From assembly GCA_017557785.1 (NCBI GenBank), contig JAFYYA010000077.1, forward strand, positions 33,004 through 97,003: a DNA stretch of 64,000 nt, written 5' to 3'. The notes under the pieces are model-generated. The model did no database searches. It saw only the letters and a program-made list of their open reading frames with translations, and was not told the origin of the DNA. The position numbers and the translations under genes were made by a program. Source of the DNA: Salinivirgaceae bacterium. GTDB taxonomy: Bacteria; Bacteroidota; Bacteroidia; Bacteroidales; SZUA-534. This document shows positions 1 through 64,000 of the stretch, one piece after another. Positions within the stretch are counted from its first letter, which is position 1. Each line of letters opens with the position of its first letter.

Positions 1-1125
1 CAGGCTATTGTCGACACGGTTGAAGTCAGCGAAACGCAAGTGAACGCCGAAACCGACCGCCGGATAAACTACTACGTTTCACAGATTGGCAGCGAAGAGA
101 AACTTGAAGAATACTACAAAAAATCGATGGACGAAATCCGCGAAGACTTGCTCGACATTGTGAAAGAGCAACTTACGGCGCAGAACATGGAAGACGAAGT
201 TACTCGCAACGTAACCGTGACGCCGCAGGAAGTGCGCGACTGCTTCAAGTCGCTGCCGAAAGACAGCCTGCCCATGATCAACACTGAGTTTGAGATTGAA
301 CAGCTGTCGGTTTCACCAAAGATTGAAGAGACTGAAATTCTGCGAATTAAAGACCGCCTGCGTGAGTTCAAGGACCGTGTGGCCAAGGGCGAGAGCTTTG
401 CCACCTTGGCCGTGCTCTACTCTGAAGACCCCGGATCGGCCATGAAGGGCGGCGAGTTGGGCTTTATGAGCCGCAACGACCTTGTGGCCGAATTCTCAGC
501 CGTAGCCTTCAATCTGGTGCCAAACGAAGTGTCGAAGGTGGTGAAAACCGAATACGGCTACCACATTATCCAACTCATTGAGAAACGCGGCGAACGCATG
601 AACTGCCGCCACATTCTGCTTAAACCCCAGATATCGGCAAACGAAAAGAAAAACGCCATGCTGCGACTGGACACTATCCGCCAGAAGATTGTGAACAAGG
701 AAATTACATTCAAAGAAGCCTGCTGGATGTTCTCTGACGACGAAGACACCCGCTTGAACGGCGGCGTGATGCTGAACCCGTACACCGGCACATCGCTATT
801 TGAAGCCGAACAGCTCGACCCAAAAGTGGCCACCGCCATCCGCAATCTTGAAGTTGGTGAAATATCGAAACCGTTTGAAGCTGAAGACGATCAGGGAAAC
901 ACCGTCTGCAAGATTGTGCTGCTTCGCTCTAAGACAAGTCCGCACAAGGCCAATCTGGCGCAAGACTACCAACGCATTCAGAATCTGGCAATTGAGAAGA
1001 AAAAAGGCGATGTTCTGGAAGATTGGCTGGCAAAAACCATCGAATCCACCTACATTAAGATTGATGACGATTTCAAAAAATGCAAGTTCCACAACAAGGA
1101 ATGGTTAAAAACTGACTGGCAATGA
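1..1125 (+). CDS. Periplasmic peptidylprolyl isomerase, SurA/parvulin type (5' end outside window)
   Basis: The reading frame is open from base 1, so the N-terminus lies upstream of the window; the GTG at 40 is internal. What remains is a SurA-like chaperone with two parvulin (PpiC) modules. The first, around window residues 100-195, carries the family core YSEDPGSAMKGGELGFM and ends at the YGYHIIQL strand. The second, around 195-310, starts at CRHILLKP and has FSDDEDTRLNGGVML in the core position. Proteins of this family help outer-membrane beta-barrels fold in the periplasm. The stop codon overlaps the start of the MoxR-type gene (ATGA), so the two are translationally coupled. The second PPIase module is less canonical and may only bind substrate. 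Confidence 0.85.
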   Translation, partial: QAIVDTVEVSETQVNAETDRRINYYVSQIGSEEKLEEYYKKSMDEIREDLLDIVKEQLTAQNMEDEVTRNVTVTPQEVRDCFKSLPKDSLPMINTEFEIEQLSVSPKIEETEILRIKDRLREFKDRVAKGESFATLAVLYSEDPGSAMKGGELGFMSRNDLVAEFSAVAFNLVPNEVSKVVKTEYGYHIIQLIEKRGERMNCRHILLKPQISANEKKNAMLRLDTIRQKIVNKEITFKEACWMFSDDEDTRLNGGVMLNPYTGTSLFEAEQLDPKVATAIRNLEVGEISKPFEAEDDQGNTVCKIVLLRSKTSPHKANLAQDYQRIQNLAIEKKKGDVLEDWLAKTIESTYIKIDDDFKKCKFHNKEWLKTDWQ

Positions 1126-2099
1126 TTTACGAAAACGATGTGAAGGCTGTTGATGCCTTGAAGACGAATTTCGACAAGATAACCGCCGAGATTGCGAAAG
1201 TGATTATCGGTCAGGACGATGTGGTACGATCTGTGCTGCTGTCGGTTTTCAGCGGCGGACACTGCCTGCTGGTGGGTGTTCCGGGACTTGCAAAAACATT
1301 GCTGGTGAACACCATTGCCGACGCCTTGGGTCTGCAATACAGCCGCATTCAGTTCACCCCCGACCTGATGCCGTCTGACATCACCGGCTCTGAAATTCTG
1401 AACGAGAAACGCGAATTCAAATTCATAAAAGGTCCTGTTTTCGCCAACATCATTCTGGCAGACGAGATTAACCGCACGCCGCCCAAAACACAGTCGGCGC
1501 TGCTCGAAGCAATGCAGGAACGCTGCGTAACTGTCTCTGGCACACGCAACAAACTGCCCGAGCCATTCTTTGTGCTGGCCACGCAGAACCCCATTGAGCA
1601 GGAAGGCACCTATCCCCTGCCCGAAGCGCAACTCGACCGTTTTATGTTTATGGTGAATCTCGACTACCCGTCAATCGACGACGAGATAAGCATTGTGACG
1701 GCCACCACATCGTCGGCCACAGCAAAAGCCGAAACTGTGATTTCCGCCAACGACCTGATTGACTTCCAGCAACTTGTACGCCGCATTCCGGTCAATGAGA
1801 ATGTGGTGCGCTACGCGGTGAACGTGGCGGCGCAAACTCGCCCCAACACACCGGCGGCATCGGTTATGGCAAGCAAATATCTGGTTTGGGGCGCCGGACC
1901 GCGCGCATCGCAATATCTGATTCTGGGCGCGAAGGCTCACGCAGCCGTTTCAGGCAAGTATTCGCCTGATGTTGAAGATGTTAAGGCCGTGGCACCATCG
2001 GTTTTGCGCCATCGCATTGTGCGCAACTACAAAGCCGAGGCCGAAAACGTGACCGACGACATCATCATTTCCGAAATCCTGAACAACGTAAAGTTCTGA
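1122..2099 (+). CDS. MoxR-family AAA+ ATPase
   Basis: A 325-residue MoxR-type AAA+ ATPase of normal family length. Walker A GVPGLAKT is at residues 52-59, Walker B ILADE at 111-115, sensor 1 ATQNP at 153-157, and the arginine-finger stretch LPEAQLDRF at 166-174. MoxR ATPases act as chaperones that help mature metal- or cofactor-containing or envelope proteins, usually with a DUF58 and VWA-domain partner. No DUF58 or VWA gene follows here; the gene sits instead between a PPIase (4-base overlap) and an OstA-like gene (one base apart), which suggests a role in envelope biogenesis. That last point is inference from context. Confidence 0.9.
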   Translation: MIYENDVKAVDALKTNFDKITAEIAKVIIGQDDVVRSVLLSVFSGGHCLLVGVPGLAKTLLVNTIADALGLQYSRIQFTPDLMPSDITGSEILNEKREFKFIKGPVFANIILADEINRTPPKTQSALLEAMQERCVTVSGTRNKLPEPFFVLATQNPIEQEGTYPLPEAQLDRFMFMVNLDYPSIDDEISIVTATTSSATAKAETVISANDLIDFQQLVRRIPVNENVVRYAVNVAAQTRPNTPAASVMASKYLVWGAGPRASQYLILGAKAHAAVSGKYSPDVEDVKAVAPSVLRHRIVRNYKAEAENVTDDIIISEILNNVKF

Positions 2100-2100
2100 T

Positions 2101-3750
2101 ATGCTGACACATCGGTCGCTGATAGGATTTTGTGTGCTTCTGTTTGCGCTGTCGGCTGCAAACCAGTCGGTTGCGCAGAAAAAGACGAAGGTTGAGCTGA
2201 TTCAGGCCAACGCCATCCGTTCCGACAAGAACATCTGCAATGGCGCACGGCGGCTCATCGGCAACGTCAAATTCAAGCAGGACAGCGCCATTATGGAATG
2301 CGACAGCGCCCACTTCTATTCCGACCGAAATATGTTCGACGCCTTCGGGCACGTGCATCTCTACAAACAGAACAACAAGAATATCGATGTGCGCGCCGAC
2401 TTTCTGCGCCACGACGGCGACCGCAAAATCGCACATTTCCGCCGCAACGTGGTGATGCGCGACAGTTCGGTGACGCTCACCACCGACTCGCTCGACTACA
2501 ATCTGCACACCGACATCGGCTACTACGAGCACAACGGCCGCATTGTTGACAGCCTGACCGTGCTCACAAGCGTGAAGGGCTACTACTACCATCGTCAACG
2601 TGAAGTCTATTTCCGCAAAAATGTGGTGATCGACCACGACAGCGGTGAGTATCAGATGTATACCGATACCATCCGCTACGGACTAGACACAAAAATCATC
2701 GATTTCTTCGGCCCCACTGAATTCTACAACGACACAAACTATATGTATGCCCGCTACGGCTGGTATAACACCGAGACCGAAATATCGATGTTCAAGCACG
2801 ATGCGCTGTTCCGAAATCCCAAGCAGACAATCACTTGCGACAGTCTGTCGTTCGACCGCCTGCACGAGAGCGGCACAGCCTACTCAAACGTGGTGGCCAC
2901 CGACACGGTGCAGAATCTGATGGTGACAGGCGACTATGTCGAAATTCACAAAGAGCCTGAGCTGTTGATAGTTACCGACAGCGCACAGATAATTTATGTA
3001 ACCCAAGGCGACTCGCTCTTCCTGCACGCCGATACGCTGAAAGTGTGCCGCGACTCATCGGGCCAACACCGCACCTTCAGCGCCTACTGGCACGTTCGCG
3101 CCTTCAGGCACGACCTTCAACTGCAGGCCGATTCCATCTTCTTCTCGATGGCCGACAGCATTGCACGATTCTTTGGCAACCCGATTTTCTGGATTCAAGG
3201 CAACCAAATTACCACTGAATACATGGAAGCCTTCGTAAAAAACAATCAGTTAGACAAGTTTATGCTTTATCGCTCGGGAATGATTATCGCACCGCACGAC
3301 AGCACCCACTTCAACCAGATAAAAGGCGCGGAAATGACCGGCTATCTGCGCAACAACGACCTTTACAAGGTTGATGTCTTCAAGCGTGCGCAGACGCTCT
3401 ACTTCCCCGTGGACGACAATCAGATTGTGGGTGTGAACAAAGGCGAGAGCACCGACCTGACCATCTATTTGAAAGACAGGAACATAAAACGACTTGTCTA
3501 TCGCTCGCAGCCGCATTCCGACATTTTCCCGATTGAGAAAGTTGCCGAAGCCGATATGCGCTTGGGCGGCTTTGTATGGTTCGACGGCATCCGCCCCAAA
3601 ACGCCTGCCGACATCTTCATCTGGCAAAACAATGAGTCGGCCGCCGCAAGCCGCCGCATCACCGCACCAACAACCACACCCGACGCCACACCCAAAGGAC
3701 GCAAACCTGTGCCGCCCACTCGCCGAAACGCCAAACCAACTGGCAAATAA
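2101..3750 (+). CDS. OstA/LptA-like LPS-transport family protein
   Basis: A 549-residue secreted protein. Residues 1-25 form a signal peptide ending at SVAQ. The body is a long beta-rich array of OstA-like repeats (alternating DS, T-D-S and F-pattern strands, for example MECDSAHFYSDRNMFDAFG), as in the OstA-like family common in Bacteroidota and related to LptA and the N-terminus of LptD, which bind LPS between the two membranes. It is far longer than LptA (about 185 residues) and lacks the LptD barrel. The C-terminal 45 residues are rich in Pro, Thr, Arg and Lys and probably disordered. It is last in the operon with the PPIase and MoxR genes, which fits outer-membrane assembly. Confidence 0.8.
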   Translation: MLTHRSLIGFCVLLFALSAANQSVAQKKTKVELIQANAIRSDKNICNGARRLIGNVKFKQDSAIMECDSAHFYSDRNMFDAFGHVHLYKQNNKNIDVRADFLRHDGDRKIAHFRRNVVMRDSSVTLTTDSLDYNLHTDIGYYEHNGRIVDSLTVLTSVKGYYYHRQREVYFRKNVVIDHDSGEYQMYTDTIRYGLDTKIIDFFGPTEFYNDTNYMYARYGWYNTETEISMFKHDALFRNPKQTITCDSLSFDRLHESGTAYSNVVATDTVQNLMVTGDYVEIHKEPELLIVTDSAQIIYVTQGDSLFLHADTLKVCRDSSGQHRTFSAYWHVRAFRHDLQLQADSIFFSMADSIARFFGNPIFWIQGNQITTEYMEAFVKNNQLDKFMLYRSGMIIAPHDSTHFNQIKGAEMTGYLRNNDLYKVDVFKRAQTLYFPVDDNQIVGVNKGESTDLTIYLKDRNIKRLVYRSQPHSDIFPIEKVAEADMRLGGFVWFDGIRPKTPADIFIWQNNESAAASRRITAPTTTPDATPKGRKPVPPTRRNAKPTGK

Positions 3751-3873
3751 ACTGCCAACGACAGCCAAATACGCCGCCGACAAACGCCAAGCTCTCACAG
3801 CCGATTAAATTTGATTTTACCAAAACGCTGGCATTCAACAATATGCCCGGCCATCATTTTTTAGTTTGCTCTG

Positions 3874-3903
3874 TTGTGTGGAAAGAACTTTTTTCTACTT
3901 TTG
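3874..3903 (+). promoter_or_regulatory. Bacteroidota-type promoter of tRNA-Ser
   Basis: A TTG at 3874-3876 and TACTTTTG at 3896-3903 (consensus TAnnTTTG) are separated by 19 bases, the normal -33/-7 spacing for the Bacteroidota primary sigma factor. The predicted transcription start lies just before or at the tRNA 5' end at 3913. Confidence 0.7.
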
Positions 3904-3912
3904 TGCCGTCTT

Positions 3913-3997
3913 GGAGAGATGGCAGAGCGGTTTAATGCACCGGTCTTGAAAACCGACGTAGGTAACACTACCGGGGGTTCGAATCCCTCTCTCTCCG
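3913..3997 (+). tRNA. tRNA-Ser (anticodon UGA)
   Basis: The acceptor stem GGAGAGA (3913-3919) pairs with TCTCTCC (3990-3996), discriminator G at 3997. The anticodon loop is CTTGAAA, giving anticodon TGA, which reads UCA-type serine codons. The long variable arm (GTAGG-TAACA-CTACC) is typical of class II serine tRNAs, and the T loop TTCGAAT is canonical. The 3' CCA is not encoded. The outermost anticodon-stem pair is C-A, a mismatch; the other four pairs are sound. The gene stands alone and borders an AT-rich accessory islet. Confidence 0.96.
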
Positions 3998-4020
3998 CAA
4001 AGCAAAAATCAATAATTTAT

Positions 4021-4053
4021 AAAGCCTTAATTCAGAACGAGTTAAGGCTTTTT
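4021..4053 (+). terminator. Terminator after tRNA-Ser
   Basis: A perfect 10-bp stem, AAAGCCTTAA with TTAAGGCTTT, closes an 11-base loop and runs into a T tract. It lies 24 bases after the tRNA. Confidence 0.85.
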
Positions 4054-4095
4054 GATTTTGGGAAAATGCCATAAAAATAGCCTTTTCGTGTTCTA

Positions 4096-4135
4096 AAAGT
4101 GAGACTGAAAAAAGTTTCAAAGTGAGACTGAAAAA
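4096..4135. repeat. Two 17-bp direct repeats beside tRNA-Ser
   Basis: AAAGTGAGACTGAAAAA occurs at 4096-4112 and again at 4119-4135, a 23-base period. They lie in the AT-rich gap (about 280 bases) between tRNA-Ser and the minus-strand toxin-antitoxin-like operon. No gene is seen in the rest of that gap. They could be a regulatory or former attachment sequence; nothing in the window decides this. Confidence 0.7.
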
Positions 4136-4279
4136 CGCTGGTGTAAATATTTGTTATTCAATAATATACAAATATTAAGTTTGTGAAGATAGATTTTGTT
4201 TGTAGGGTTTGGTCGGAGACGGTTGTAGACAAAAAAGTATAACACTTTTGTCAAATATTGGCAATTTTTTCCGAAGCAG

Positions 4280-4522
4280 TTACAAGGGCTTCAGGGCAGT
4301 AATATTTTTATCTGTCATATTTCGATACAAATCGACAGGACCGAGGTGCCACAGTTTCGTCTCTTCCTGTTCCATATGTTTGTAGGTGTCAGACAGATAC
4401 ACTGCTTTGATAGCATCGACAAGGCTGACTTTGCTGTGTTCCTGCACGAAACCAGCCATTCGGCTCACCTTCGACGGCAGCAACAAATACAAGTTCTGCT
4501 GGGTTATTTCTCCAATCATCAT
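4280..4522 (-). CDS. Small protein, third gene of the DUF3791/DUF3990 operon
   Basis: An 80-residue protein of unknown function. It is predicted helical, with a Leu-rich N-terminus and the phrase QEETKLWHLGP near the C-terminus. It lacks a signal peptide and membrane segment. Its start overlaps the end of the DUF3990 gene by four bases (ATGA), so the three genes form one tightly coupled unit. From memory, short proteins with an EETKLWH-type ending often accompany DUF3990 genes in gut bacteria, and it may be a second antitoxin or accessory factor. That role is inference. Confidence 0.6.
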   Translation of the reverse strand: MMIGEITQQNLYLLLPSKVSRMAGFVQEHSKVSLVDAIKAVYLSDTYKHMEQEETKLWHLGPVDLYRNMTDKNITALKPL

Positions 4523-5010
4523 ATCCTTATCTCTTTTGCTTCAACAAATATAATGCTTTTGAGCGAACGCGCAGTATGAAACAGATATTGGTCGATGAGT
4601 GAATATATGCGCAGTTCTGCAATTAGCGCCTGTTTACCTATCACACCGCCTTCGTACAATGCGAAAGCCGCATACACACGATCGTTGGCCACAGGTCCAT
4701 ACACAATATCATAGTCGTGAACAAAACCTTCCCGCATACGGTTTGCCATCACAAAATCAACCCATTCTTCGGTGGGAGCCTGAAACGATATTGTTTTTAG
4801 TGATTGCATAGCATCAGTATCAAACTCATACACATTCACATAGCCAGTGTCCACTTTGTTTTCTTTCATACGTCGCTGCACCCACCGCAATGCCTGGTCG
4901 TACGATGTGGTTGTGTAGAATCCGTTTCCATAATCGAGTGTGCGCTGAGCCACTCTTATTTCAGGATTCTCAACCTTCTCTATGCTTCCGTGGTATAGTT
5001 TGATTTTCAT
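4519..5010 (-). CDS. DUF3990 protein, putative ADP-ribosyltransferase-fold toxin
   Basis: A 163-residue protein matching the DUF3990 pattern: KLYHGS at residues 4-9, then DYGNGFYTT at 26-34 and QALRWVQRRM after it. The H-G-S start followed by a G-x-G-F-Y-x-T strand resembles the R/H-S-E type ADP-ribosyltransferase fold, and I recall DUF3990 being grouped with that fold. It sits between two small genes, each overlapping it by four bases, a layout typical of toxin-antitoxin or defence modules. Base composition is more AT-rich than in core genes nearby. The substrate is unknown, and toxicity is inference from fold and context. Confidence 0.7.
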   Translation of the reverse strand: MKIKLYHGSIEKVENPEIRVAQRTLDYGNGFYTTTSYDQALRWVQRRMKENKVDTGYVNVYEFDTDAMQSLKTISFQAPTEEWVDFVMANRMREGFVHDYDIVYGPVANDRVYAAFALYEGGVIGKQALIAELRIYSLIDQYLFHTARSLKSIIFVEAKEIRI

Positions 5011-5231
5011 TTATTTCCCTTTTCTCTGATGCCAATATACTCATCAATATCTTCAAGTATCCACTGACAACTCTGTGTATGCAGCACATCGTAGTTGTCT
5101 TCCAAATAACCGAGCACACCAAATTGGTCGAGTTTCAGCATAGCCTGTTCGCCTGTCAGTTTTTTGGCATTCTTGTACTGCTCAATGCAGAACGATACAA
5201 AATAGGCAATGTCTTGCTCTCTGCTGCTCAT
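5007..5231 (-). CDS. DUF3791 small protein, putative antitoxin
   Basis: A 74-residue protein with the DUF3791 pattern: FVSFCIEQYKNAKKLTGEQA, then FGVLGYLEDNYDVLHTQS and a final ILEDIDEYI. It is the first gene of a three-gene operon and overlaps the DUF3990 gene by four bases. An in-frame ATG at 5285 would add 18 residues (MKNRYNCKNKQCL...), but family members are usually about 70 residues and begin close to the conserved FV-x-CIE-x-Y stretch, so 5231 is preferred. DUF3791 genes recur next to DUF3990 genes, which suggests a partner or antitoxin role; this has not been shown here. Confidence 0.65.
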   Translation of the reverse strand: MSSREQDIAYFVSFCIEQYKNAKKLTGEQAMLKLDQFGVLGYLEDNYDVLHTQSCQWILEDIDEYIGIREKGNK

Positions 5232-5311
5232 AGTTGCTGTATTATCCAAACACTGTTTGTTTTTGCAATTATAGCGATTTTTCATTCTTAAAACCTTTGT
5301 CGTTTTTGTAA

Positions 5312-5437
5312 ATCTTTATCTATCTTTTGCAAACTTTTAAAACTGTTTACTATGCCAACCAACAAGAATGCTTCGACACGCTATATGGTTCTCCAAAAGA
5401 AGAATTGCAGAAACTCTTGCAAACTTCATCTAAATGA
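5312..5437 (+). pseudogene. Probable gene remnant (C-terminal fragment only)
   Basis: A 41-codon open frame without a plausible start ends at a TGA at 5435-5437. Its translation ends CFDTLYGSPKEELQKLLQTS then SK, which looks like a real helical protein tail and not random sequence. Upstream the frame is closed by a TAA at 5309. The parent gene is not in this window. I cannot name the family. Confidence 0.35.
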
Positions 5438-5455
5438 ATCACTAAATAAGTGGGG

Positions 5456-5614
5456 GCTTTCAAAATTGTGAAATTTAGGCGCGAAAACAGGTTGTCGGGA
5501 AAAGGTTGGAATCAGAACACAGTTGTGAATTGCTTTCAAAATTGTAATTTTTCGGCGCGGAAACAGGTTTAAAAATAAAAATTATTGTTACATTTAGGGC
5601 ACAATTTTGAAAGA
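5456..5614. repeat. MITE-like element with 14-bp inverted ends and an internal copy
   Basis: CTTTCAAAATTGTG (5457-5470) is matched in inverse orientation at 5600-5613, so the two ends form terminal inverted repeats around 157 bases. A second direct copy of the left-end motif (CTTTCAAAATTGT, then GGCGCG and AAACAGGTT) is at 5533-5569, next to the 5457-5493 copy. No reading frame lies inside. This fills most of the 600-base gap between the toxin-antitoxin-like operon and iorA. Confidence 0.6.
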
Positions 5615-5651
5615 CTTTTCACAATAAGGCTATAAGCCGAAGATTTTCTCT

Positions 5652-5679
5652 GCCCCGCGTACTCCGTGGGGCATTTTTT
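5652..5679 (+). terminator. Intrinsic terminator-like hairpin
   Basis: GCCCCGCG pairs with CGTGGGGC (one G-U pair) around a 5-base loop and is followed by ATTTTTT. No intact gene precedes it on the plus strand, so it may have belonged to the lost gene whose tail remains at 5312-5437. Confidence 0.6.
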
Positions 5680-5815
5680 ATGAGTATAAGAATTATTCCG
5701 TTGTGAAAACATTAGGCTGCATCGTCCTCAACGGGGCTTTTTTATTGCCCTTCCCCGCCCCATTCCGTAATTCACGTAAAAAGCCGCGGCGGGTACACCT
5801 ATAACAAATAAAAGT

Positions 5816-5823
5816 TAGTTTTG
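5816..5823 (+). promoter_or_regulatory. Candidate -7 box for iorA operon
   Basis: TAGTTTTG fits TAnnTTTG and lies 86 bases before the iorA start. No clear TTG is present at -33, so support is moderate. Confidence 0.4.
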
Positions 5824-5909
5824 CGGAATTGTGAAATTGGCTGCGGTGGCACTTTGCTGGCTGGCCAATCACAAAAGTTTTTGAATATATCAATTTGAAT
5901 TACAATAAA

Positions 5910-7502
5910 ATGGACAAGCAGTTACTATTAGGTGCCGAAGCGGTTGCCGTGGGTGCAATCGATGCGGGCATTTCTGGCGTTTATGCCTATCCTGGCACGC
6001 CGTCGACAGAAATAACAGAATTCATTCAGAAATCGAAGGACGCGCAGAGCCGCAAAATCCGCTCGAAATGGGCGGCCAACGAGAAGACGGCCTACGAAGC
6101 CGCGCTGGGTATGTCGTTTGCCGGCAAACGCAGCATTGTGTGTATGAAGCACGTGGGCTTGAACGTCTGCGCCGACCCGTTTATGAACTCGGCCATTACG
6201 GGCGTCAACGGCGGCTTGATTCTGGTTGTTGCCGACGACCCGTCGATGCACTCTTCGCAAGACGAGCAAGACTCGCGCGCCTATGGGCGTTTTGCTATGC
6301 TGCCGCTGCTTGAGCCTGCAACGCAACAGGAAGCCTACGACGCCGTCCGCTTTGGTCTGGACTTGTCGGAAGCCGTGAAACTGCCTGTTGTTCTGCGCCT
6401 TACAACACGTATGTCGCACTCGCGTGCCGTTATTGAGCGCAAAGCGATGCGCGACCAAAACGCCTTCAACCCCGATGTGAACACGCGTCAGTGGATTCTG
6501 CTGCCTGCTATCGCCAAAAAGAACTACGCCGGACTGATTGACAAGCAAGCCGCAATCGAGAAATCGTCGGCCAAGTCGCCGTTCAACAAGGTTGTCGATG
6601 GCAAGGGCAAGAAGGCCGTTATCGCCTTCGGCATTGGCTACAACTACGTGATGGAAGTATGCAAAAACAACGGCCTTGAGTTGCCGGTTCTGAAGATTTC
6701 GCAATATCCGCTGCCGAAAGATATGGTGCAGTCGTTTATCGATAAATATGATGATATTCTGATAGTTGAGGAAGGTTACCCGATTTACGAGGAACTGCTT
6801 CGCGGATTCTCTGACAACAAGAAATTCCGTGGCCGCCTTGACGGCGCTCTGCCGCGAATGGGTGAACTCTCGCCCGACGCTGTGGCACCGGCTCTTGGCG
6901 TGAAACCCGTTGTGGGTCAGCCTGTTCCCGACATTATGGTGAACCGTCCGCCGGCATTATGCGTGGGCTGCAGCCACCGCGACCTTTACGAGGAACTGAA
7001 CAGCGTGCTCTCGGCCTATCCGGGCAAGGCTGTGTTCGGCGATATCGGCTGCTACACTCTTGGCGCTCTGCCCCCCTACTCGGCAATCAACTCGTGTGTT
7101 GATATGGGCGCGTCGATAACAATGGCCAAAGGTGCCGCCGAAGCGGGTCTGCTCCCGGCTGTGGCTGTGATTGGCGACTCAACCTTCACCCATTCGGGAA
7201 TGACCGGCCTGCTCGACTGCGTTAACGACAACGCACAGGTAACTATCATAATTTCAGATAATTCGACAACCGCAATGACTGGCGGTCAGGACTCGGCCGG
7301 AACCAACAAAATGGTGGATATCTGCAAGGGCCTGGGCGTTGAGCCAGAGCACATTGTAACGATTGTGCCGGTTAAGCCGCGCCTTGAACAGAATATCGAA
7401 ATCATTAAGAAAGAGATTGAATACAAGGGCGTTTCGGTGATTCTTGCACAGCGCGAGTGTATGCAGACACTGGCACGGAAGAAGAAAGCGGCGAAGAAGT
7501 GA
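5910..7502 (+). CDS. iorA: Indolepyruvate:ferredoxin oxidoreductase, alpha subunit
   Basis: A 530-residue thiamine-diphosphate enzyme subunit. With IorB it oxidatively decarboxylates arylpyruvates (indole-, phenyl-, hydroxyphenylpyruvate) to aryl-acetyl-CoA and reduces ferredoxin. The N-terminal half has the pyrimidine-binding domain (YAYPGTPSTEITEF near residue 30). The C-terminal half has the diphosphate domain with GDIGCYTLG near 376 and GDSTFTHSGMTGL near 422, followed by the SDNSTTAMTGGQ loop. The archaeal-type two-cluster ferredoxin tail with CxxCxxC motifs is absent; the protein ends in a Lys-rich tail. ATG 5910 is preferred to the TTG at 5895. It precedes iorB by 94 bases. Confidence 0.92.
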   Translation: MDKQLLLGAEAVAVGAIDAGISGVYAYPGTPSTEITEFIQKSKDAQSRKIRSKWAANEKTAYEAALGMSFAGKRSIVCMKHVGLNVCADPFMNSAITGVNGGLILVVADDPSMHSSQDEQDSRAYGRFAMLPLLEPATQQEAYDAVRFGLDLSEAVKLPVVLRLTTRMSHSRAVIERKAMRDQNAFNPDVNTRQWILLPAIAKKNYAGLIDKQAAIEKSSAKSPFNKVVDGKGKKAVIAFGIGYNYVMEVCKNNGLELPVLKISQYPLPKDMVQSFIDKYDDILIVEEGYPIYEELLRGFSDNKKFRGRLDGALPRMGELSPDAVAPALGVKPVVGQPVPDIMVNRPPALCVGCSHRDLYEELNSVLSAYPGKAVFGDIGCYTLGALPPYSAINSCVDMGASITMAKGAAEAGLLPAVAVIGDSTFTHSGMTGLLDCVNDNAQVTIIISDNSTTAMTGGQDSAGTNKMVDICKGLGVEPEHIVTIVPVKPRLEQNIEIIKKEIEYKGVSVILAQRECMQTLARKKKAAKK

Positions 7503-7596
7503 TGGTCAATTAAAAATTGAAAATTAAAAATTAAAAATTTAGACATAAAGACTGTTGTCTGTAGTCTGATGTCTAAAGTCAAAAAAAATAAAGAAT

Positions 7597-8163
7597 ATGA
7601 ACAAGAACATAATAATTGCGGGCGTTGGCGGACAGGGAATTCTGACCATTGCCACAATTTTGGATATGGCTGCAATGCACGCCGGACTGAACATTAAGCA
7701 GGCCGAAGTGCACGGAATGAGCCAGCGCGGCGGCGAAGTTCAGACGCACCTGCGCATTGCCGACGGCGAAATCTTCTCTGACCTGATTCCAATGGGCCAA
7801 GCCGACCTGATTCTGTCGGTTGAGCCGCTCGAGTCGCTTCGCTATCTGCCTTATCTGAAGAAAGATGGCGCGATTGTAACTTCCGACGAGCCGTTCAAAA
7901 ACATTGGCAACTACCCCGACGAGCAGAAGGTGCTCGACACCGTCCGCAAATCGGCCGAGAACGTGGTGTTTGTTGATGCCACAAAGATTGCCAACGAATT
8001 GGGCAACCCCAAATCGTACAACATTGTGATGCTGGGCGCCGCAGCGCGGTTCATTGGCATTAGCAACGCCGATTTTGAGTGGGCCATTGGCAACCTGTTC
8101 GGCTCAAAAGGCCAGGAAGTGGTTGATTTGAACATAAAAGCATTTTACGCAACTACTAAATAA
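7597..8163 (+). CDS. iorB: Indolepyruvate:ferredoxin oxidoreductase, beta subunit
   Basis: A 188-residue protein of the pyruvate/ketoisovalerate oxidoreductase gamma-type fold. It begins with the family stretch AGVGGQGILT, followed by AEVHGMSQRGGEVQTHLRI, which helps form the CoA and catalytic interface. It is the partner of IorA just upstream. The 94-base gap between them is AT-rich and holds a run of AAAATTAAAAATT-type repeats, the same class of intergenic filler seen elsewhere in the window. The paaK-like ligase begins 10 bases downstream, so all three genes are very probably one operon. Confidence 0.92.
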   Translation: MNKNIIIAGVGGQGILTIATILDMAAMHAGLNIKQAEVHGMSQRGGEVQTHLRIADGEIFSDLIPMGQADLILSVEPLESLRYLPYLKKDGAIVTSDEPFKNIGNYPDEQKVLDTVRKSAENVVFVDATKIANELGNPKSYNIVMLGAAARFIGISNADFEWAIGNLFGSKGQEVVDLNIKAFYATTK

Positions 8164-8173
8164 TCAAATCGTT

Positions 8174-9478
8174 ATGGGATATTGGAACCAACGAATAGAG
8201 TGTATGGAACGCACCGAGATGCGTGCCCTGCAAACCGAACGCCTGAAACGTGTGGTTGACCGCGTCTATCACAACTGCCAGCCATACCGCGAGCGTATGC
8301 AGGCCGCAGGCGTCAAACCTTCTGACATTCAATCGATTGACGACATTTGCAAACTGCCGTTCACATCGAAGAAAGACCTGCGCGACTACTATCCGTGGGG
8401 ACTGTTGAGTTCGCCGCTGTCGGACATTGTGAAGATTCACGCATCGTCGGGAACTACAGGCAAACCGATTGTGGTTGGCTACACCCGCAACGACATTGCC
8501 GACTGGGCCGAAGCGGGCGCACGCTGCCTGACGGCTTACGGTCTTGGCAAGGACGACGTGATTCAGGTTTCGTACGGCTACGGCCTGTTCACTGGCGGCC
8601 TTGGCGCTCACGATGCCAGTATGAACATTGGCGCCGTCACCATTCCGACATCGGCAGGAAACACCGAGAAGCAGCTGCTGCTTATGCACGACCTTGGCAC
8701 AACCGCCCTGGCCTGCACACCGTCATACGCGCTCTATCTGTCGGAATCGCTTGAGAAATCGGGCATTCCGCGCAACGAGATAAAACTGAAAGTGGGCATC
8801 TTCGGCGCCGAACCGTGGACCGAGGAAATGCGCAAAGAGATTGAATACCGCCTGGGAATCAAGGCTTACGACATCTACGGCCTGACCGAGATTTCGGGCC
8901 CTGGCGTCGGATTTGAGTGCGAGTGCCAGAACGGCACCCACCTGAGCGAGGACCTTTTCTACCCCGAAATCATCAACCCCGAAACGGGCGAGGTTCTGCC
9001 CGACGGACAAGATGGCGAGTTGGTTTTCACCACGCTCAACAAAGAGGGAATGCCGCTCATCCGCTTCCGCACCCGCGATATCACCAGCATCACACACGAG
9101 CGCTGCGCCTGCGGCCGCACACTGGCCAAAATGTCGCGCATCCTTGCCCGCACCGACGATATGCTTATCATCCGCGGCGTGAACGTATTCCCGTCGCAGG
9201 TCGAGGCTGTGCTCTGCACTCTGAAAGAGGTTGAGCCACACTTCTTCATCACTGTCGACCGCGTGAACAACACCGATACATTCGACATTGATGTGGAGGT
9301 TAAGGAAGAGTACTACTCCGACATGATGAGCGAGATGGAGAAACTGCGCAAGAAGATTGCTCACGCCATCCAGAGCGTTGTCGGCATCCAACCGAACATT
9401 CGCCCCGTTGCACCGAACACCATCGAGCGCAGCCAAGGCAAGGCAAAACGGGTTTTGGATAAGAGAAAGTTTAAGTAA
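8174..9478 (+). CDS. paaK: Phenylacetate-CoA ligase family (aryl-CoA ligase)
   Basis: A 434-residue adenylate-forming enzyme of the PaaK family. The P-loop-like AMP motif HASSGTTGKP is near residue 89, the YGLTEISGPG adenine-binding stretch near 235, and the C-terminal ligase hinge follows RTDDMLIIRGVNVFPSQVE. PaaK makes phenylacetyl-CoA from phenylacetate, ATP and CoA. Directly after iorAB it more likely runs in the acid-forming direction or recycles aryl acids, so that aryl-acetyl-CoA from tryptophan, phenylalanine or tyrosine is converted to the free arylacetate with energy gain. The direction is inference; the family call is firm. Confidence 0.88.
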   Translation: MGYWNQRIECMERTEMRALQTERLKRVVDRVYHNCQPYRERMQAAGVKPSDIQSIDDICKLPFTSKKDLRDYYPWGLLSSPLSDIVKIHASSGTTGKPIVVGYTRNDIADWAEAGARCLTAYGLGKDDVIQVSYGYGLFTGGLGAHDASMNIGAVTIPTSAGNTEKQLLLMHDLGTTALACTPSYALYLSESLEKSGIPRNEIKLKVGIFGAEPWTEEMRKEIEYRLGIKAYDIYGLTEISGPGVGFECECQNGTHLSEDLFYPEIINPETGEVLPDGQDGELVFTTLNKEGMPLIRFRTRDITSITHERCACGRTLAKMSRILARTDDMLIIRGVNVFPSQVEAVLCTLKEVEPHFFITVDRVNNTDTFDIDVEVKEEYYSDMMSEMEKLRKKIAHAIQSVVGIQPNIRPVAPNTIERSQGKAKRVLDKRKFK

Positions 9479-9504
9479 AAAGTTGAACGGGTTGAACGGG
9501 TTGA

Positions 9505-9535
9505 AACGCTTCGCTTCCCGATAACTATCGGGATA
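9505..9535. repeat. REP-like palindrome with CGCTTCGCT flank
   Basis: CCCGATAACTATCGGG (9517-9532, seven-base arms) is preceded by CGCTTCGCT. The same palindrome class with the same flank recurs at 36550-36592. Just before it, GTTGAACGG is repeated in tandem. Confidence 0.7.
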
Positions 9536-9552
9536 ACAAGTTGAAATGACAA

Positions 9553-9590
9553 TAAAAAAAAACGGTGTTCCTGATGGGACACCGTTTTTT
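9553..9590. terminator. Bidirectional terminator between paaK and SPFH gene
   Basis: AACGGTGTTCC pairs with GGGACACCGTT (one G-U) around TGAT, with an A run on the left and a T run on the right, so it can stop transcription from both converging genes. Confidence 0.88.
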
Positions 9591-9608
9591 GTGCTGTGAA
9601 GCGGATTG

Positions 9609-10610
9609 CTATTTCTTAGCCTTCTTCTCGGTTCCTTCAAAAAGTTCCTTCAGCGAGCCGAGCGAACTCAGCACGCCTGTGGCTTCGTACGGCATAAAGA
9701 CGGTCTTAGAGTCTTTGCTGCCGGCCAGTTGCTCAAAGGTTGAGATATACTTCATTGCGATGAGATACTGCGCCGGGTCGAAATGAGCGCTCTGGTCGAT
9801 GGCTTCGCTTATCAGGCGGATGCTCTTGGCTTCGGCTTCGGCAACCTTGATTTTTGCTTCGGCTTCGGCTTCGGCACGCAGAATCTGAGCCTGCTTGCGG
9901 CCTTGAGCCTGATTGATTTCGGCATCACGCATACCTTCGGCTTCCAAAATGGTGGCCTTTTTGTGACCTTCGGCTTCGAGGATGGTGGCACGGCGCTCAC
10001 GCTCGGCACGCATCTGTTTTTCCATCGTCTGACGGATTTCGACAGGCGGGTTAATATCCTGAAGTTCAACACGATTCACTTTCACACCCCACTTGTTTGT
10101 GGCTTCGTCGAGAATAAGGCGAAGTTTGGTGTTGATAGTGTCGCGCGATGTGAGCGTCTCGTCGAGTTCAAGTTCACCAATGACGTTACGCAACGTGGTC
10201 TGAGTCAATTTCTCGATTGCATCGGGCAGATTCTCAATCTCATAGACGGCCTTCACAGGGTCCATAATCTGAAAATAGAGCAATGCGTTGATTTCCAGGT
10301 TCACATTGTCTTTGGTAATCACATTCTGACGCGGGAAATCGTAAACCGTCTCGCGGATGTCGATGCGCGGCCTGTCGACAAAACGCACGTACTTGGTGCC
10401 GTTATATTCAGTCACATAGCGCCATTTCACCGGGCGCGGCTTGTCGATAATCGGCCAAATAATGTTGATACCCGACGACAACTGCCGATTGAATTTTCCC
10501 AAACGTTCAACGACCATCGTTTCCGACTGTTTGACGACCTTGAAGCCGGCCATCGCGAAAATTAGGACGAACAATGCTATTACAAATAGCAGAACCAATG
10601 TTGCATTCAT
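9609..10610 (-). CDS. SPFH/band 7 membrane scaffold protein (paraslipin/QmcA type)
   Basis: A 333-residue protein with one N-terminal membrane helix (residues 4-24), an SPFH/band 7 domain (about 25-190), a long coiled coil rich in Glu, Ala, Lys and Arg (about 195-270; repeats such as ATILEAEGHKKATILEAEG), and a C-terminal region ending in a basic tail. SPFH proteins form membrane microdomain scaffolds and regulate membrane proteases. The NfeD-like gene lies three bases upstream in the same orientation, the standard pair in bacteria, where the two are thought to assemble in the inner membrane. Confidence 0.9.
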   Translation of the reverse strand: MNATLVLLFVIALFVLIFAMAGFKVVKQSETMVVERLGKFNRQLSSGINIIWPIIDKPRPVKWRYVTEYNGTKYVRFVDRPRIDIRETVYDFPRQNVITKDNVNLEINALLYFQIMDPVKAVYEIENLPDAIEKLTQTTLRNVIGELELDETLTSRDTINTKLRLILDEATNKWGVKVNRVELQDINPPVEIRQTMEKQMRAERERRATILEAEGHKKATILEAEGMRDAEINQAQGRKQAQILRAEAEAEAKIKVAEAEAKSIRLISEAIDQSAHFDPAQYLIAMKYISTFEQLAGSKDSKTVFMPYEATGVLSSLGSLKELFEGTEKKAKK

Positions 10611-10613
10611 TTT

Positions 10614-11078
10614 TTAACTGTTTTTTGGTTTAACATAAAGTATGATACTGTCGATTTTAACCACTTCGACGGGTGTTCCTGCGGCAATTTCAGAACCGTC
10701 TAGCGTGCGTGCCTGCCACACAACGCCGTCAAGGCTGATTGAGCCTGAATCGCAGTCAATCTGCTCTTTAGCCTTGGTCACGCGGCCAATCATTGCATCG
10801 GAATTGGTTGGTGCGCCCGTTTTGTCGAGCCACCGCAGAACCACCGGCCTGATGGCGAACATTGTGACTGCTGTGCCGCAGATGCCAATGAAAAGCAGCC
10901 AGCTGTACGAATCGGTGACGAACGAAGCCAGACCGGCACAGAAGAATCCGATACCGACCGAGCCAGCCACAAATGACGGCGTGAAAATCTCGATGATGAA
11001 CATCAGCACGCCGATGATGAAAAGAAGGGTTGTCAAATTCATCAAACTTGAAAAACCCGTTGTACTTAAAAACTCCAT
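10614..11078 (-). CDS. NfeD-like membrane protein
   Basis: A 154-residue protein with three to four membrane segments in the first half (MNLTTLLFIIGVLMFIIEIF onward) and a C-terminal OB-fold NfeD domain (GRVTKAKEQI to VEVVKIDSIILYV). NfeD partners SPFH proteins; the gene directly precedes one here with a 3-base gap. The ATG at 11078 is chosen because the upstream extension to 11180 encodes Cys-rich sequence unlike the family and runs over the terminator for the next gene region. It is the short form without the ClpP-like domain. Confidence 0.85.
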   Translation of the reverse strand: MEFLSTTGFSSLMNLTTLLFIIGVLMFIIEIFTPSFVAGSVGIGFFCAGLASFVTDSYSWLLFIGICGTAVTMFAIRPVVLRWLDKTGAPTNSDAMIGRVTKAKEQIDCDSGSISLDGVVWQARTLDGSEIAAGTPVEVVKIDSIILYVKPKNS

Positions 11079-11186
11079 AATAATTAGTATAAAAGTTTGA
11101 TATACAAAAACGTACCGCCCAAAACAAACTATCGGCGAAACGCAGTTACAATGTAATGAAAGATTTGTTTCATACGTCATGAGCGA

Positions 11187-11225
11187 ACAAAAAAAAGCCC
11201 GCGATTAAATTCGCAGGCTTTTTTT
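11187..11225 (-). terminator. Terminator hairpin between lipoprotein gene and nfeD
   Basis: AAGCCCGCGA pairs with TCGCAGGCTT (one C-A mismatch), flanked by an A run on the left and a T run on the right. It lies 19 bases past the end of the minus-strand lipoprotein gene's stop at 11244, so it probably ends that transcript. Confidence 0.85.
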
Positions 11226-11243
11226 GTGGCTCCAAGAGCGGCT

Positions 11244-12500
11244 TTATACATACATCACCTTAGAAAGTGTGTATTTAATTATCAGATTTCCATTGACATA
11301 TGACACCGAGTACGACGGGAAAACAAAACCGTTTGTTCCTTCAGGTGCGGGACCGTTAACATCTTCGTCGTAATAATTGTCGCTGCCGGCAGAAAAATTC
11401 ATTAATCCGGCAACATTGTTTTCACTGAATTGCGAATAAACGCCTTCATCCTTAACCTTTTGAATGTATGACGCAGCATCTTCTTCCGAAACATTTTCGA
11501 TAACGACTTCAATCTCAACAACATCGTCAACATTGCAAGGGTAGAGCCATACATAGCCATTAGGTGTTTTGCCACCTTCAAACTCACGGTCAACACGCAT
11601 ATACTGGATATTGCCGCTGCCGGTGTACGGAATCACATATTTAGCCTGCTCCATAGCTGCCGGGTAGCGGTCGCTGAGCCATTGGCAGCCGTACTTGGTG
11701 TATTGCTGAATCATATCGGCCGGTACCACAATCGGGCCTGCCTTTTGCAACATCTTGGCAATTGTCTTATAGGTAGTTTCAAAATCACCAGCTTCGGCTA
11801 TCTTGTTGTAACCGTCAAACGACAAAAACGGCATCGTAAACTCCAATTTTGCTGCGTCAATTGAATAAAGGCCTGATGCAGGATATTCAGCCACTACAAC
11901 CGTTCCAATTGTATCTTCGTAATGTGATGTAAACGCGTTACCATCATTATCGTTATAATAATCCATTGAGAAAGAGTAGATTGACGATTTTCCATCCCAA
12001 GCCTGGAAGCCTGCCGGATAGAACGATTCGCAGTACATTGCCAGTGTGCTAAGGAATTTCGATGTGTCGTCAATCATAAACACACTGCCATCGGTTCCTT
12101 TGGCAACAAGCTCTCCTTCTGAATTAACATAGATGCCCGGCTCAGCATTCTTATATTTTGCGTCCGTATTGAAGAAATCATCAATATTGCCTTGATTCTC
12201 GTCACCAGATTTATTTTCAAGTTCCGAGCACTCATTATAGTCTTTTGCCGATGATTTTTCGTAGCTGACATCAAGTCCTGCCTGTTGCAATCTGCTGACA
12301 TACAACATAACTTCTGCTTCGTTGTCCCACATATAAGACACTTGCGGCAAAGTTCCCAAAACTGTAGTGGTAACCTTCCAGCAGTAATTGCCGTCGGTGC
12401 CAGCTACCGGATTATCCTCATTACTGGAATTGTCTTCATCACAAGCGGCAATCATCATTACACTAGCCGCACAAATCATTGATAATAAGTACTTTTTCAT
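11244..12500 (-). CDS. Lipoprotein of unknown function
   Basis: A 418-residue predicted lipoprotein. The signal peptide ends at the lipobox IAAC with Cys20 lipidated, followed at once by acidic residues (DEDNSSNED), which in Bacteroidota can direct export to the cell surface. The mature part is rich in Asp, Asn and Tyr, with no family I recognise and no obvious repeats. A segment in the middle includes FMPFLSFDGYNKIAEAG-like hydrophobic stretches (exact reading TMPFLSFDGYNKIAEAG). It is followed by a good terminator and is separated from the next lipoprotein gene by 157 bases, so it is probably transcribed with or near it. Function unknown. Confidence 0.75.
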   Translation of the reverse strand: MKKYLLSMICAASVMMIAACDEDNSSNEDNPVAGTDGNYCWKVTTTVLGTLPQVSYMWDNEAEVMLYVSRLQQAGLDVSYEKSSAKDYNECSELENKSGDENQGNIDDFFNTDAKYKNAEPGIYVNSEGELVAKGTDGSVFMIDDTSKFLSTLAMYCESFYPAGFQAWDGKSSIYSFSMDYYNDNDGNAFTSHYEDTIGTVVVAEYPASGLYSIDAAKLEFTMPFLSFDGYNKIAEAGDFETTYKTIAKMLQKAGPIVVPADMIQQYTKYGCQWLSDRYPAAMEQAKYVIPYTGSGNIQYMRVDREFEGGKTPNGYVWLYPCNVDDVVEIEVVIENVSEEDAASYIQKVKDEGVYSQFSENNVAGLMNFSAGSDNYYDEDVNGPAPEGTNGFVFPSYSVSYVNGNLIIKYTLSKVMYV

Positions 12501-12584
12501 AAATTAAATATTTAAGTTAAACATCATTTATCTAATTAACACAAATCGAATTATACGATAACCAAATACAAAAGTTGTGACTTT

Positions 12585-12671
12585 TTATTCCACCACCTTC
12601 AACTCAGCTCGTTTACGTAGCATCGGCGGAAACTCTTCCTTGTTGTGCGCGTTTAGTTCATTCAGATTCAT
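12585..12671 (-). pseudogene. Chimeric gene-end fragment (AlaX-like 5' piece joined to OmpA 3' piece)
   Basis: A 28-codon open frame (start 12671, stop 12585-12587) whose middle part reads LNAHNKEEFPPM and whose end reads RAELKVVE. Bases 12620-12650 match 31 of 31 bases of the AlaX-like gene (19612-19642), and 12583-12607 match 25 of 25 bases of the 3' end of the OmpA-family gene (13258-13282). It overlaps the last codons of the lipoprotein gene in another frame. It looks like recombination debris or the tail of a lost OmpA paralogue, not a functional gene. Confidence 0.6.
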
Positions 12672-13164
12672 TCGTTATTGAAATAAATAATGGAAATGAA
12701 AGATTTCCATTTATTGTATAAGCGCCATCGGCAATGTTGAATGTCAGGTCGTCGAAATAAAATGATGCTTCTGATTCTGAGACACTTAGCAAATAAATCT
12801 TACCCTTGTATTCTGATGTGGTATAGTTAGAGCTGGATGATGCGAACATTCCAAAGTCCATTTTTTCGACTTTTATTTCTTCGTTTGTTTTGTAATTGCT
12901 CAAATTGTTGATGTCAATCATCAAAGAGACGATTTCGTTCCAATATTGACCTTCGGTTGTTGCAAAAAAGGAATACGTATTGTCCCAGTATTTGGTAATG
13001 TGCGCGTCTTTAATTTCAAGTGTTGTTCCATTGGGTGCGGTAAGCGCAAACTCCTTATTTGCATCAATTTCCAATGTGTCATCCTTTAAATCATCGTTTT
13101 TGCAAGAAAAAAGGACAGTCGCAAGTGCGACGAGAACTGTTGTTTTTGAAATTACTCTGTTCAT
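12658..13164 (-). CDS. Small lipoprotein of unknown function
   Basis: A 168-residue predicted lipoprotein: signal peptide, lipobox LFSC with Cys21, then KNDDLKDD, which fits the K-(D/E)2-type surface-export signal of Bacteroidota lipoproteins. The mature domain is a small beta-rich fold (about 140 residues) with no motif I recognise. It lies upstream of the larger lipoprotein gene in the same direction and ends inside the chimeric fragment at 12585-12671. The two lipoproteins share no visible similarity beyond signal peptide and acidic start. Function unknown. Confidence 0.72.
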   Translation of the reverse strand: MNRVISKTTVLVALATVLFSCKNDDLKDDTLEIDANKEFALTAPNGTTLEIKDAHITKYWDNTYSFFATTEGQYWNEIVSLMIDINNLSNYKTNEEIKVEKMDFGMFASSSSNYTTSEYKGKIYLLSVSESEASFYFDDLTFNIADGAYTINGNLSFPLFISITNESE

Positions 13165-13259
13165 AATGGTATAATTTATAGTTAAACATTAAGTAAATTC
13201 TCTCATTATTAATTCAATACACAAACATAGCGTATTTTTTTATTAAATGCTGAAACATT

Positions 13260-15206
13260 TTATTCCACCACCTTCAACTCAGTTCGGCGGTTCGCTTCGC
13301 GACCTTCAGCGGTGGCGTTATCACCGACGGGTGCCGATTTGCCGTAACCTTTGTACGACAACTGCGACTGGCCAACACCTTGCGAAATCAGATAATCGTA
13401 AACCGATTTGGCACGTTTCTCTGAAAGTTGCTGATTATAAGCGTCGTTGCCCACATTATCAGTGTGGCCGCCAATCTCGAATTTCACGCCAGCGCTGTTT
13501 TTGATGAACACCGCCATCTGGTTCAATTCCACAAACGACTGTGGCATAAGTTCATACGAGTCGAATTTGAAGAAGATGTTGCGCAGGATGGTGTTTGCCC
13601 CAACTTGCGGTTTCTCAAGTTTAATATTGACCACGTAAGGCTTTGTGGCAGAGTAATTTCCTTCGAGATTGAAGTGCTGCGAGTTGAACAGATAGCCTGG
13701 ACTGGTGGCCAACATTGCATATTGGCGGCCAACGGGCAGACTGACAAGAAAATCGCCTGATTCGGCGCTCGAAACAACCGACATCACCGTGTCGCCCTTG
13801 GGCAAATTGAGCAGTTGCACCTGCGCCTTGAGCGGCAAGTTTGTTTGCGCATCTGTCACTAAACCACTGACATACGACACCGGTGTCGGGCGAACGGCTT
13901 CGGGCAGTTCAAAGGTATAGATGTTTTTGGTGTCGCTGTTGATGTTCGACGAGAAATAGGCCGTAACGCCTTTATTATCAACCACAAGACCAATCTCATC
14001 ACGGTGCGAGTTTATGGGGTAGCCCAAATTAACAGGCTCGTTCCAATGCCCTACGCTGTCGCGGCGCGACATAAAAATATCTTTCTTGCCCAATCCTGGA
14101 TGACCGTCGGAACTAAAATAAAGTGTCTGATTGTCAGGATGAATGAACGGACAAATATCATCGCCCGGGGTGTTGATGGGTGCGCCTAGGTTCTTCGGTT
14201 TGCCCCAACGGCCATTGGCGTCGAGTTCCGACACCCAAATGTCCATCTTGCCCAAACCGCCCGCGCGGTCCGATGCAAAGTAGAGATAGCGGCCATCTGG
14301 CGAAAGGCACGGCTGCTTGTCGGCCGACGCAGCATTGACAGCGCTACCCGCGTTGTAGGGCCTGCCCCACTGACCGTAAGCATTTTTCTTGGCGAAATAG
14401 ATGTCGCACTTGCCAAAGCCGTCGCGGCGATTACAACCCGTGAAAACCAATGTGTTACCATCGGCCGAAATCTGTTGCGCACCTTCGTTTCCGATGGTGT
14501 TGATTGGCGCACCAATGGGCACGGCCGGCTGCCACTTGCCATCAATAAAGCGTGTCACATAAAAATCTTCCTGCATCAGAATCGAGCCGTCGGGACGGAA
14601 ATGCAGACTGTCGGGTAGCAACATTGTGAAAACCAATGTTTTGCCATCAAGCGAAAGCGACGGCCAATACTGCTCGTAAGGCAGTTCCAAATCGGCGCCC
14701 AACGATTTCGGTTCAAACGGCACTGGATTATTCACTAAATCGATGGCAATCTGACATTTAGCGATATGTTGTTTCGCCAAATCCTTCGAAATGGCATTTG
14801 CCTTCGGATTGTTCAAAAATATTGAGTAATAGTGCTTTGACTCGGCATATTGGCCATTTCCATAAAGCGCGTTGGCCAGATTGTAGTCGAGATATGTGTC
14901 GAAGGTGGAATCGATGGCGCGGGCGGCGAGCAGAGCCTCAACAATGCACTCGCAGAAATCGCCGTAACTGCACATTTCGGCTTTCAGCAGATAGGCTTCA
15001 AGGAATCGTGGGTCTGCGTCGATGGCCTTGTTAATCTCAATTTCGGCATTGGCCAAATCGCGCTGATTCATAAACGATTTCGCACGATAATAGTACGTTT
15101 TCGCCTTGCTCGACTTGGTGGTCGTCAGCGCTTCGTGCTGGGCGTTGGCTACCACGACCGCAAGAAGCAGCGCAAAGGTTGCGAATATTTTCAGTAACTT
15201 ATTCAT
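13260..15206 (-). CDS. OmpA-family protein with TPR and PD40 propeller (PorE-like)
   Basis: A 648-residue secreted protein. Domains in order: signal peptide (1-22), TPR repeats (about 33-150), a PD40/WD40-like beta-propeller (about 165-440; repeats such as SPDGRYLYFASDRAGGLGKM and HPDNQTLYFSSDGHPGLGKK), a carboxypeptidase-regulatory-like domain (about 445-525), and a C-terminal OmpA peptidoglycan-binding domain (about 535-648). The OmpA core FEIGGHTDNVG and LSEKRAKSVYDYL carry the conserved Asp and Arg that bind diaminopimelate. This is the architecture of PorE, a peptidoglycan-anchoring part of the type IX secretion system, but many paralogues exist and no other type IX gene is in the window. 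Confidence 0.85.
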   Translation of the reverse strand: MNKLLKIFATFALLLAVVVANAQHEALTTTKSSKAKTYYYRAKSFMNQRDLANAEIEINKAIDADPRFLEAYLLKAEMCSYGDFCECIVEALLAARAIDSTFDTYLDYNLANALYGNGQYAESKHYYSIFLNNPKANAISKDLAKQHIAKCQIAIDLVNNPVPFEPKSLGADLELPYEQYWPSLSLDGKTLVFTMLLPDSLHFRPDGSILMQEDFYVTRFIDGKWQPAVPIGAPINTIGNEGAQQISADGNTLVFTGCNRRDGFGKCDIYFAKKNAYGQWGRPYNAGSAVNAASADKQPCLSPDGRYLYFASDRAGGLGKMDIWVSELDANGRWGKPKNLGAPINTPGDDICPFIHPDNQTLYFSSDGHPGLGKKDIFMSRRDSVGHWNEPVNLGYPINSHRDEIGLVVDNKGVTAYFSSNINSDTKNIYTFELPEAVRPTPVSYVSGLVTDAQTNLPLKAQVQLLNLPKGDTVMSVVSSAESGDFLVSLPVGRQYAMLATSPGYLFNSQHFNLEGNYSATKPYVVNIKLEKPQVGANTILRNIFFKFDSYELMPQSFVELNQMAVFIKNSAGVKFEIGGHTDNVGNDAYNQQLSEKRAKSVYDYLISQGVGQSQLSYKGYGKSAPVGDNATAEGREANRRTELKVVE

Positions 15207-15215
15207 AATCAGTTT

Positions 15216-15290
15216 TCAGAACGCAGATGACGCAGATTTAACAGATTAACGCAGATTTTTACAATTAGTACATTTCAAAATCAATTCCAC
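15216..15290. repeat. Degenerate ACGCAGAT repeats
   Basis: ACGCAGAT occurs four times (about 15222, 15230, 15251 and 15290), with AACAGATTAA-type spacers. It fills the gap between the OmpA-family gene and the adenosine deaminase gene. Such runs are interspersed intergenic repeats; no gene or clear regulatory site is seen. Confidence 0.55.
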
Positions 15291-15324
15291 GCAGATATCA
15301 CAAAACACAATAAAATATTGATTA

Positions 15325-16380
15325 TCAAATATAATCACGGCGGATAATCAGCCCCTTTTCTTCAAGAACAGCGGTTACCTTCTGAATCAAATCAACCTTC
15401 TCTTTCAAAGGCAGGAACGCCGACTTGAAGCCGTTAATTATCAGATATTTAAGTTCGCTAGGCGTGAATCCGAACTTCTCAATCACAAGCATATACTCGT
15501 CGGTGAGAGTTGTGTTGGAAATCAGGCGGTTATCGGTGTTGATGGTGACGCGGATTCCCAAATCGAAATAGAACTTAACTGGGTGTTTTTCAATGCTATC
15601 GACGGCTTTGGTCTGCAAGTTCGACGTTACGCACATCTCAAGCGGAATGCGGTGGTCGTTCACATAGTTGAGCAAGTCGCCGTCCTCGCGCAAGCGCGTG
15701 CCGTGGCCAATGCGGTTGGCGCTCACCATATGCAGCGCCTGGTGGATTGACTGCGGCCCGTAAGCCTCGCCTGCGTGCACCGTGGTGTTGATATTGTTAT
15801 TGATAATCAGGTCGAAAGCCTCTTTGTGGTCCTTGGCGGGGAAACCGTCTTCGGCGCCGGCCAAATCGTAGCCAACCACCCCGCGGTTCTTGTAGGCCAC
15901 TGCCAACTCGGCCAACAAGAGCGATGTTTCGGGCGTTGAGTGGCGCAGTCCGCAGACGATGATTCCAACCTTGATATTGAAATCGCGCTCGGCTTTGGCT
16001 TTGCCCTCAAGCACGGCGTCAATAACCTCAGTCAGTTTTAAACCTTTGTTAATGTGCAAGATGGGCGAAAAACGAATCTCGAGATACCAAACATTTTCGG
16101 CGGCGCAGTCTTCGGCCAACTCGTACGTGGCGCGCACAAGCGAGTCGTAAGTCTGTAGCACAGAGCAAGTTATATCGAACGCCTTGAGATAGACTTCCAA
16201 ACTTGGGCAATCCATTCCCACCTTGAGCATCGACTCGAGTTTCTTCGGGTCATCGGTTGGCAGCTTAACATTCTGTTCTTTAGCGAGTTCCAAAATCGTC
16301 GACAGACGCATCGAGCCATCCAAGTGGCAGTGCAGTTCGGCCTTCGGCAGGCTCTTCACAAATTCGCGGGTAAGTTCCAT
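15325..16380 (-). CDS. add: Adenosine deaminase
   Basis: A 351-residue zinc amidohydrolase that converts adenosine to inosine in purine salvage. The metal and catalytic residues are present: HCHLDG at 17-22 (His17, His19), HAGE at 202-205 (His202 and catalytic Glu205), IGHG at 224-227, TSNLQT at 252-257 and NTDN at 281-284 (Asp283). The length is normal. It stands alone between repeat-rich gaps. It is soluble and cytoplasmic, with no signal peptide. The presence of TSNLQT and the long beta7-beta8 loop favours true adenosine deaminase over adenine deaminase. Confidence 0.92.
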   Translation of the reverse strand: MELTREFVKSLPKAELHCHLDGSMRLSTILELAKEQNVKLPTDDPKKLESMLKVGMDCPSLEVYLKAFDITCSVLQTYDSLVRATYELAEDCAAENVWYLEIRFSPILHINKGLKLTEVIDAVLEGKAKAERDFNIKVGIIVCGLRHSTPETSLLLAELAVAYKNRGVVGYDLAGAEDGFPAKDHKEAFDLIINNNINTTVHAGEAYGPQSIHQALHMVSANRIGHGTRLREDGDLLNYVNDHRIPLEMCVTSNLQTKAVDSIEKHPVKFYFDLGIRVTINTDNRLISNTTLTDEYMLVIEKFGFTPSELKYLIINGFKSAFLPLKEKVDLIQKVTAVLEEKGLIIRRDYI

Positions 16381-16419
16381 ATGAGTTGTAAGTATTAAGT
16401 TATCAAAGTTTTAAGTTTC

Positions 16420-16446
16420 GAGTAAAGTGTAATGAGTAAAGAGTAA
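16420..16446. repeat. 27-bp repeat, copy 1
   Basis: A 27-base sequence starting GAGTAAAGTGTAATGAG is identical to 59559-59585, 43 kb away. Both copies lie between genes, each flanked by AACTTAAAACTT-type or TTAAGTT-type AT-rich filler. Confidence 0.75.
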
Positions 16447-16494
16447 GGATTTCCTAATCATCCAACACCCAATCCCAAACACCTAACACCAAAA

Positions 16495-17199
16495 TCACGC
16501 TAATATAGCAAAAATTGCGGGACGTTTGTGCAATTCGGGTTTACGTTTGAGCCATTCGCCCACAGTCAGCGTCAGAATGAACTCGGTTTCGAGCGTGATG
16601 TCGGCGGCAATGCACAGGCGCGTCTCATGGCGAAGGTTGTGCATCAGGTCGTCGAACAGGGCATTGTTGCGGTACGGCGCCTCAATGAAAAGTTGCGTCT
16701 GACCTTCTGTCAATGAGCGCTTTTCGTAATTGCGGATAGCTTTGGCCCGCTCAGCAGGCTTCACGGGCAGATAGCCGTTGAAAGCGAAATTCTGACCATT
16801 CAGCCCCGACGCCATCATCGACAGAATGATTGACGATGGCCCCGACAGCGGCACCACACGGATGCCCTTGCTGTGAGCCATTGCCACCACAGCGTTTCCT
16901 GGGTCGGCAACAGCGGGAACACCCGCCTCCGACATCAACCCTACGTGCTCGCCACGTTCACAAGCATCAAGATACTGGCCGATGGTTGACAAGTCGGTAT
17001 GCTCGTTAAGTTCCACAAAATCAGAGTCGTCAATTGGAAATTCCGGGTCAACGGCACGCAGAAAACGCCTTGCCGTGCGTGTGTTCTCGACAACAAAATG
17101 CCGCAACTGCGCCGCTATTCCCAACACCTTGGCGGGAATGACATCGGCAGGCTGCTGCTCGCCTAACGTTGTGGGTATCAAGTATAAATTGCCTTTCAT
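16495..17199 (-). CDS. rsmI: rRNA 2'-O-ribose methyltransferase, RsmI family
   Basis: A 234-residue SAM-dependent methyltransferase of the tetrapyrrole-methylase fold. RsmI methylates the 2'-OH of C1402 of 16S rRNA. Family marks are the N-terminal YLIPTTLGE, the GLMSEAGVPAVADPG loop in the middle and VPLSGPSSIILSMMASGL, then the C-terminal LHKRPAIFAIL. ATG 17199 is chosen as it begins MKGNLYLIPT, the normal family start; the upstream open frame to 17274 is Ser/Leu-rich and non-homologous. A decayed copy of its first 13 codons lies at 18639-18680. This is the shorter Bacteroidota type, so target identity is inferred. Confidence 0.82.
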   Translation of the reverse strand: MKGNLYLIPTTLGEQQPADVIPAKVLGIAAQLRHFVVENTRTARRFLRAVDPEFPIDDSDFVELNEHTDLSTIGQYLDACERGEHVGLMSEAGVPAVADPGNAVVAMAHSKGIRVVPLSGPSSIILSMMASGLNGQNFAFNGYLPVKPAERAKAIRNYEKRSLTEGQTQLFIEAPYRNNALFDDLMHNLRHETRLCIAADITLETEFILTLTVGEWLKRKPELHKRPAIFAILA

Positions 17200-17329
17200 T
17201 GTTATTGATTTGCTTTTGGACAAAATTAGCAAATTATTATCGTCTGCAGAACAAAGGGGTGAATGCAACAGCAATGGTTATAGGGAATGTGGATTTTTAA
17301 GGTCGGCTGTGTAGTTCAGATTTAAAAAT

Positions 17330-18511
17330 CTATTTCAACTTCGCCTCCATTTTCCTTATTAGGGCAATGTTTGCCTTGTCGTTAGCGGTTAGTTCGTTAT
17401 TAACATTTGATTTTCGTGTCGTTCTCATTTTCTGTGAATTGTAAAATTCATACATATTGAAATATGCCTGGTAGAACTCCGACTTGAACGCGTAGTTGTG
17501 TTTGGCGAACAACAGATTGCGAAGGATTCCCAATTCGTATTTCCCCAAACCTTCTATATCTGCTTCCAAAAGCAAGGTGTCGTTATAGGCACGATACATT
17601 TGTATTTCCAATTGCGAGTTGAATTTGTAGGGTACTATAACTTTTATCTTGCGAGTTTTTGGGCTAATATCAGGTGCTATGTCAATATTGGATTCCATAT
17701 AATAATATTGGACATTCCCATTAGAATAATTAATTCCTAAACGGCAGTCGTCCAACGAGAGTGTTTGTTTTTTGGGGGTTAATTCATAGTCATATAGATG
17801 AAAGCGTGAAAACAAGTAATGGTCGTCATATGCAAAAAATGACGTAATATTATCATTTAAAAACACATCGGTCAGTTTTATTTCTCTTGCTTCCCCGTTT
17901 CTTTCCACCAAATATTCATAGCAATATGCGTCATATTGATTTACTGTTGTTATCCAACATCTGTCATTTGGTAAAGCACATATTGATACGATTGACCTGG
18001 CATTAATATCTCCGTCTTTGGCAACCCATTCCCCATTATTTTTAACACGTAATTTTTCTGGTACTTGAAAAATCATATTTCCTTTTTGCCCTGACGAAGG
18101 ATTATACTCATACACACAATTCCTATCATTATCAAAGCAATAAGTTTTCATAAAAGTCACATCACAATACCATTCATACTCTGGTTTTTGAACAAAAACA
18201 GAATCTTTTGAAATGACAATTTTCTCTCCCCGATATTTCGGATAATAGAAAGTGGAATTATCTGAAAGATATGGTATTAATTTAGTATCAGAAACATCAA
18301 TGCTATCTATAATGCTACCATTGAATGAAACAAAACTTGTTTTCCTTTCTTTATCGTACAAAAATACTGATTCAACACCATTTATATTATTATAGGACAC
18401 AACAATTGTATCAGAACGTTCTATCCAATACGGTTCCTTGCTCATAATAAAAGATTGGGCGTTTAAATAGTAAAATGAGAAGGACAATGCTATAAAAAAT
18501 AGTTTTTTCAT
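17330..18511 (-). CDS. Secreted YARHG-domain protein
   Basis: A 393-residue protein with a signal peptide (1-18, cleaved after LNA). The first 300 residues are beta-rich with many Tyr and Asp residues and no family I can name. The last 70 residues match the YARHG domain pattern: LGILRNLLFAKHNYAFKSE, then YFNMYEFYN and, near the end, LTANDKANIALIRKMEA. YARHG is a small domain of unknown function found at the C-terminus of envelope proteins, with the R-N-x-x-F-A-K/R-H-x-Y core present here. It stands alone and has lower GC than its neighbours. Confidence 0.75.
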   Translation of the reverse strand: MKKLFFIALSFSFYYLNAQSFIMSKEPYWIERSDTIVVSYNNINGVESVFLYDKERKTSFVSFNGSIIDSIDVSDTKLIPYLSDNSTFYYPKYRGEKIVISKDSVFVQKPEYEWYCDVTFMKTYCFDNDRNCVYEYNPSSGQKGNMIFQVPEKLRVKNNGEWVAKDGDINARSIVSICALPNDRCWITTVNQYDAYCYEYLVERNGEAREIKLTDVFLNDNITSFFAYDDHYLFSRFHLYDYELTPKKQTLSLDDCRLGINYSNGNVQYYYMESNIDIAPDISPKTRKIKVIVPYKFNSQLEIQMYRAYNDTLLLEADIEGLGKYELGILRNLLFAKHNYAFKSEFYQAYFNMYEFYNSQKMRTTRKSNVNNELTANDKANIALIRKMEAKLK

Positions 18512-18638
18512 AGTAAATCAATGTAATATATAACCCTTACATATATACCTTATCAGAAAACAAGCTGTAATAGTTCCCTTAATTTAAAACTTTTCACAGT
18601 TTTTAAGACGCTTTGGCGATGCAATGGGTTGCGTTAAG

Positions 18639-18680
18639 AATACCTAACATTGTGGGTATCAAGTTAAAAATGCCTTTAAT
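18639..18680 (-). pseudogene. Decayed copy of the first codons of rsmI
   Basis: Read on the minus strand, this reads IKGIFNLIPTMLG, against MKGNLYLIPTTLG for rsmI (17161-17199). By hand alignment 33 of 39 bases agree. It lies about 1.45 kb upstream of rsmI, in the 265-base gap between the YARHG gene and the hydrolase gene. No other coding sequence is seen in that gap. Confidence 0.5.
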
Positions 18681-18776
18681 CATCTCAAAAACACATTGCT
18701 AAAATAGAAAAGTTTTCGGCGAATAAACGATGTTTGCAATATTGAAAGTACATTAGCCGCACTATTTCTGACGGAA

Positions 18777-19541
18777 ATGAAAGTAACTTTTTTAGGCACT
18801 GGGGCATCGCACGGCATTCCAATTGTTGGTTGCAAATGCGCTGTATGTCAATCGGCTAACCCGAAAGACAAACGGCTGCGCAGTTCAATCTACATTGAAA
18901 CCGAAGGTCGGCACCTGCTCATCGACCCGGGTCCGGATTTGCGGCAAGCGGCTCTGCGCGAAGGCTTTACGCAGATTGACGCCGTGCTGATAACCCACGA
19001 GCACAAAGACCACACCGCCGGCATCGACGACATCCGCACCTTTAACTATATAATGCGCCGCGCCATTCCGTTCTACGCTCAGCCGCGCGTCACGGAAACC
19101 ATCCGCCGCGAGTACGCCTACGCTTTCAGCGAGCCGCACTATCCCGGCGCACCCGAGATAATTCTCAATCCTATTGGCAACGAAACATTTGATGTTCAAG
19201 GTATTGCGGTTACACCGATAAACGTAATGCACGGAACGTTGCCCACAACAGGCTTCCGCATCGGGAATTTTGCCTATATAACCGATGCCAAGACAATCCC
19301 CAATAGCGAAATGACAAAACTGCAAGGTCTTGACACCTTGGTTATCAATGCTTTGCGCATTGAGCAGCACCCCGCGCATTTGAGTCTTGGCGAAGCACTC
19401 GACATTATCGGTCAACTGAAACCGCGTTGCGCCTATCTGACTCACTTGAGCCACAAAATACCCGTCTACGACGAACTGATTAAAATGCTGCCCGACAATG
19501 TTTTGCCGGCTTACGATGGACTGAAAGTATTCATTGATTAA
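18777..19541 (+). CDS. MBL-fold metal-dependent hydrolase, PhnP-like
   Basis: A 254-residue metallo-beta-lactamase-fold protein. The metal motif HEHKDH is at 74-79, and the N-terminal GCKCAVC (Cys19, Cys21, Cys24) is the structural zinc site typical of PhnP-like enzymes, which hydrolyse cyclic phosphodiesters. The conserved GTGASHGIP start and the late THLSHKI also fit. No phosphonate genes lie nearby, so a general phosphodiesterase role is more likely than C-P lyase work. The AlaX-like gene follows in the same direction after 49 bases. The start codon has little upstream room before the candidate promoter TATTTCTG at 18763. Confidence 0.85.
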   Translation: MKVTFLGTGASHGIPIVGCKCAVCQSANPKDKRLRSSIYIETEGRHLLIDPGPDLRQAALREGFTQIDAVLITHEHKDHTAGIDDIRTFNYIMRRAIPFYAQPRVTETIRREYAYAFSEPHYPGAPEIILNPIGNETFDVQGIAVTPINVMHGTLPTTGFRIGNFAYITDAKTIPNSEMTKLQGLDTLVINALRIEQHPAHLSLGEALDIIGQLKPRCAYLTHLSHKIPVYDELIKMLPDNVLPAYDGLKVFID

Positions 19542-19590
19542 TTGAATAACTGATTAATTGAAGGATTGAGAACAACTTAAATACCAAATA

Positions 19591-20055
19591 ATGAACGACA
19601 TAACCCTTAATGCGCACAACAAGGAAGAGTTTCCGCCGATGCACACCACCGAACACATTGTGAACCGCGCAATGATTAACCTTTTCGGCTGCGGGCGTGC
19701 GTTTGAAGCGCACATCGAGCGCAAAAAGAGCAAACTCGACTATCGGCTCGACCATTGCCCGTCGGACAGCGAAGTGGCAGCGCTTGAAACGGAAGTCAAC
19801 CGCGTGATTGACAGCCATCTGACAGTTTCCACTGAATTCATCACGCAAGCCGAAGCCCAATCACGCTTCGACCTGAGCCGCCTGCCCGACGATGCTTCGG
19901 AAACGGTGCGTGTGGTGAAAGTCGGCGACTATGACGAGTGCCTGTGCATTGGGCTGCACGTAAGCAATACTGCGGAAATCGGCCGCTTCAAAATCATCAG
20001 CCACGACTGGGATGCCGACACAAAACGCTGGCGGCTGCGGTTCAAATTGGAATAG
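19591..20055 (+). CDS. AlaX-like alanyl/threonyl-tRNA editing domain protein
   Basis: A 154-residue stand-alone editing domain. Zinc ligands are visible as HTTEH (His18, His22) and CIGLH (Cys119, His123), the HxxxH and CxxxH pair of AlaRS/ThrRS second additional domains. HIERKKSKLDY and TAEIGRFKI also match the family. Such proteins deacylate mischarged tRNA, for instance Ser-tRNA(Ala). Part of its 5' end (19612-19642) is exactly copied in the chimeric fragment at 12620-12650. It lies 49 bases after the PhnP-like gene and may be cotranscribed with it. Confidence 0.8.
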   Translation: MNDITLNAHNKEEFPPMHTTEHIVNRAMINLFGCGRAFEAHIERKKSKLDYRLDHCPSDSEVAALETEVNRVIDSHLTVSTEFITQAEAQSRFDLSRLPDDASETVRVVKVGDYDECLCIGLHVSNTAEIGRFKIISHDWDADTKRWRLRFKLE

Positions 20056-20076
20056 GTTTGGTATGTTTTTTTTAAC

Positions 20077-20084
20077 TACTTTCG
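20077..20084 (+). promoter_or_regulatory. Candidate -7 box for YfhO-family gene
   Basis: TACTTTCG differs from TAnnTTTG at one base. A TTTG is at 20057-20060, 16 bases upstream, a little closer than usual. The box lies 55 bases before the ATG. Confidence 0.4.
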
Positions 20085-20138
20085 CACCATTCCAAACGTC
20101 GGAATCAAATATTGCAAATATCAATAACACAAATAATT

Positions 20139-22571
20139 ATGAAGAAAATCGATTTTAAGAAATTTGTGCCGTACTTGGCGGCAATCGGAATATTCATTGC
20201 GCTAGCAACCGCCTACTGCTGGCCTGCAGTTGAAGGCAAAGTGCTGTCGCAGAGCGATATACTTAGCGGTCAATGTATCGGCCACGAAGTTAGCGAATAC
20301 GCAAAAGCCACTGGAAACACATCGTATTGGACCAACTCGCTCTTTGGCGGAATGCCCACATTCCAAATCTCATTCCCGACAACTTCATCAAAGATAATCA
20401 GCATATTACGCAAAGCATACACATTCTTTCTAGGGTCGGTTTGGGCATGGTTCCTGACCTATCTTTTCGGTTTTTTCATACTGATGCGCGCCTTCGATGT
20501 GAGCAAATGGCTGTCGATAATCGGATCAATTGCAGTAACGTTATCCACTTATTTCCTGATAATTATCGCAGCCGGTCACATCCATAAGGTATTTGCCATC
20601 GGCTATATGGCTGCTGTTATAGCCGGATTCGTCTTCATTTTCAAAAAACGATACCTGTTAGGCGCTTCTCTGACAATGGTTTTCACGGCTTTTGGAATGA
20701 TTCTGCACCCGCAGATGGCTTATTATTTCATGATGATGGTGGGAATCTTCGGCGTGGCTGAAGTCTATATCCATCTGAAAGACAAAAGAGTAAAAGATCT
20801 GATTATCGGGATTGGCGTTTTCGCCGCATCGCTGGGCATCGGTCTCGGAACTGGATACAGCAACATCAAAACCAATTCCGAGTATATGAAAGAGACCATG
20901 CGCGGCGGACACTCTGAGTTAAACAGCGCTGAAGGCAAGACTCAGAAGGGTCTTGATTTCAACTACGCCACGAGTTGGAGTTACGGCATTGGCGAGACGA
21001 TGACGCTGATGGTGCCGAACTTCTACGGTGGTTCGTCGCACTACGAAGTAGGCACGAAATCAAACCTTTATGACGAGATGGTGAAGCAAGGCGTACCTAA
21101 AAGCAACGCCAAACAGTTCTGCCAAAGCCTGCCTATGTACTGGGGCGACCAACCTTTCACCGAAGGCCCCGTCTACGTTGGCGCCATAGTCTGCTTCCTG
21201 TTCCTGCTTGGCCTGATAATTGTGAAAAGCCCCTACAAATGGGCACTGCTGGCCGCTACGGTCTTCTCAATCCTGCTCTCGTGGGGACGTCATTTTGAAG
21301 GACTCACATCGTTGTTTTTCAATTATTTCCCGATGTACAACAAGTTCCGCGCCGTATCATCGATATTGGTTGTGGCCGAAGTGGCAATGCCGATTCTCGG
21401 ATTTATGGCCCTGCAGCAGATTATCGACAAACGCATTGGCAAACAGGAACTTAAACTTGCGCTCTGCATTTCGGGCGGCATCACGGGCGGCATCTGCCTG
21501 CTGCTGGCTCTGTTCGGCGGTTCGATGTTCAACTTCACATCGGCCAACGACGGGCAGATTTTCAGTCAGTTACCCGACTGGGTCAACAAACTGATTATAA
21601 GTGAACGTGCAACAATGCTGACATCAGACGCCTTCCGCTCACTGATTTTCATTGCGTTGGCATTCGGCACACTGTGGCTGTTTGTAGCCGAAAAAATTAA
21701 GGTTAAACCGATGCTGATTGCTGTCGGATGTCTGGTGCTTATCGACCTTTGGCCGGTGAACAAACGCTACTTCAACAACGACAATTTCGTGAACGTGAAG
21801 GACAGGAAGGGCTACTTTGCAAAGACCGACTACGAAGAGCGAATTCTGCGCGACACCGACCCCAACTTCCGCGTTCTGAACCTGACAAGCAACACGTTCA
21901 ACGACGCCCGCACGTCGTACTACCTGAAATCGGTGGGCGGATATCACGCTGCCAAACTGCGCCGCTATCAGGATTTGATTGACGAGCACATTTCGCGCGG
22001 CAACATGACCGTACTGAACATGCTGAACACCAAATACATAATTCAGCAAACCGAACAGGGGGCGACGCCAATGCTCAACGCTGAAGCGTGGGGTAATTGC
22101 TGGTTTGCCGACTCACTGATTGTGGCCGAATCACCACGCGAAGAGTGCGACGCACTGAACAACATCAAATCTGCCTCAACGATAGTTACTGACGCAAAAT
22201 TCAGCAATCTGGTGCAGGGCTTCAACCCAGTCCCCGACTCTGCCGCAAACATTCACCTGACGAGTTATGCACCCGATGTTCTGGAATATACATCAAGTTC
22301 AAGTCTGGCCAAAACGGCTGTGTTCTCTGAAATCTACTACCCCTACGGTTGGAAAGCCTACATTGACGGGCAGCCGACAGATATTTTCCGCGCCAATTAC
22401 GTGCTTCGTGCGCTGAACATTCCAGCAGGCGAGCATCAAATCCGATTCGAGTTCCGCCCCGACACCGTCTACAAAGGCGACAAGGTTGGCGTTGTTTGCC
22501 TGATTCTAATGCTGGCGTTCGTGGCCGGAAGCATTGGCTGGGGCATACGAAAGAGTTTGAAGGCAGAATAA
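20139..22571 (+). CDS. YfhO-family polytopic membrane protein
   Basis: An 810-residue protein with about 12 membrane segments between residues 10 and 550, a periplasmic-type soluble part near 560-770, and a last membrane helix near 780-800. The segment ILSGQCIGHEV and the SDILSGQ..YAK..G..SYWTNSLFGGMPTF region are typical of Bacteroidota YfhO proteins, which belong to the GT-C-like superfamily and are thought to transfer or modify membrane or wall glycans. ATG 20139 (MKKIDFKKF) is preferred over 20112. The substrate is unknown. It is next to, and tail-to-tail with, the glycan cluster. Confidence 0.8.
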   Translation: MKKIDFKKFVPYLAAIGIFIALATAYCWPAVEGKVLSQSDILSGQCIGHEVSEYAKATGNTSYWTNSLFGGMPTFQISFPTTSSKIISILRKAYTFFLGSVWAWFLTYLFGFFILMRAFDVSKWLSIIGSIAVTLSTYFLIIIAAGHIHKVFAIGYMAAVIAGFVFIFKKRYLLGASLTMVFTAFGMILHPQMAYYFMMMVGIFGVAEVYIHLKDKRVKDLIIGIGVFAASLGIGLGTGYSNIKTNSEYMKETMRGGHSELNSAEGKTQKGLDFNYATSWSYGIGETMTLMVPNFYGGSSHYEVGTKSNLYDEMVKQGVPKSNAKQFCQSLPMYWGDQPFTEGPVYVGAIVCFLFLLGLIIVKSPYKWALLAATVFSILLSWGRHFEGLTSLFFNYFPMYNKFRAVSSILVVAEVAMPILGFMALQQIIDKRIGKQELKLALCISGGITGGICLLLALFGGSMFNFTSANDGQIFSQLPDWVNKLIISERATMLTSDAFRSLIFIALAFGTLWLFVAEKIKVKPMLIAVGCLVLIDLWPVNKRYFNNDNFVNVKDRKGYFAKTDYEERILRDTDPNFRVLNLTSNTFNDARTSYYLKSVGGYHAAKLRRYQDLIDEHISRGNMTVLNMLNTKYIIQQTEQGATPMLNAEAWGNCWFADSLIVAESPREECDALNNIKSASTIVTDAKFSNLVQGFNPVPDSAANIHLTSYAPDVLEYTSSSSLAKTAVFSEIYYPYGWKAYIDGQPTDIFRANYVLRALNIPAGEHQIRFEFRPDTVYKGDKVGVVCLILMLAFVAGSIGWGIRKSLKAE

Positions 22572-22610
22572 CGAACGAACACCATCTGCAGGTGTGTTTG
22601 TATGCATTTT

Positions 22611-23516
22611 CTATCTGTCAAAAAACAAATTGGCACTCACGTTCCATCTGAATTTGACAAGCATATTACCGCAAGCTGGGCGCAATGTCAATATATAAAA
22701 CACCCATAATGTGATAGTTGCGCCCCATTTCAAAATTTCTGAAATGTAGCGTTTCAGTAAGGCTTTGGTACCAATGTTTTTACAGCGCAAACGCTCGCTT
22801 GCGCCTATCCCCGCGCCCAATTTGGCAATAAAATCCGCCGTAGTGCGGTGTGGCGGAATACTGTGCTCCACGGCGGCTTTGGGGAAATAATAAATTGGGA
22901 AACCAGCGGCCTTTATACGATTGAAAATGTCTTTTTCCTCGCCCCCCATCAGGTTCTTCTTGCTGCGACCCAAAGCGGTGTTGAACATTCCACACTTATC
23001 GGCTACAGCGCGACTGATACCCATATTAGCTCCTATAGGATATTTATTTCCTTTGAACAGCGACACTTCGCGCCCCATATCCAATGCCGAAACCCACGAA
23101 TAGGTCCATCGGCAAAGCCATGCGGGTGTTTCGCCCGACTCAAACGCTGGTGTGATTTTTCCGCCAAAAGCACCTGCATCGGGATATTTCTGAAGATAAA
23201 CCGACAAATTGGCCAAATAGTCCGAACAGAGCATTGCATCATCGTCTAAAAAGACCAACCAATCGCCATTAGCTTCGGCAATTCCTCGGTTTCGCGCAAA
23301 AGACAGCCCCTGACTAGTCTCAACAAAATATCGGAACTGCACCTGCGGATAATCAGCATCGAACTGTCGGCACAACCGCTCAGTATCATCAGTGCTATTG
23401 TTGTTGATCAGCAAAATTTCATAGTCAGACACAGGGAATCCGTTTTTAGCAATCTTTTGTAAACTGCTGTAAATGAATTTATCGCGATTATATGTACAAA
23501 CAATTAGCGAGAGCAT
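22611..23516 (-). CDS. GT2 family glycosyltransferase (cluster gene 9)
   Basis: A 301-residue GT-A fold enzyme. The N-terminus SLIVCTYNRDKFI begins the nucleotide-binding half, and the metal motif DDD is at residues 91-93 (FLDDDAM). GGEEKDIFNR near 193-202 fits the acceptor/catalytic acidic region. A hydrophobic C-terminal stretch (ATITLWVFYILTL) probably anchors it to the inner membrane. It ends the minus-strand glycan cluster and follows the other GT2 gene with no gap. The sugar donor and acceptor cannot be read from the sequence. Confidence 0.88.
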   Translation of the reverse strand: MLSLIVCTYNRDKFIYSSLQKIAKNGFPVSDYEILLINNNSTDDTERLCRQFDADYPQVQFRYFVETSQGLSFARNRGIAEANGDWLVFLDDDAMLCSDYLANLSVYLQKYPDAGAFGGKITPAFESGETPAWLCRWTYSWVSALDMGREVSLFKGNKYPIGANMGISRAVADKCGMFNTALGRSKKNLMGGEEKDIFNRIKAAGFPIYYFPKAAVEHSIPPHRTTADFIAKLGAGIGASERLRCKNIGTKALLKRYISEILKWGATITLWVFYILTLRPACGNMLVKFRWNVSANLFFDR

Positions 23517-24593
23517 TTATCGGAATATTCTTACATATAGATTTTTCATAATCCTATCACATAACGAATTAAATCGTTCGAACCAAGACGGCCACCGTTG
23601 GTGGCGGCGATGCCAGTAAGCCATTGCATCGAAATGAAGTATTTTGTTTTCGGGATAAAGTTTTATAGTCCCCAAATCAAATTGTTCGCAAACCTTCTGA
23701 TATTCTGATTCGGCGCAACTAAAACGTTCGGAATCAAACATTTCGCGCGGCATATCAAGAAGATGACATTTGCAGACAATCCTTAGTCTGTTCAAATAAT
23801 ATTGCCGCAAAAACTGCAAACGGACAGGCGACAACTTAGATTTGTCATAATTGCCGAAAAACTTGAGCAACTGGTCTGTAACCTTTTCCAATTGCCCGAT
23901 GTTGCGAACCAAAACCTGTGGGTTCATAGTCTGCCCCTCACGAGCCAAATTATATTGGTACAAATCGATATTGTAAAAAACGATACTTTGGGCAACAAAC
24001 AACGGATATGTAGCCCACTCTAAATCGGTGTACGACACACCTTCGGTCTGGCGGTAGTTCATCTGGCGCAACATCTTTGTGCGGTACGTCAGTCCATGCA
24101 TCAAAAAGAATCGTATATAACCGTCTTTCAGAACATTATCAAGCTCATAAACACGTCCGTACTCATATAGTTCTTTACCATAGACATTATATTTCGACAA
24201 TTCAGTTTTGCCATCTGCATTCAGAACCGTAAAATGAGTGACCAGAATATCTGCATCAGCCGTCTGTAATTCTGCAAGGAAAGCTAGCAAACCATCGGAA
24301 TTGAAATAATCATCGCTATCAAGAATCTTGACATACTTGCCTTTGGCTACAGGTAACGCCGTATTGATAGTGGAGCCGTAGTTGCCGTTGGGCTTGTCGA
24401 TGACCGTAACCGTATCGGGGAACCGCTCCTTATATCTGTTGGCAATGGCGAGCGAGCCGTCGCGGCTGCCATCGTTGACCACAATAGCCTCAAGCTGCTC
24501 AAGCGCGCCGTCAACAAGCAAAGAGTCGAGACACCGCGGAAGCAAGGCCTCCATATTATAGGTGGGGATGATTATGGAAAGAAGTTTGCTCAT
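23517..24593 (-). CDS. GT2 family glycosyltransferase (cluster gene 8)
   Basis: A 358-residue GT2 enzyme with the classical N-terminus LLSIIIPTYNMEALL, VVNDGSRDGS at 38-47, and the DSDD metal motif at 92-95. The C-terminal 150 residues are mixed helical and lack clear membrane segments, so it likely acts at the membrane face. It overlaps the acyltransferase gene upstream by four bases and directly abuts the next GT2 gene. It shares little with that neighbour beyond the fold, so two different sugar linkages are expected. Confidence 0.88.
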   Translation of the reverse strand: MSKLLSIIIPTYNMEALLPRCLDSLLVDGALEQLEAIVVNDGSRDGSLAIANRYKERFPDTVTVIDKPNGNYGSTINTALPVAKGKYVKILDSDDYFNSDGLLAFLAELQTADADILVTHFTVLNADGKTELSKYNVYGKELYEYGRVYELDNVLKDGYIRFFLMHGLTYRTKMLRQMNYRQTEGVSYTDLEWATYPLFVAQSIVFYNIDLYQYNLAREGQTMNPQVLVRNIGQLEKVTDQLLKFFGNYDKSKLSPVRLQFLRQYYLNRLRIVCKCHLLDMPREMFDSERFSCAESEYQKVCEQFDLGTIKLYPENKILHFDAMAYWHRRHQRWPSWFERFNSLCDRIMKNLYVRIFR

Positions 24594-25750
24594 TTATCTG
24601 ATATTCTATTATTTGCAACCATTCTACCGCCTGTAAGCACAGCCAGTATTTTCGGCATAAATCTATTCATTATTAAATATATGCAATGACAGATTGCGTA
24701 AACCAAAACAGTGCCCAAAACAAGCGACGCGAAATTCAGGACCTTATTCGCGGGAGGTAAAAACAATGTTATCAACCAATTAACCACATCGACAACCAAA
24801 ACCATATGTGCCATATACACAAAAAACGAACTTTTTGACAATGCGCCAACCGGGCTGTGTTTTTCGGATAGCGCCGCACACAAATTAAAGAATAGAGGAA
24901 TGGCGCAAAGCACAAATAATCGTGAGGTTATGCAATAAATCCATTCGTTAACATTGAACGACACTGACGCAACAATCAGCAGTAATGCCGACAGATACAA
25001 TTGAATTTTAAAATGTTTGCTGAAAAATCCTGACATATTGAATCGGTTTATGCAAAACCACGCACCCAAAGAGAACATAAAAAACGCTTTCGACGAGAAA
25101 CCAGGGTATGGAATCGATAAATCGACGCTATAAAGCAGACCAGCCAATATCAGAAAAAGTTTTCCTGCTTTCCTCACCATAAAATATATGAGAGGCGACA
25201 GAAGCACGACCACCATAAGGTCGCGGAGAAACCAGGCCGGTTCGTCCATCGGCACGCCCGAACTGACGGAAATTCCAAAAAGATTTATCTGCTCGGGGCG
25301 TAAATCGCCATACAGACATCTGTCCCAAAACAGACGAAACCATCCGCGCTCGTTAAGCAGGGCGACCATATCAACAGGCTCGTTTCCTTTTATAAAATGT
25401 CCGATAGAGCGCGTTATAAGGAAACCGCACATAGCTATCAGATTCCAAAGCAGATAGGGCACTAAAAGCGTGGCTCCGCGTTTTTTTATCTTAGCAAGCC
25501 AAACATCGGCGTTCCAATTTTCTAACTTCCTGAAAAACAAGTATCCGGATATGAGAAAAAAGGCAGGAACCGCGACCGAAAACAACACTCTGAAAATCAT
25601 AATTGTTGACGCTTCATACCAACCTTCGGAAAAAATCTCAGTTCCGTCGGTGTAATATTGCCTAACGTGAAGCCCGACAACCATAAAAGCCAAAACCGGC
25701 CTCAACCAATCAATTGTTTCCGATTGTATTTTCTGCCAATCGCCGCTCAT
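24590..25750 (-). CDS. Acyltransferase 3 family membrane protein (cluster gene 7)
   Basis: A 386-residue protein with about ten membrane segments and the acyltransferase 3 (OafA/WecH type) N-terminus: DWLRPVLAFMVVGLHVRQYY, with the conserved His in the first membrane helix. It usually O-acetylates or succinylates sugars of surface polysaccharides. It overlaps both neighbours by four bases (glf upstream, GT2 downstream), so it belongs to the same transcription unit. The acyl donor is not evident. Confidence 0.85.
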   Translation of the reverse strand: MSGDWQKIQSETIDWLRPVLAFMVVGLHVRQYYTDGTEIFSEGWYEASTIMIFRVLFSVAVPAFFLISGYLFFRKLENWNADVWLAKIKKRGATLLVPYLLWNLIAMCGFLITRSIGHFIKGNEPVDMVALLNERGWFRLFWDRCLYGDLRPEQINLFGISVSSGVPMDEPAWFLRDLMVVVLLSPLIYFMVRKAGKLFLILAGLLYSVDLSIPYPGFSSKAFFMFSLGAWFCINRFNMSGFFSKHFKIQLYLSALLLIVASVSFNVNEWIYCITSRLFVLCAIPLFFNLCAALSEKHSPVGALSKSSFFVYMAHMVLVVDVVNWLITLFLPPANKVLNFASLVLGTVLVYAICHCIYLIMNRFMPKILAVLTGGRMVANNRISDK

Positions 25751-26844
25751 ATTTGCATATTCAATACATTCTCAATAATTTGGTGCATATCGTAGTACTT
25801 ATACTCAGCCAGACGACCTCCGAAAATGATGTTCGGGTTTTGTGCCGCCAAAGCCGCATACTGGGCATAAAGAGCGTTGTTGCGGCTGTTGTTGATGGGA
25901 TAATAAGGTGCAGCACCACGCTCCCATTTTTGCGAATACTCATAGGTGATGACCGTGTCGGGCTGCTGGCCGAACTCGAAGTACTTGTGCTCGATGCAAC
26001 GGGTATAGGGAACTTCTGCCTCGGTGTAGTTGACCACGGCATTCCCTTGAAAATCAGACACTCCTGTAAGCAGTTCATGCTCGAAACGCAGTGAGCGGAA
26101 ATCCAACTCGCCAAAACGGTAGTTGTAGAAGGCGTCAATCTGACCAGTAAAGACAATCTTGTCGGCAAGAGCATCAAAATACTCGCGATTGGCAAAATAA
26201 TCGGTGTTCAGACGCACTTCGCAACCATCAAGCAACTTATTGAAAATCTGCGTATAGCCGCCAATAGGGATACCTTGAAATATGTCGTTGAAATAGTTGT
26301 TGTTGAACTCAAAACGGAACGGCAGTCGGCGTATCACAAAAGCAGGGATTTCTGTAGCCTTCATTCCCCACTGCTTTTCGGAATATCCTTTGACAAGTGT
26401 TTCGTAAATATCACGTCCTGCAAGTTTAAGCGCCTGTTCTTCAAGATTTTTTGGCTCGGAAATGTCAGCAAACTCAGCCCGTTGCTGCTCAATTATCGCC
26501 TTTGCATCTTCTGGTGTGTTAACGCCCCAAAGTTGGTGGAAAGTGTTCATATTGAAGGGCAGATTGTAGCGTTTGCCCTTGTAGTAGGCAACTGGCGAAT
26601 TCACAAAATTGTTGAACGACACAAGGCTGTTCACAAAATTCCAAACCTGCAGATTCGATGTATGGAAAATGTGCGGTCCATACTTATGCACGTTGATACC
26701 AGCGGTGTTTTCCGTATAGCAACCTCCACCAACGTGAGGGTTGCGGTCGATGACAAGGCACTTCTTGTCCACCGCCTTCGCACGGTAAGCAAACATACTG
26801 CCGAACAATCCGGCACCGACTATAAGATAATCGTATTGTGGCAT
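25747..26844 (-). CDS. glf: UDP-galactopyranose mutase
   Basis: A 365-residue flavoenzyme that converts UDP-galactopyranose to UDP-galactofuranose. The FAD-binding start GAGLFGSMFA is at residues 7-16, followed by RNPHVGGGCYTE; the family stretches GYSEKQWG, TGQIDAFYNYRFGELDFRSL and GRLAEYKYYDM carry substrate-binding residues. The length is normal. It implies that the glycan made here contains galactofuranose, and that at least one of the two GT2 enzymes, or one elsewhere, uses it. It lies three bases after the LicD gene upstream. Confidence 0.95.
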   Translation of the reverse strand: MPQYDYLIVGAGLFGSMFAYRAKAVDKKCLVIDRNPHVGGGCYTENTAGINVHKYGPHIFHTSNLQVWNFVNSLVSFNNFVNSPVAYYKGKRYNLPFNMNTFHQLWGVNTPEDAKAIIEQQRAEFADISEPKNLEEQALKLAGRDIYETLVKGYSEKQWGMKATEIPAFVIRRLPFRFEFNNNYFNDIFQGIPIGGYTQIFNKLLDGCEVRLNTDYFANREYFDALADKIVFTGQIDAFYNYRFGELDFRSLRFEHELLTGVSDFQGNAVVNYTEAEVPYTRCIEHKYFEFGQQPDTVITYEYSQKWERGAAPYYPINNSRNNALYAQYAALAAQNPNIIFGGRLAEYKYYDMHQIIENVLNMQI

Positions 26845-26847
26845 AGA

Positions 26848-27705
26848 CTACAAATTATGGTGGCATTGTGACAAATCGGGACATATAAACTTGGCGTGAA
26901 TCCGCCACTGCTCCTTTGGCGGCATCTTCATATAATCGCCATAAATGTTTTTCAAATAAGCATCTGGATTGCCAGGCGCATAAAATTTATGCCCTTCAAA
27001 CTCAACTTCCGACAACGGGAACATATCAGTTTTCAATGTCGGATAACCATAAGTAAGTCGTTCCATCGGTGAAAAAATCCGATCTTTTGAACGTGCAATA
27101 CAGATCAATTTGAAAACAATTTTCAATGCAGCATAGATAACCGGAAAGACAAAATACCGAATGATATTCATCAATGTCAATGGCCGATTGTAATGGAAAA
27201 AGCCGAAACACTTTTGAAACCAATTTAAGAAAAAACGAAACGCGGGCTTTGCTAACGTAGGGTACTCGACTGCCTCAAAAACATCGATGAAAATACCGCG
27301 ATGGTAATCGGTTGTGAACACATCGAAATCGTTAATATAAAAAGTATTGTCTTTGCGTATTTTAAAAATACCGCGACCAACACCTGACTGAGGCTCGTTT
27401 TTTTCTGTTTGCAAGAAATAACCATTTTCCAGCTGTGAAGCACCAATTTCAATGAATTTTTTATAATCTTCAGCAGGCATCGAGACATCAACATCATCGT
27501 CCCACGGAATAAATCCTCCATGACGTACCGCGCCCAATAAGGTTCCATAGCTTAACCAATACTGCAAATTGTTGGATCGGCACACTCGATCAAATTCGAT
27601 AAGTATTTCCAGCGCAGCCTGCTGCGATTGTCTGAAAACGCTGCCTTCTGGGTTGTATTTCGCTTTTAATTCTGCGCTATTTATTGATTCCGATACTCCT
27701 GACAT
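26848..27705 (-). CDS. LicD-family phosphotransferase (LicD 1, cluster gene 5)
   Basis: A 285-residue LicD-family protein. It carries the family core GTLLGAVRHGGF followed by IPWDDDVD, with the Asp triad of nucleotidyltransferase-fold phosphotransferases. LicD proteins move phosphocholine or similar phospho-alcohols from CDP-activated donors onto cell-surface glycans. It shares its N-terminal KAKYNPEGSVFRQ pattern with the second LicD in the cluster (RAKYNPDGSVLRQ), so the two are paralogues that diverged in their C-terminal, likely acceptor-specific, halves. The stop overlaps the dehydrogenase-like gene by one base. Confidence 0.88.
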   Translation of the reverse strand: MSGVSESINSAELKAKYNPEGSVFRQSQQAALEILIEFDRVCRSNNLQYWLSYGTLLGAVRHGGFIPWDDDVDVSMPAEDYKKFIEIGASQLENGYFLQTEKNEPQSGVGRGIFKIRKDNTFYINDFDVFTTDYHRGIFIDVFEAVEYPTLAKPAFRFFLNWFQKCFGFFHYNRPLTLMNIIRYFVFPVIYAALKIVFKLICIARSKDRIFSPMERLTYGYPTLKTDMFPLSEVEFEGHKFYAPGNPDAYLKNIYGDYMKMPPKEQWRIHAKFICPDLSQCHHNL

Positions 27706-28727
27706 TATCCTAATAAATTATTGCAATTTATTTTACCCATTCCCCACTCATAAACCTTGTCTATAACAGGGGTGCTAATATCATATTTTTCCGCTAATTC
27801 TTTAATAAAACGGAGTCCAAATGGAAAATCCTCAGTAAAATATCTGTTTTGAAAATCGGGGACAAAACCATTATCCGTCTCTTTCATAGGAGACAGTAAT
27901 CCCCGAAAGGCAGGTATGCTCTTAATCTTTTTCGTAAGACTCGCTGCATCCGAACTCTCGTAATACTTCAAAAGTGGGAGAATAGAATCTTTCTCAACTG
28001 GCAATTTTCCTAACAAGCTGAAAAATTCTTCATCCATTTTTATAATTGTATCAGAAGAATCGTCAGACCATTCTTCATAAAACAAGATATTGCGATCAAA
28101 TGGTTTACCATCCCAATTATGAAATAACGAATACAAACGTCCCGTATGCAAAATCGGATTGCTGTTAGTCAATGATACTTCATAAAAACTTTTTAGAAGC
28201 TCCACGGATGTAATCCAAAGTTTCCCAACAAGCTGTCGAAAAACTTCTGTATCAAGAATATTTTCCGTCGCAATGTAAGCTTTAGGCTTGTAACCTAAAA
28301 GATTAGCCGAATGTCCATAAACTCCCACCCGAGCAATGAACGGGGTTCGTTGAAAGCCAAACAGTTTAGATTGTGAATCGAATATTTTATGTGCGGCGAA
28401 GAAAAAACCCGTACTGCACACTATCGACCCGACAACCGTTTTTTTAGACAAATATGGTTTTATACATTTCAGCTCGTTTTCAATAGCATAGCCAGGAAGA
28501 CAAAGAAATACTATGTCACAGTTTTTAACCACAGTTTCAGGATTATCGCTGATTTCATTGATTCTTCCTATGTATTTTTTCCCTTCGCTGTCTGTGACTT
28601 CAATTTTTTTTCCCCATTTTTCAGGATTACGCGTTAGAATATTCAACAAAACATTTTCATTCGCAGACAAAACTCCCGAACAAACGTGTCCCAATGCTCC
28701 ACCACCGCAAATGCATATTTTAATCAT
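27705..28727 (-). CDS. Octopine/nopaline dehydrogenase family protein (cluster gene 4)
   Basis: A 340-residue NAD(P)-dependent enzyme. The Rossmann start IKICICGGGALGHVC has the GxGxxG-type pattern; the C-terminal helical domain has SLTNSNPILHTGRLYSLF, the N-P-x-x-H core that holds the catalytic His of opine dehydrogenases. These enzymes reductively couple an amino acid with a 2-oxo acid, or reduce a related 2-oxo substrate. It overlaps by four bases with the nucleotidyltransferase-aminotransferase fusion and by one with LicD 1, so its product most likely feeds the same glycan decoration. The substrate is not known. Confidence 0.8.
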   Translation of the reverse strand: MIKICICGGGALGHVCSGVLSANENVLLNILTRNPEKWGKKIEVTDSEGKKYIGRINEISDNPETVVKNCDIVFLCLPGYAIENELKCIKPYLSKKTVVGSIVCSTGFFFAAHKIFDSQSKLFGFQRTPFIARVGVYGHSANLLGYKPKAYIATENILDTEVFRQLVGKLWITSVELLKSFYEVSLTNSNPILHTGRLYSLFHNWDGKPFDRNILFYEEWSDDSSDTIIKMDEEFFSLLGKLPVEKDSILPLLKYYESSDAASLTKKIKSIPAFRGLLSPMKETDNGFVPDFQNRYFTEDFPFGLRFIKELAEKYDISTPVIDKVYEWGMGKINCNNLLG

Positions 28728-30532
28728 AATTGCATTAATCCATCAATCAGTTTCGTATTATCTTCGTGACTCCTGACAGCAATACGCATATACTGTTTAG
28801 CGTTGAGCCCGGCTTTCGATGTGCAGTCGCGCATTAGGATGTTGAAACGCTTTAACATTTCAATTACAATACCATTTGCGGTGTACGGCTGCATAATTTC
28901 AACAAGGAAATAATTCGCTTGAGATGGAATCACTCGTAAATATTTGATTTCACGTAATTTGCTTTCAAAATCAGCACGTTCTTCAATAAATTTGGCACAC
29001 GCTTTCCTATAGTCTTTCTCGTATTTTGTGAAAATCTGCATAAAAAACTCCGCAAACGAATTGATATTCCATATGCTGACCGTTTTTTTCAATTCCACAA
29101 TCAGAGTTTTGTCTGCCGAACACAAAATTCCAAGCCGTATGCCTGGGACTCCATAGCTTTTTGAAATACTTTTCATTACAACCATAGTCGGGTATTTTTC
29201 CAGAATATCGTTGTGAAGCAGTGAGTTGTTTTCCCAATCTGTACTGAAATCAACAAAACTCTCGTCAACTATCAGCCTGACATTGTTTTTGCCGCACCAA
29301 TCGGCAATGCGGCAAACATCTGCGAACGGAATAAAGTTTCCTGACGGATTGTCGGGATTTATCAGCAGAAGGTTGTCCGCGTGGTTTTTCGAAAAATAAT
29401 CAATCAAGTCTTGTGCCGAATATCGGTACTCGTCGTTCTGCGGAATAAAAGTTACAAGTTCCTCCGGCTTACGTCTGTTGGGGTACTCTTCAAAAGTTGG
29501 ACGGATAATACCCAATGTTCCAGGCAACATTTCCATTAAAGCCTTAATCAGTTCTGCTGCACCATTGCCCGGAATTATATATTCTTCTTTTACGCCCCAG
29601 CACTTGCTTGCAATTAACGTATTGACTTTCAACCCCGATGGATATTCCGCTACAAGAGTTTTAAAATTCGCCTGCATCTCATCAATTATGCTGGAACTTC
29701 TAAAATATGGATTTACCAAATAACAGAAATCCAGCATTTTTGGGAACCTCCAGAAACCGCCATATCGCCCGTAATATTTTCTAATAATGTCTTTGTCTTC
29801 GGCAAACAAGGCTTCGGCGATATCCAAATCCTGCTTGTCATCAATTTCATACCATTTTTCGCCATCAAGCGGCAAAGCTTTCAAGTCGTGAGAATTAAGG
29901 AACGAAATTATCCGCAACACGTTCTCATAATACTCATTGTTTCCGACTGCTTTAATGTATGCATCCAAAAAAGGAACATACTTGTTTGCGGAAAAATCTT
30001 TTGAAAACTTATAGATATTGACGGTTTTATAATACTCACAAGTGTCTTCGTAACGGAATGCCGCTTTGGTTATGAAATTGACAATGTTGTTGTCATTGTC
30101 GATTTTCACCATAGTTCCATCCATCCACGTTTCGTATTTTGCAATGAGTGCCAGATTCGGTTCCTTGCTTCCGACTATTAGGTTGAGGACACTGTCTTCG
30201 AAAATCAAATCACTCTCTATCAGCAAAGTATCATCTTGTTTAAGTTTTTCTTTTGCCAAATAGAGCGAATATATATTGTTAGTTTTATCGAAAATTGGGT
30301 TTTCAACATACTCAATATTATATTCTTTCTGTCTGTCGGCAAGATGGCTGACAAGTCTTGTAGCCTCGTACCCAACAACAATTACTATTCGTTTGAGATT
30401 CAGCTTCTTCAGCTGATTGAGCAGTCTGTCGATAAGCATAGTCTCATTGACAGAGACCATACATTTGGTGTTGTTTTGAGTATACTCGCCAAGTCGCTTG
30501 CCCATTCCTGCCGCTAAAATTACTGCTTGCAT
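28724..30532 (-). CDS. Fusion: sugar/choline-type nucleotidyltransferase and class I/II aminotransferase
   Basis: A 602-residue two-domain protein. Residues 1-240 are a LicC-like nucleotidyltransferase: LAAGMGKRLG at 6-15, TKCMVSVN, and the metal-binding ESDLIFED. Residues 245-602 are a PLP-dependent aminotransferase of the HisC/CobD-like class I/II fold, with NPDNPSGN and the lysine motif KSISKSYGVPGIRLG. The family resembles phosphocholine cytidylyltransferases fused to aminotransferases, and is analogous to the PntC-type fusions that make CMP-2-aminoethylphosphonate, but those carry a different aminotransferase class and no phosphonate genes are seen here. The expected product is a nucleotide-activated amino compound for LicD. 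Confidence 0.82.
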   Translation of the reverse strand: MQAVILAAGMGKRLGEYTQNNTKCMVSVNETMLIDRLLNQLKKLNLKRIVIVVGYEATRLVSHLADRQKEYNIEYVENPIFDKTNNIYSLYLAKEKLKQDDTLLIESDLIFEDSVLNLIVGSKEPNLALIAKYETWMDGTMVKIDNDNNIVNFITKAAFRYEDTCEYYKTVNIYKFSKDFSANKYVPFLDAYIKAVGNNEYYENVLRIISFLNSHDLKALPLDGEKWYEIDDKQDLDIAEALFAEDKDIIRKYYGRYGGFWRFPKMLDFCYLVNPYFRSSSIIDEMQANFKTLVAEYPSGLKVNTLIASKCWGVKEEYIIPGNGAAELIKALMEMLPGTLGIIRPTFEEYPNRRKPEELVTFIPQNDEYRYSAQDLIDYFSKNHADNLLLINPDNPSGNFIPFADVCRIADWCGKNNVRLIVDESFVDFSTDWENNSLLHNDILEKYPTMVVMKSISKSYGVPGIRLGILCSADKTLIVELKKTVSIWNINSFAEFFMQIFTKYEKDYRKACAKFIEERADFESKLREIKYLRVIPSQANYFLVEIMQPYTANGIVIEMLKRFNILMRDCTSKAGLNAKQYMRIAVRSHEDNTKLIDGLMQL

Positions 30533-30629
30533 TTCCCTATTTTATTATGTTTTGGCAATATACTATATTTTGAAAATAATACTGCAGAACACGCAACTAA
30601 TGTGTACAAATTAAAGACAACTATTGGTA

Positions 30630-31445
30630 TTATTGCTTTTTTATAGCGACAAAATAATGGTTTATTCCTGTTTCAGGCAGCAAATGCCAATTCCCATACA
30701 ATTTTGAAAGATAATTATCCGCATTACCAGGACAAGGGAACATAACTCCTTCAAAACTGTGCTCGATAAGAGGAAAAACATCCTTTTTGTGGCGTAAAGA
30801 ATTGAAATTGATACCATAATCATGGATGTAGGTTGTTCCGTGAAATAAACGCCCATAGAAACGGAGAAGTTGGATAAACGGTAATGAAACAAACTCTAAA
30901 ACTACCGACAATAAATGCTTGAATTTACCATCCTGAATCATAAACGTTTTCCTTCGCAGGAACTTTCCATATGTTTTTTCAACTATTTTTTTTATCGCAA
31001 GAGACCCGTTTTCAAGCGGGAAAATATCTATCCAAATAGGTTCGTAAAGCGAATTCCCATAAATATCTTTTTTTCTTGACACCAACACTCTTTCGTTCAG
31101 AACGCGAGAGATCAGACAATGGTTAACGGAATCCGGATAGTTGTCCTTTCGACCATTGTGCAGTCTAAAATTACCGCCAAGGTCACGTTTCAGGCATTTT
31201 AGCAACCGTCTAAGATCGCGCCGCGACACGCAAATATCAACATCGTCATCCCAAGGAATAAAGCCTCCATGACGCATTGCACCTAGAAGTGTGCCCGAAT
31301 CAAGCCAATACTGAATGTTGTTTTTTTTGCATACAGAATCAAACTCAATAAGGGTATCAAGTGCTCCAAGCTGTATTTGGCGAAGAACCGAGCCGTCGGG
31401 ATTGTATTTCGCTCTGAGTTCCTCTTGTATTTTGTCATCTATCAT
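30630..31445 (-). CDS. LicD-family phosphotransferase (LicD 2, cluster gene 2)
   Basis: A 271-residue LicD-family protein with GTLLGAMRHGGF then IPWDDDVD and the paralogue-shared N-terminus RAKYNPDGSVLRQ. The ATG at 31445 overlaps the stop of the flippase gene by one base (TAATG); an upstream ATG at 31466 lies inside the flippase gene. It probably transfers a phospho-amino alcohol to a glycan acceptor different from that of LicD 1. A 97-base gap with no clear promoter separates it from the fusion gene downstream. Confidence 0.87.
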   Translation of the reverse strand: MIDDKIQEELRAKYNPDGSVLRQIQLGALDTLIEFDSVCKKNNIQYWLDSGTLLGAMRHGGFIPWDDDVDICVSRRDLRRLLKCLKRDLGGNFRLHNGRKDNYPDSVNHCLISRVLNERVLVSRKKDIYGNSLYEPIWIDIFPLENGSLAIKKIVEKTYGKFLRRKTFMIQDGKFKHLLSVVLEFVSLPFIQLLRFYGRLFHGTTYIHDYGINFNSLRHKKDVFPLIEHSFEGVMFPCPGNADNYLSKLYGNWHLLPETGINHYFVAIKKQ

Positions 31446-33004
31446 TATTGCCTTTTTTTGTTGCAAACATAGCTAGCCATCATCTTCATAACATTCTTCC
31501 TTTCTGATTGTGTCAATCCTACAAACACTGTAGTTAAGCAAACAATCAAAACCGAAAACAATACAACACATATCGACTTTATAGTATTGTCAGCAAAAAT
31601 GTTATCACATACAGCTTGAAATCCTATTGACAATGCCGAACTCACCAGAACAACTATTGTTATCGGCAATATGGCTTTTTTCAAGTAATCAGAGATTAGT
31701 AGACCTATTTGTTTCCTGACAAATAATGTACGTAATACTTGCGTTATCAGTGTCATAACAATTGAAACCATAAACACCGATTCTGCGGGGAAACCGAACC
31801 AATTAATGCCCAAATAAGCCACGGGTAGAATAAGCAATAATGTTAGTCCGATAACAATTTGATAATTACGGACTTTACCCGTGGCTTGTATTGATGATGC
31901 CAACGGACTGACTAGAGCGTTTAGCAGACACTCAATTACAAGCAAACGAGTGAAAATGTACGACTCCGCAGGGACGTTGCGGCCTCGTAACCAGAGTGGA
32001 AGAATGAAATCCACTTCCAAAAAAATGGGTAGTGCCGCCACAAAAAGAAGGAAAAAAGATATTCGTGTACTTTGGCATATAAGATTGCGCATTTCAGCCA
32101 CCTCACCAGCTGCATAAGATTTTACCAATTGCGGCCTAACTGCGGAGAAAAAATTAGCATTTAATTGTCGAATAGTATAATAAACCTTGCTGGCTATAGC
32201 CTTAGCCGCACTAGCAATCGGACCAAACGCCACGTTTATCAATATGCCCAGACCATAGCTTTTAAAGACATCAGCACACGAGCCAATCATATTCCAGCCC
32301 GCATACGAGAACATCTCCTTAAATTTCGACATATCAAAAACAAACCGGTAGTGGCATTCTGTGTAAAATAATTTACAATATAACCAATAGAAAGCCGATA
32401 CCAACAGTTGTGCACCCACCATTAGCGCAGCGTACAGAATCAGACGGTCTTCTTTAATGTCGGACGTATGAGCCAAAGCGAATGCAATCGACAAATTTAT
32501 AATAACTTCGACCAAACTCAGATAAGCATAGACCTTCATCTTCTCTTTAGCCACCACCATTCCCTGATACGGGAATCGCAAAATCTGAATGCAGAACGAT
32601 ATGACGCTGAAATGGAAAACCCATTTTGCAGCAACAATATGTCCCGAAACGTTCATCTTATTTTCAAGGAACCAACCACCCGCTGTTTCGGCCAATATTG
32701 CAATTATTGCAGTAATTATGAAAAAGATAGTAAAACTTATGCAGAATGTGCGGTTGAGTTCATTATGATTGCCTCTACCCATTTCGAAAGCGTACCACCG
32801 CTGGCAAGCAGAAAGCATTGTCTCGCTTATGAAAGAGGCCATAAGTACAATACCAGCAACTGCATCGTAGATGCCAAAAAACTCTTTGCCCAAAGCATCA
32901 AGTACTACGCGTGATGTGTAAAGCCCTACAAGCATTACAACTATCATCCGCACATAAAGCAGCAAGGTGTTTTTCGCTATCCGTTTCTGGTCAATTGCTG
33001 ACAT
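31445..33004 (-). CDS. Polysaccharide flippase (Wzx/MATE-type)
   Basis: A 519-residue protein with about 14 membrane segments and the MOP-superfamily polysaccharide export pattern (IAKNTLLLYVRMIVVMLVGL at the start). It would flip lipid-linked glycan across the inner membrane. The ATG 33004 (MSAIDQKRIAKN) fits the family start; an ATG at 33067 extends 21 non-homologous residues across the candidate promoter. It heads the nine-gene minus-strand cluster. No polymerase (Wzy) and no initiating transferase are present in the window. Confidence 0.88.
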   Translation of the reverse strand: MSAIDQKRIAKNTLLLYVRMIVVMLVGLYTSRVVLDALGKEFFGIYDAVAGIVLMASFISETMLSACQRWYAFEMGRGNHNELNRTFCISFTIFFIITAIIAILAETAGGWFLENKMNVSGHIVAAKWVFHFSVISFCIQILRFPYQGMVVAKEKMKVYAYLSLVEVIINLSIAFALAHTSDIKEDRLILYAALMVGAQLLVSAFYWLYCKLFYTECHYRFVFDMSKFKEMFSYAGWNMIGSCADVFKSYGLGILINVAFGPIASAAKAIASKVYYTIRQLNANFFSAVRPQLVKSYAAGEVAEMRNLICQSTRISFFLLFVAALPIFLEVDFILPLWLRGRNVPAESYIFTRLLVIECLLNALVSPLASSIQATGKVRNYQIVIGLTLLLILPVAYLGINWFGFPAESVFMVSIVMTLITQVLRTLFVRKQIGLLISDYLKKAILPITIVVLVSSALSIGFQAVCDNIFADNTIKSICVVLFSVLIVCLTTVFVGLTQSERKNVMKMMASYVCNKKRQ

Positions 33005-33018
33005 AGTGTTGTTTGTTG

Positions 33019-33026
33019 CAAATGTA
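33019..33026 (-). promoter_or_regulatory. Candidate -7 box of the glycan cluster
   Basis: On the minus strand this is TACATTTG, an exact TAnnTTTG. No TTG lies at the expected -33 position. It implies a very short leader before the ATG at 33004. Confidence 0.45.
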
Positions 33027-33110
33027 GTTTTTTTGCGTTCATGCAGTATCATCTTTTCCAAATACAAACGCTAACGCAAGGCCATTTGTTATAATTTGGT
33101 TTCCTAAACA

Positions 33111-33142
33111 AAAAAAACTTCAACCGCTAAGGCTGAAGTTTT
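33111..33142. terminator. Terminator of the M3 peptidase gene
   Basis: On the minus strand ACTTCAGCC pairs with GGTTGAAGT (one A-C mismatch) across TTAGC and runs into eight T. It lies about 50 bases after the M3 peptidase stop. Confidence 0.8.
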
Positions 33143-33191
33143 ACTATTGTGCCTGACAACGAGTCGTCAGCGTATTCTTTTCTATCCTTAA

Positions 33192-35291
33192 TTACTGAAT
33201 AAATCCTTTCTTACGCAGCAAATTCTTTGGGTCGGGTTGGCGACCGCGGAAGTTGACGTAGAGAGTCATCGGGTCGTCGGTGAAGCCACGCTCCAGAATG
33301 TTGCGGCGCAGGCTGGTGGCCACTTCGCGGTTGAAGATGTCGCCAGTCTCCTTGAAGGCGGCAAACACATCGGCATCCAGAACGGCCGCCCATGTATAAC
33401 TGTAATATCCAGCCTCATAGCCAGTTGTGAAGATGTGGCTGAAGTTGGTGCTTCGGTAGCGAACGATTATTTGCGGAATCATACCCATACGCTCCATCGA
33501 TGCCTTTTCAAATGCTTCAACATCAATGGAATCGGTAGTTGTAACCAGATGGTAGTCCATATCAAGTATGGTGGCCGACAGCAGTTCGGTCATCACAAAA
33601 CCCTGATTGAAGGTTGATGCACGCTGAAGGCTTGCAATGAGTGAGTCAGGAATTGTCTCGCCTGTTAGGTAATGTTTTGCGTATGAGCGCATTACTTCGG
33701 GTTCGTAGCACCAGTTTTCCATCAGTTGCGACGGCATCTCAACAAAATCGCGCGGCACACTTGTGCCCGACAAGCTGGCGTAGGTGCACTTCGATAGGAA
33801 TCCGTGCAGAGCGTGGCCAAACTCGTGGAAGAGCGTTTCCACTTCATCCATCGTTAGCAGCGAAGGCTTGTCGGCTGTAGGTTTGGTAAAGTTGCAGACA
33901 TTGCAAATCACTGGCCGATGGTCAACCCCGTCCTTCACATACTGCTCGCAGATGTTGTTCATCCAGGCGCCGCCGCGTTTTCCTGCACGCGGGAAGTAAT
34001 CGCCATAGAAAATGCCCAGCAGCGAGCCATCGGCATCCATAACCTTAAACACTTCAACATCAGGATTATAAACTGGCATTCCCGGCAGTTTTTCGAACTT
34101 CAGACCATAGAGTTTTGTGGCCAAATCGAACACACCCTGGCGTACGTTTTCAAGTTTGAAATATGGCTTCAGCGCTTCTTCGTTGAGATTGTATTTCTCG
34201 TGGCGCAGTTTCTCGGCGTAGAACCACCAGTCCCACGGCTCAAGTTTCTCACCGCGACCTTCGGCATCCATAAGTTTTTGAAGTTCAGCGGCTTCCTTTT
34301 TGGCTTGTGCCAACGACGGCTCCCAAACCGAAGGCAGGAAATCCATCACATTTTTAGAGTTTTTGGCCATCGATGTCTCGAGAATCATGTCGGCAGGATT
34401 GTCAAAACCGAACATTTTTGCCTTCTCAACGCGCAATCTAACAGTTTGATTGATAACCGATTTATTATCGTTTGCGTTGTTATTGTTGCCGCGCATTGTG
34501 TAAGCGATTAGCAGTTCGCGACGCAGTTCACGATTCGTACAATATTGAAGTACAGGAATAAAACTTGATTTCTGCATTGTGAAGAGCCATTTGCCAGGTT
34601 GTCCTGCGGCAGCGGCTTCTTCGGCGGCGGCATTCTTCACATCCTGCGGCAGACCGTCCAAATCCTGTTCATTATCAATCCATTTCTGATAAGCATTGGT
34701 CTCGGCCAGCACGTTGCCGCCAAACTTGATGTCGAGCAGGCCCAACTCCTTGTTAATCTCGCGCAGACGGGCTTTTTGGTCATCGTTAAGGTTTGCGCCA
34801 CTGCGGACGAAACTCTGATATTTCTTTTCTAGCAACCGCATCTGCTCTTGATTGAGATTGAGCGAATCACGCATATCATAAACTGCCTTGATTCGTTTGA
34901 AGAGTGCGGCGTTCAGGCAAATATTGTCGGAATGATCGGAAAGCAAAGGCGTCACCTTTTCTGCAATAGCGTCCATATCTTTGTCAGTATCAGCCGAATA
35001 GAGATTAAAGAAGACATCCGAAACGCGTTCGAGCATTTCGCCCGAATACTCAAGTGCTTCAATAGTATTGGCAAATGTCGGTGGTTCGGGGTTGTTTGCA
35101 ATTGCTTCAATTTCAAGCGAATCCTGCCGCATTCCTTCGATAAAGGCAGGCATATAATGTTCGGTTTTAATCTTGTCGAACGGCGGTACACCATAAGGCG
35201 TGTCAAACTCTGCGAAAAATGGATTTTGTGTATCGGCACACGAAACTGTTATCATTGACATTAAACTGAAAATTAAATATTTGCGTTTCAT
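33192..35291 (-). CDS. dcp: M3-family peptidyl-dipeptidase, lipoprotein
   Basis: A 699-residue zinc peptidase of the M3 family (Dcp type), which removes dipeptides from C-termini or digests oligopeptides. A lipoprotein signal ends at TVSC (Cys18), so it acts in the envelope. The start PPFDKIKTEHYMPAF is typical of Dcp. The zinc motif HEFGH lies near residue 487 within ETLFHEFGHALHGFLS, with the third Glu ligand in the following helix. Transcribed alone, with a strong terminator at 33111-33142. The lipid anchor suggests peptide scavenging at the cell surface or periplasm. Confidence 0.9.
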   Translation of the reverse strand: MKRKYLIFSLMSMITVSCADTQNPFFAEFDTPYGVPPFDKIKTEHYMPAFIEGMRQDSLEIEAIANNPEPPTFANTIEALEYSGEMLERVSDVFFNLYSADTDKDMDAIAEKVTPLLSDHSDNICLNAALFKRIKAVYDMRDSLNLNQEQMRLLEKKYQSFVRSGANLNDDQKARLREINKELGLLDIKFGGNVLAETNAYQKWIDNEQDLDGLPQDVKNAAAEEAAAAGQPGKWLFTMQKSSFIPVLQYCTNRELRRELLIAYTMRGNNNNANDNKSVINQTVRLRVEKAKMFGFDNPADMILETSMAKNSKNVMDFLPSVWEPSLAQAKKEAAELQKLMDAEGRGEKLEPWDWWFYAEKLRHEKYNLNEEALKPYFKLENVRQGVFDLATKLYGLKFEKLPGMPVYNPDVEVFKVMDADGSLLGIFYGDYFPRAGKRGGAWMNNICEQYVKDGVDHRPVICNVCNFTKPTADKPSLLTMDEVETLFHEFGHALHGFLSKCTYASLSGTSVPRDFVEMPSQLMENWCYEPEVMRSYAKHYLTGETIPDSLIASLQRASTFNQGFVMTELLSATILDMDYHLVTTTDSIDVEAFEKASMERMGMIPQIIVRYRSTNFSHIFTTGYEAGYYSYTWAAVLDADVFAAFKETGDIFNREVATSLRRNILERGFTDDPMTLYVNFRGRQPDPKNLLRKKGFIQ

Positions 35292-35366
35292 TTTTATTAC
35301 TTATTATGACTTCGAAAGGTATGTTTTTTTGTTTTACATCATTATTCGGTCGAAACAACCTTTTAT

Positions 35367-35374
35367 TACATTTG
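35367..35374 (+). promoter_or_regulatory. Candidate -7 box of NdpA-like gene
   Basis: TACATTTG fits TAnnTTTG exactly, 20 bases before the ATG at 35394. The -33 TTG is not evident. Confidence 0.5.
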
Positions 35375-35393
35375 CGCACAAAATATCACCCGT

Positions 35394-36440
35394 ATGATTG
35401 ATTATAGCGAAGTAACACTGAATCAGATTGTTGTGCACAACATCGGAAGCCGCTCGGAAGACCAGGGCGTACAAATTTCGAAAGCACCGACGCAGATTTT
35501 TGACGAAACGGCCGAGGACATTCTAAAGACATATTTCCTGTCGCATTTCAAGACCGAATACTTCTACCAATTTGTGGATAACGAAGATTTACAGCAAAAT
35601 GCGGTTTACGATTCCGTCAGCAAGGTGTTCGACGACAATGCCCAGTTCTATCAGCAATCCACCAACATCGCCTGGCATCTGTATGAAAAATCGAACCACC
35701 CAAACATCAAAACTGGCGAATTTTATATGGTGTATTTCAGCGGAATACAGATTGACGGTGTGGCCGTTGACGCCATCGGAATTTTTAAATCGGAAAACAA
35801 GGACACATATATAAAGGTGTGCCAGCAGGGCGACAGTTACGGCGTTGAATACGAAAACGGCATAAATATCAAGAAGTTGGACAAAGGATGCTTGATTCTG
35901 AACAACGAGCGCGAGACTGGCTACCAGGTGGCCATTGTCGACAGCACCAACCGCGGCGACGAGGCAATGTACTGGCGCGAGAGTTTCCTGAACGTGATGC
36001 CGCGCGAGAATGAATACTACCAAACCAACCAACTGTTCGACATCTGCAAGAATTTCAGCCACGATATGCTCACATCGCAAAACAAGGTTGACAAGGCCGA
36101 CCAGGTGACTTTTATGAAGCGCGCCGAGCAGTTCTTCAACACAAACGACTTTTTCGATAGCGAGCAGTTTAAGAACGATGTTATTGGCAACGAGCAGGTT
36201 AGCGCGGCATTCGAAGACTACAAACGCAAGTTCGAGAACCAAAAGATGCTCTCGCCTATTGACCAGTTCGAGATTTCGGGCGAGGCCGTCAAACGTGGCA
36301 AAAAATATTTCCGCAGCGTGATTAAACTCGACAAAAATTTCCACATCTACGTGCACGCTAATCCCGATTACATCGAGAAAGGCTTCGACGAGCACAAAGG
36401 ATTGAAATTCTATAAGTTATTCTTTAGCAACGAGGAATAA
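35394..36440 (+). CDS. Nucleoid-associated protein (NdpA/YejK family)
   Basis: A 348-residue protein of the 37-kDa nucleoid-associated family (NA37). It is mixed alpha/beta, cytoplasmic, without membrane segments. Family marks are the N-terminal VHNIGSRSEDQGVQISK, the middle FYMVYFSGIQIDGVAVDAIG and the C-terminal SVIKLDKNFHIYVHANPDYI. It is thought to bind the nucleoid, with no defined enzymatic role. The gene is single, between divergent dcp and a repeat-filled gap. Confidence 0.85.
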   Translation: MIDYSEVTLNQIVVHNIGSRSEDQGVQISKAPTQIFDETAEDILKTYFLSHFKTEYFYQFVDNEDLQQNAVYDSVSKVFDDNAQFYQQSTNIAWHLYEKSNHPNIKTGEFYMVYFSGIQIDGVAVDAIGIFKSENKDTYIKVCQQGDSYGVEYENGINIKKLDKGCLILNNERETGYQVAIVDSTNRGDEAMYWRESFLNVMPRENEYYQTNQLFDICKNFSHDMLTSQNKVDKADQVTFMKRAEQFFNTNDFFDSEQFKNDVIGNEQVSAAFEDYKRKFENQKMLSPIDQFEISGEAVKRGKKYFRSVIKLDKNFHIYVHANPDYIEKGFDEHKGLKFYKLFFSNEE

Positions 36441-36652
36441 ATAATGGTATTGGGTGTTAGGTATTAGTGGATTTAGAATTATGAATTACGAGAAAACATT
36501 ATTCATTAAACTTTACACTTTACTCAACCTTCTAAACTCTAAACTTCTTTCCGATAGCTATCGGAACAGCGAAGCCCCCGATAGCTATCGGGATTAACTT
36601 CTTAACTTTTAAACTTAAAACTTCGAAATCTTATAACTTAAAACTTAAAAAT
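36441..36652. repeat. Repeat-filled intergenic gap with two REP-like palindromes
   Basis: TCCGATAGCTATCGGA (36550-36565) and CCCGATAGCTATCGGG (36577-36592) are perfect palindromes separated by ACAGCGAAGCC, which matches, inverted, the CGCTTCGCT flank of the copy near 9517. Around them are TTACACTTTACTC (inverse of the 27-bp repeat family) and many AACTTAAAACTT units. No gene is seen here. Confidence 0.7.
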
Positions 36653-36940
36653 ATGGCAAGCAAAAGACAACTTAAAGGCGACATCACTTTCATTGTCAAA
36701 GAGATGGTTAGCGAATGCATTGCATACACAATGCTGGTTCCGAACGTTGACATCAAGGCTACTGAAGACCTGATGAACGACATTCTGGATTATTACGGAA
36801 AGGCTTTGGCTGATATCAACGCAGTCCGCAAAAACAAGACCGACGAGCGTGGCGACAACTTGAAAGCCATCCGCAACGACGTCCGTCAGAAGGTGGCAGA
36901 ATTCGTTGGCCGTATGGCAAAACTCAGCGAAAGCAAATAA
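36653..36940 (+). CDS. Conserved small helical protein of unknown function
   Basis: A 95-residue soluble protein, predicted all-helical and rich in Lys, Asp and Glu. It has no signal peptide, no Cys pair and no recognised domain. The start [19 protein letters not shown] resembles small proteins of similar length often encoded upstream of thrS-type or other housekeeping genes in Bacteroidota, but I cannot name the family. The thrS promoter lies immediately after it, so it is probably its own unit. Codon use is like that of core genes, which supports it as real. Confidence 0.65.
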
Positions 36941-36952
36941 AAAAGAAAACTA

Positions 36953-36983
36953 TTGGCAAAACGGAACACAAATAGTACCTTTG
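36953..36983 (+). promoter_or_regulatory. Promoter of the thrS-infC-rpmI-rplT operon
   Basis: TTG at 36953-36955 and TACCTTTG at 36976-36983 are 20 bases apart, an exact Bacteroidota -33/-7 pair. The ATG of thrS follows 27 bases later, leaving a leader of only about 20 bases, too short for a T-box or attenuator. Confidence 0.75.
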
Positions 36984-37010
36984 CCGACCATTTTTAGTGG
37001 ACATATTATT

Positions 37011-38951
37011 ATGATAAAGATAACATTTCCTGACGGCAGCACGCGCGAGTTTGAGAGCGGTGTTACCGGTATGCAGATTGCTGAGAGCATCAGCCCGAGG
37101 CTGGCAAAAGAAGTTCTGTCGGTGAACGTGAACGACGAAACCATCGACCTTGCCCGCCCAATCACAACCGACGCGAAAATCAAACTCAACAAATGGGACG
37201 ACGCAGAGGGCAAACACACCTTCTGGCACTCGTCGGCGCACTTGCTGGCAGAGGCCTTGCAGGAACTCTACCCTGGCGTGAAATTCGGCATCGGTCCTGC
37301 CATCGAGAACGGTTTTTATTACGACGTTGACCTTGGCGACCGCCAGATTTCAGAATCGGATTTCGGTGCTATCGAGCAGAAAATGATGCAGTTGGTTCAG
37401 GCCAAATCGCAGTTTGTCCGCACAGAGGTTTCGAAAGCCGACGCGCTCAAATTCTTCGGCGACAAAGACGAAATCTACAAGGTTGAACTCATCAACGACC
37501 TTGAGGACGGCAAAATCAGTTTCTACAAGCAAGGCAACTTCACCGACCTTTGCCGCGGTCCGCACTTGTTCGACACATCGGTAATCAAAGCCGTGAAAGT
37601 GTTGAGTGTGGCAGGTGCATACTGGCGTGGCGACGAGAAGCGCAAACAGCTCACCCGCATCTACGCCATCACCTTCCCGCAGAAGAAACTCTTGGACGAG
37701 TATCTTGTTCTGCTTGAGGAGGCTAAGAAGCGCGACCACCGCAAAATCGGCAAGGAAATGGAACTCTTTATGTTCTCGGATATGGTGGGCAAAGGTCTGC
37801 CAATCTGGCTGCCGAAAGGCACTGCCGTACGTCTTCGCCTTGAGGATTATCTGAAAAAGATTCAAAAACGATATGGTTATCAGCAGGTTATGACACCGCA
37901 CATCGGCGGAAAACAACTTTACGTAACTTCGGGCCACTGGGACCACTACGGAAAAGACAGTTTCCAGCCAATCACCACACCCGAAGAGGGCGAGGTTTAT
38001 ATGCTGAAGCCGATGAACTGCCCGCACCACTGTATGATTTACAAGAACGCGCCGCGCTCATACAAAGACCTTCCGCTGCGAATTGCAGAGTTCGGAACCG
38101 TTTATCGCTATGAGCAAAGTGGTGAACTTCACGGACTTACACGCGTTCGCTCGTTCACGCAGGACGACGCTCACCTTTTCTGCCGTCCCGACCAGGTGAA
38201 AGAGGAATTCTGCAAGGTGATGGACATTATCCAAATCATTTTCAAGGCTTTGAACTTCGACAAGGTTGAAGCGCAGATTTCGCTTCGCGACCCGAACAAC
38301 CACGAGAAATACGTGGGCAGCGATGAACTTTGGGCAAAGGCCGAGCAGGAGATTATCGAGGCCTGCAAGGAGAAGAACCTTGACGCAGTGGTTGAGTATG
38401 GCGAGGCCGCCTTCTACGGTCCGAAACTCGACTTTATGGTTCGCGACGCAATCGGCCGCCGCTGGCAGTTGGGCACAATTCAGGTGGACTACAACCTGCC
38501 CGAGCGATTCGACCTTGAATATATGGGTGCTGACAATCAGAAACATCGGCCAGTGATGATTCACCGCGCGCCTTTCGGCTCAATGGAGCGTTTTGTTGCC
38601 GTGCTGATAGAGCACACTGGTGGCAAATTCCCATTGTGGTTGACACCAGAACAGGCTGTAATTCTGCCAATTAGCGAAAAATACAACGATTTTGCACAAA
38701 AGGTTTCCAATATTCTGGAAAATTACGATATTCGCACCGCCGTTGACGAGCGCAACGAGAAGATAGGTAAAAAGATACGAGACAATGAGTTAAAGCGTAT
38801 CCCCTATATGCTAATCGTTGGCGAAAAAGAGGCCGAGAGCAACACAGTTTCCGTCCGCCGACAGGGCGACGGCGACAAAGGCTCAATGAGTCTTGAAGAG
38901 TTTGCAAAACTCGTCAATAGCGAAGTGGAAGAGGCAATGAAGTCTAACTAA
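37011..38951 (+). CDS. thrS: Threonyl-tRNA synthetase
   Basis: A 646-residue class II synthetase. It has the N-terminal TGS domain ([16 protein letters not shown]), the editing domain near residue 75 with [11 protein letters not shown], then a catalytic core with [10 protein letters not shown] (zinc Cys near 335) and [20 protein letters not shown] (motif 2), [11 protein letters not shown] (motif 3), and the anticodon domain. The length is normal. ATG 37011 is chosen because it starts [10 protein letters not shown]; the longer frame upstream runs into the promoter. It is first of the operon with infC, rpmI and rplT, a layout known from many bacteria. Confidence 0.97.
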
Positions 38952-38969
38952 TTATAGGAGAACCATATA

Positions 38970-39518
38970 ATAGAAAACAAACCACAAGGGAAGTCCGGGT
39001 CAGATGACAAGGCTGCCAATAGGATTAATGAGGAAATCAGAGTGCCGAAAGTCCGCTTAGTGGGCGACAACGTGGAGCAAGGCATCTACAGCATTCGCGA
39101 CGCTCTGAAAATTGCCGAAGAACAAGGAGTTGACTTGGTGGAGATTTCGCCAAACGCCGACCCACCGGTATGCAAAGTGATTGATTACAGCAAGTTCCTT
39201 TATGCTTTGAAAAAGAAGCAGAAGGAGATGAAAGCCAACGCTTCGAAGGTTGTAATCAAAGTTATCCGCTTCGGGCCGCAAACCGACGAGCACGACTTCA
39301 ACTTCAAAAAGAACCACGCAATCAAGTTCCTTGAAGAGGGTGCGAAAGTGAAGGTTTACGTGTTCTTTAAAGGCCGCTCAATCCTGTTCAAAGACCAGGG
39401 CGAATTGGTTCTGCTGAGACTGGCCAACGAACTTGAAGACTACGGCAAAGTTGAGCAGTTGCCGACTCTTGAGGGTAAAAGAATGATAATGACTATTGTA
39501 CCGAAAAAGAAAAAATAA
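38970..39518 (+). CDS. infC: Translation initiation factor IF-3, probable AUA start
   Basis: IF-3 binds the 30S subunit and checks start-codon choice. The open frame reads [10 protein letters not shown]... then [18 protein letters not shown] and continues to VPKKKK, matching the family through both domains. No ATG is found between the thrS stop and the conserved NRINEEI; the first in-frame ATG or GTG candidate is GTG 39042, which cuts off the conserved start of the N-domain. An AGGAG at 38956-38960 lies nine bases before the ATA at 38970. So a rare AUA start giving 182 residues (normal length) fits best. In E. coli infC starts at AUU and is autoregulated through this. Confidence 0.8.
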
Positions 39519-39537
39519 ATTTAAATTTTGTACAGTT

Positions 39538-39735
39538 ATGCCTAAGATGAAAACCAATTCCGGCGCAAAGAAAAGATTCGTGCTTACAGGCACCGGAAAA
39601 ATCAAAAGAAAACACGCTTACAAAAGCCACATCCTGACTAAGAAAGGGACTAAGCAAAAGCGTAACCTGACCTATTTCACAACCGTTGACAAGGCTGATG
39701 TTAAGAACATCAAACTTTGCCTGGCAATGAGATAG
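39538..39735 (+). CDS. rpmI: Ribosomal protein bL35
   Basis: A 65-residue basic protein with the bL35 pattern [14 protein letters not shown], then [14 protein letters not shown] in the middle. It follows infC by 19 bases. ATG 39538 is the family start; frames further upstream overlap the 3' end of infC. Confidence 0.95.
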
Positions 39736-39836
39736 TCAATCCAAAAAATTAAATTTAATTGTTTAACCGCGAATGTTTTAGCTGTCGAAGTTTCCTAAAG
39801 GAGAGGAACGCTAACCATTCCTAAAATCGTAAAATT

Positions 39837-40181
39837 ATGCCGCGTTCAGTAAATCACGTAGCTTCAAGAGCAAGAAGGAAGAAAATTTTAAAACAAACCA
39901 AAGGTAATTTCCTTGGCCGCGCCAATGTGTGGACCGTTGCCAAAAACACCTTTGAAAAAGGCCAACAATACGCCTATCGCGACCGCCGCAACAAGAAACG
40001 CTCATTCCGCGCTTTGTGGATTCAGCGTATCAACGCCGGCGCCCGCCAATACGGGTTGTCATACTCAGAACTTATTGGCAAACTGGCGAAAGCAAATGTT
40101 GAAATCAACCGCAAAGTCCTTGCTGACCTTGCAATGAACCAACCAAAGGCTTTCGAAGCCGTAGTTAATTCGGTAAAATAA
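39837..40181 (+). CDS. rplT: Ribosomal protein bL20
   Basis: A 114-residue basic protein, bL20: [20 protein letters not shown] at the N-terminus, then [20 protein letters not shown]. It follows rpmI by 101 bases. In that gap, GTTTCCT and AGGAAC can pair in a small hairpin (39790-39809); in other bacteria bL20 represses its own operon by binding RNA in this area, but I cannot show that here. A strong terminator follows. Confidence 0.96.
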
Positions 40182-40212
40182 ATCAAGATTTTCAATTGAG
40201 GTACAATAGATA

Positions 40213-40240
40213 AGCCGTTCCTTAGGGGACGGCTTTTTTT
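40213..40240 (+). terminator. Terminator of thrS-infC-rpmI-rplT
   Basis: AGCCGTTCC pairs with GGGGACGGCT (one G-U pair) over a short loop, then seven T. Confidence 0.9.
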
Positions 40241-40303
40241 GTATACTATGATAAATACTGACAAAAGAGTTGCAACACAACAATAGTTTTTTTCGTCATT
40301 CGT

Positions 40304-40334
40304 TTGATTCTTATCGAAATTCGACAAACCTTTG
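40304..40334 (+). promoter_or_regulatory. Promoter of dapB-lepB
   Basis: TTG at 40304-40306 and AACCTTTG at 40327-40334 (first base off the TAnnTTTG consensus) are 20 bases apart. The dapB ATG follows at 40365. Confidence 0.55.
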
Positions 40335-40364
40335 CGTCAAAATACATATATAAATTTTAAGAGA

Positions 40365-41093
40365 ATGAAATTAGCGATTATCGGATACGGACGGATGGGC
40401 CACGAGATTGAGGCCATTGCCGTGAAAAGAGGGCACGAAGTTGTGCTGACCATCGACAAGGACAATATGCAAGACCTTGAAAGCGAGAAGTTTAAATCAG
40501 TTGATGTGGCCATTGAATTCACATTCCCTGAATCGGCTGTTGGCGACTATCTGAAGTGCTTCAAGGCGGGTGTGCCTGTGGTTACGGGCACCACGGGCTG
40601 GCTCGACCAACGCCCGATGGTTGAGGACGAGTGCCGCAAACAGAACGGCGGTTTCCTTTACGCTTCGAACTTCAGTCTGGGCGTGAACCTGTTCTTTGAA
40701 CTAAACCGCAAACTTGCCGAAATGATGAGCAGTTTCCCCGATTATTCGGTGAGAATGAATGAGATACACCATATTCACAAATTGGATGCGCCGAGCGGAA
40801 CGGCCATCACCTTGGGCGAGGACATTGTGAAAATCAATCCGAGACTCGACAAGTGGGTGAAAACCGCTGACTGTCAGCCGGATGAGTTGCCGATAACATC
40901 GGAACGCATTGGCGAAGTGCCTGGCACTCACGAAGTTTTCTACCGCTCTGAGGCCGACGAGATTACCATCCGCCACGAGGCCTTCAATCGCAAGGGTTTC
41001 GCGCTTGGCGCTGTTGTGGCCGCCGAGTTTATGGCTGGCAAACGGGGCATCTACAGTATGAAAGATGTATTTGACTCAATATTAAAACATTAA
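40365..41093 (+). CDS. dapB: 4-hydroxy-tetrahydrodipicolinate reductase
   Basis: A 242-residue NAD(P)H-dependent enzyme of lysine and diaminopimelate synthesis. The Rossmann start is KLAIIGYGRMGHEIE; the substrate loop EIHHIHKLDAPSGTA carries the catalytic His-His and Lys. It is shorter than E. coli DapB (273 residues) but fits the Bacteroidota type. ATG 40365 is chosen at the Rossmann start; an upstream ATG at 40332 falls inside the promoter. The next gene lepB begins three bases later, so both are coexpressed, linking peptidoglycan precursor supply and protein export. Confidence 0.95.
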   Translation: MKLAIIGYGRMGHEIEAIAVKRGHEVVLTIDKDNMQDLESEKFKSVDVAIEFTFPESAVGDYLKCFKAGVPVVTGTTGWLDQRPMVEDECRKQNGGFLYASNFSLGVNLFFELNRKLAEMMSSFPDYSVRMNEIHHIHKLDAPSGTAITLGEDIVKINPRLDKWVKTADCQPDELPITSERIGEVPGTHEVFYRSEADEITIRHEAFNRKGFALGAVVAAEFMAGKRGIYSMKDVFDSILKH

Positions 41094-41096
41094 GCA

Positions 41097-42422
41097 ATGG
41101 AAAAGCCGTCAAAGAAAGACATAATCAAATTCAGCATCGCAATCGTAATCTACATTCTGTGGATTATCTGGAACGGCAGTCTGTGGTGGCTGCTGGGCAT
41201 TCCTGTGATTTTCGACGTCTACATCACCAAAAAAGTTCATTGGGCTTTTTGGAAGAAAAAAGGCGTTGAGAAGCAGACAAAAACCGTGGAATGGATTGAT
41301 GCTGTGATATTTGCGGTGGTAGTTGCGTCACTCATCCGCACGTTCTTGTTCGAGGCGTACACCATCCCCACTTCGTCAATGGAAAAATCGCTGCTTGTGG
41401 GCGACTATCTGTTTGTAAATAAGTTCACTTACGGCCCGCGCAAGCCGATTACACCAATTTCAGTACCATTCGTGCATCACACGATGCCGTTCACTGCCAC
41501 AACACGTTCATATTCTGATGTTTGGCAGCGCAAATACACACGTATGGCTGGCTTCCGCAAGATTAAGAACAACGATGTGGTGGTATTCAACTTTCCCGAA
41601 GGCGACACGGTTTGCCTTGAAAATCAAGCACCTAGTTACCATCAACTGGTGCGCGACTACGGCCGCGAGAAAATCTGGCAATACTACACCATCGGCTATC
41701 GCCCCGTTGACAAGCGCGAAAACTACATCAAACGCTGCGTGGCCATTCCTGGCGACTCGCTCAAAATTGTTGACGGACAACTGTTTATCAACGGAAAGCC
41801 GCAAGAAGAAATCGGCATCAAGCAGTATCGTTACGACATCATAACCGATGGTACATCGTTCAGTCCCAAGGCTTTACAGAAGTTGGGAATATCGATGGAA
41901 GACATCAGCCGCAGCCAAATTGCCGCAGGACACTACCAAATTCCACTGACGCCCGAAATGGTTGAAAGCCTGCGTAACTTCCGCTTTATCAGAGAGATAA
42001 AACGCGTCAACGCAGGCGACCGCTACGACGGTAGCAACTTCCCGCACGACGCGCGCTATCGCTGGAACGAAGACAATTTCGGCCCGCTGTGGGTTCCGCA
42101 GAAGGGCGCAACCATCGATTTAACAATTGACAATCTGCCTTTGTATCAGCGCATTATCCGCATCTACGAAGGCAACGACCTGCAAGTGAAGGACAGCACC
42201 ATATATATAAATGGGCAGCCCGCCGACAAGTACACATTTGCAATGGACTACTACTGGATGATGGGCGACAACCGCCACAACTCGCTTGACTCGCGTTTCT
42301 GGGGCTTTGTGCCTGAAGACCACATAGTTGGCAAGGCTTCGATGATTTGGTTCTCGTCGGACAAGGACCAATCGTTCCCGAAAAACATCCGCTGGCGCAG
42401 GTTGTTCAAATTCATTCACTGA
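41097..42422 (+). CDS. lepB: Signal peptidase I, large Bacteroidota form
   Basis: A 441-residue type I signal peptidase. Catalytic Ser lies in IPTSSMEKSLL near residue 94, and catalytic Lys in KRCVAIPGDSL near residue 213; the conserved box GDNRHNSLDSRFWG is near 394. N-terminal membrane helices span about 8-45 and 67-90. At 441 residues it is much larger than the usual 200-320, with a long insertion (about 255-345) between boxes, as is common in Bacteroidota. It removes signal peptides at the periplasmic face. It is translationally close to dapB (3 bases). Confidence 0.93.
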   Translation: MEKPSKKDIIKFSIAIVIYILWIIWNGSLWWLLGIPVIFDVYITKKVHWAFWKKKGVEKQTKTVEWIDAVIFAVVVASLIRTFLFEAYTIPTSSMEKSLLVGDYLFVNKFTYGPRKPITPISVPFVHHTMPFTATTRSYSDVWQRKYTRMAGFRKIKNNDVVVFNFPEGDTVCLENQAPSYHQLVRDYGREKIWQYYTIGYRPVDKRENYIKRCVAIPGDSLKIVDGQLFINGKPQEEIGIKQYRYDIITDGTSFSPKALQKLGISMEDISRSQIAAGHYQIPLTPEMVESLRNFRFIREIKRVNAGDRYDGSNFPHDARYRWNEDNFGPLWVPQKGATIDLTIDNLPLYQRIIRIYEGNDLQVKDSTIYINGQPADKYTFAMDYYWMMGDNRHNSLDSRFWGFVPEDHIVGKASMIWFSSDKDQSFPKNIRWRRLFKFIH

Positions 42423-42468
42423 TTGAAGGGCTGAAGGATTGAAGGACTGAAGGACTGAAGGATTGAAG
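42421..42468. repeat. Tandem repeat of an 8-base unit (GAYTGAAG)
   Basis: Six tandem copies of GATTGAAG, GGCTGAAG or GACTGAAG begin within the lepB stop codon. The rest of the 142-base gap holds TTACTC-type filler related to the 27-bp repeat. No gene or clear promoter is seen. Confidence 0.75.
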
Positions 42469-42564
42469 GAATTACGAATTACGAGCTAATTCCACATACA
42501 TTACTCGTTACTCTTTAAACCTTACTCAATTTCTAAAAAGCAAAGCGCCAAACTTGTAGGAATA

Positions 42565-45492
42565 ATGATTATCAAATACTTATCGGTTGCAGTCGAGTTG
42601 TTGGCTTGTTTGGCCGCCTATGGCAACAGCCACGATTCGGGAAAGGTGGAATACACCGCCGAGCAAGAGCAATGGGCTGATTCCGTGCTAAATACGCTCG
42701 ACACGCGGCAGAAAATAGCGCAACTGATAATGATGGCTGTCTATTCGAACAAAACCGAAAGTTACAACCAACAAACCGTTGAATTATTTGAGCAACAGCA
42801 AATTGGCGGCATAATTTTTATGCAGGGCGGCCCCGTGCGGCAAGCAATGTTGTGCAACCGCATTCAGGCCGTGCTGAACATTCCCGCAATGGTGGCCATC
42901 GATGCTGAATACGGGCTTGGAATGCGGCTCGACAGCACCATCTACTATCCGCGCGCAATGGCTTTGGGCGCCATCGGAAGCACCGAGCCCATCTACGATT
43001 TTGGCGCAGAAGTGGCGCGGCAGTGCCGACGGCTGGGTGTGAACATCAACTTTGCACCCGTGCTCGACATCAACGTTGAACCGCAAAACCCGATTATCAA
43101 CAGCCGTTCGTTTGGCGAAAACAAAACACACGTAACTAATTGTGCGTCAGCATACGCACGCGGAATGCAAGACAACGGCGTGCTGGCCGTGGGCAAGCAT
43201 TTTCCTGGCCACGGCGACACCCACACCGACTCGCACCTTGCGCTGCCACTTGTGGACCACAGCCGTCGGCGACTAAACGACATTGAGTTATACCCGTTCC
43301 GCAAAACCGCCGACCTGATGGGCGGAATGCTGGTGGCGCATCTGGCCGTGCCCGCTTTGGAACCTGACACACTGCTTCCGTCAACACTGTCGAAACGCAT
43401 TGTGGACTCGCTGCTAATCAACGATTTGGGTTATAAAGGTCTGATTTTCACCGATGCGCTGAATATGCGCGGTGTGGCAAACGCCTTTGAGCCTGGCGAG
43501 TTGGAAGTCCGCGCGTTTATGGCAGGAAACGACATCCTGCTCTTCCCCAAAAACGCCGAACTGGCCATCAATAGCATTGAGCAGGCCATTGCCGACAGCC
43601 TGATAAGCATCGTTGAACTCAACCGCCGCTGCCGCAAAGTGCTGGCAGCCAAAGCGTGGATGGGGCTGAACCACTATCAGCCCATCGACACCACCAACCT
43701 TTATGCCGACTTGCACTCGGCTGACGCTGTCGCGATGCAGAACCGGCTGACCGGTCAATCGCTGACGCTGATAAAAAACAAAGGCAAACTGCCGATTAAC
43801 AATCTGTCGGACAACAAAATACTATCGATTACGCTAGGAGGCACACCCGACAATAAGTTCCAACAGCAACTGCTTTGCTATGCCGCCGCCGACACAATAA
43901 ACCTGACCACCTACCCCACCGATTCGGTAATTGGCGTGGTGTTCGACTCGGCAAGCACATACAACACGGTTATCGTAATCACACTGGGAACCAACGAGTT
44001 GCAATCGAAGAATTTCGGTGTGATACCCGAATCGGTGAAACTGATTGACACACTTGCACTTAACGGAAATGTTATTCTTGTGCACCTGGGCAATCCGTAC
44101 GCTCTTGCGAAAATTCAGAATGTCAACAATTTGCAAGCCATTCTTGTAGGATTTCGGGCAAACAGTGAAACGCAGGAACTGGCTGCTCAGGCTATTTTCG
44201 GCGGACAGATGGTCAAAGGCCGTATTCCCGTATCAGCCAACGGAAACATACTTGAAGGCGCCGGCACAAACATCGACCATAAAACGCGGCTCACCTACAC
44301 CACCGCGGAATACTGCGGGTTGAAAACCGAGCCTTTCAGCAAAATCGATTCCATTATCAATCAATGCATTACTAACAAAATAATGCCTGGTTGCCAACTG
44401 CTCTTTGCGGTGAAAGGCAACGTGGTTTACAACAAAGCATTCGGCTACCACACCTACGACAGTGTGCAGCCGGTGCAACTGACTGATATTTATGATATTG
44501 CATCGGTTACTAAAGTGGCGGCTACCACCACCGCACTGATGATGCTCTACGACCAAAAGCGGTTCAAACCAAACGACAAACTCTCGGCTTACGTGCCGAT
44601 GCTTGCAAAAAGCAACAAGAAAGACTTGAAAATCAATCAGATTATGACGCATCAGGCGGGCTTGAAAGGCTGGATTCCGTTCTACCAAAACACATTTGCG
44701 CCCGACGGCTCGCTGCGACCGGACTTGTACTCTACAAACCAAAATACTGAGTTTAGCATTCAAATATCTGACAGTCTGTTTCTTAACAACAAATTTCTTG
44801 ACACCATCTACAGCGAAATAGCAAAATCGCCGCTCGGTGAAAAAAAATATCTCTACAGCGACCTTGGGTTCTATCTGTTCCCGCTGATGATTGAAAAACT
44901 GTCGGGAATGAAAATCGACGAATATTGCAACGAAAAGATTTTCAAACCGTTGGGGATGAGCAACACTGGTTATATGCCGCTCACGCGGTTCGACACGGCG
45001 CGGATTGTGCCGTCGGAAATTGACAATGCCTGGCGCCACGACACCATCCGTGGTTTTGTGAACGACCAAGGTGCGGCTATGCTGGGTGGCGTTTCCGGGC
45101 ACGCAGGTCTGTTCTCAAATGCCAACGACCTTGCAAAGTTGTGCCAAATGTGGCTCAACGGCGGAACCTACGGCAGTGCGAAATTGTTCAGCCCGAACAC
45201 CGTGAAAACCTTCACAACAGCACCATTCAGCGGCAACCGCCGCGCGCTGGGGTTCGATAGGCCGCTCGCCAATTACAACAGCAACGGCCCAACCTGCAAA
45301 CAGGCTTCGCAAAAAAGTTTCGGGCACAGCGGGTTCACCGGCGCTTACATTTGGATTGACCCTGAATATGAGTGTTTTATGGTATTCCTAACCAACCGCA
45401 CCTACCCCACTTCGAAAGACAACAAACTTGCAAAACTCAACATTCGCACACAAATTCAAGATCTTTTCTATCAAGCGATTATAAAAGATTGA
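42565..45492 (+). CDS. GH3 beta-N-acetylglucosaminidase fused to serine hydrolase (beta-lactamase fold)
   Basis: A 975-residue secreted fusion. After a short signal peptide, the GH3 N-terminal barrel (about 35-375) has the NagZ-like motif KHFPGHGDTHTDSH near residue 211, whose Asp-His pair acts in catalysis. A GH3 C-terminal domain follows (to about 585). From about 590 to the end there is a class C beta-lactamase/D-aminopeptidase-type domain with SVTK near residue 647, YSDLG near 765 and HSGFTG near 921 as the S-x-x-K, Tyr and H-x-G motifs. The pairing suggests peptidoglycan turnover: cleaving GlcNAc-MurNAc and trimming peptides. Such fusions occur in Bacteroidota. Confidence 0.9.
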   Translation: MIIKYLSVAVELLACLAAYGNSHDSGKVEYTAEQEQWADSVLNTLDTRQKIAQLIMMAVYSNKTESYNQQTVELFEQQQIGGIIFMQGGPVRQAMLCNRIQAVLNIPAMVAIDAEYGLGMRLDSTIYYPRAMALGAIGSTEPIYDFGAEVARQCRRLGVNINFAPVLDINVEPQNPIINSRSFGENKTHVTNCASAYARGMQDNGVLAVGKHFPGHGDTHTDSHLALPLVDHSRRRLNDIELYPFRKTADLMGGMLVAHLAVPALEPDTLLPSTLSKRIVDSLLINDLGYKGLIFTDALNMRGVANAFEPGELEVRAFMAGNDILLFPKNAELAINSIEQAIADSLISIVELNRRCRKVLAAKAWMGLNHYQPIDTTNLYADLHSADAVAMQNRLTGQSLTLIKNKGKLPINNLSDNKILSITLGGTPDNKFQQQLLCYAAADTINLTTYPTDSVIGVVFDSASTYNTVIVITLGTNELQSKNFGVIPESVKLIDTLALNGNVILVHLGNPYALAKIQNVNNLQAILVGFRANSETQELAAQAIFGGQMVKGRIPVSANGNILEGAGTNIDHKTRLTYTTAEYCGLKTEPFSKIDSIINQCITNKIMPGCQLLFAVKGNVVYNKAFGYHTYDSVQPVQLTDIYDIASVTKVAATTTALMMLYDQKRFKPNDKLSAYVPMLAKSNKKDLKINQIMTHQAGLKGWIPFYQNTFAPDGSLRPDLYSTNQNTEFSIQISDSLFLNNKFLDTIYSEIAKSPLGEKKYLYSDLGFYLFPLMIEKLSGMKIDEYCNEKIFKPLGMSNTGYMPLTRFDTARIVPSEIDNAWRHDTIRGFVNDQGAAMLGGVSGHAGLFSNANDLAKLCQMWLNGGTYGSAKLFSPNTVKTFTTAPFSGNRRALGFDRPLANYNSNGPTCKQASQKSFGHSGFTGAYIWIDPEYECFMVFLTNRTYPTSKDNKLAKLNIRTQIQDLFYQAIIKD

Positions 45493-45729
45493 TGATTTTC
45501 ACCTTTTTCAATTTCGTGCAAACGGTTGAATCAATCATACATCAATCTAAAATTCAATATTATAACACCGCGTAAAAACATCGGATGAACAACCGTGGTG
45601 TCAATAAAAATCAAGGTTGGAGGGCGGTTTGGCACAGAATATGTAACTAAAAATAGGTTGCGAAAAGGACTACCAACGTCCAATTATCGCTTAAGAACTT
45701 GTATATCAAGAAAATCTAACATAAACAAA
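45493..45729. other. Gene-free gap before the methylmalonyl-CoA decarboxylase operon
   Basis: These 237 bases are AT-rich. The frame open from 45595 lacks family similarity before the true mmdA start at 45730. A TTTGG near 45628 and TAGGTTGC near 45653 are weak promoter-like matches; nothing better is visible. Confidence 0.5.
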
Positions 45730-47289
45730 ATGACGAATAAAGACAAAATTGGAGGGCTGATTAAAAAAAGAGCCGAGGCCAAAGTTGGAGGCGGTGTTGC
45801 GCGAATCGACAAACAACACGAAAAAGGCAAACTCACAGCCCGGGAACGCATCAATCTGTTGCTCGATGAGGGCAGTTTTGAGGAGTTCGATATGTTTGTG
45901 AGCCACCGCTGCACAAACTTCGGAATGGACAAGCAGAAATTTATGGGCGACGGCGTTGTAACTGGCCACGGAACCATCGACGGACGCGTGGTTTACATTT
46001 ACGCTCAAGACTTTACGGTGTTTGGCGGCTCGCTGTCGGAAACCATGTCGCAGAAGATTTGCAAGGTGATGGATATGGCCATGAAGGTTGGCGCACCCGT
46101 CATCGGCATCAACGACTCGGGCGGCGCGCGTATTCAAGAAGGCGTGAACTCGCTCACTGGCTTCGCCAATATTTTCGAGCGCAATATTCTTGCTTCGGGT
46201 GTAATTCCCCAAATATCAGCAATATACGGTCCGTGCGCAGGCGGCGCGGTTTACTCACCCGCCATCACCGACTTTGTTTTTATGAATCAGGACACAAGTT
46301 ATATGTTCCTGACTGGCCCGAAGGTTGTGAAAACCGTCACGGGCGAGGTTGTTAACGAAGAACAACTTGGTGGCGCTCAAGTACATACATCGAAATCGGG
46401 CGTTGCCCACTTTGTTTCGGAGAATGAGGAAGAAGGCTTGATGGCAATCCGTCGTCTGCTCTCGTTCCTGCCGCAGAACAACCTTGAGGAGGCGCCGCTG
46501 CTTGAGTGCAACGACCCAATCAACCGCCTTGAGGACTCACTCAACGAGATTATCCCCGACAACCCGAACACGCCGTACGATATGAAAGACGTTATTCTGG
46601 CCATTATCGACAACGGCGATTTCATGGAAGTTCAGGAGAATTTTGCAAAGAACATAATTGTAGGTTTCGCACGCTTCAACGGCGCATCGGTGGGCATTGT
46701 GGCCAACCAGCCGTCGTTTATGGCAGGTGTGCTCGACAGCAACGCTGCCCGCAAGGCCGCCCGTTTCATCCGCTTCTGCGACGCCTTCAACATTCCGATT
46801 GTAACACTTGTTGATGTGCCTGGATTCCTTCCTGGAACAGGTCAGGAATACAACGCCATCATATCGCACGGCGCCAAACTGCTCTACGCTTACGGCGAGG
46901 CCACAGTGCCGAAAATCACCGTCATTCTGCGCAAGGCTTACGGCGGCGCCTACATTGTGATGGGCTCGAAGGGCCTTCGCGGCGACATCAACTACGCATG
47001 GCCGTCGGCTGAGATTGCCGTGATGGGTGCCAAAGGTGCGGTTGAGATTCTTGAAGGCAAGAATATCAGCAAGATAGAAGACGCCGACGAGAAAGCCGCC
47101 TACATCAAGCAGGCCGAAGACGAGTACACAGACAAGTTCTCGAACCCGTATGTGGCCGCTCAAATGGGCTACCTTGATGACGTGATTGAGCCGCGCAACA
47201 CCCGCTTCCGCGTGATTCGCGCGCTGCAAGTGCTCGCCACAAAGAAAGATTCAGTTCCCGCAAAGAAACACTCAAACATTCCATTGTAA
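45730..47289 (+). CDS. mmdA: Methylmalonyl-CoA decarboxylase, alpha (carboxyltransferase) subunit
   Basis: A 519-residue acyl-CoA carboxylase beta-type carboxyltransferase. It has two crotonase-like halves: N-terminal with [29 protein letters not shown] and [14 protein letters not shown]-terminal with [18 protein letters not shown] and [13 protein letters not shown]. It moves CO2 from methylmalonyl-CoA to biotin. The gene could also be a propionyl-CoA carboxylase beta subunit, but the OadG, biotin carrier and OadB genes immediately downstream point to a sodium-pumping decarboxylase of the succinate-to-propionate pathway. ATG 45730 gives the family-typical start. Confidence 0.92.
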
Positions 47290-48162
47290 ATGAAGCCGAT
47301 ACGAATATTAACACTGATTATTGCTCTGTCGGCCTGCGTTGCGGCATCAGCCCAAAACGCATCAGATTTGCGGATAAACGAGGTGATGGTGTTCAACGAC
47401 TCGAGCGTGGTTGACGACTACGGAAACCACGTGGGCTGGATTGAGATTTACAACACATCGTACAACACCGTCAACTTGAGCGGACTGTTTCTGACCGACG
47501 ACATGGGCAATCCGACTAAGAGCCGCATCGCCAAAAGTCCCGACGCGACAATCGCACCGCGCAGTTACTTTATATTGTATGCCACAGGCGACAAATCGGT
47601 TGGTGTGCACCATCTGACCTTCAATCTGAAAAACAGCCGAATGATTGCGCTGTTCGACGGCAACGGCCGCACCATCATCGATAGCGTTTCACTTCCCGCG
47701 ATGACGGCCGATATGTCGCTGAGCCGCGAAACTGACGGCGGCAATGTGTGGACAACCAAAAATCTGCCCACGCCGAACTCGAGCAACTGGTTCGAGCCGT
47801 TTGCAGGCGAAGTTGACCAATTCAAATCGCTGGACCCGTTTGGAGCAGGAATGGCAATGATTGCGATGACCATTGTACTTAGTTCATTAGCAACACTTTA
47901 CTTCTGCTTCAAATTAATCGGCAAGATTGCAACACGCAAGAAAAAAGAGAAGCCTTTTGTGGCCAAAAACGCCGAAACGGGCGAAGAAGCGTCAAATGAA
48001 GTGAACGCCGCAATCGCTTTGGCACTATTCTTGCTTAGCAAACAAGAGCACGACGATGAGTACACCGTTCTGACGATGCACAAAGTGTCGAGAAACTACT
48101 CGCCGTGGAGTTCTAAAATATACGGTCTGCGCAAGCGTCCAGGCGGTATTTCATCATTCTGA
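47290..48162 (+). CDS. mmdD: OadG-type gamma/delta subunit fused to a lamin-tail domain
   Basis: A 290-residue protein placed exactly between mmdA (no gap) and the biotin carrier gene. Residues 1-21 are a signal peptide (to SAQ). About 22-160 form a lamin-tail domain (LRINEVMVFNDSSVVDDYGN, then GWIEIYNTSYNTVNLSG), which would lie outside the cytoplasmic membrane. One membrane helix (about 188-212, MAMIAMTIVLSSLATLYFCF) and a cytoplasmic Lys/Glu-rich tail fit OadG-like subunits that tie the carboxyltransferase to the membrane pump. It is an unusual addition to the usual short OadG; its extracellular role is unknown. Confidence 0.82.
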   Translation: MKPIRILTLIIALSACVAASAQNASDLRINEVMVFNDSSVVDDYGNHVGWIEIYNTSYNTVNLSGLFLTDDMGNPTKSRIAKSPDATIAPRSYFILYATGDKSVGVHHLTFNLKNSRMIALFDGNGRTIIDSVSLPAMTADMSLSRETDGGNVWTTKNLPTPNSSNWFEPFAGEVDQFKSLDPFGAGMAMIAMTIVLSSLATLYFCFKLIGKIATRKKKEKPFVAKNAETGEEASNEVNAAIALALFLLSKQEHDDEYTVLTMHKVSRNYSPWSSKIYGLRKRPGGISSF

Positions 48163-48182
48163 AACAAAAAAACTTTTGAGAT

Positions 48183-48626
48183 ATGGAAAAGTTCAATTTT
48201 ATAATCAACGGTAACAATTACGACACAGAAGTTCTGGAAATAATTGATAATAAGGCGCAAATACAAGTTAACGGCGTCATCTACAACGTTGAAATCGACA
48301 ACTCAAAACAAAAAATAGCAAACACACCACGCGCAAACGTGGCACGACCAGTTGTTAAATCGGCTTCGGCTGACACTCAAACCATTGTGAAACAGACGCG
48401 TACAGCCGTCAGCGACAACGCCGTGACAGCCCCGCTGCCAGGTGTGATTCTGGACGTGAAAGTGAACGTTGGCGACGCTGTGACCGCTGGCCAGCACCTG
48501 CTCACGCTTGAAGCGATGAAGATGGAAAACAACATCGACTCGCCGAAAGACGGCGTGGTGAAGAGCATCGCCAAACACAAAGGCGACTCGGTGATGGAAG
48601 GCGACGCACTGATTGTCATTGAATAA
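48183..48626 (+). CDS. mmdC: Biotin carrier subunit of methylmalonyl-CoA decarboxylase
   Basis: A 147-residue biotinyl-domain protein. The biotinylation motif is EAMKMEN, with Lys113 as the site. The first 45 residues form a small beta domain, followed by an Ala/Pro/Thr-rich linker (about 46-80) and the lipoyl-like domain (about 81-147). It shuttles the carboxyl group between MmdA and the membrane subunit MmdB. The spacing to both neighbours is short (20 and 37 bases). Confidence 0.94.
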   Translation: MEKFNFIINGNNYDTEVLEIIDNKAQIQVNGVIYNVEIDNSKQKIANTPRANVARPVVKSASADTQTIVKQTRTAVSDNAVTAPLPGVILDVKVNVGDAVTAGQHLLTLEAMKMENNIDSPKDGVVKSIAKHKGDSVMEGDALIVIE

Positions 48627-48663
48627 CGGACAATTCCTTGATTTACAAATACTAAATCCACTA

Positions 48664-49821
48664 ATGGAACACGGATTCATATCGTTTGTGCTCGAACATA
48701 TAGCACAATTCTTCTCATACACAGCCTTCGCCAATATGACCATCGGCCACCTTGTAATGATTGCCGTTGGCTTGGTTTTCATCTATTTAGCCATTGCGAA
48801 GGAATTTGAACCGATGCTGCTTCTTCCAATCGGATTCGGCATCATCATCGGCAACATCGCCTTTGCACCAGGTCTGAAAATCGGCATCTACGAGAGCGGC
48901 AGTGTGCTTAACTACTTGCATTTCGGCGTTTTACAAGGCATTTATCCGCCATTGATATTTTTGGGCATTGGTGCGATGACCGACTTTTCGGCACTGATTT
49001 CGAACCCGAAACTGGTGCTTGTTGGTGGCGCTGCGCAGTTGGGCATCTTTGGCGCTTACGCGATTGCTTTGGCTCTTGGATTCACATCGCCTGAAGCAGG
49101 CGCAATCGGCATCATTGGCGGTGCCGACGGTCCGACAGCCATCTTCCTTTCGTCGAAACTGGCCCCCGACCTGATGGGCGCCATCGCAATATCGGCCTAC
49201 TCTTATATGGCGCTTGTGCCTGTGATTCAGCCGCCGCTGATGAAACTGCTGACAACCGAGAAAGAGCGCACCATCAAGATGAAGCCGCCCCGCGCCGTTT
49301 CGAAGACTGAGCGCATTATGTTCCCGATTATCGGTCTGCTGCTCACCTGCCTTTTGGTACCGTCAGGTCTGCCGCTGCTTGGTATGCTGTTCTTCGGCAA
49401 CCTGCTGAAAGAAAGCACCGTAACCAAACGTTTGGCCGACACCGCACGCGGTCCGCTCATCGACATTGTGACAATCCTTATCGGCTTGACCGTGGGTGCT
49501 TCAACACAAGCCACCACCTTCCTGACAGCCAAATCGATAGGCATCTTTGCACTGGGCGCAATCTCGTTTGTGATTGCAACCTGCGGCGGCGTGCTGTTCG
49601 TGAAATTCTTCAACCTGTTCCTGAAGGAAGGCAACAAAATCAACCCGCTCATCGGCAACGCTGGTGTTTCTGCTGTGCCCGACAGCGCGCGCGTTTCGGA
49701 AGTTGTTGGTCTTGAGTTCGATAAGAGCAACCACCTGCTGATGCACGCAATGGGCTGCAACGTGGCTGGTGTCATCGGTAGCGCCATCGCCGCTGGTATC
49801 TTGCTGAGTTTCTTGAGTTGA
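48664..49821 (+). CDS. mmdB: Methylmalonyl-CoA decarboxylase beta subunit (sodium pump)
   Basis: A 385-residue OadB-family integral membrane protein with about nine to eleven membrane segments. The family box GGADGPTAIFLSSKLAP near residue 150 holds the conserved Asp used in sodium transport; the second conserved box is GNAGVSAVPDSARV near 340. It decarboxylates carboxybiotin and exports Na+. ATG 48664 is preferred to an upstream frame start at 48613. The last base of its stop overlaps the next ATG, so the following transferase gene is translationally coupled. Confidence 0.94.
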   Translation: MEHGFISFVLEHIAQFFSYTAFANMTIGHLVMIAVGLVFIYLAIAKEFEPMLLLPIGFGIIIGNIAFAPGLKIGIYESGSVLNYLHFGVLQGIYPPLIFLGIGAMTDFSALISNPKLVLVGGAAQLGIFGAYAIALALGFTSPEAGAIGIIGGADGPTAIFLSSKLAPDLMGAIAISAYSYMALVPVIQPPLMKLLTTEKERTIKMKPPRAVSKTERIMFPIIGLLLTCLLVPSGLPLLGMLFFGNLLKESTVTKRLADTARGPLIDIVTILIGLTVGASTQATTFLTAKSIGIFALGAISFVIATCGGVLFVKFFNLFLKEGNKINPLIGNAGVSAVPDSARVSEVVGLEFDKSNHLLMHAMGCNVAGVIGSAIAAGILLSFLS

Positions 49822-51836
49822 TGCTGAACTATCTGACTAACATAAAGTTATTTGCAAAAAGAATATTTCTGATATTCGTCTTTATGACTGCCACACGGCT
49901 GCTGTTCTATGCAATGAATAGCAGCCATTTTTGTTTGTCGTTCAGCGAGTTAGTCCTGCATCTGCTATACGGACTGAAGTTCGATATGGTATCGATTGCT
50001 CTAGCCAATATGCTGTTTGTGGTGATGAGCGTTCTGCCGTTCAAATTCATCAGCAGCAACATCTATCAGAAAATACTGAAAATCATCTTTTTAATAACAA
50101 ACAGCGCGCTGCTTGCGTGCAATTTTGTGGATTGCAAATTCTATGAGTGGGAAGAGAAACGGCTCACTGCCGACATTTTCACGCCCGAATGGATGGGCAG
50201 CGATTTTCTGACGCTGCTGCCGAAGTTTTTCACGGATTACTGGCCGCTTTTCCTGGCTTTCGGCCTGACGGTTTTTCTGCTTGTCAAACTCTACCCCAAA
50301 CTGCGCGGCGAAGTGCAAAACGACAAAATTACAATTCCAGTTTTTTTACTAAAAAGCGTTGTGGCTCTGCTGATTATGGCAATTACTGCCTTGGCATCAC
50401 GCGGCAGTTTTGGCGAGAAACCACTGCGCATTATGGCCGCTGCCAAATATACCACGCCCGAGCGGATGCCGCTGATTCTGAACTCATCGTTCACCATTTT
50501 CAAGACATTGGGTAACAGTACGTTATCGCAACACGACTACTTCACTGAAGATGAACTAGAGAAGGTTTACACACCACTTCACAAGCCCGACAGTGCCGCA
50601 ATCGGCAAGGGCAAAAACGTGGTTATCATTATTTTAGAGAGTTTTGGCCGCGAATACAGCGCATTGCTCAACAACTTGGAAACAGGCTACACGCCTTGCC
50701 TTGACTCACTGATGCGCCAAGGCCTTTACTGCACCAACGCTTACGCCAACGGCAAACGCTCGATTGAAGCGATGCCGTCGGTGATGGCTTCGCTGCCGGC
50801 TCTGCTCGACAAGGCGTTCATCACATCGACATACGCATCGAACCAAATTGACGGACTCGCCACCCTGTTGCGGCGGCAAGGTTACCGCTCATCGGCGTTC
50901 TTCCACGGCGGCGCAAACGGCACAATGAGTTTCGACAGTTTTACGAGTCTTGCCGGATTCGAGCACTACTACGGATTTAACGAGTACCCCGACAAGGGCG
51001 ACTCGGACAACTACTGGGGCATTTTCGACGAGCCGTTTGAGCAGTTTATGGTCAATGAGTTATCGACTTTCGAGCAACCGTTTGTGGCCGGCCTGTTCAC
51101 TTTGAGTTCGCACCACCCCTACACCATTCCCGAGCAGCATAAAGGCCGCTTTCCGAAAGGGCATCTGATTAATTTAGAGAGCATTGGCTATGCCGATTAC
51201 GCTCTGGGGCGATTCTTTGAGTCGGCATCGAAAACCGACTGGTACAACAATACGCTTTTTGTGCTGACAGCCGACCACACAGCGCAGTCGGAATCGGAAT
51301 TCTACCAATCGACAGTGGGGCATTATGCTGTGCCACTGGTGTTTATCTGTCCGTCGGACAGCAATATGCACGGCATCTACACCCGCACTGCGCAGCAAAT
51401 CGATATTATGCCCACCATTCTCGACTACGTGGGCTGCGACGAACCTTTTGTGGCATTCGGCAACAGTCTGTTCGACACCGCCGCGCCACGTTATTCAGTA
51501 AGTTACCTGAACGGACTTTATCAGATTATCGACGACGAGCGGTACGTTGTTTTCGATGGCGATGAGTTCACAACATCGATGGAAATCAAGAAGTTGTATC
51601 ATAACGACGGCATTAATCACTATGCCAACGGCTACCAATTTATTTCAATCAGCGAAAGCGTAAAGCAATACCAAGCCAACGCTGAACAGCAACTGCGCAG
51701 TCATTATCTGCAACAATCTGAAAACAAGACTGATGACTCGAATCTGCAACTTCTGAAAGGCATCATTCAGCAATACAATACACGAATGCAAAACAATGAA
51801 TTGTCGGCAAAAAGAAACAAGGATTTGATTAACTGA
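49821..51836 (+). CDS. LTA synthase/sulfatase-fold membrane phosphotransferase
   Basis: A 671-residue protein with five N-terminal membrane helices (about 15-205) and a periplasmic alkaline-phosphatase/sulfatase-fold domain (about 260-560). Metal-site marks are IIILESFGREYSAL (Glu), NGKRSIEAMPS with Ser in the nucleophile position (Thr in LtaS), and LFVLTADHTAQSE (Asp-His) near 475. In Gram-negative bacteria such proteins transfer phosphoglycerol or phosphoethanolamine to glycans or lipids. It follows mmdB with a one-base overlap, but its job seems separate. Confidence 0.85.
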   Translation: MLNYLTNIKLFAKRIFLIFVFMTATRLLFYAMNSSHFCLSFSELVLHLLYGLKFDMVSIALANMLFVVMSVLPFKFISSNIYQKILKIIFLITNSALLACNFVDCKFYEWEEKRLTADIFTPEWMGSDFLTLLPKFFTDYWPLFLAFGLTVFLLVKLYPKLRGEVQNDKITIPVFLLKSVVALLIMAITALASRGSFGEKPLRIMAAAKYTTPERMPLILNSSFTIFKTLGNSTLSQHDYFTEDELEKVYTPLHKPDSAAIGKGKNVVIIILESFGREYSALLNNLETGYTPCLDSLMRQGLYCTNAYANGKRSIEAMPSVMASLPALLDKAFITSTYASNQIDGLATLLRRQGYRSSAFFHGGANGTMSFDSFTSLAGFEHYYGFNEYPDKGDSDNYWGIFDEPFEQFMVNELSTFEQPFVAGLFTLSSHHPYTIPEQHKGRFPKGHLINLESIGYADYALGRFFESASKTDWYNNTLFVLTADHTAQSESEFYQSTVGHYAVPLVFICPSDSNMHGIYTRTAQQIDIMPTILDYVGCDEPFVAFGNSLFDTAAPRYSVSYLNGLYQIIDDERYVVFDGDEFTTSMEIKKLYHNDGINHYANGYQFISISESVKQYQANAEQQLRSHYLQQSENKTDDSNLQLLKGIIQQYNTRMQNNELSAKRNKDLIN

Positions 51837-51854
51837 GCATTTTTCTCAACTTTG
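51825..51854 (+). promoter_or_regulatory. Candidate promoter of lipid kinase gene
   Basis: TTG (51825-51827) and CAACTTTG (51847-51854, first base off consensus) lie 19 bases apart. The gene starts at 51865. It overlaps the end of the upstream gene. Confidence 0.4.
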
Positions 51855-51864
51855 CAGAAAAAAA

Positions 51865-52845
51865 ATGGCCGAAGAAATCTTATTCATAGTGAACCCCATT
51901 TCGGGCACCGGCAAGCAGAAACATCTGAACGCCATTCTTGAGAAAACGCTGGATTTCAACGCTTTCAGTCCGACTATTCTCTACACCCACCACGCTGGTC
52001 ACGCTACCGAACTGAGCCGCGAAGCCGTTGGCAAATACCGCTATGTGATTGCCGTTGGCGGCGACGGAACGGTGAACGAAGTAGTGAAAGGTCTGGTTGG
52101 CACCGATACCACCATGGGCATCATTCCCGTGGGCTCGGGCAACGGACTGGCGCGGCATCTGAACATTCCGATGAAGATGGACGAAGCCGTGAAAGTCATC
52201 AACAAACGGTTGACGGAACGCATTGACACTGTGAAGATTAACAATGAATTATCGGTCAACGTGTCGGGTACCGGATTCGACGCGCACGTGGCTCACAAAT
52301 TCGCGAAAAACGGCAAGCGCGGCTCAATTCCATACGTAAAAATCGCGGCAACCGAGTTCCAAAAATACAAAACGGAAGCCTACAAGATTGTGGCCGACGG
52401 AAAACCGATGTTTCGCAACGCTTTCATGATTAGCCTTGCCAACTCAGCGCAATTCGGCAACAACGCTCTCATATCGCCCGAAGCAAAAATCAACGACGGC
52501 CTGGTTGACATTTGCATCTTGTCGGAATTTCCGAAAGTAGAAGCGCCCGCTGTAGGCGCACGGCTCTTCAACCGAACCATGCACAAATCGAAATTCATTG
52601 AGATTATCAGGGCTAGCAAGGTTGAAATCGATACCAACCACCCCATTGTCTGCCATATCGACGGTGAGCCTGTGGTTTTCGACGATATGCTCAACATTGA
52701 GGTGCTGCCCGCATCGCTCAGCATCATCTACAACGATGAGATTCAGAAACCGATAATCACCAACATCGAAAGAGAATTCACGAAACTGTTTGTCAATGCC
52801 AAAGGCGGGATTTTTGGCAACAAAAAGAAAACCGACACGAAATGA
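51865..52845 (+). CDS. Diacylglycerol kinase-type lipid kinase (YegS/DgkB)
   Basis: A 326-residue lipid kinase catalytic domain protein. The nucleotide-binding motif AVGGDGTVNEV has GGDGT at 65-69, followed by GIIPVGSGNGLARHL; NPISGTGK is near residue 10. It phosphorylates diacylglycerol or a related lipid. Cytoplasmic, possibly peripheral on the membrane. The ATG of the HAD hydrolase overlaps its stop (ATGA). Next to the phosphoglycerol/phosphoethanolamine-type transferase, it may recycle the diacylglycerol that such transferases release; this is inference. Confidence 0.88.
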   Translation: MAEEILFIVNPISGTGKQKHLNAILEKTLDFNAFSPTILYTHHAGHATELSREAVGKYRYVIAVGGDGTVNEVVKGLVGTDTTMGIIPVGSGNGLARHLNIPMKMDEAVKVINKRLTERIDTVKINNELSVNVSGTGFDAHVAHKFAKNGKRGSIPYVKIAATEFQKYKTEAYKIVADGKPMFRNAFMISLANSAQFGNNALISPEAKINDGLVDICILSEFPKVEAPAVGARLFNRTMHKSKFIEIIRASKVEIDTNHPIVCHIDGEPVVFDDMLNIEVLPASLSIIYNDEIQKPIITNIEREFTKLFVNAKGGIFGNKKKTDTK

Positions 52846-53429
52846 AAAACGTAATCTTCGATTTGGGCGGTGTTGTCTTTTCGCGCGACAAACGGTTGTG
52901 TTCAAGCGATTTAATTGCATTTTGGAAAATCATTCACGCCACCCCCACCCCGGATTTCTGGCTTGAATTCGACCGCGGCACACTAACATGGGAAGAAATG
53001 GTTCTGACCATGACTAAAGTCATGCAAATACCTTATAATCACTGCGATGAAATTCTGCATGAAGCCATTGCACAAACGCGCCCCGTGGCCGCCACAAGCG
53101 AACTGGTTGGACAACTGAAAAAGGCTGGTTACAAACTGTTTGTGCTATCGAACATGTCGTTTGAGTTTATTGCCGATTTTCGTAAATACCCGATTCTCAA
53201 AGAGTTCGATGGCGAAGTGATTTCGTGCTACTACAATCTGATTAAACCCGAGCGCGCCATCTACGAATTGATTTCCAACAAGTTCGGACTCAATCCCACC
53301 GAAACACTCTTCATCGACGACAAGCCCGTTAACACCCGCGCCGCCGCTGACTTCGGATTCAAGGTCTTCGACTTCGACCGCGAAAACCCTACAAAATCGT
53401 GCGACGAGTTACGGAAGATGCTGATTTAG
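52842..53429 (+). CDS. HAD-superfamily hydrolase (IA type)
   Basis: A 195-residue HAD-family protein. Motif I is FDLGGVVF with nucleophile Asp7; the usual second Asp is replaced by Gly, as in a known subgroup of HAD-IA proteins (YihX-like or epoxide-hydrolase N-domain-like). Motif II is VLSNMS near 103, motif III Lys is in YNLIKPERAIYE, and motif IV is LFIDDKPVNT. With a Gly in place of the general acid, phosphatase activity is uncertain. It overlaps the lipid kinase gene by four bases. Confidence 0.85.
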   Translation: MKNVIFDLGGVVFSRDKRLCSSDLIAFWKIIHATPTPDFWLEFDRGTLTWEEMVLTMTKVMQIPYNHCDEILHEAIAQTRPVAATSELVGQLKKAGYKLFVLSNMSFEFIADFRKYPILKEFDGEVISCYYNLIKPERAIYELISNKFGLNPTETLFIDDKPVNTRAAADFGFKVFDFDRENPTKSCDELRKMLI

Positions 53430-53533
53430 TACAATTTACTTACGGACAGAATATCGATTTCCGCCCATCAGTTTCAGCAGATTTAATCATACTTTGATTC
53501 AAACTTTTCGCTTTCATCTTTTGCCATAGAAAT

Positions 53534-53541
53534 TATATTTG
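53534..53541 (+). promoter_or_regulatory. Candidate -7 box of flavin reductase gene
   Basis: TATATTTG is an exact TAnnTTTG. The nearest TTG (53521-53523) is only 10 bases upstream, so the -33 element is unclear. The gene starts 17-26 bases after the box. Confidence 0.5.
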
Positions 53542-53557
53542 CATCCGTTTACAAAAA

Positions 53558-54139
53558 ATGCGAAAAATGGCAAAACAGACTTGGCGACCTGGAACAATGA
53601 TTTATCCGCTACCTGCGGTGTTGGTGAGTTGCGGACGGCCCGATGGCGAGCGTAACGTTTTCACCGCTTCGTGGACGGGCACCATCTGTTCCGACCCGCC
53701 GATGTGCTACGTGTCAATCCGCAAAAGCCGCCACTCGTACAATATTATTAAAGAAACGGGTGAATTTGTAATCAATCTGACTAACAGCGAGTTGGCGAAA
53801 GCCACCGACTGGTGCGGCGTGAAATCGGGCCGCGAAGTTGACAAGTTTGAAGCAATGGGGCTCACAGCCGTGAACGGTTCGGTGGTGAGTGCGCCGATGA
53901 TTGACGAATCGCCCGTAAATATTGAGTGCAAAGTGGTTGAGATTAAAGAACTTGGCTCGCACGATATGTTCATTGCCAACGTTGTGGCCGTGAACGCCGA
54001 CGAGAAATATATGAACCCCAAAACGAGCGCCTTCGACCTTGGCGCGGCCGATATGATTGCCTATATGCACGGTCAGTACTACAAGTTAGGCAAACGCATT
54101 GGCAAGTTCGGCTGGACGGTTGAGAAGAAGCGCAAATAA
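53558..54139 (+). CDS. Flavin reductase family (FMN-binding) protein
   Basis: A 193-residue protein of the flavin reductase/FMN-binding split-barrel family. It starts TWRPGTMIYPLPAVLVSCG, then FTASWTGTICSDPPMCYVSI, typical of FMN-binding proteins in anaerobes. The role is electron transfer or flavin reduction, with the partner unknown. ATG 53558 and ATG 53567 are both in frame; most family members start close to the second (MAKQTW), which is equally acceptable. Confidence 0.85.
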   Translation: MRKMAKQTWRPGTMIYPLPAVLVSCGRPDGERNVFTASWTGTICSDPPMCYVSIRKSRHSYNIIKETGEFVINLTNSELAKATDWCGVKSGREVDKFEAMGLTAVNGSVVSAPMIDESPVNIECKVVEIKELGSHDMFIANVVAVNADEKYMNPKTSAFDLGAADMIAYMHGQYYKLGKRIGKFGWTVEKKRK

Positions 54140-54170
54140 TACTTGAAATTCAGCGTTTTTCGGTGAAACT

Positions 54171-55982
54171 ATGATTGGCAGCATAAAATCGATTTTCAAA
54201 TTCCGCATCAAGATACCGTTTGTTGAACGGCTTCACATCTGGCGCGGCATACACTTGACTGAAAATCAGTTTATTCTGATTTTGAGTTTCGTTGTCGGCC
54301 TATTGAGCGGACTGGCTGCCGTAATTCTGAAAAACACCATACACCTGACCTATCAGTTTGTGCTGAAGGCAATTAACTCGGGCTTCGGAAGTTACATCTA
54401 CCTTGCGTTGCCTGCCGTGGGCATCCTGCTCACCACGCTATGGATAAAATTCCACGTGAAAGACAACATCTCGCACGGAATTACCCGTGTATTATTCTGT
54501 ATATCACGCAAAAATGGCATTATCAAGGCTCACAACACCTACACCGGCATTGTTGGCAGTTCGCTCACTATCGGCTTTGGCGGTTCGGTTGGTGCCGAGG
54601 CCCCGATAGTGCTCACGGGCGCGGCCATCGGCAGCAATCTGGCGCGGCTTTTCAAACTTAATTATAAGCAAGTTATCCTGATGATTGGTTGCGGCGCTGC
54701 GGGCGCTGTGGCTGGCATTTTCAAGGCGCCGATAGCAGGATTGGTCTTCACTTTGGAAGTGCTGATGCTCGATATGACAATGGCTTCACTGGCGCCGCTC
54801 TTGATTTCGGCCGTCACCGCCACACTGATGTCGTACTTTTTCCTGGGCAGCGAAGCCACGCTCTGCACACTTCCGCAGCCGCCAACCTTCGAACTGCACA
54901 ACATTCCACTCTATCTGATACTTGGCGTGGCCGCAGGGCTCATCGGCTGGTACTTCACGGCAACATCGATGCGGATGGAAAAGTGGTTCAGCAAGATACT
55001 GAACCCGTGGAAGAAAATCGCCATCGGCGGTGTGATTCTGGGGCTGCTCATCTGGCTTTTCCCACCGCTCTTCGGCGAAGGTTATGATGCTCTGCGCGAG
55101 ATACTTACGGGCGACGGCCTGCGCATTCTCGACCACTCAATGTTCGGTCAGTTTGGCGACGGCGTCTGGGTGGTTGTTGCGTACTGCGCTCTAATGCTGA
55201 TTTTCAAAGTGATAGCCACATCGGCAACCACAGGCGCGGGCGGCATTGGCGGTGTGTTCGCACCATCGCTCTTTATGGGCGGCGTGCTCGGCTATATGAT
55301 GGCGCATCTGCTTAACTGTCTGGATTTTATCAGCGTAAGCGAAGTTAATTTCGCCCTTGTCGGGATGGCCGCTTTTATGTCGGCACTGATGCACGCGCCG
55401 CTCACAGGCATCTTCCTGATTGCCGAAATCACGGGCGGATACAATCTGTTTGTCCCGCTGATGGTGGCGTCGGTAAGTGCTTATGTCACAATCTATTACT
55501 TTGAGCCGCACAGCATCTACACCAAACGTCTCGCGCAAAGTGGCGACCTGATAACCCACAACAAAGACCGCGCCGCCCTGACGCTGATGCGTCTTGAAAA
55601 GGAAGTTGAGCACGACCTGACAGAAGTGGGCCCCGACCAAACTCTGCGCGACCTTGTGAACGCCATCTCGCACTCGCGCCGCAACATTTTCCCCGTGGTC
55701 GATGAAGAAGGCAAACTGATGGGAATCGTCCTACTCGACGACATCCGCAAGATAATGTTCAACACCGAGATGTACGACAACACCTATATTTATGAGTTGA
55801 TGGTGATGCCGCCCGACACCGTGAAAACCACCGACACAATGGATGTGGTGATGGAAAAATTCGAAAAAACAGGTGCCTGGAACCTTCCCGTCATCAGAAA
55901 CGGATTGTATATGGGATACATCTCAAAATCAAAGATTTACACCGCCTACCGCAAGGTCTTGCTGAATTTTGCCGAAGAATGA
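54171..55982 (+). CDS. ClC-family chloride channel/antiporter with CBS domains
   Basis: A 603-residue protein with about 11-12 membrane helices and the ClC pattern: GSSLTIGFGGSVGAEAPIV in place of the GREGP box (Glu present in GAEAP, a candidate gating Glu), and TGAGGIGGVFAPSLFMGG. The C-terminal region (about 455-600) holds two CBS domains (ISHSRRNIFPVVDEEGKLMG and VIRNGLYMGYISKSKI) that may bind adenine nucleotides. It moves chloride, or Cl-/H+, through the inner membrane. It follows the flavin reductase gene by 31 bases. Confidence 0.9.
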   Translation: MIGSIKSIFKFRIKIPFVERLHIWRGIHLTENQFILILSFVVGLLSGLAAVILKNTIHLTYQFVLKAINSGFGSYIYLALPAVGILLTTLWIKFHVKDNISHGITRVLFCISRKNGIIKAHNTYTGIVGSSLTIGFGGSVGAEAPIVLTGAAIGSNLARLFKLNYKQVILMIGCGAAGAVAGIFKAPIAGLVFTLEVLMLDMTMASLAPLLISAVTATLMSYFFLGSEATLCTLPQPPTFELHNIPLYLILGVAAGLIGWYFTATSMRMEKWFSKILNPWKKIAIGGVILGLLIWLFPPLFGEGYDALREILTGDGLRILDHSMFGQFGDGVWVVVAYCALMLIFKVIATSATTGAGGIGGVFAPSLFMGGVLGYMMAHLLNCLDFISVSEVNFALVGMAAFMSALMHAPLTGIFLIAEITGGYNLFVPLMVASVSAYVTIYYFEPHSIYTKRLAQSGDLITHNKDRAALTLMRLEKEVEHDLTEVGPDQTLRDLVNAISHSRRNIFPVVDEEGKLMGIVLLDDIRKIMFNTEMYDNTYIYELMVMPPDTVKTTDTMDVVMEKFEKTGAWNLPVIRNGLYMGYISKSKIYTAYRKVLLNFAEE

Positions 55983-56043
55983 CAAATTTGTCGGCTGCCA
56001 AACCACATTCGCAGTCACGCCTGCTTTTATCCAATCTCAGTTA

Positions 56044-56059
56044 TTAGTTTGATAACTAA
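56044..56059. promoter_or_regulatory. Inverted repeat upstream of nhaD
   Basis: TTAGTTTGATAACTAA: six-base arms TTAGTT and AACTAA around TGAT. It lies about 100 bases before the nhaD -7 box in the 220-base gap. No gene is seen there. It could be an operator; there is no direct proof. Confidence 0.35.
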
Positions 56060-56160
56060 CCAATTATCTTCGATTTACAAGATAGTAATCAATCGGTTTT
56101 ATCAATAGAAATCATAGAAAAATACCATAATCATTATAGAATAATTGACTCTGCAACCAC

Positions 56161-56168
56161 TACTTTTG
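56161..56168 (+). promoter_or_regulatory. Candidate -7 box of nhaD
   Basis: TACTTTTG is an exact TAnnTTTG, 34 bases before the ATG at 56202. No well-spaced TTG was found. Confidence 0.5.
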
Positions 56169-56201
56169 CGGCCAGAAAAAAGGGTTAAAAAGTACATTGA
56201 T

Positions 56202-57599
56202 ATGTTTGCAGTTATGATTTTGGTGTTCGTGCTTGGCTACATCGCCATTGCAATGGAACACCCGTTCAGAATTGACAAAGCAGCGCCCGCTCTCTTCATT
56301 GGTGCCGCTTTGTGGGCAATTTACGCACTGGGCGCCGACAGCATTCTGTCGCTCGGACACAGCGCCGCGTGGGCCAAGTACTCGCAAAATCTCGCCGACG
56401 GACTCACCGACGAAAACATTCATTCGTTCTTCAACTACGAACTTATTCACCATCTGGGGGATACGGCCGAAATCCTATTCTTCCTGCTTGGCGCGATGAC
56501 CATTGTCGAGACCGTCGACCGTCACCGCGGATTCAAGGTCATCACCGATAAAATCAAAACCACCAACAAGGTTAAACTGCTGTGGATTTTGAGCATCCTG
56601 ACGTTCTTTATGAGCGCCATTCTCGACAACCTGACAACCACCATCGTTATGGTGGCGCTGCTTCGCAAACTTGTTGGCGACCAAAAAACACGCTGGTTCT
56701 ACGCAAGTATGATTGTGATTGCCGCAAACGCAGGCGGCGCGTGGTCGCCCATTGGTGACGTCACAACCATCATGCTCTGGATTGGCGGTCAGGTTACGAC
56801 CGAAAAAATTGTTTTTGAAGTCTTCCTGCCATCGCTCATCTGCCTATGCATCCCGCTTATAATCATGAGTTTCACGTTCAAGGGCGAAATTGCGCGCCCC
56901 ACCGACGAATCGATGGACAAGGATGATTGGGGCACATCGCCACGCACGCAAAAGGCGATGCTTGTACTTGGTGTTGGCGGCCTGCTGTTTGTGCCTGTGT
57001 TTAAAACAGTTACACATCTTCCGCCATACCTTGGAATGCTGTTGAGCCTTTCAATTGTGTGGGCCATCACCGAGATTATTCACAAGAATCACGCCCCGGG
57101 CATAAAAAACAAATTGCGCCCGACATACATTCTGACACATATCGACACGCCCACCATTCTGTTCTTCCTGGGCATTTTGCTGGCCGTTTCGGCATTACAG
57201 TCGGCAGGTCATCTTTCGCTTCTGTCGAATGCGCTTGACGGCTGTTTCAAAGATGCGACAGGCGGTGTTTTCATTATCGATGTCATCATTGGCGTGTTGT
57301 CGTCGGTGGTTGATAACGTGCCACTTGTGGCTGGCGCAATGGGGATGTACCCCGTTGAAGCCGCCGATGCCGTGGGCTACGCAGCCAATTTTGTGCAGAA
57401 CGGCCCATTCTGGGAATTCCTGGCCTACACCGCCGGCACAGGCGGCAGTATGCTCATCATTGGTTCGGCTGCCGGCGTTGCAGCAATGGGGCTGGAAAAA
57501 ATCGACTTCATCTGGTACTTGAAAAACGTGTCGTGGCTTGCTCTCATCGGCTATGCCGCCGGCGCAGCATTCTTTGTCACGATGTGCGTGATTAGCTGA
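56202..57599 (+). CDS. nhaD: Na+/H+ antiporter, NhaD type
   Basis: A 465-residue integral membrane protein with about 12-13 membrane segments. NhaD family marks are the ILDNLTTTIVM box (Asp in the membrane), GGAWSPIGDVTTIMLW and the late DNVPLVAGAMGMYP and GTGGSMLIIGSAAGVAAMG. It exchanges Na+ for protons across the inner membrane. ATG 56202 starts MFAVMILVFVLGY, the first helix; the upstream frame start at 56145 runs across the promoter. A good terminator follows at 57639. It may use or restore the sodium gradient that methylmalonyl-CoA decarboxylase builds. Confidence 0.92.
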   Translation: MFAVMILVFVLGYIAIAMEHPFRIDKAAPALFIGAALWAIYALGADSILSLGHSAAWAKYSQNLADGLTDENIHSFFNYELIHHLGDTAEILFFLLGAMTIVETVDRHRGFKVITDKIKTTNKVKLLWILSILTFFMSAILDNLTTTIVMVALLRKLVGDQKTRWFYASMIVIAANAGGAWSPIGDVTTIMLWIGGQVTTEKIVFEVFLPSLICLCIPLIIMSFTFKGEIARPTDESMDKDDWGTSPRTQKAMLVLGVGGLLFVPVFKTVTHLPPYLGMLLSLSIVWAITEIIHKNHAPGIKNKLRPTYILTHIDTPTILFFLGILLAVSALQSAGHLSLLSNALDGCFKDATGGVFIIDVIIGVLSSVVDNVPLVAGAMGMYPVEAADAVGYAANFVQNGPFWEFLAYTAGTGGSMLIIGSAAGVAAMGLEKIDFIWYLKNVSWLALIGYAAGAAFFVTMCVIS

Positions 57600-57638
57600 T
57601 GCTTATAAAAGTTTAGGGTTATATAATAAGTGAGAAAG

Positions 57639-57670
57639 CAGGACTCGACCGAAAAGTTGGGTCCTGTTTT
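57639..57670 (+). terminator. Terminator of nhaD
   Basis: CAGGACTCGAC pairs with GTTGGGTCCTG (two G-U pairs) around CGAAAA, then TTTTTG. Confidence 0.85.
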
Positions 57671-57802
57671 TGTTTATGGTGAACTGATTAGACCGCAGAA
57701 TGGAAAATTGAATTGTTGATCATTTCTCATTTTGCAATTAAACCATCATTTCAACTTGCTCAACCGATTAAGATATGTATCTTTCGGAAAACAATAACAG
57801 CA

Positions 57803-58759
57803 ATGGCAACAGACACTGTATCAAGCAAAACCACATCGCGCATCGATGAGTTGGACTACTTGAAATGCATAATGATAGTCCTGATGATTAGTTTCCACCT
57901 GGTCTACATCGAAGAGTTGCATCCATACGCCAAACAAATTGTTTATACGTTCCATATGCCTGTTTTTATGCTGATTTCAGGCTATTTGATGAAGATTGAC
58001 AAGGCTGCGAAATCTTTTTTACGCACAATACTTTGGCTTGCAATCCCCTACATTGTGATGGAAAGCGGCTACACCGTGATGGCATCGATTTTGCCCATTC
58101 GTGAGCATATCGACAATCTCACGCTTGGTGTCTTTCTTAGCAAATTGATTATCAACCCACTTGGCCCATATTGGTATCTTCATTCGCTCATTCTGTGCGG
58201 AACCACCTACTATGCAGTTTTCCGCATACCCAAAATTCAAAATCTTACGAAATTCATCTTATTGGGAATCATCTATTTCCTATATTCAAAGATAGGTATT
58301 GTATCACTGCCATTTGCGTTCTATTTCCTTGCCGGCACCGTAATCAGGCAAAGTTCATTCGAGTTTCTTCAGATTTTCAGACCGTCGTTTTTGGCTTTGC
58401 CGGCAATAATCCCGCTAATCATCAATCCCGACAACCTGCACGCCGGCTCAATTGGCGGTGTTTTGATTGTTTATCTCACTGTCAGTCTTTGTCTTGCCGT
58501 CTATCCATACCTAAAAAACAACCTACGCGGCGGAATGCTGTTCATCGGGCGGAACACATTGCCGATTTTCCTTTTCTCGCCCATCTTCACCATCATCTGC
58601 AAGCAACTTATTCCCGCACTTTCGTTCGACCCAACCGGGATGTTGTTTCTTTTTGCATCGGTGCTGATATGCGTAAGCGGAAGCCTTGCCATCAGTTGGT
58701 TAATCGATTTCGGCAGACTGACACCATATTTTATCGGACGGGCAAAAATCATCAGTTAA
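57803..58759 (+). CDS. Acyltransferase 3-type membrane protein
   Basis: A 318-residue protein with about ten membrane segments. The start RIDELDYLKCIMIVLMISFH matches the acyltransferase 3 fold, with His in the first membrane helix; FHMPVFMLISGYLM follows. It probably acylates a sugar or lipid. ATG 57803 (MATDTVSS) is preferred; the frame open from 57713 adds about 30 non-homologous residues. It stands alone between nhaD and folE. It differs from the acyltransferase in the glycan cluster, and its substrate cannot be read from context. Confidence 0.82.
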   Translation: MATDTVSSKTTSRIDELDYLKCIMIVLMISFHLVYIEELHPYAKQIVYTFHMPVFMLISGYLMKIDKAAKSFLRTILWLAIPYIVMESGYTVMASILPIREHIDNLTLGVFLSKLIINPLGPYWYLHSLILCGTTYYAVFRIPKIQNLTKFILLGIIYFLYSKIGIVSLPFAFYFLAGTVIRQSSFEFLQIFRPSFLALPAIIPLIINPDNLHAGSIGGVLIVYLTVSLCLAVYPYLKNNLRGGMLFIGRNTLPIFLFSPIFTIICKQLIPALSFDPTGMLFLFASVLICVSGSLAISWLIDFGRLTPYFIGRAKIIS

Positions 58760-58820
58760 TCAACCGATTAACCCGTCATTTATGCTTTCGTCTAATTTTC
58801 GTTATTACCAATTTTTAAAC

Positions 58821-58828
58821 TACATTTG
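58821..58828 (+). promoter_or_regulatory. Candidate -7 box of folE
   Basis: TACATTTG fits TAnnTTTG exactly and lies 59 bases before the folE ATG. No clear -33 TTG was found. Confidence 0.5.
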
Positions 58829-58887
58829 TGGTTCAACTTTCCGCAGTGAGTGACGCTCGCTTCATTCATCGGATTTTATTGACAGAT

Positions 58888-59511
58888 ATGAATATAGACG
58901 AAATCGACGACTTCAGTTACCGACGCAAAAATGAGTACAATGCCGAGCAGACATCGGCACTGACCGACCTTTACCGCCAAGTTCTCATCAACATTGGCGA
59001 AAATCCCGAACGCGAAGGGCTGAAAAAATCGCCCGAACGCATTGCAAAGGCCGTGCAGTTCCTGACGCAGGGCTACTATCAGGACCCGAAAGCCATTCTC
59101 GAAAGCGCGATGTTCAAAGAGCAATACTCGCAGATGGTGATTGTCAAGGACATAGAAGTGTTCTCGTTCTGCGAGCACCATATGCTGCCGTTCTTCGGAA
59201 AGGCGCACGTGGCCTACATTCCAAACGGCTACATCACCGGCCTGAGCAAGATTGCGCGCGTTGTCGATGCCTACTCGCGTCGTCTGCAGGTTCAGGAACG
59301 ACTTACCAACCAAATCAAAGACTGCATTCAGCAGACGCTGCACCCGCTAGGCGTGGCGGTGGTGATTGAAGCCCAACATATGTGTATGATGATGCGCGGT
59401 GTCGAGAAACAGGAATCTTGTACCACCACATCGGCGTTCACTGGCTTGTTTATGAAGAGCAACGCCACACGCGCCGAATTCATCAATCTGCTCGGCAAAA
59501 AACTGCATTGA
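58888..59511 (+). CDS. folE: GTP cyclohydrolase I
   Basis: A 207-residue zinc enzyme, first step of folate (and pterin) synthesis from GTP. Zinc and catalytic residues sit in [20 protein letters not shown] and in [18 protein letters not shown] near the C-terminus. [20 protein letters not shown] is the conserved helix. The length is normal for the short bacterial form. ATG 58888 is preferred to 58828, which would add 20 non-homologous residues and lie on the promoter. Confidence 0.95.
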
Positions 59512-59665
59512 TGCGTTGCCCTAATGGCACGCTTTTTGCCTATCGAAGCGGAAAAATTGAGTAAAGTGTAATGAGTAAAGAGTAAAGTTCAGCAAGTAAC
59601 GCGAAGAACTTAAAACTCTGAAACTTAGAACTCAAAACTTCGATAACTTAAAACTTTATACATAA
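59512..59665. repeat. Repeat-rich gap with 27-bp repeat, copy 2
   Basis: 59559-59585 is identical to 16420-16446 (27 of 27 bases). It is followed by AACTTAAAACT-type units up to the fabD start. No gene is seen. Confidence 0.7.
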
Positions 59666-60559
59666 ATGAAAGCATTTGTATTCCCCGGACAGGGGTCGCA
59701 ATTTGTGGGTATGGGCAAGGACCTGTACGACAATTCGGCTTTGGCCAAAGAACTTTTCGACCGCGCAAACACGATTCTCGGTTTCGACATTACAAGCCTG
59801 ATGTTCAGCGGCACTGATGAAGATTTGAAACAGACAAAAGTTACGCAACCGGCAGTGTTCCTGCACTCGGTGATTATGGCTAAAGTGCTGGGCGACAAGT
59901 TTAAACCCGATATGACCGCAGGCCACTCGCTTGGCGAGTTCTCGGCTTTGGTGGCTGCCGGTGCTCTGTCGTTCGACGATGGTCTGACCTTGGTTTCGAA
60001 GCGTGCGCAGGCAATGCAGAAGGCTTGCGAACTGAATCCTTCGACAATGGCGGCCATTATTGGTATGGAAGATGCTGTTATTGAACAAGTTTGCTCTGAA
60101 ATCAACGGCATTGTTCCGGCCAACTACAACTGCCCTGGACAGTTGGTTATTTCGGGCACCAACGAAGGCATTGACAAGGCCATTGCACGATTCACCGAAA
60201 TGGGCGCCAAACGTGCGCTGAAGTTGTCAGTGAGCGGAGGTTTCCACTCGCCAATGATGGAACCTGCCCGCGCCGAACTCGAGAAGGCAATCAACGAAGT
60301 GTCGTTCTCGAAGCCGATTTGCCCTGTTTACCAAAACGTTACGGCAAATCCTGTTACCGACCCTGCCGAAATCAAGAAAAACCTTGTGGCTCAACTCACG
60401 TCGCCTGTGCGCTGGACGCAGACAATGCAGAATATGATTGCCAACGGCCTTACTGAGATTGTTGAAGTTGGTCCTGGCGCTGTTCTTCAGGGACTTATGC
60501 GCAAAATCAACCGCGACATTACGGCCACAGCAGCACAAAGCATAATTGAGCAGGCATAA
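59666..60559 (+). CDS. fabD: Malonyl-CoA:ACP acyltransferase
   Basis: A 297-residue fatty-acid synthesis enzyme that loads malonate onto ACP. Oxyanion box FPGQGSQFVGMGKDLYD is at the N-terminus; the nucleophile elbow GHSLGEFSALVAAG holds the catalytic Ser near residue 90, and His is in SVSGGFHSPMM near 196. The length is normal. Transcribed alone, with a leader made of repeats. Confidence 0.96.
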   Translation: MKAFVFPGQGSQFVGMGKDLYDNSALAKELFDRANTILGFDITSLMFSGTDEDLKQTKVTQPAVFLHSVIMAKVLGDKFKPDMTAGHSLGEFSALVAAGALSFDDGLTLVSKRAQAMQKACELNPSTMAAIIGMEDAVIEQVCSEINGIVPANYNCPGQLVISGTNEGIDKAIARFTEMGAKRALKLSVSGGFHSPMMEPARAELEKAINEVSFSKPICPVYQNVTANPVTDPAEIKKNLVAQLTSPVRWTQTMQNMIANGLTEIVEVGPGAVLQGLMRKINRDITATAAQSIIEQA

Positions 60560-60587
60560 GGCTTTAGTAATTAAACACATTAGATAG

Positions 60588-60622
60588 CAAAGCCTTCGGT
60601 CGCAACTGGGGGCTTCGTTTTT
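60588..60622 (+). terminator. Weak terminator-like hairpin after fabD
   Basis: AAGCC and GGCTT can pair over a long loop, followed by CGTTTTTTA. The stem is short, so support is moderate. Confidence 0.4.
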
Positions 60623-60675
60623 TATATCTGATAGAACTATCTTCCGAAAATTTCGCGCAATCAAGAACAATTGTC

Positions 60676-60683
60676 TATTTTTG
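60676..60683 (+). promoter_or_regulatory. Candidate -7 box of the Lrp-type regulator gene
   Basis: TATTTTTG fits TAnnTTTG. A TTC at 60652-60654 lies 21 bases upstream in the -33 place. The ATG follows at 60715. Confidence 0.45.
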
Positions 60684-60714
60684 TAGCCATAGAAGAATAT
60701 AAATTCTAACGATT

Positions 60715-61179
60715 ATGGCTTACACATTAGACGAAACCGACCTGCAGATTCTCAAAACGCTGCAAAAGAACGCGAAACTCACCACCAAAGAACTGGCCGA
60801 CGCCGTGCACCTGACGCCAACACCCGTGTTCGAGCGGCAGAAACGGCTCGAGCGGCAGGGTTACATTAAAAAATATGTGGCCATTCTCGACCCCGACAAA
60901 CTCAATCAAAGCCTGCTGGTGTACTGCAAGGTGAAAATGGCGCAGATAAACAATGCCATTGCCACCGCTTTTGCTCGGCAAATTCAGCGGATGCCCGAAG
61001 TGACTGAGTGCTACAACACATCGGGCTCATACGACTATCTGCTCAAGGTGCGCGCCGCCGATATGAAACAGTATCAGGAATTTGTGCTCAACAAGTTGGG
61101 CGTTATCGAAAACGTGGCGTCGGTTGAGAGCACCTTTGTAATGGGCGAAATCAAGCAGGAATACGCGCTGCAGCTTTAG
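60715..61179 (+). CDS. Lrp/AsnC-family transcriptional regulator
   Basis: A 154-residue regulator with an N-terminal winged HTH (LDETDLQILKTLQKNAKLTT, then KELADAVHLTPTPVFERQ) and a C-terminal RAM ligand domain (about 70-150) with EVTECYNTSGSYDYLLKV. Lrp/AsnC proteins sense amino acids and form octamers. It converges on the sulfur-carrier operon (61277-63579) and ends 97 bases from it, with a terminator between; the target genes are not evident. Single-domain, normal length. Confidence 0.92.
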   Translation: MAYTLDETDLQILKTLQKNAKLTTKELADAVHLTPTPVFERQKRLERQGYIKKYVAILDPDKLNQSLLVYCKVKMAQINNAIATAFARQIQRMPEVTECYNTSGSYDYLLKVRAADMKQYQEFVLNKLGVIENVASVESTFVMGEIKQEYALQL

Positions 61180-61221
61180 GCGGCATTGAATGTCCACTTG
61201 AAATCAGCAAAAAATAAAAAT

Positions 61222-61252
61222 GGCTGTCGTTCTTATCGGCAGCCTGTTTTTT
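61222..61252 (+). terminator. Terminator of the Lrp-type gene
   Basis: GGCTGTCG pairs with CGGCAGCC (one G-U pair) over TTCTTAT, then GTTTTTT. Confidence 0.85.
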
Positions 61253-61276
61253 GTAAAACACTGAATTACAATTCTA

Positions 61277-61675
61277 TTATCGCAAACATATTTTCTCCTT
61301 CACCTCGCCATCGGCTATCGCGAAAGCGTTGAAAACAGGTTTTTCGCCAGCGAGCGACAGAATGAAATACAATATGTTAGGGTCGAAAGCCAGCCGAATG
61401 TCCTCTGCCGACGGCCGCGAAGGCGTTGCGGGGTGGCTGTGCCAGTTGCCTACAATCACCAGACCGTGCTGCCGCACGTATTTGACAGCCGCAAACTGCT
61501 CTTTCGGGTCGAAACTGAAATGCTCCGCGGACTGGTCGGTGTTGCGCATTGGGTAGTTAAGCGTAACAGTCTGACGGTCGGGCCCCAGCAAGTAGCCGCA
61601 CGATTCCATTGGGGCATCGCGGCGCGCTTGCTCCAGCAGCGACTGGTAAGCCTCGTCGGTAATTGTCAGTTGCAT
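61277..61675 (-). CDS. JAMM/MPN metallopeptidase (HcyD/QbsD-like)
   Basis: A 132-residue JAMM metallopeptidase. Metal ligands and catalytic residues are visible: Glu24 (PMESCGYLLG), His79 and His81 (HSHPATP), Ser89 and Asp92 (HxHP-x6-SxxD). It is the last gene of a five-gene minus-strand operon. In other bacteria such proteins cut one or two residues from the C-terminus of small ubiquitin-like sulfur carriers to expose Gly-Gly, and release cysteine- or homocysteine-type products from the carrier. The carrier in this operon has a masked tail (GGGAF), which fits that role. Direct substrate is inferred. Confidence 0.85.
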   Translation of the reverse strand: MQLTITDEAYQSLLEQARRDAPMESCGYLLGPDRQTVTLNYPMRNTDQSAEHFSFDPKEQFAAVKYVRQHGLVIVGNWHSHPATPSRPSAEDIRLAFDPNILYFILSLAGEKPVFNAFAIADGEVKEKICLR

Positions 61676-61900
61676 TTATTTCTGAATGGTAACCTTATGA
61701 ACGGCACCCTCTACGTGTGTGACACTCAACACCTTATAACCCTGCTCAATGGCTGTGCGCGGCACATTGGCAAGCGGTTCGCCTTCGCTGAGCAGCACCT
61801 CAAGTATGTCGCCTTCGGCAATCTGCGACAATTTGAGTTTCGTCCTGACAAACGTCATCGGGCAGTGGTCTTTTGTAATGTCTAATGTGTGTGTGGCCAT
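61676..61900 (-). CDS. TusA/SirA-like sulfur transfer protein
   Basis: A 74-residue TusA-family protein. The Cys-Pro pair that carries persulfide in this family is at 13-14 (DHCPM), followed by VRTKLKLSQIAEGDILEVLL, the usual fold pattern. It abuts the JAMM gene with no gap and is 101 bases from the DsrE-like gene. In the operon it probably receives sulfur and hands it on. Confidence 0.88.
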   Translation of the reverse strand: MATHTLDITKDHCPMTFVRTKLKLSQIAEGDILEVLLSEGEPLANVPRTAIEQGYKVLSVTHVEGAVHKVTIQK

Positions 61901-62001
61901 ATTTATTTGTGATTTAGTGGTTTACATTTATGGATTGAACGCGTTCACATCGATTTTATTCGCTAAAGTAATTGTTTTTATAAATTGTCCATTATCAACT
62001 A

Positions 62002-62481
62002 CTAAATAAACAAGGTCTGTCCGCCTTCGGATATCTCAAGGAACGTCGCCACTCCCAGCGTGTCCTTCACCTCGTGGATAAAATCGGACTGCTTGAGTCC
62101 CAGAACGTGCATTGCCATCTCGCAGGCGTACAGATTGACACCCAGAGCCGTGGCGGCCTCAACAAGTTCCTCGAGTGTAGCCACGTTTTTTTTGCGCATC
62201 AGCGAGCGGAAAATGTGCGGACCGAGACCGCAAAAGTTGAATCGGCTTGTCGGTGCCGTGTGCAGGCCGCCAAGCACAAAGCCAAAAAATTTTGTAAGCC
62301 AGTTGCCGCCCAGAAACGCGTGGCCGCGCTTCTGTTTGATTGCGTCGAGCCCCCAGAAGGTGAAGAAAATGTTCACCTCGTAACCCACCGCAGCAGCGCC
62401 AGTGGCCAGCGTGAACACGGCCGTCAGTTTGTCGAATTCGCCTGAAAAGGCTATCAATGAAAGTTTCTTCTTCTCTGCCAT
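62002..62481 (-). CDS. DsrE/DsrF/DrsH-like family protein
   Basis: A 159-residue soluble protein of the DsrE/DrsE-2 family (small sulfur-relay fold). Cys84 and Cys120 (NLYACEMAM) are present, with Cys120 in the position that often carries sulfur. It starts LSLIAFSGEFDKLTAVFTLA, then VGYEVNIFFTFWGLDAIKQ. ATG 62481 (MAEKKKL) is preferred; an upstream frame runs 30 residues into the MoeB-like gene. It joins TusA- and E1-like proteins, in line with sulfur transfer. Confidence 0.85.
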   Translation of the reverse strand: MAEKKKLSLIAFSGEFDKLTAVFTLATGAAAVGYEVNIFFTFWGLDAIKQKRGHAFLGGNWLTKFFGFVLGGLHTAPTSRFNFCGLGPHIFRSLMRKKNVATLEELVEAATALGVNLYACEMAMHVLGLKQSDFIHEVKDTLGVATFLEISEGGQTLFI

Positions 62482-62521
62482 AGTCGTAATGCCTTTCTGT
62501 TTTACAATTCCATTATCCCCC

Positions 62522-63340
62522 TCAATCCTTCTTGCCCGTTGCCAGGTCACAAGCGCTTTGTTCATAATCAATTAACTCTGTCACTGTCGGATTTTTGCCG
62601 CAGAGCGGACAGTTGTCGCGACGGTGGACGTTCACTTTTCTGAAATCCATCGTTTTCGCGTTGAATGTCAGCAGTTTGTCGGTCAGAAGGTCGCCAATGC
62701 CAGTGATATATTTCAGCGTTTCGGCGGCCTGGATTGTGCCCAGCATTCCAGCAATGGCGCCCAAAACACCAGCCTGCGAGCAGGTTGGAACGGCGTTTGC
62801 CGGCGGTGGTGTCTTGAACATACAGCGATAGCAGGCGTGCCCTGGAACGTAGGTAAACGTCTGTCCCTCAAAGCGTAAAATACCACCGTGACTGAACGGT
62901 TTGCCTGCCATCACGCACGCATCGTTGATTAGGAATTTGACGGGGAAATTATCGGTTCCGTCAACCACAAAATCGTAGTCTTTAACAATATCGAGAGCAT
63001 TGTTGGCACGCAGAAAGTCCTGATACACATTAACTTTTACGTGCGGATTGATAGCGGCAATCGTCTCCTTTGCCGACTGCACCTTCGGCTTACCAACATC
63101 AGGGGTGGTGTGGATAATCTGACGCTGAAGGTTGCTCAAGTCAACCACATCGCCATCCACAATGCCAATGGTGCCCACTCCGGCCGCAGCCAGATACATC
63201 GCCACTGGCGCGCCCAATCCGCCCACGCCAACAACCAGCACCTTTGCCGCAAGTATCTTTTCCTGGCCCTCAACGCCCACATCCTTAAGCAGAATGTGGC
63301 GCGAGTAACGGTTCAACTCTTCTTCAGTATAATCGTACAT
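62522..63340 (-). CDS. MoeB/ThiF-family E1-like adenylyltransferase (HesA/MoeB type)
   Basis: A 272-residue E1-like enzyme. The nucleotide loop GVGGLGAPV is at 38-46; the zinc site has CYRC at 170-173 and a later CPLC near the C-terminus; the Cys in the MoeB/ThiF catalytic position is Cys187 (VPTCSQAG). It adenylates the C-terminal Gly of the small carrier so sulfur can be attached. It is the second gene of the operon, 26 bases after the carrier gene. MoeB, ThiF and HcyF cannot be told apart by sequence reading alone. Confidence 0.9.
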   Translation of the reverse strand: MYDYTEEELNRYSRHILLKDVGVEGQEKILAAKVLVVGVGGLGAPVAMYLAAAGVGTIGIVDGDVVDLSNLQRQIIHTTPDVGKPKVQSAKETIAAINPHVKVNVYQDFLRANNALDIVKDYDFVVDGTDNFPVKFLINDACVMAGKPFSHGGILRFEGQTFTYVPGHACYRCMFKTPPPANAVPTCSQAGVLGAIAGMLGTIQAAETLKYITGIGDLLTDKLLTFNAKTMDFRKVNVHRRDNCPLCGKNPTVTELIDYEQSACDLATGKKD

Positions 63341-63366
63341 AGATTTGTTGTTTAATTCACTAATGC

Positions 63367-63579
63367 CTAAAATGCGCCACCGCCCATAAAATACAGAAAA
63401 TCAACCGAATCGCCTTCATTTAGCTTGGTTGTGCCGAAGTCCTCGCGTTCGACAAATTCTTCGTTCACCTGAACGCTAACCATTTCTGGTTCAGACACAT
63501 TGTTCAGCTTGATTAGTTCCGATACGGTTATCGGCAGTGCAACTTCCTGTTTGTCGCCGTTTACTGTAATTACTGCCAT
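63367..63579 (-). CDS. ThiS/MoaD-like sulfur carrier with a masked C-terminus (GGGAF)
   Basis: A 70-residue ubiquitin-fold carrier. It starts MAVITVNGDKQEVALP, like ThiS, and ends FMGGGAF. Functional ThiS or MoaD ends in Gly-Gly; here two or three extra residues follow, so the tail must be trimmed before E1 can adenylate it. I checked the codons: ATG GGC GGT GGC GCA TTT TAG on the minus strand. A JAMM peptidase gene lies in the same operon. Known parallels are QbsE/QbsD and HcyS/HcyD. The acceptor of the sulfur is unknown. Confidence 0.9.
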   Translation of the reverse strand: MAVITVNGDKQEVALPITVSELIKLNNVSEPEMVSVQVNEEFVEREDFGTTKLNEGDSVDFLYFMGGGAF

Positions 63580-63745
63580 AATATTCTGATTTTTAAATTG
63601 TTATTCTTTGCGCAATGCAGCTTTTGACTGTTTTCAACTATCCCAACTTTTTTCGTTTTAAACGACAATATAAATATAAAGGTTATTTTTCTTTTTACCT
63701 ACTGCGGCGGTGGGTTATTTTTATCAAGTTGATAAATGACGACCG

Positions 63746-64000
63746 TCAATTTCGCTCACTTGCTCTCAATCCAACCTTCTCTTTCTTATTGATTTTGCGG
63801 TAGAACCGAATGGCGTTCTGACTCTTTCTTGCCGCGCGGTTAATGGTTCTGACACGTGCGGCGAGTTTGCGGAACCAATTTTTGGGAACAAGGTCGCTCT
63901 GGCCTGGCACGTAGCCGTTTTGGTCGAGAGCGCGAAGTTTGACAAGCGCTGAAAAAGCCGACAATGCCACGTCAATGCACGATTGCCCTGGCCCCGCAAT
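63746..64000 (-). CDS. C-terminal part of a protein that runs off the window
   Basis: The frame is open from the right edge to TGA at 63746, giving 84 residues. It reads GPGQSCIDVALSAFSALVKL at the start of the visible part and ends with a basic tail (INKKEKVGLRASERN). I do not recognise the family. A GTG within (63970) is probably not the real start because the frame continues upstream. A 165-base gap with no gene separates it from the sulfur-carrier gene. Confidence 0.6.
   Translation of the reverse strand: MAGPGQSCIDVALSAFSALVKLRALDQNGYVPGQSDLVPKNWFRKLAARVRTINRAARKSQNAIRFYRKINKKEKVGLRASERN

Follow-up and report, generated by a model that had tools for sequence, protein, structure and literature searches.

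The five genes at positions 61277 to 63579 of the analysed DNA are best read as a paralogous cassette, standing on its own, of a pathway that makes cysteine or homocysteine by way of a protein thiocarboxylate, a reading to which we give a probability of roughly 0.75. The cassette is real, conserved and selected, and its kind of operon is already known. What is new is that such an operon is linked to an encapsulated cysteine desulfurase, with DsrE2 and TusA as the probable relay; also new are the duplicated cassettes, the dedicated CysK and the setting in a genus where a search for siroheme sulfite reductase found none. We infer all chemical steps, and the PLP enzyme that this copy would serve, from genomic context and known relatives.

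The window, that is the whole stretch of 64,000 nucleotides, covers positions 33004 to 97003 of contig C52 of the source genome G000 and on its right side runs up to the end of that contig. The assembly is MAG-like (3.0 Mb, 153 contigs, completeness 94%, contamination 7%), and its nearest named relatives are MAGs labelled Salinivirgaceae or Bacteroidales, most of them of ruminant-stomach origin. A preliminary description had listed five minus-strand genes (carrier, E1, DsrE, TusA and JAMM), and this layout was confirmed by the coordinates and by Pfam matches that all exceed the curated cut-off of their family. The features are as follows.

63746 to 64000, minus strand: c14, 3' part, truncated by the contig end, 95% identity to locus L007
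63367 to 63579, minus strand: thiS-like sulfur carrier, 70 aa, C-terminus FLYFMGGGAF, Pfam ThiS 44.7 bits
63370 to 63375, minus strand: the two codons for the masking tail A69-F70, with a predicted cut after G68
62522 to 63340, minus strand: E1-like adenylyltransferase of MoeB/ThiF type, 272 aa, Pfam ThiF 281.3 bits
62002 to 62481, minus strand: DsrE2-type sulfurtransferase (dsrE2), 159 aa, Pfam DrsE_2 133.3 bits
61676 to 61900, minus strand: TusA-like sulfurtransferase (tusA), 74 aa, CPMT motif with Cys13, Pfam TusA 66.7 bits
61277 to 61675, minus strand: JAMM/Mov34 metallopeptidase (jamm), 132 aa, Pfam Prok-JAB 89.5 bits
61222 to 61244, listed for the plus strand only: terminator-like hairpin in the interval between lrp and jamm, from a consensus scan

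The hairpin scan was weak, with 6 sites against a shuffle mean of 4.9. For dsrE2 the best start is the ATG at 62481, giving 159 aa, and not the upstream TTG. In relatives c14 is a neighbour of a metY-type gene and of cysK; among the ORFs and Pfam matches of the final 10 kb of the window no PLP enzyme for the pathway was found. Riboswitch control was not indicated either, as seven scanned loci gave no Rfam match at gathering score near the operons. Two Rfam matches to Acido-Lenti-1 occurred among these seven loci, both in L004, and the scan of the window returned one tRNA.

The carrier scores 61.6 bits against the ThiS equivalog model TIGR01683 of NCBIfam (cut-off 37.45) and would automatically be named ThiS. 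It had been described as ending in GGGAF with an internal Gly-Gly, which is correct: the Pfam ThiS and TIGR01683 profiles both stop at residue 68, and the tail is therefore taken to be A69-F70. The glycines G66-G68 are identical in 76 of 76 distinct relatives. The GGG end of 1tyg_B, which we take to be B. subtilis ThiS, was aligned on the same three residues in a weak match (E 0.14). Among solved structures 2k5p/3cwi is the closest relative (E 1.5e-12) and has FLYFMGGG in common with the carrier.

To place this tail we surveyed ThiS-like genes from 80 relatives and a Bacteroidales sample. The 218 ThiS-like rows were reduced to 155 distinct ones by excluding 3 incomplete C-terminal matches, 6 rows from short duplicate loci and another 54 whose carrier core was identical; two of the 3 incomplete matches are genes near thi genes without Gly-Gly. 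A tail is borne by 73 of the 74 distinct FMGGG carriers, absent in all 61 distinct ThiS near thi genes and absent in all 20 other carriers with an SGG, TGG or AGG end, in counts whose rows are related by descent and in which related MAGs are counted apart. The single exception is the JAMM-linked carrier of L114. The tail is a family rule for FMGGG carriers and its sequence is variable. Its length ranges from 1 to 40 residues, with two residues in 37 carriers, and the tail opens with A (20), Q (17), S (10), R (7), C (7) or G (5), more rarely T or N (2 each), W, M or K (1 each), and never D, E, V, I, L, P, F, Y or H among the tailed FMGGG carriers. The tail AF, once thought distinctive, is one of many and occurs in 4 of the 74. 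Some tails may have been shaped by overlap of reading frames, since the tail AYV of five carriers coincides with an overlap between the carrier ORF and the E1 start (e.g. in L024). Some genes that are automatically named ThiS are probably not thiamin genes.

The partner proteins keep their key residues, as had been noted for the JAMM metal and catalytic residues, the E1 Cys187 and the zinc cysteine pairs. In distinct relatives whose alignment spans 85% or more of the window protein, the JAMM residues E24, H79, H81, S89 and D92 are kept in 75 of 75. E1 Cys187 is found in 85 of 87 (Ser in the other 2), Cys170, Cys173 and Cys244 in 87 of 87, Cys247 in 86 of 87 and Cys264, near the C-terminus, in 85 of 87; TusA Cys13 is present in 53 of 53 and DsrE2 Cys120 in 58 of 58. 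By Pfam the E1 consists of the ThiF domain alone, with no rhodanese domain, and its nearest solved structure is MoeB (1jw9, 196 bits). DsrE2 reaches 73 bits against NF047629, below the cut-off of 210. Solved relatives of the JAMM protein are 2kks (126 bits) and JAMM1 (44 bits), and its nearest NCBIfam model is desampylase with 71 bits, below the cut-off of 130.

The functional context is provided by a second contig of the same genome, C94, on which a metY-type gene on the minus strand is divergent from the run cysK-thiS-E1-dsrE2-tusA-jamm-encapsulin-CyD. The shell protein scores 560.9 bits against the encapsulin 2B model NF041163 (cut-off 400); CyD reaches 537 bits against TIGR01979 sufS (cut-off 475) and 697 bits, below the cut-off of 800, against NF041166, the encapsulin 2A cargo model. 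It is this paralogue, not the window, that carries a family 2B shell with a cysteine desulfurase cargo. Its CysK scores 462.9 bits (cut-off 351). The reaction of the “metY” protein is unsure, because it stays below the cut-off of each of the 25 NCBIfam models listed (best 312 against 495 bits; methionine gamma-lyase model 265 bits).

The related loci are the 80 best among 210 confirmed relatives, and genes were counted by bit-score thresholds alone, without a coverage filter. Fisher tests on these counts overstate significance, since the loci share ancestry. The cassette genes occur as E1 in 80, ThiS in 77, JAMM in 71, DsrE2 in 61 and TusA in 58 loci, the neighbours as cysK in 54, encapsulin in 51, CyD in 50, a metY-type gene in 39 and a cysE-like gene in 10; 18 of the 80 loci are shorter than 9 kb, so that absences are upper bounds. 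All five cassette genes recur together in 55 of 80 loci, which argues that their grouping is not due to chance. The gene cysK lies immediately upstream of thiS in 49 of 54 loci holding both, and encapsulin follows directly after jamm in 46 of the 49 loci that have these two. A cysK and/or metY-type gene is present in 64 of 80 loci and neither in 16, some of these perhaps owing to short loci. The preliminary description had suggested looking for a linked PLP enzyme in relatives; one is found, and the earlier list of acceptors (cysteine, homocysteine, a cofactor or a tRNA) narrows to those of CysK and MetY-type enzymes.

DsrE2 is present in all 51 encapsulin loci and encapsulin in none of the 19 loci without DsrE2, a co-occurrence that hints at DsrE2 as the link between shell and carrier. 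Ten loci have DsrE2 and no encapsulin, the window-type copies among them. Loci without DsrE2 often adjoin heme-like and thioredoxin-like genes (by eye) and also often a siroheme-synthase-type gene. CysD/N/H-type genes lie close to the main operon in genomes G001 and G007; the names CysD, CysH and CysN derive from Pfam matches, lengths and gene order. In six loci no sulfite reductase was recognised by eye beside cysD/N/H, many ORFs there being unnamed.

In the genus, the E1 (E ≤ 1e-60) occurs in 9 of 11 genomes, and the same nine possess encapsulin and a PF01507 pair of CysD and CysH type. NIR_SIR, the domain of siroheme sulfite reductase, was found in none of the 11 genomes, with 11 of 14 control genomes positive. 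The operon suggests a possible route to cysteine or homocysteine in a genus where siroheme sulfite reductase was not found. We also looked for conversion of sulfite to cysteate (CapA) and rejected it; NF053679 had no match above cut-off in the 11 genomes, and the matches seen were CysK-like only. The nine cassette-bearing genomes have the operon CysK and a second CysK, and such a second, operon-distant CysK-like gene is present in all 11. In a tree of 37 rows, chosen by hand from the loci, the eight operon-distant CysKs fetched form one group (99/97) and 23 locus CysKs another (90/81); yet L083 has its operon CysK on the same side as the eight (94/94), and the genes of L111 and L114 and a non-adjacent gene of L052 are unplaced.

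In a wider sample of 247 Bacteroidales genomes the E1 (E ≤ 1e-85) was found in 13, and the fetched loci of 10 of them include an FMGGG carrier. Among the remaining three, the E1 of G014 lies in a thi cluster and those of G031 and G093 have no carrier alongside. Encapsulin above cut-off occurs in 5 of the 247 genomes (a sixth match is weak and broken), all of them among the 10 with an FMGGG carrier, with the E1 on the same contig at a distance of about 1.8-20.5 kb.

The source genome holds three cassettes, whose carriers are its only ThiS-family matches, and the window cassette is a paralogue of the C94-type Bacteroidales operon. It shows 97-98% identity over four genes to the copies in L004 and L005 and 87% to the C94 copy; in the tree the window type groups with the C116 type with 100% support. 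With dN/dS of 0.05-0.07 among window-type copies the cassette is under strong purifying selection. Between G000 and G007, dS is 0.24 for the window-type copies and 0.05 for the main operons, an excess suggesting that the cassette has moved from strain to strain. A full operon in G003 (L118) stands between gene starts that match, by eye, the acyltransferase, folE, fabD, lrp and c14 of the window, for which reason the window cassette seems to occupy the site of that operon.

A further hint towards its context arises from c14. We found only one c14 in the genome, and it is split: the 3' part ends C52, and the remainder starts C94 beside metY, with 99% identity to L007 and 92 bp missing between the pieces. 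The likely order is therefore jamm-tusA-dsrE2-E1-thiS-c14-metY on one strand, and the window cassette is probably near metY across a contig gap of about 92 bp, in a run that is likely divergent from cysK and the second cassette. One must keep in mind that the two c14 pieces have unequal identities (95% and 99%) and that contamination is 7%. Linkage to sulfur assimilation is evident in the C94 paralogue and in many relatives; for the window copy it runs only via the contig gap.

It is conceivable, and in our view rather doubtful, that the cassette is a dosage copy which only supplements the C94 operon, or that it works for a different, unlinked acceptor, an explanation that would be compatible with the preferred one. 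The window has no PLP enzyme alongside the cassette, and related copies are located elsewhere: the L004 copy has as neighbours a pstS-like gene and one that looks porin-like by eye, the L005 copy lies at a contig end next to this same porin-like gene, and both copies are without thiS. The strong purifying selection, the position at the site of the G003 full operon and the probable vicinity of metY speak against this reading.

For the thiocarboxylate pathway we propose that JAMM would cleave the carrier between G68 and A69 with loss of AF, after which the E1 would adenylate G68. Persulfide sulfur could then reach the carrier via TusA and DsrE2, leading to carrier-COSH; the context supports the earlier suggestion of these two proteins as sulfur donors. 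Ultimately this sulfur might come from the cysteine desulfurase that the main operon encodes together with its shell. Given O-acetylserine, the dedicated CysK would form a carrier-Cys adduct; alternatively, the MetY-type enzyme would form a carrier-Hcy adduct from O-acetylhomoserine. A second JAMM cut would free the amino acid and regenerate the carrier. If a cysteine desulfurase fed cysteine synthesis the scheme would be circular, unless the enzyme works for storage or for homocysteine.

Encapsulins of this kind may store sulfur. As a tentative extension, the system may work as a “sulfur bank”: the encapsulated desulfurase would store sulfur in the shell, and DsrE2/TusA, the E1 and the tailed carrier would withdraw it as a thiocarboxylate. 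This would be used by CysK for cysteine or by the MetY-type enzyme for homocysteine, i.e. transsulfuration without cystathionine. The tail could mimic the adduct, so that one JAMM activity would suffice for both cuts, and duplicate cassettes might split the acceptors. We know of no established sulfur recipient for family 2 encapsulins with cysteine desulfurase, and the operon suggests a concrete, testable exit path for sulfur from such a shell.

Ubiquitin-like conjugation, in which the E1 joins the carrier to proteins, JAMM takes it off again and sulfur transfer is secondary, is improbable. Such a reading was proposed for JAB-linked E1s by Iyer et al. 2006 (PMC1779556), and the desampylase and JAMM1 matches of the JAMM protein point in the same direction; yet the regular company of TusA, DsrE2, cysK, a metY-type gene and encapsulin-CyD does not, and no E2-like gene was recognised by eye in the locus gene lists. 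Supply of sulfur for tRNA 2-thiolation in the manner of TtuB/TtuC is still less probable: E. coli TusA participates in tRNA thiolation, and deletion of the Thermus JAMM halved tRNA thiouridine and altered TtuB conjugates, but the cassette is linked to genes of amino-acid synthesis, and the locus gene lists, checked by eye, contained no noticeable tRNA thiolase gene. A carrier for thiamin thiazole or molybdopterin, as implied by the TIGR01683 score and name, by borderline ThiG matches in 11 of 11 genus genomes (22.6-25.6 bits, counted by the search tool as above the Pfam cut-off of 23) and by more distant E1s of the order in thi clusters (L115, L117), was rejected as highly unlikely, since these ThiG matches span only positions 127-221 of 247, MoaE was found in 0 of 11 genus genomes, ThiG, ThiC and ThiH exceeded the bit-score thresholds in 0 of the 80 related loci, and the thi-linked ThiS of the sample have no tail.

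Among the known systems, the homocysteine route of Wolinella succinogenes (HcyS/HcyF/HcyD/MetY), reportedly worked out by Krishnamoorthy and Begley in 2011, is a close parallel in gene content to the thiocarboxylate cassette. HcyS is said to be masked after its terminal glycine, with JAMM removing the tail and releasing homocysteine. Both systems have a ThiS-like carrier masked past the terminal glycine, an E1, JAMM and a metY-type gene; the present one differs in its linkage to cysK and encapsulin-CyD and in a genus where siroheme sulfite reductase was not found. QbsE/QbsD of thioquinolobactin reportedly combine a short tail past Gly-Gly with a nearby JAMM, as observed here, whereas no siderophore genes were noticed. 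The context supports the initial proposal of a masked-carrier route of the Qbs/Hcy kind, and a linkage confined to thiamin or molybdopterin genes, which had been named as evidence against that proposal, is not what the loci show. Unlike thiamin ThiS, the carrier has neither linked thi genes nor a free Gly-Gly end, and unlike MoaD it has no MoaE in the genus.

With the Mycobacterium system CysO/CysM/Mec+ (PMC3227635) the cassette shares a carrier, a cysteine synthase and JAMM as the predicted product-freeing protease, there a cysteine-freeing one; the E1 of that system, MoeZR, has a C-terminal rhodanese, in contrast to the 272 aa window E1 with its ThiF domain alone. The published template is found in rows 4c/4e of Iyer, Burroughs and Aravind 2006 (PMC1779556), which list ThiS-JAB-E1-SirA operons together with sulfate assimilation and O-acetylhomoserine sulfhydrylase. 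Row 4e comprises ThiS/MoaD, JAB, an E1 without rhodanese and SirA/TusA, which is always present. The window agrees in its ThiS-like carrier, JAB, E1 without rhodanese and TusA (61676-61900), and relatives add the metY-type gene, the CysD/N/H-type genes of G001 and G007 and a NIR_SIR-TusA fusion that adjoins the cassette in loci from two other families (L108, L114). DsrE2, encapsulin 2B and CyD cargo are additions that the accessible account of 4e does not name. Pathway databases lacked the thiocarboxylate route to methionine, as Price et al. 2018 point out.

Finally, the paralogous operon resembles the family 2 encapsulins of Nichols 2021 and of Andreas and Giessen 2021, as far as these texts were available, in a shell with a SufS-like cargo that has an N-terminal extension. 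The accessory genes most enriched there are serine O-acetyltransferases and rhodaneses, and “sulfur carrier” and “ThiF” have 0 occurrences in the main texts of both papers. Titles and abstract openings in the literature, with subscription papers thinly covered, gave no report of encapsulins joined to such a carrier operon. Compared with the family 2 systems described in these sources, the shell and its cysteine desulfurase cargo are here placed within a thiocarboxylate operon.

In two relatives with cassettes of the window type, the gene for the ThiS-like carrier is cleanly absent (loci L004:5915-6001 and L005:950-1034), and at both loci a stretch of upstream sequence common to the window is followed immediately by the E1 gene. 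L004 also contains two matches to the Acido-Lenti-1 RNA family on opposite strands (L004:1899-2101), both above the gathering score.

At three loci a sulfite reductase of the Pfam family NIR_SIR carries a C-terminal TusA domain:

L108:4058-6379, fusion adjoining a full cassette
L114:9446-11824, fusion adjoining a full cassette
L113:4698-7058, fusion adjoining an E1 gene without carrier or JAMM

Such a fusion makes it plausible that sulfur is passed straight to the carrier system. Within the genus sample NIR_SIR was found in none of the 11 genomes, despite the presence of cysD-cysN-cysH-type genes in the genus (L228, L229, L230, L231, L232 and L233).

E1 or sulfate-assimilation clusters repeatedly occur with genes for a PstSCAB-like transporter (L004, L228, L229, L233, L074, L107 and L113), pstS-like being assigned by HMM and the remaining genes by similarity or by eye. 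Sulfate may be the cargo of this “phosphate” transporter in these clusters. Other genes recur near the encapsulin-associated cysteine desulfurase gene or cysH in L118, L106, L231, L228 and L084: one for an esterase; one for an ATP-grasp-like protein, at L106, L118 and L231; and, at L084, L228 and L231, one for a PlsC-like acyltransferase whose neighbour looks like a GNAT. These genes are reminiscent of glycine-lipid synthesis.

The gene beside the cassette, c14, encodes a protein of approximately 235 residues:

window 63746-64000, minus strand, 3' part of c14, cut by the contig end
L007:2431-3138, c14 in a relative

It shares its distribution with the cassette, both being present in the same 9 of the 11 genus genomes. 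The N-terminus is hydrophobic, and a Pfam profile search with c14 returned no match. A His in GNGHIAVMVG and, following it, a Cys in GPGQSCIDVA are invariant in all five aligned sequences. This order, with the His ahead of the Cys, resembles that of permuted papain-fold amidases.
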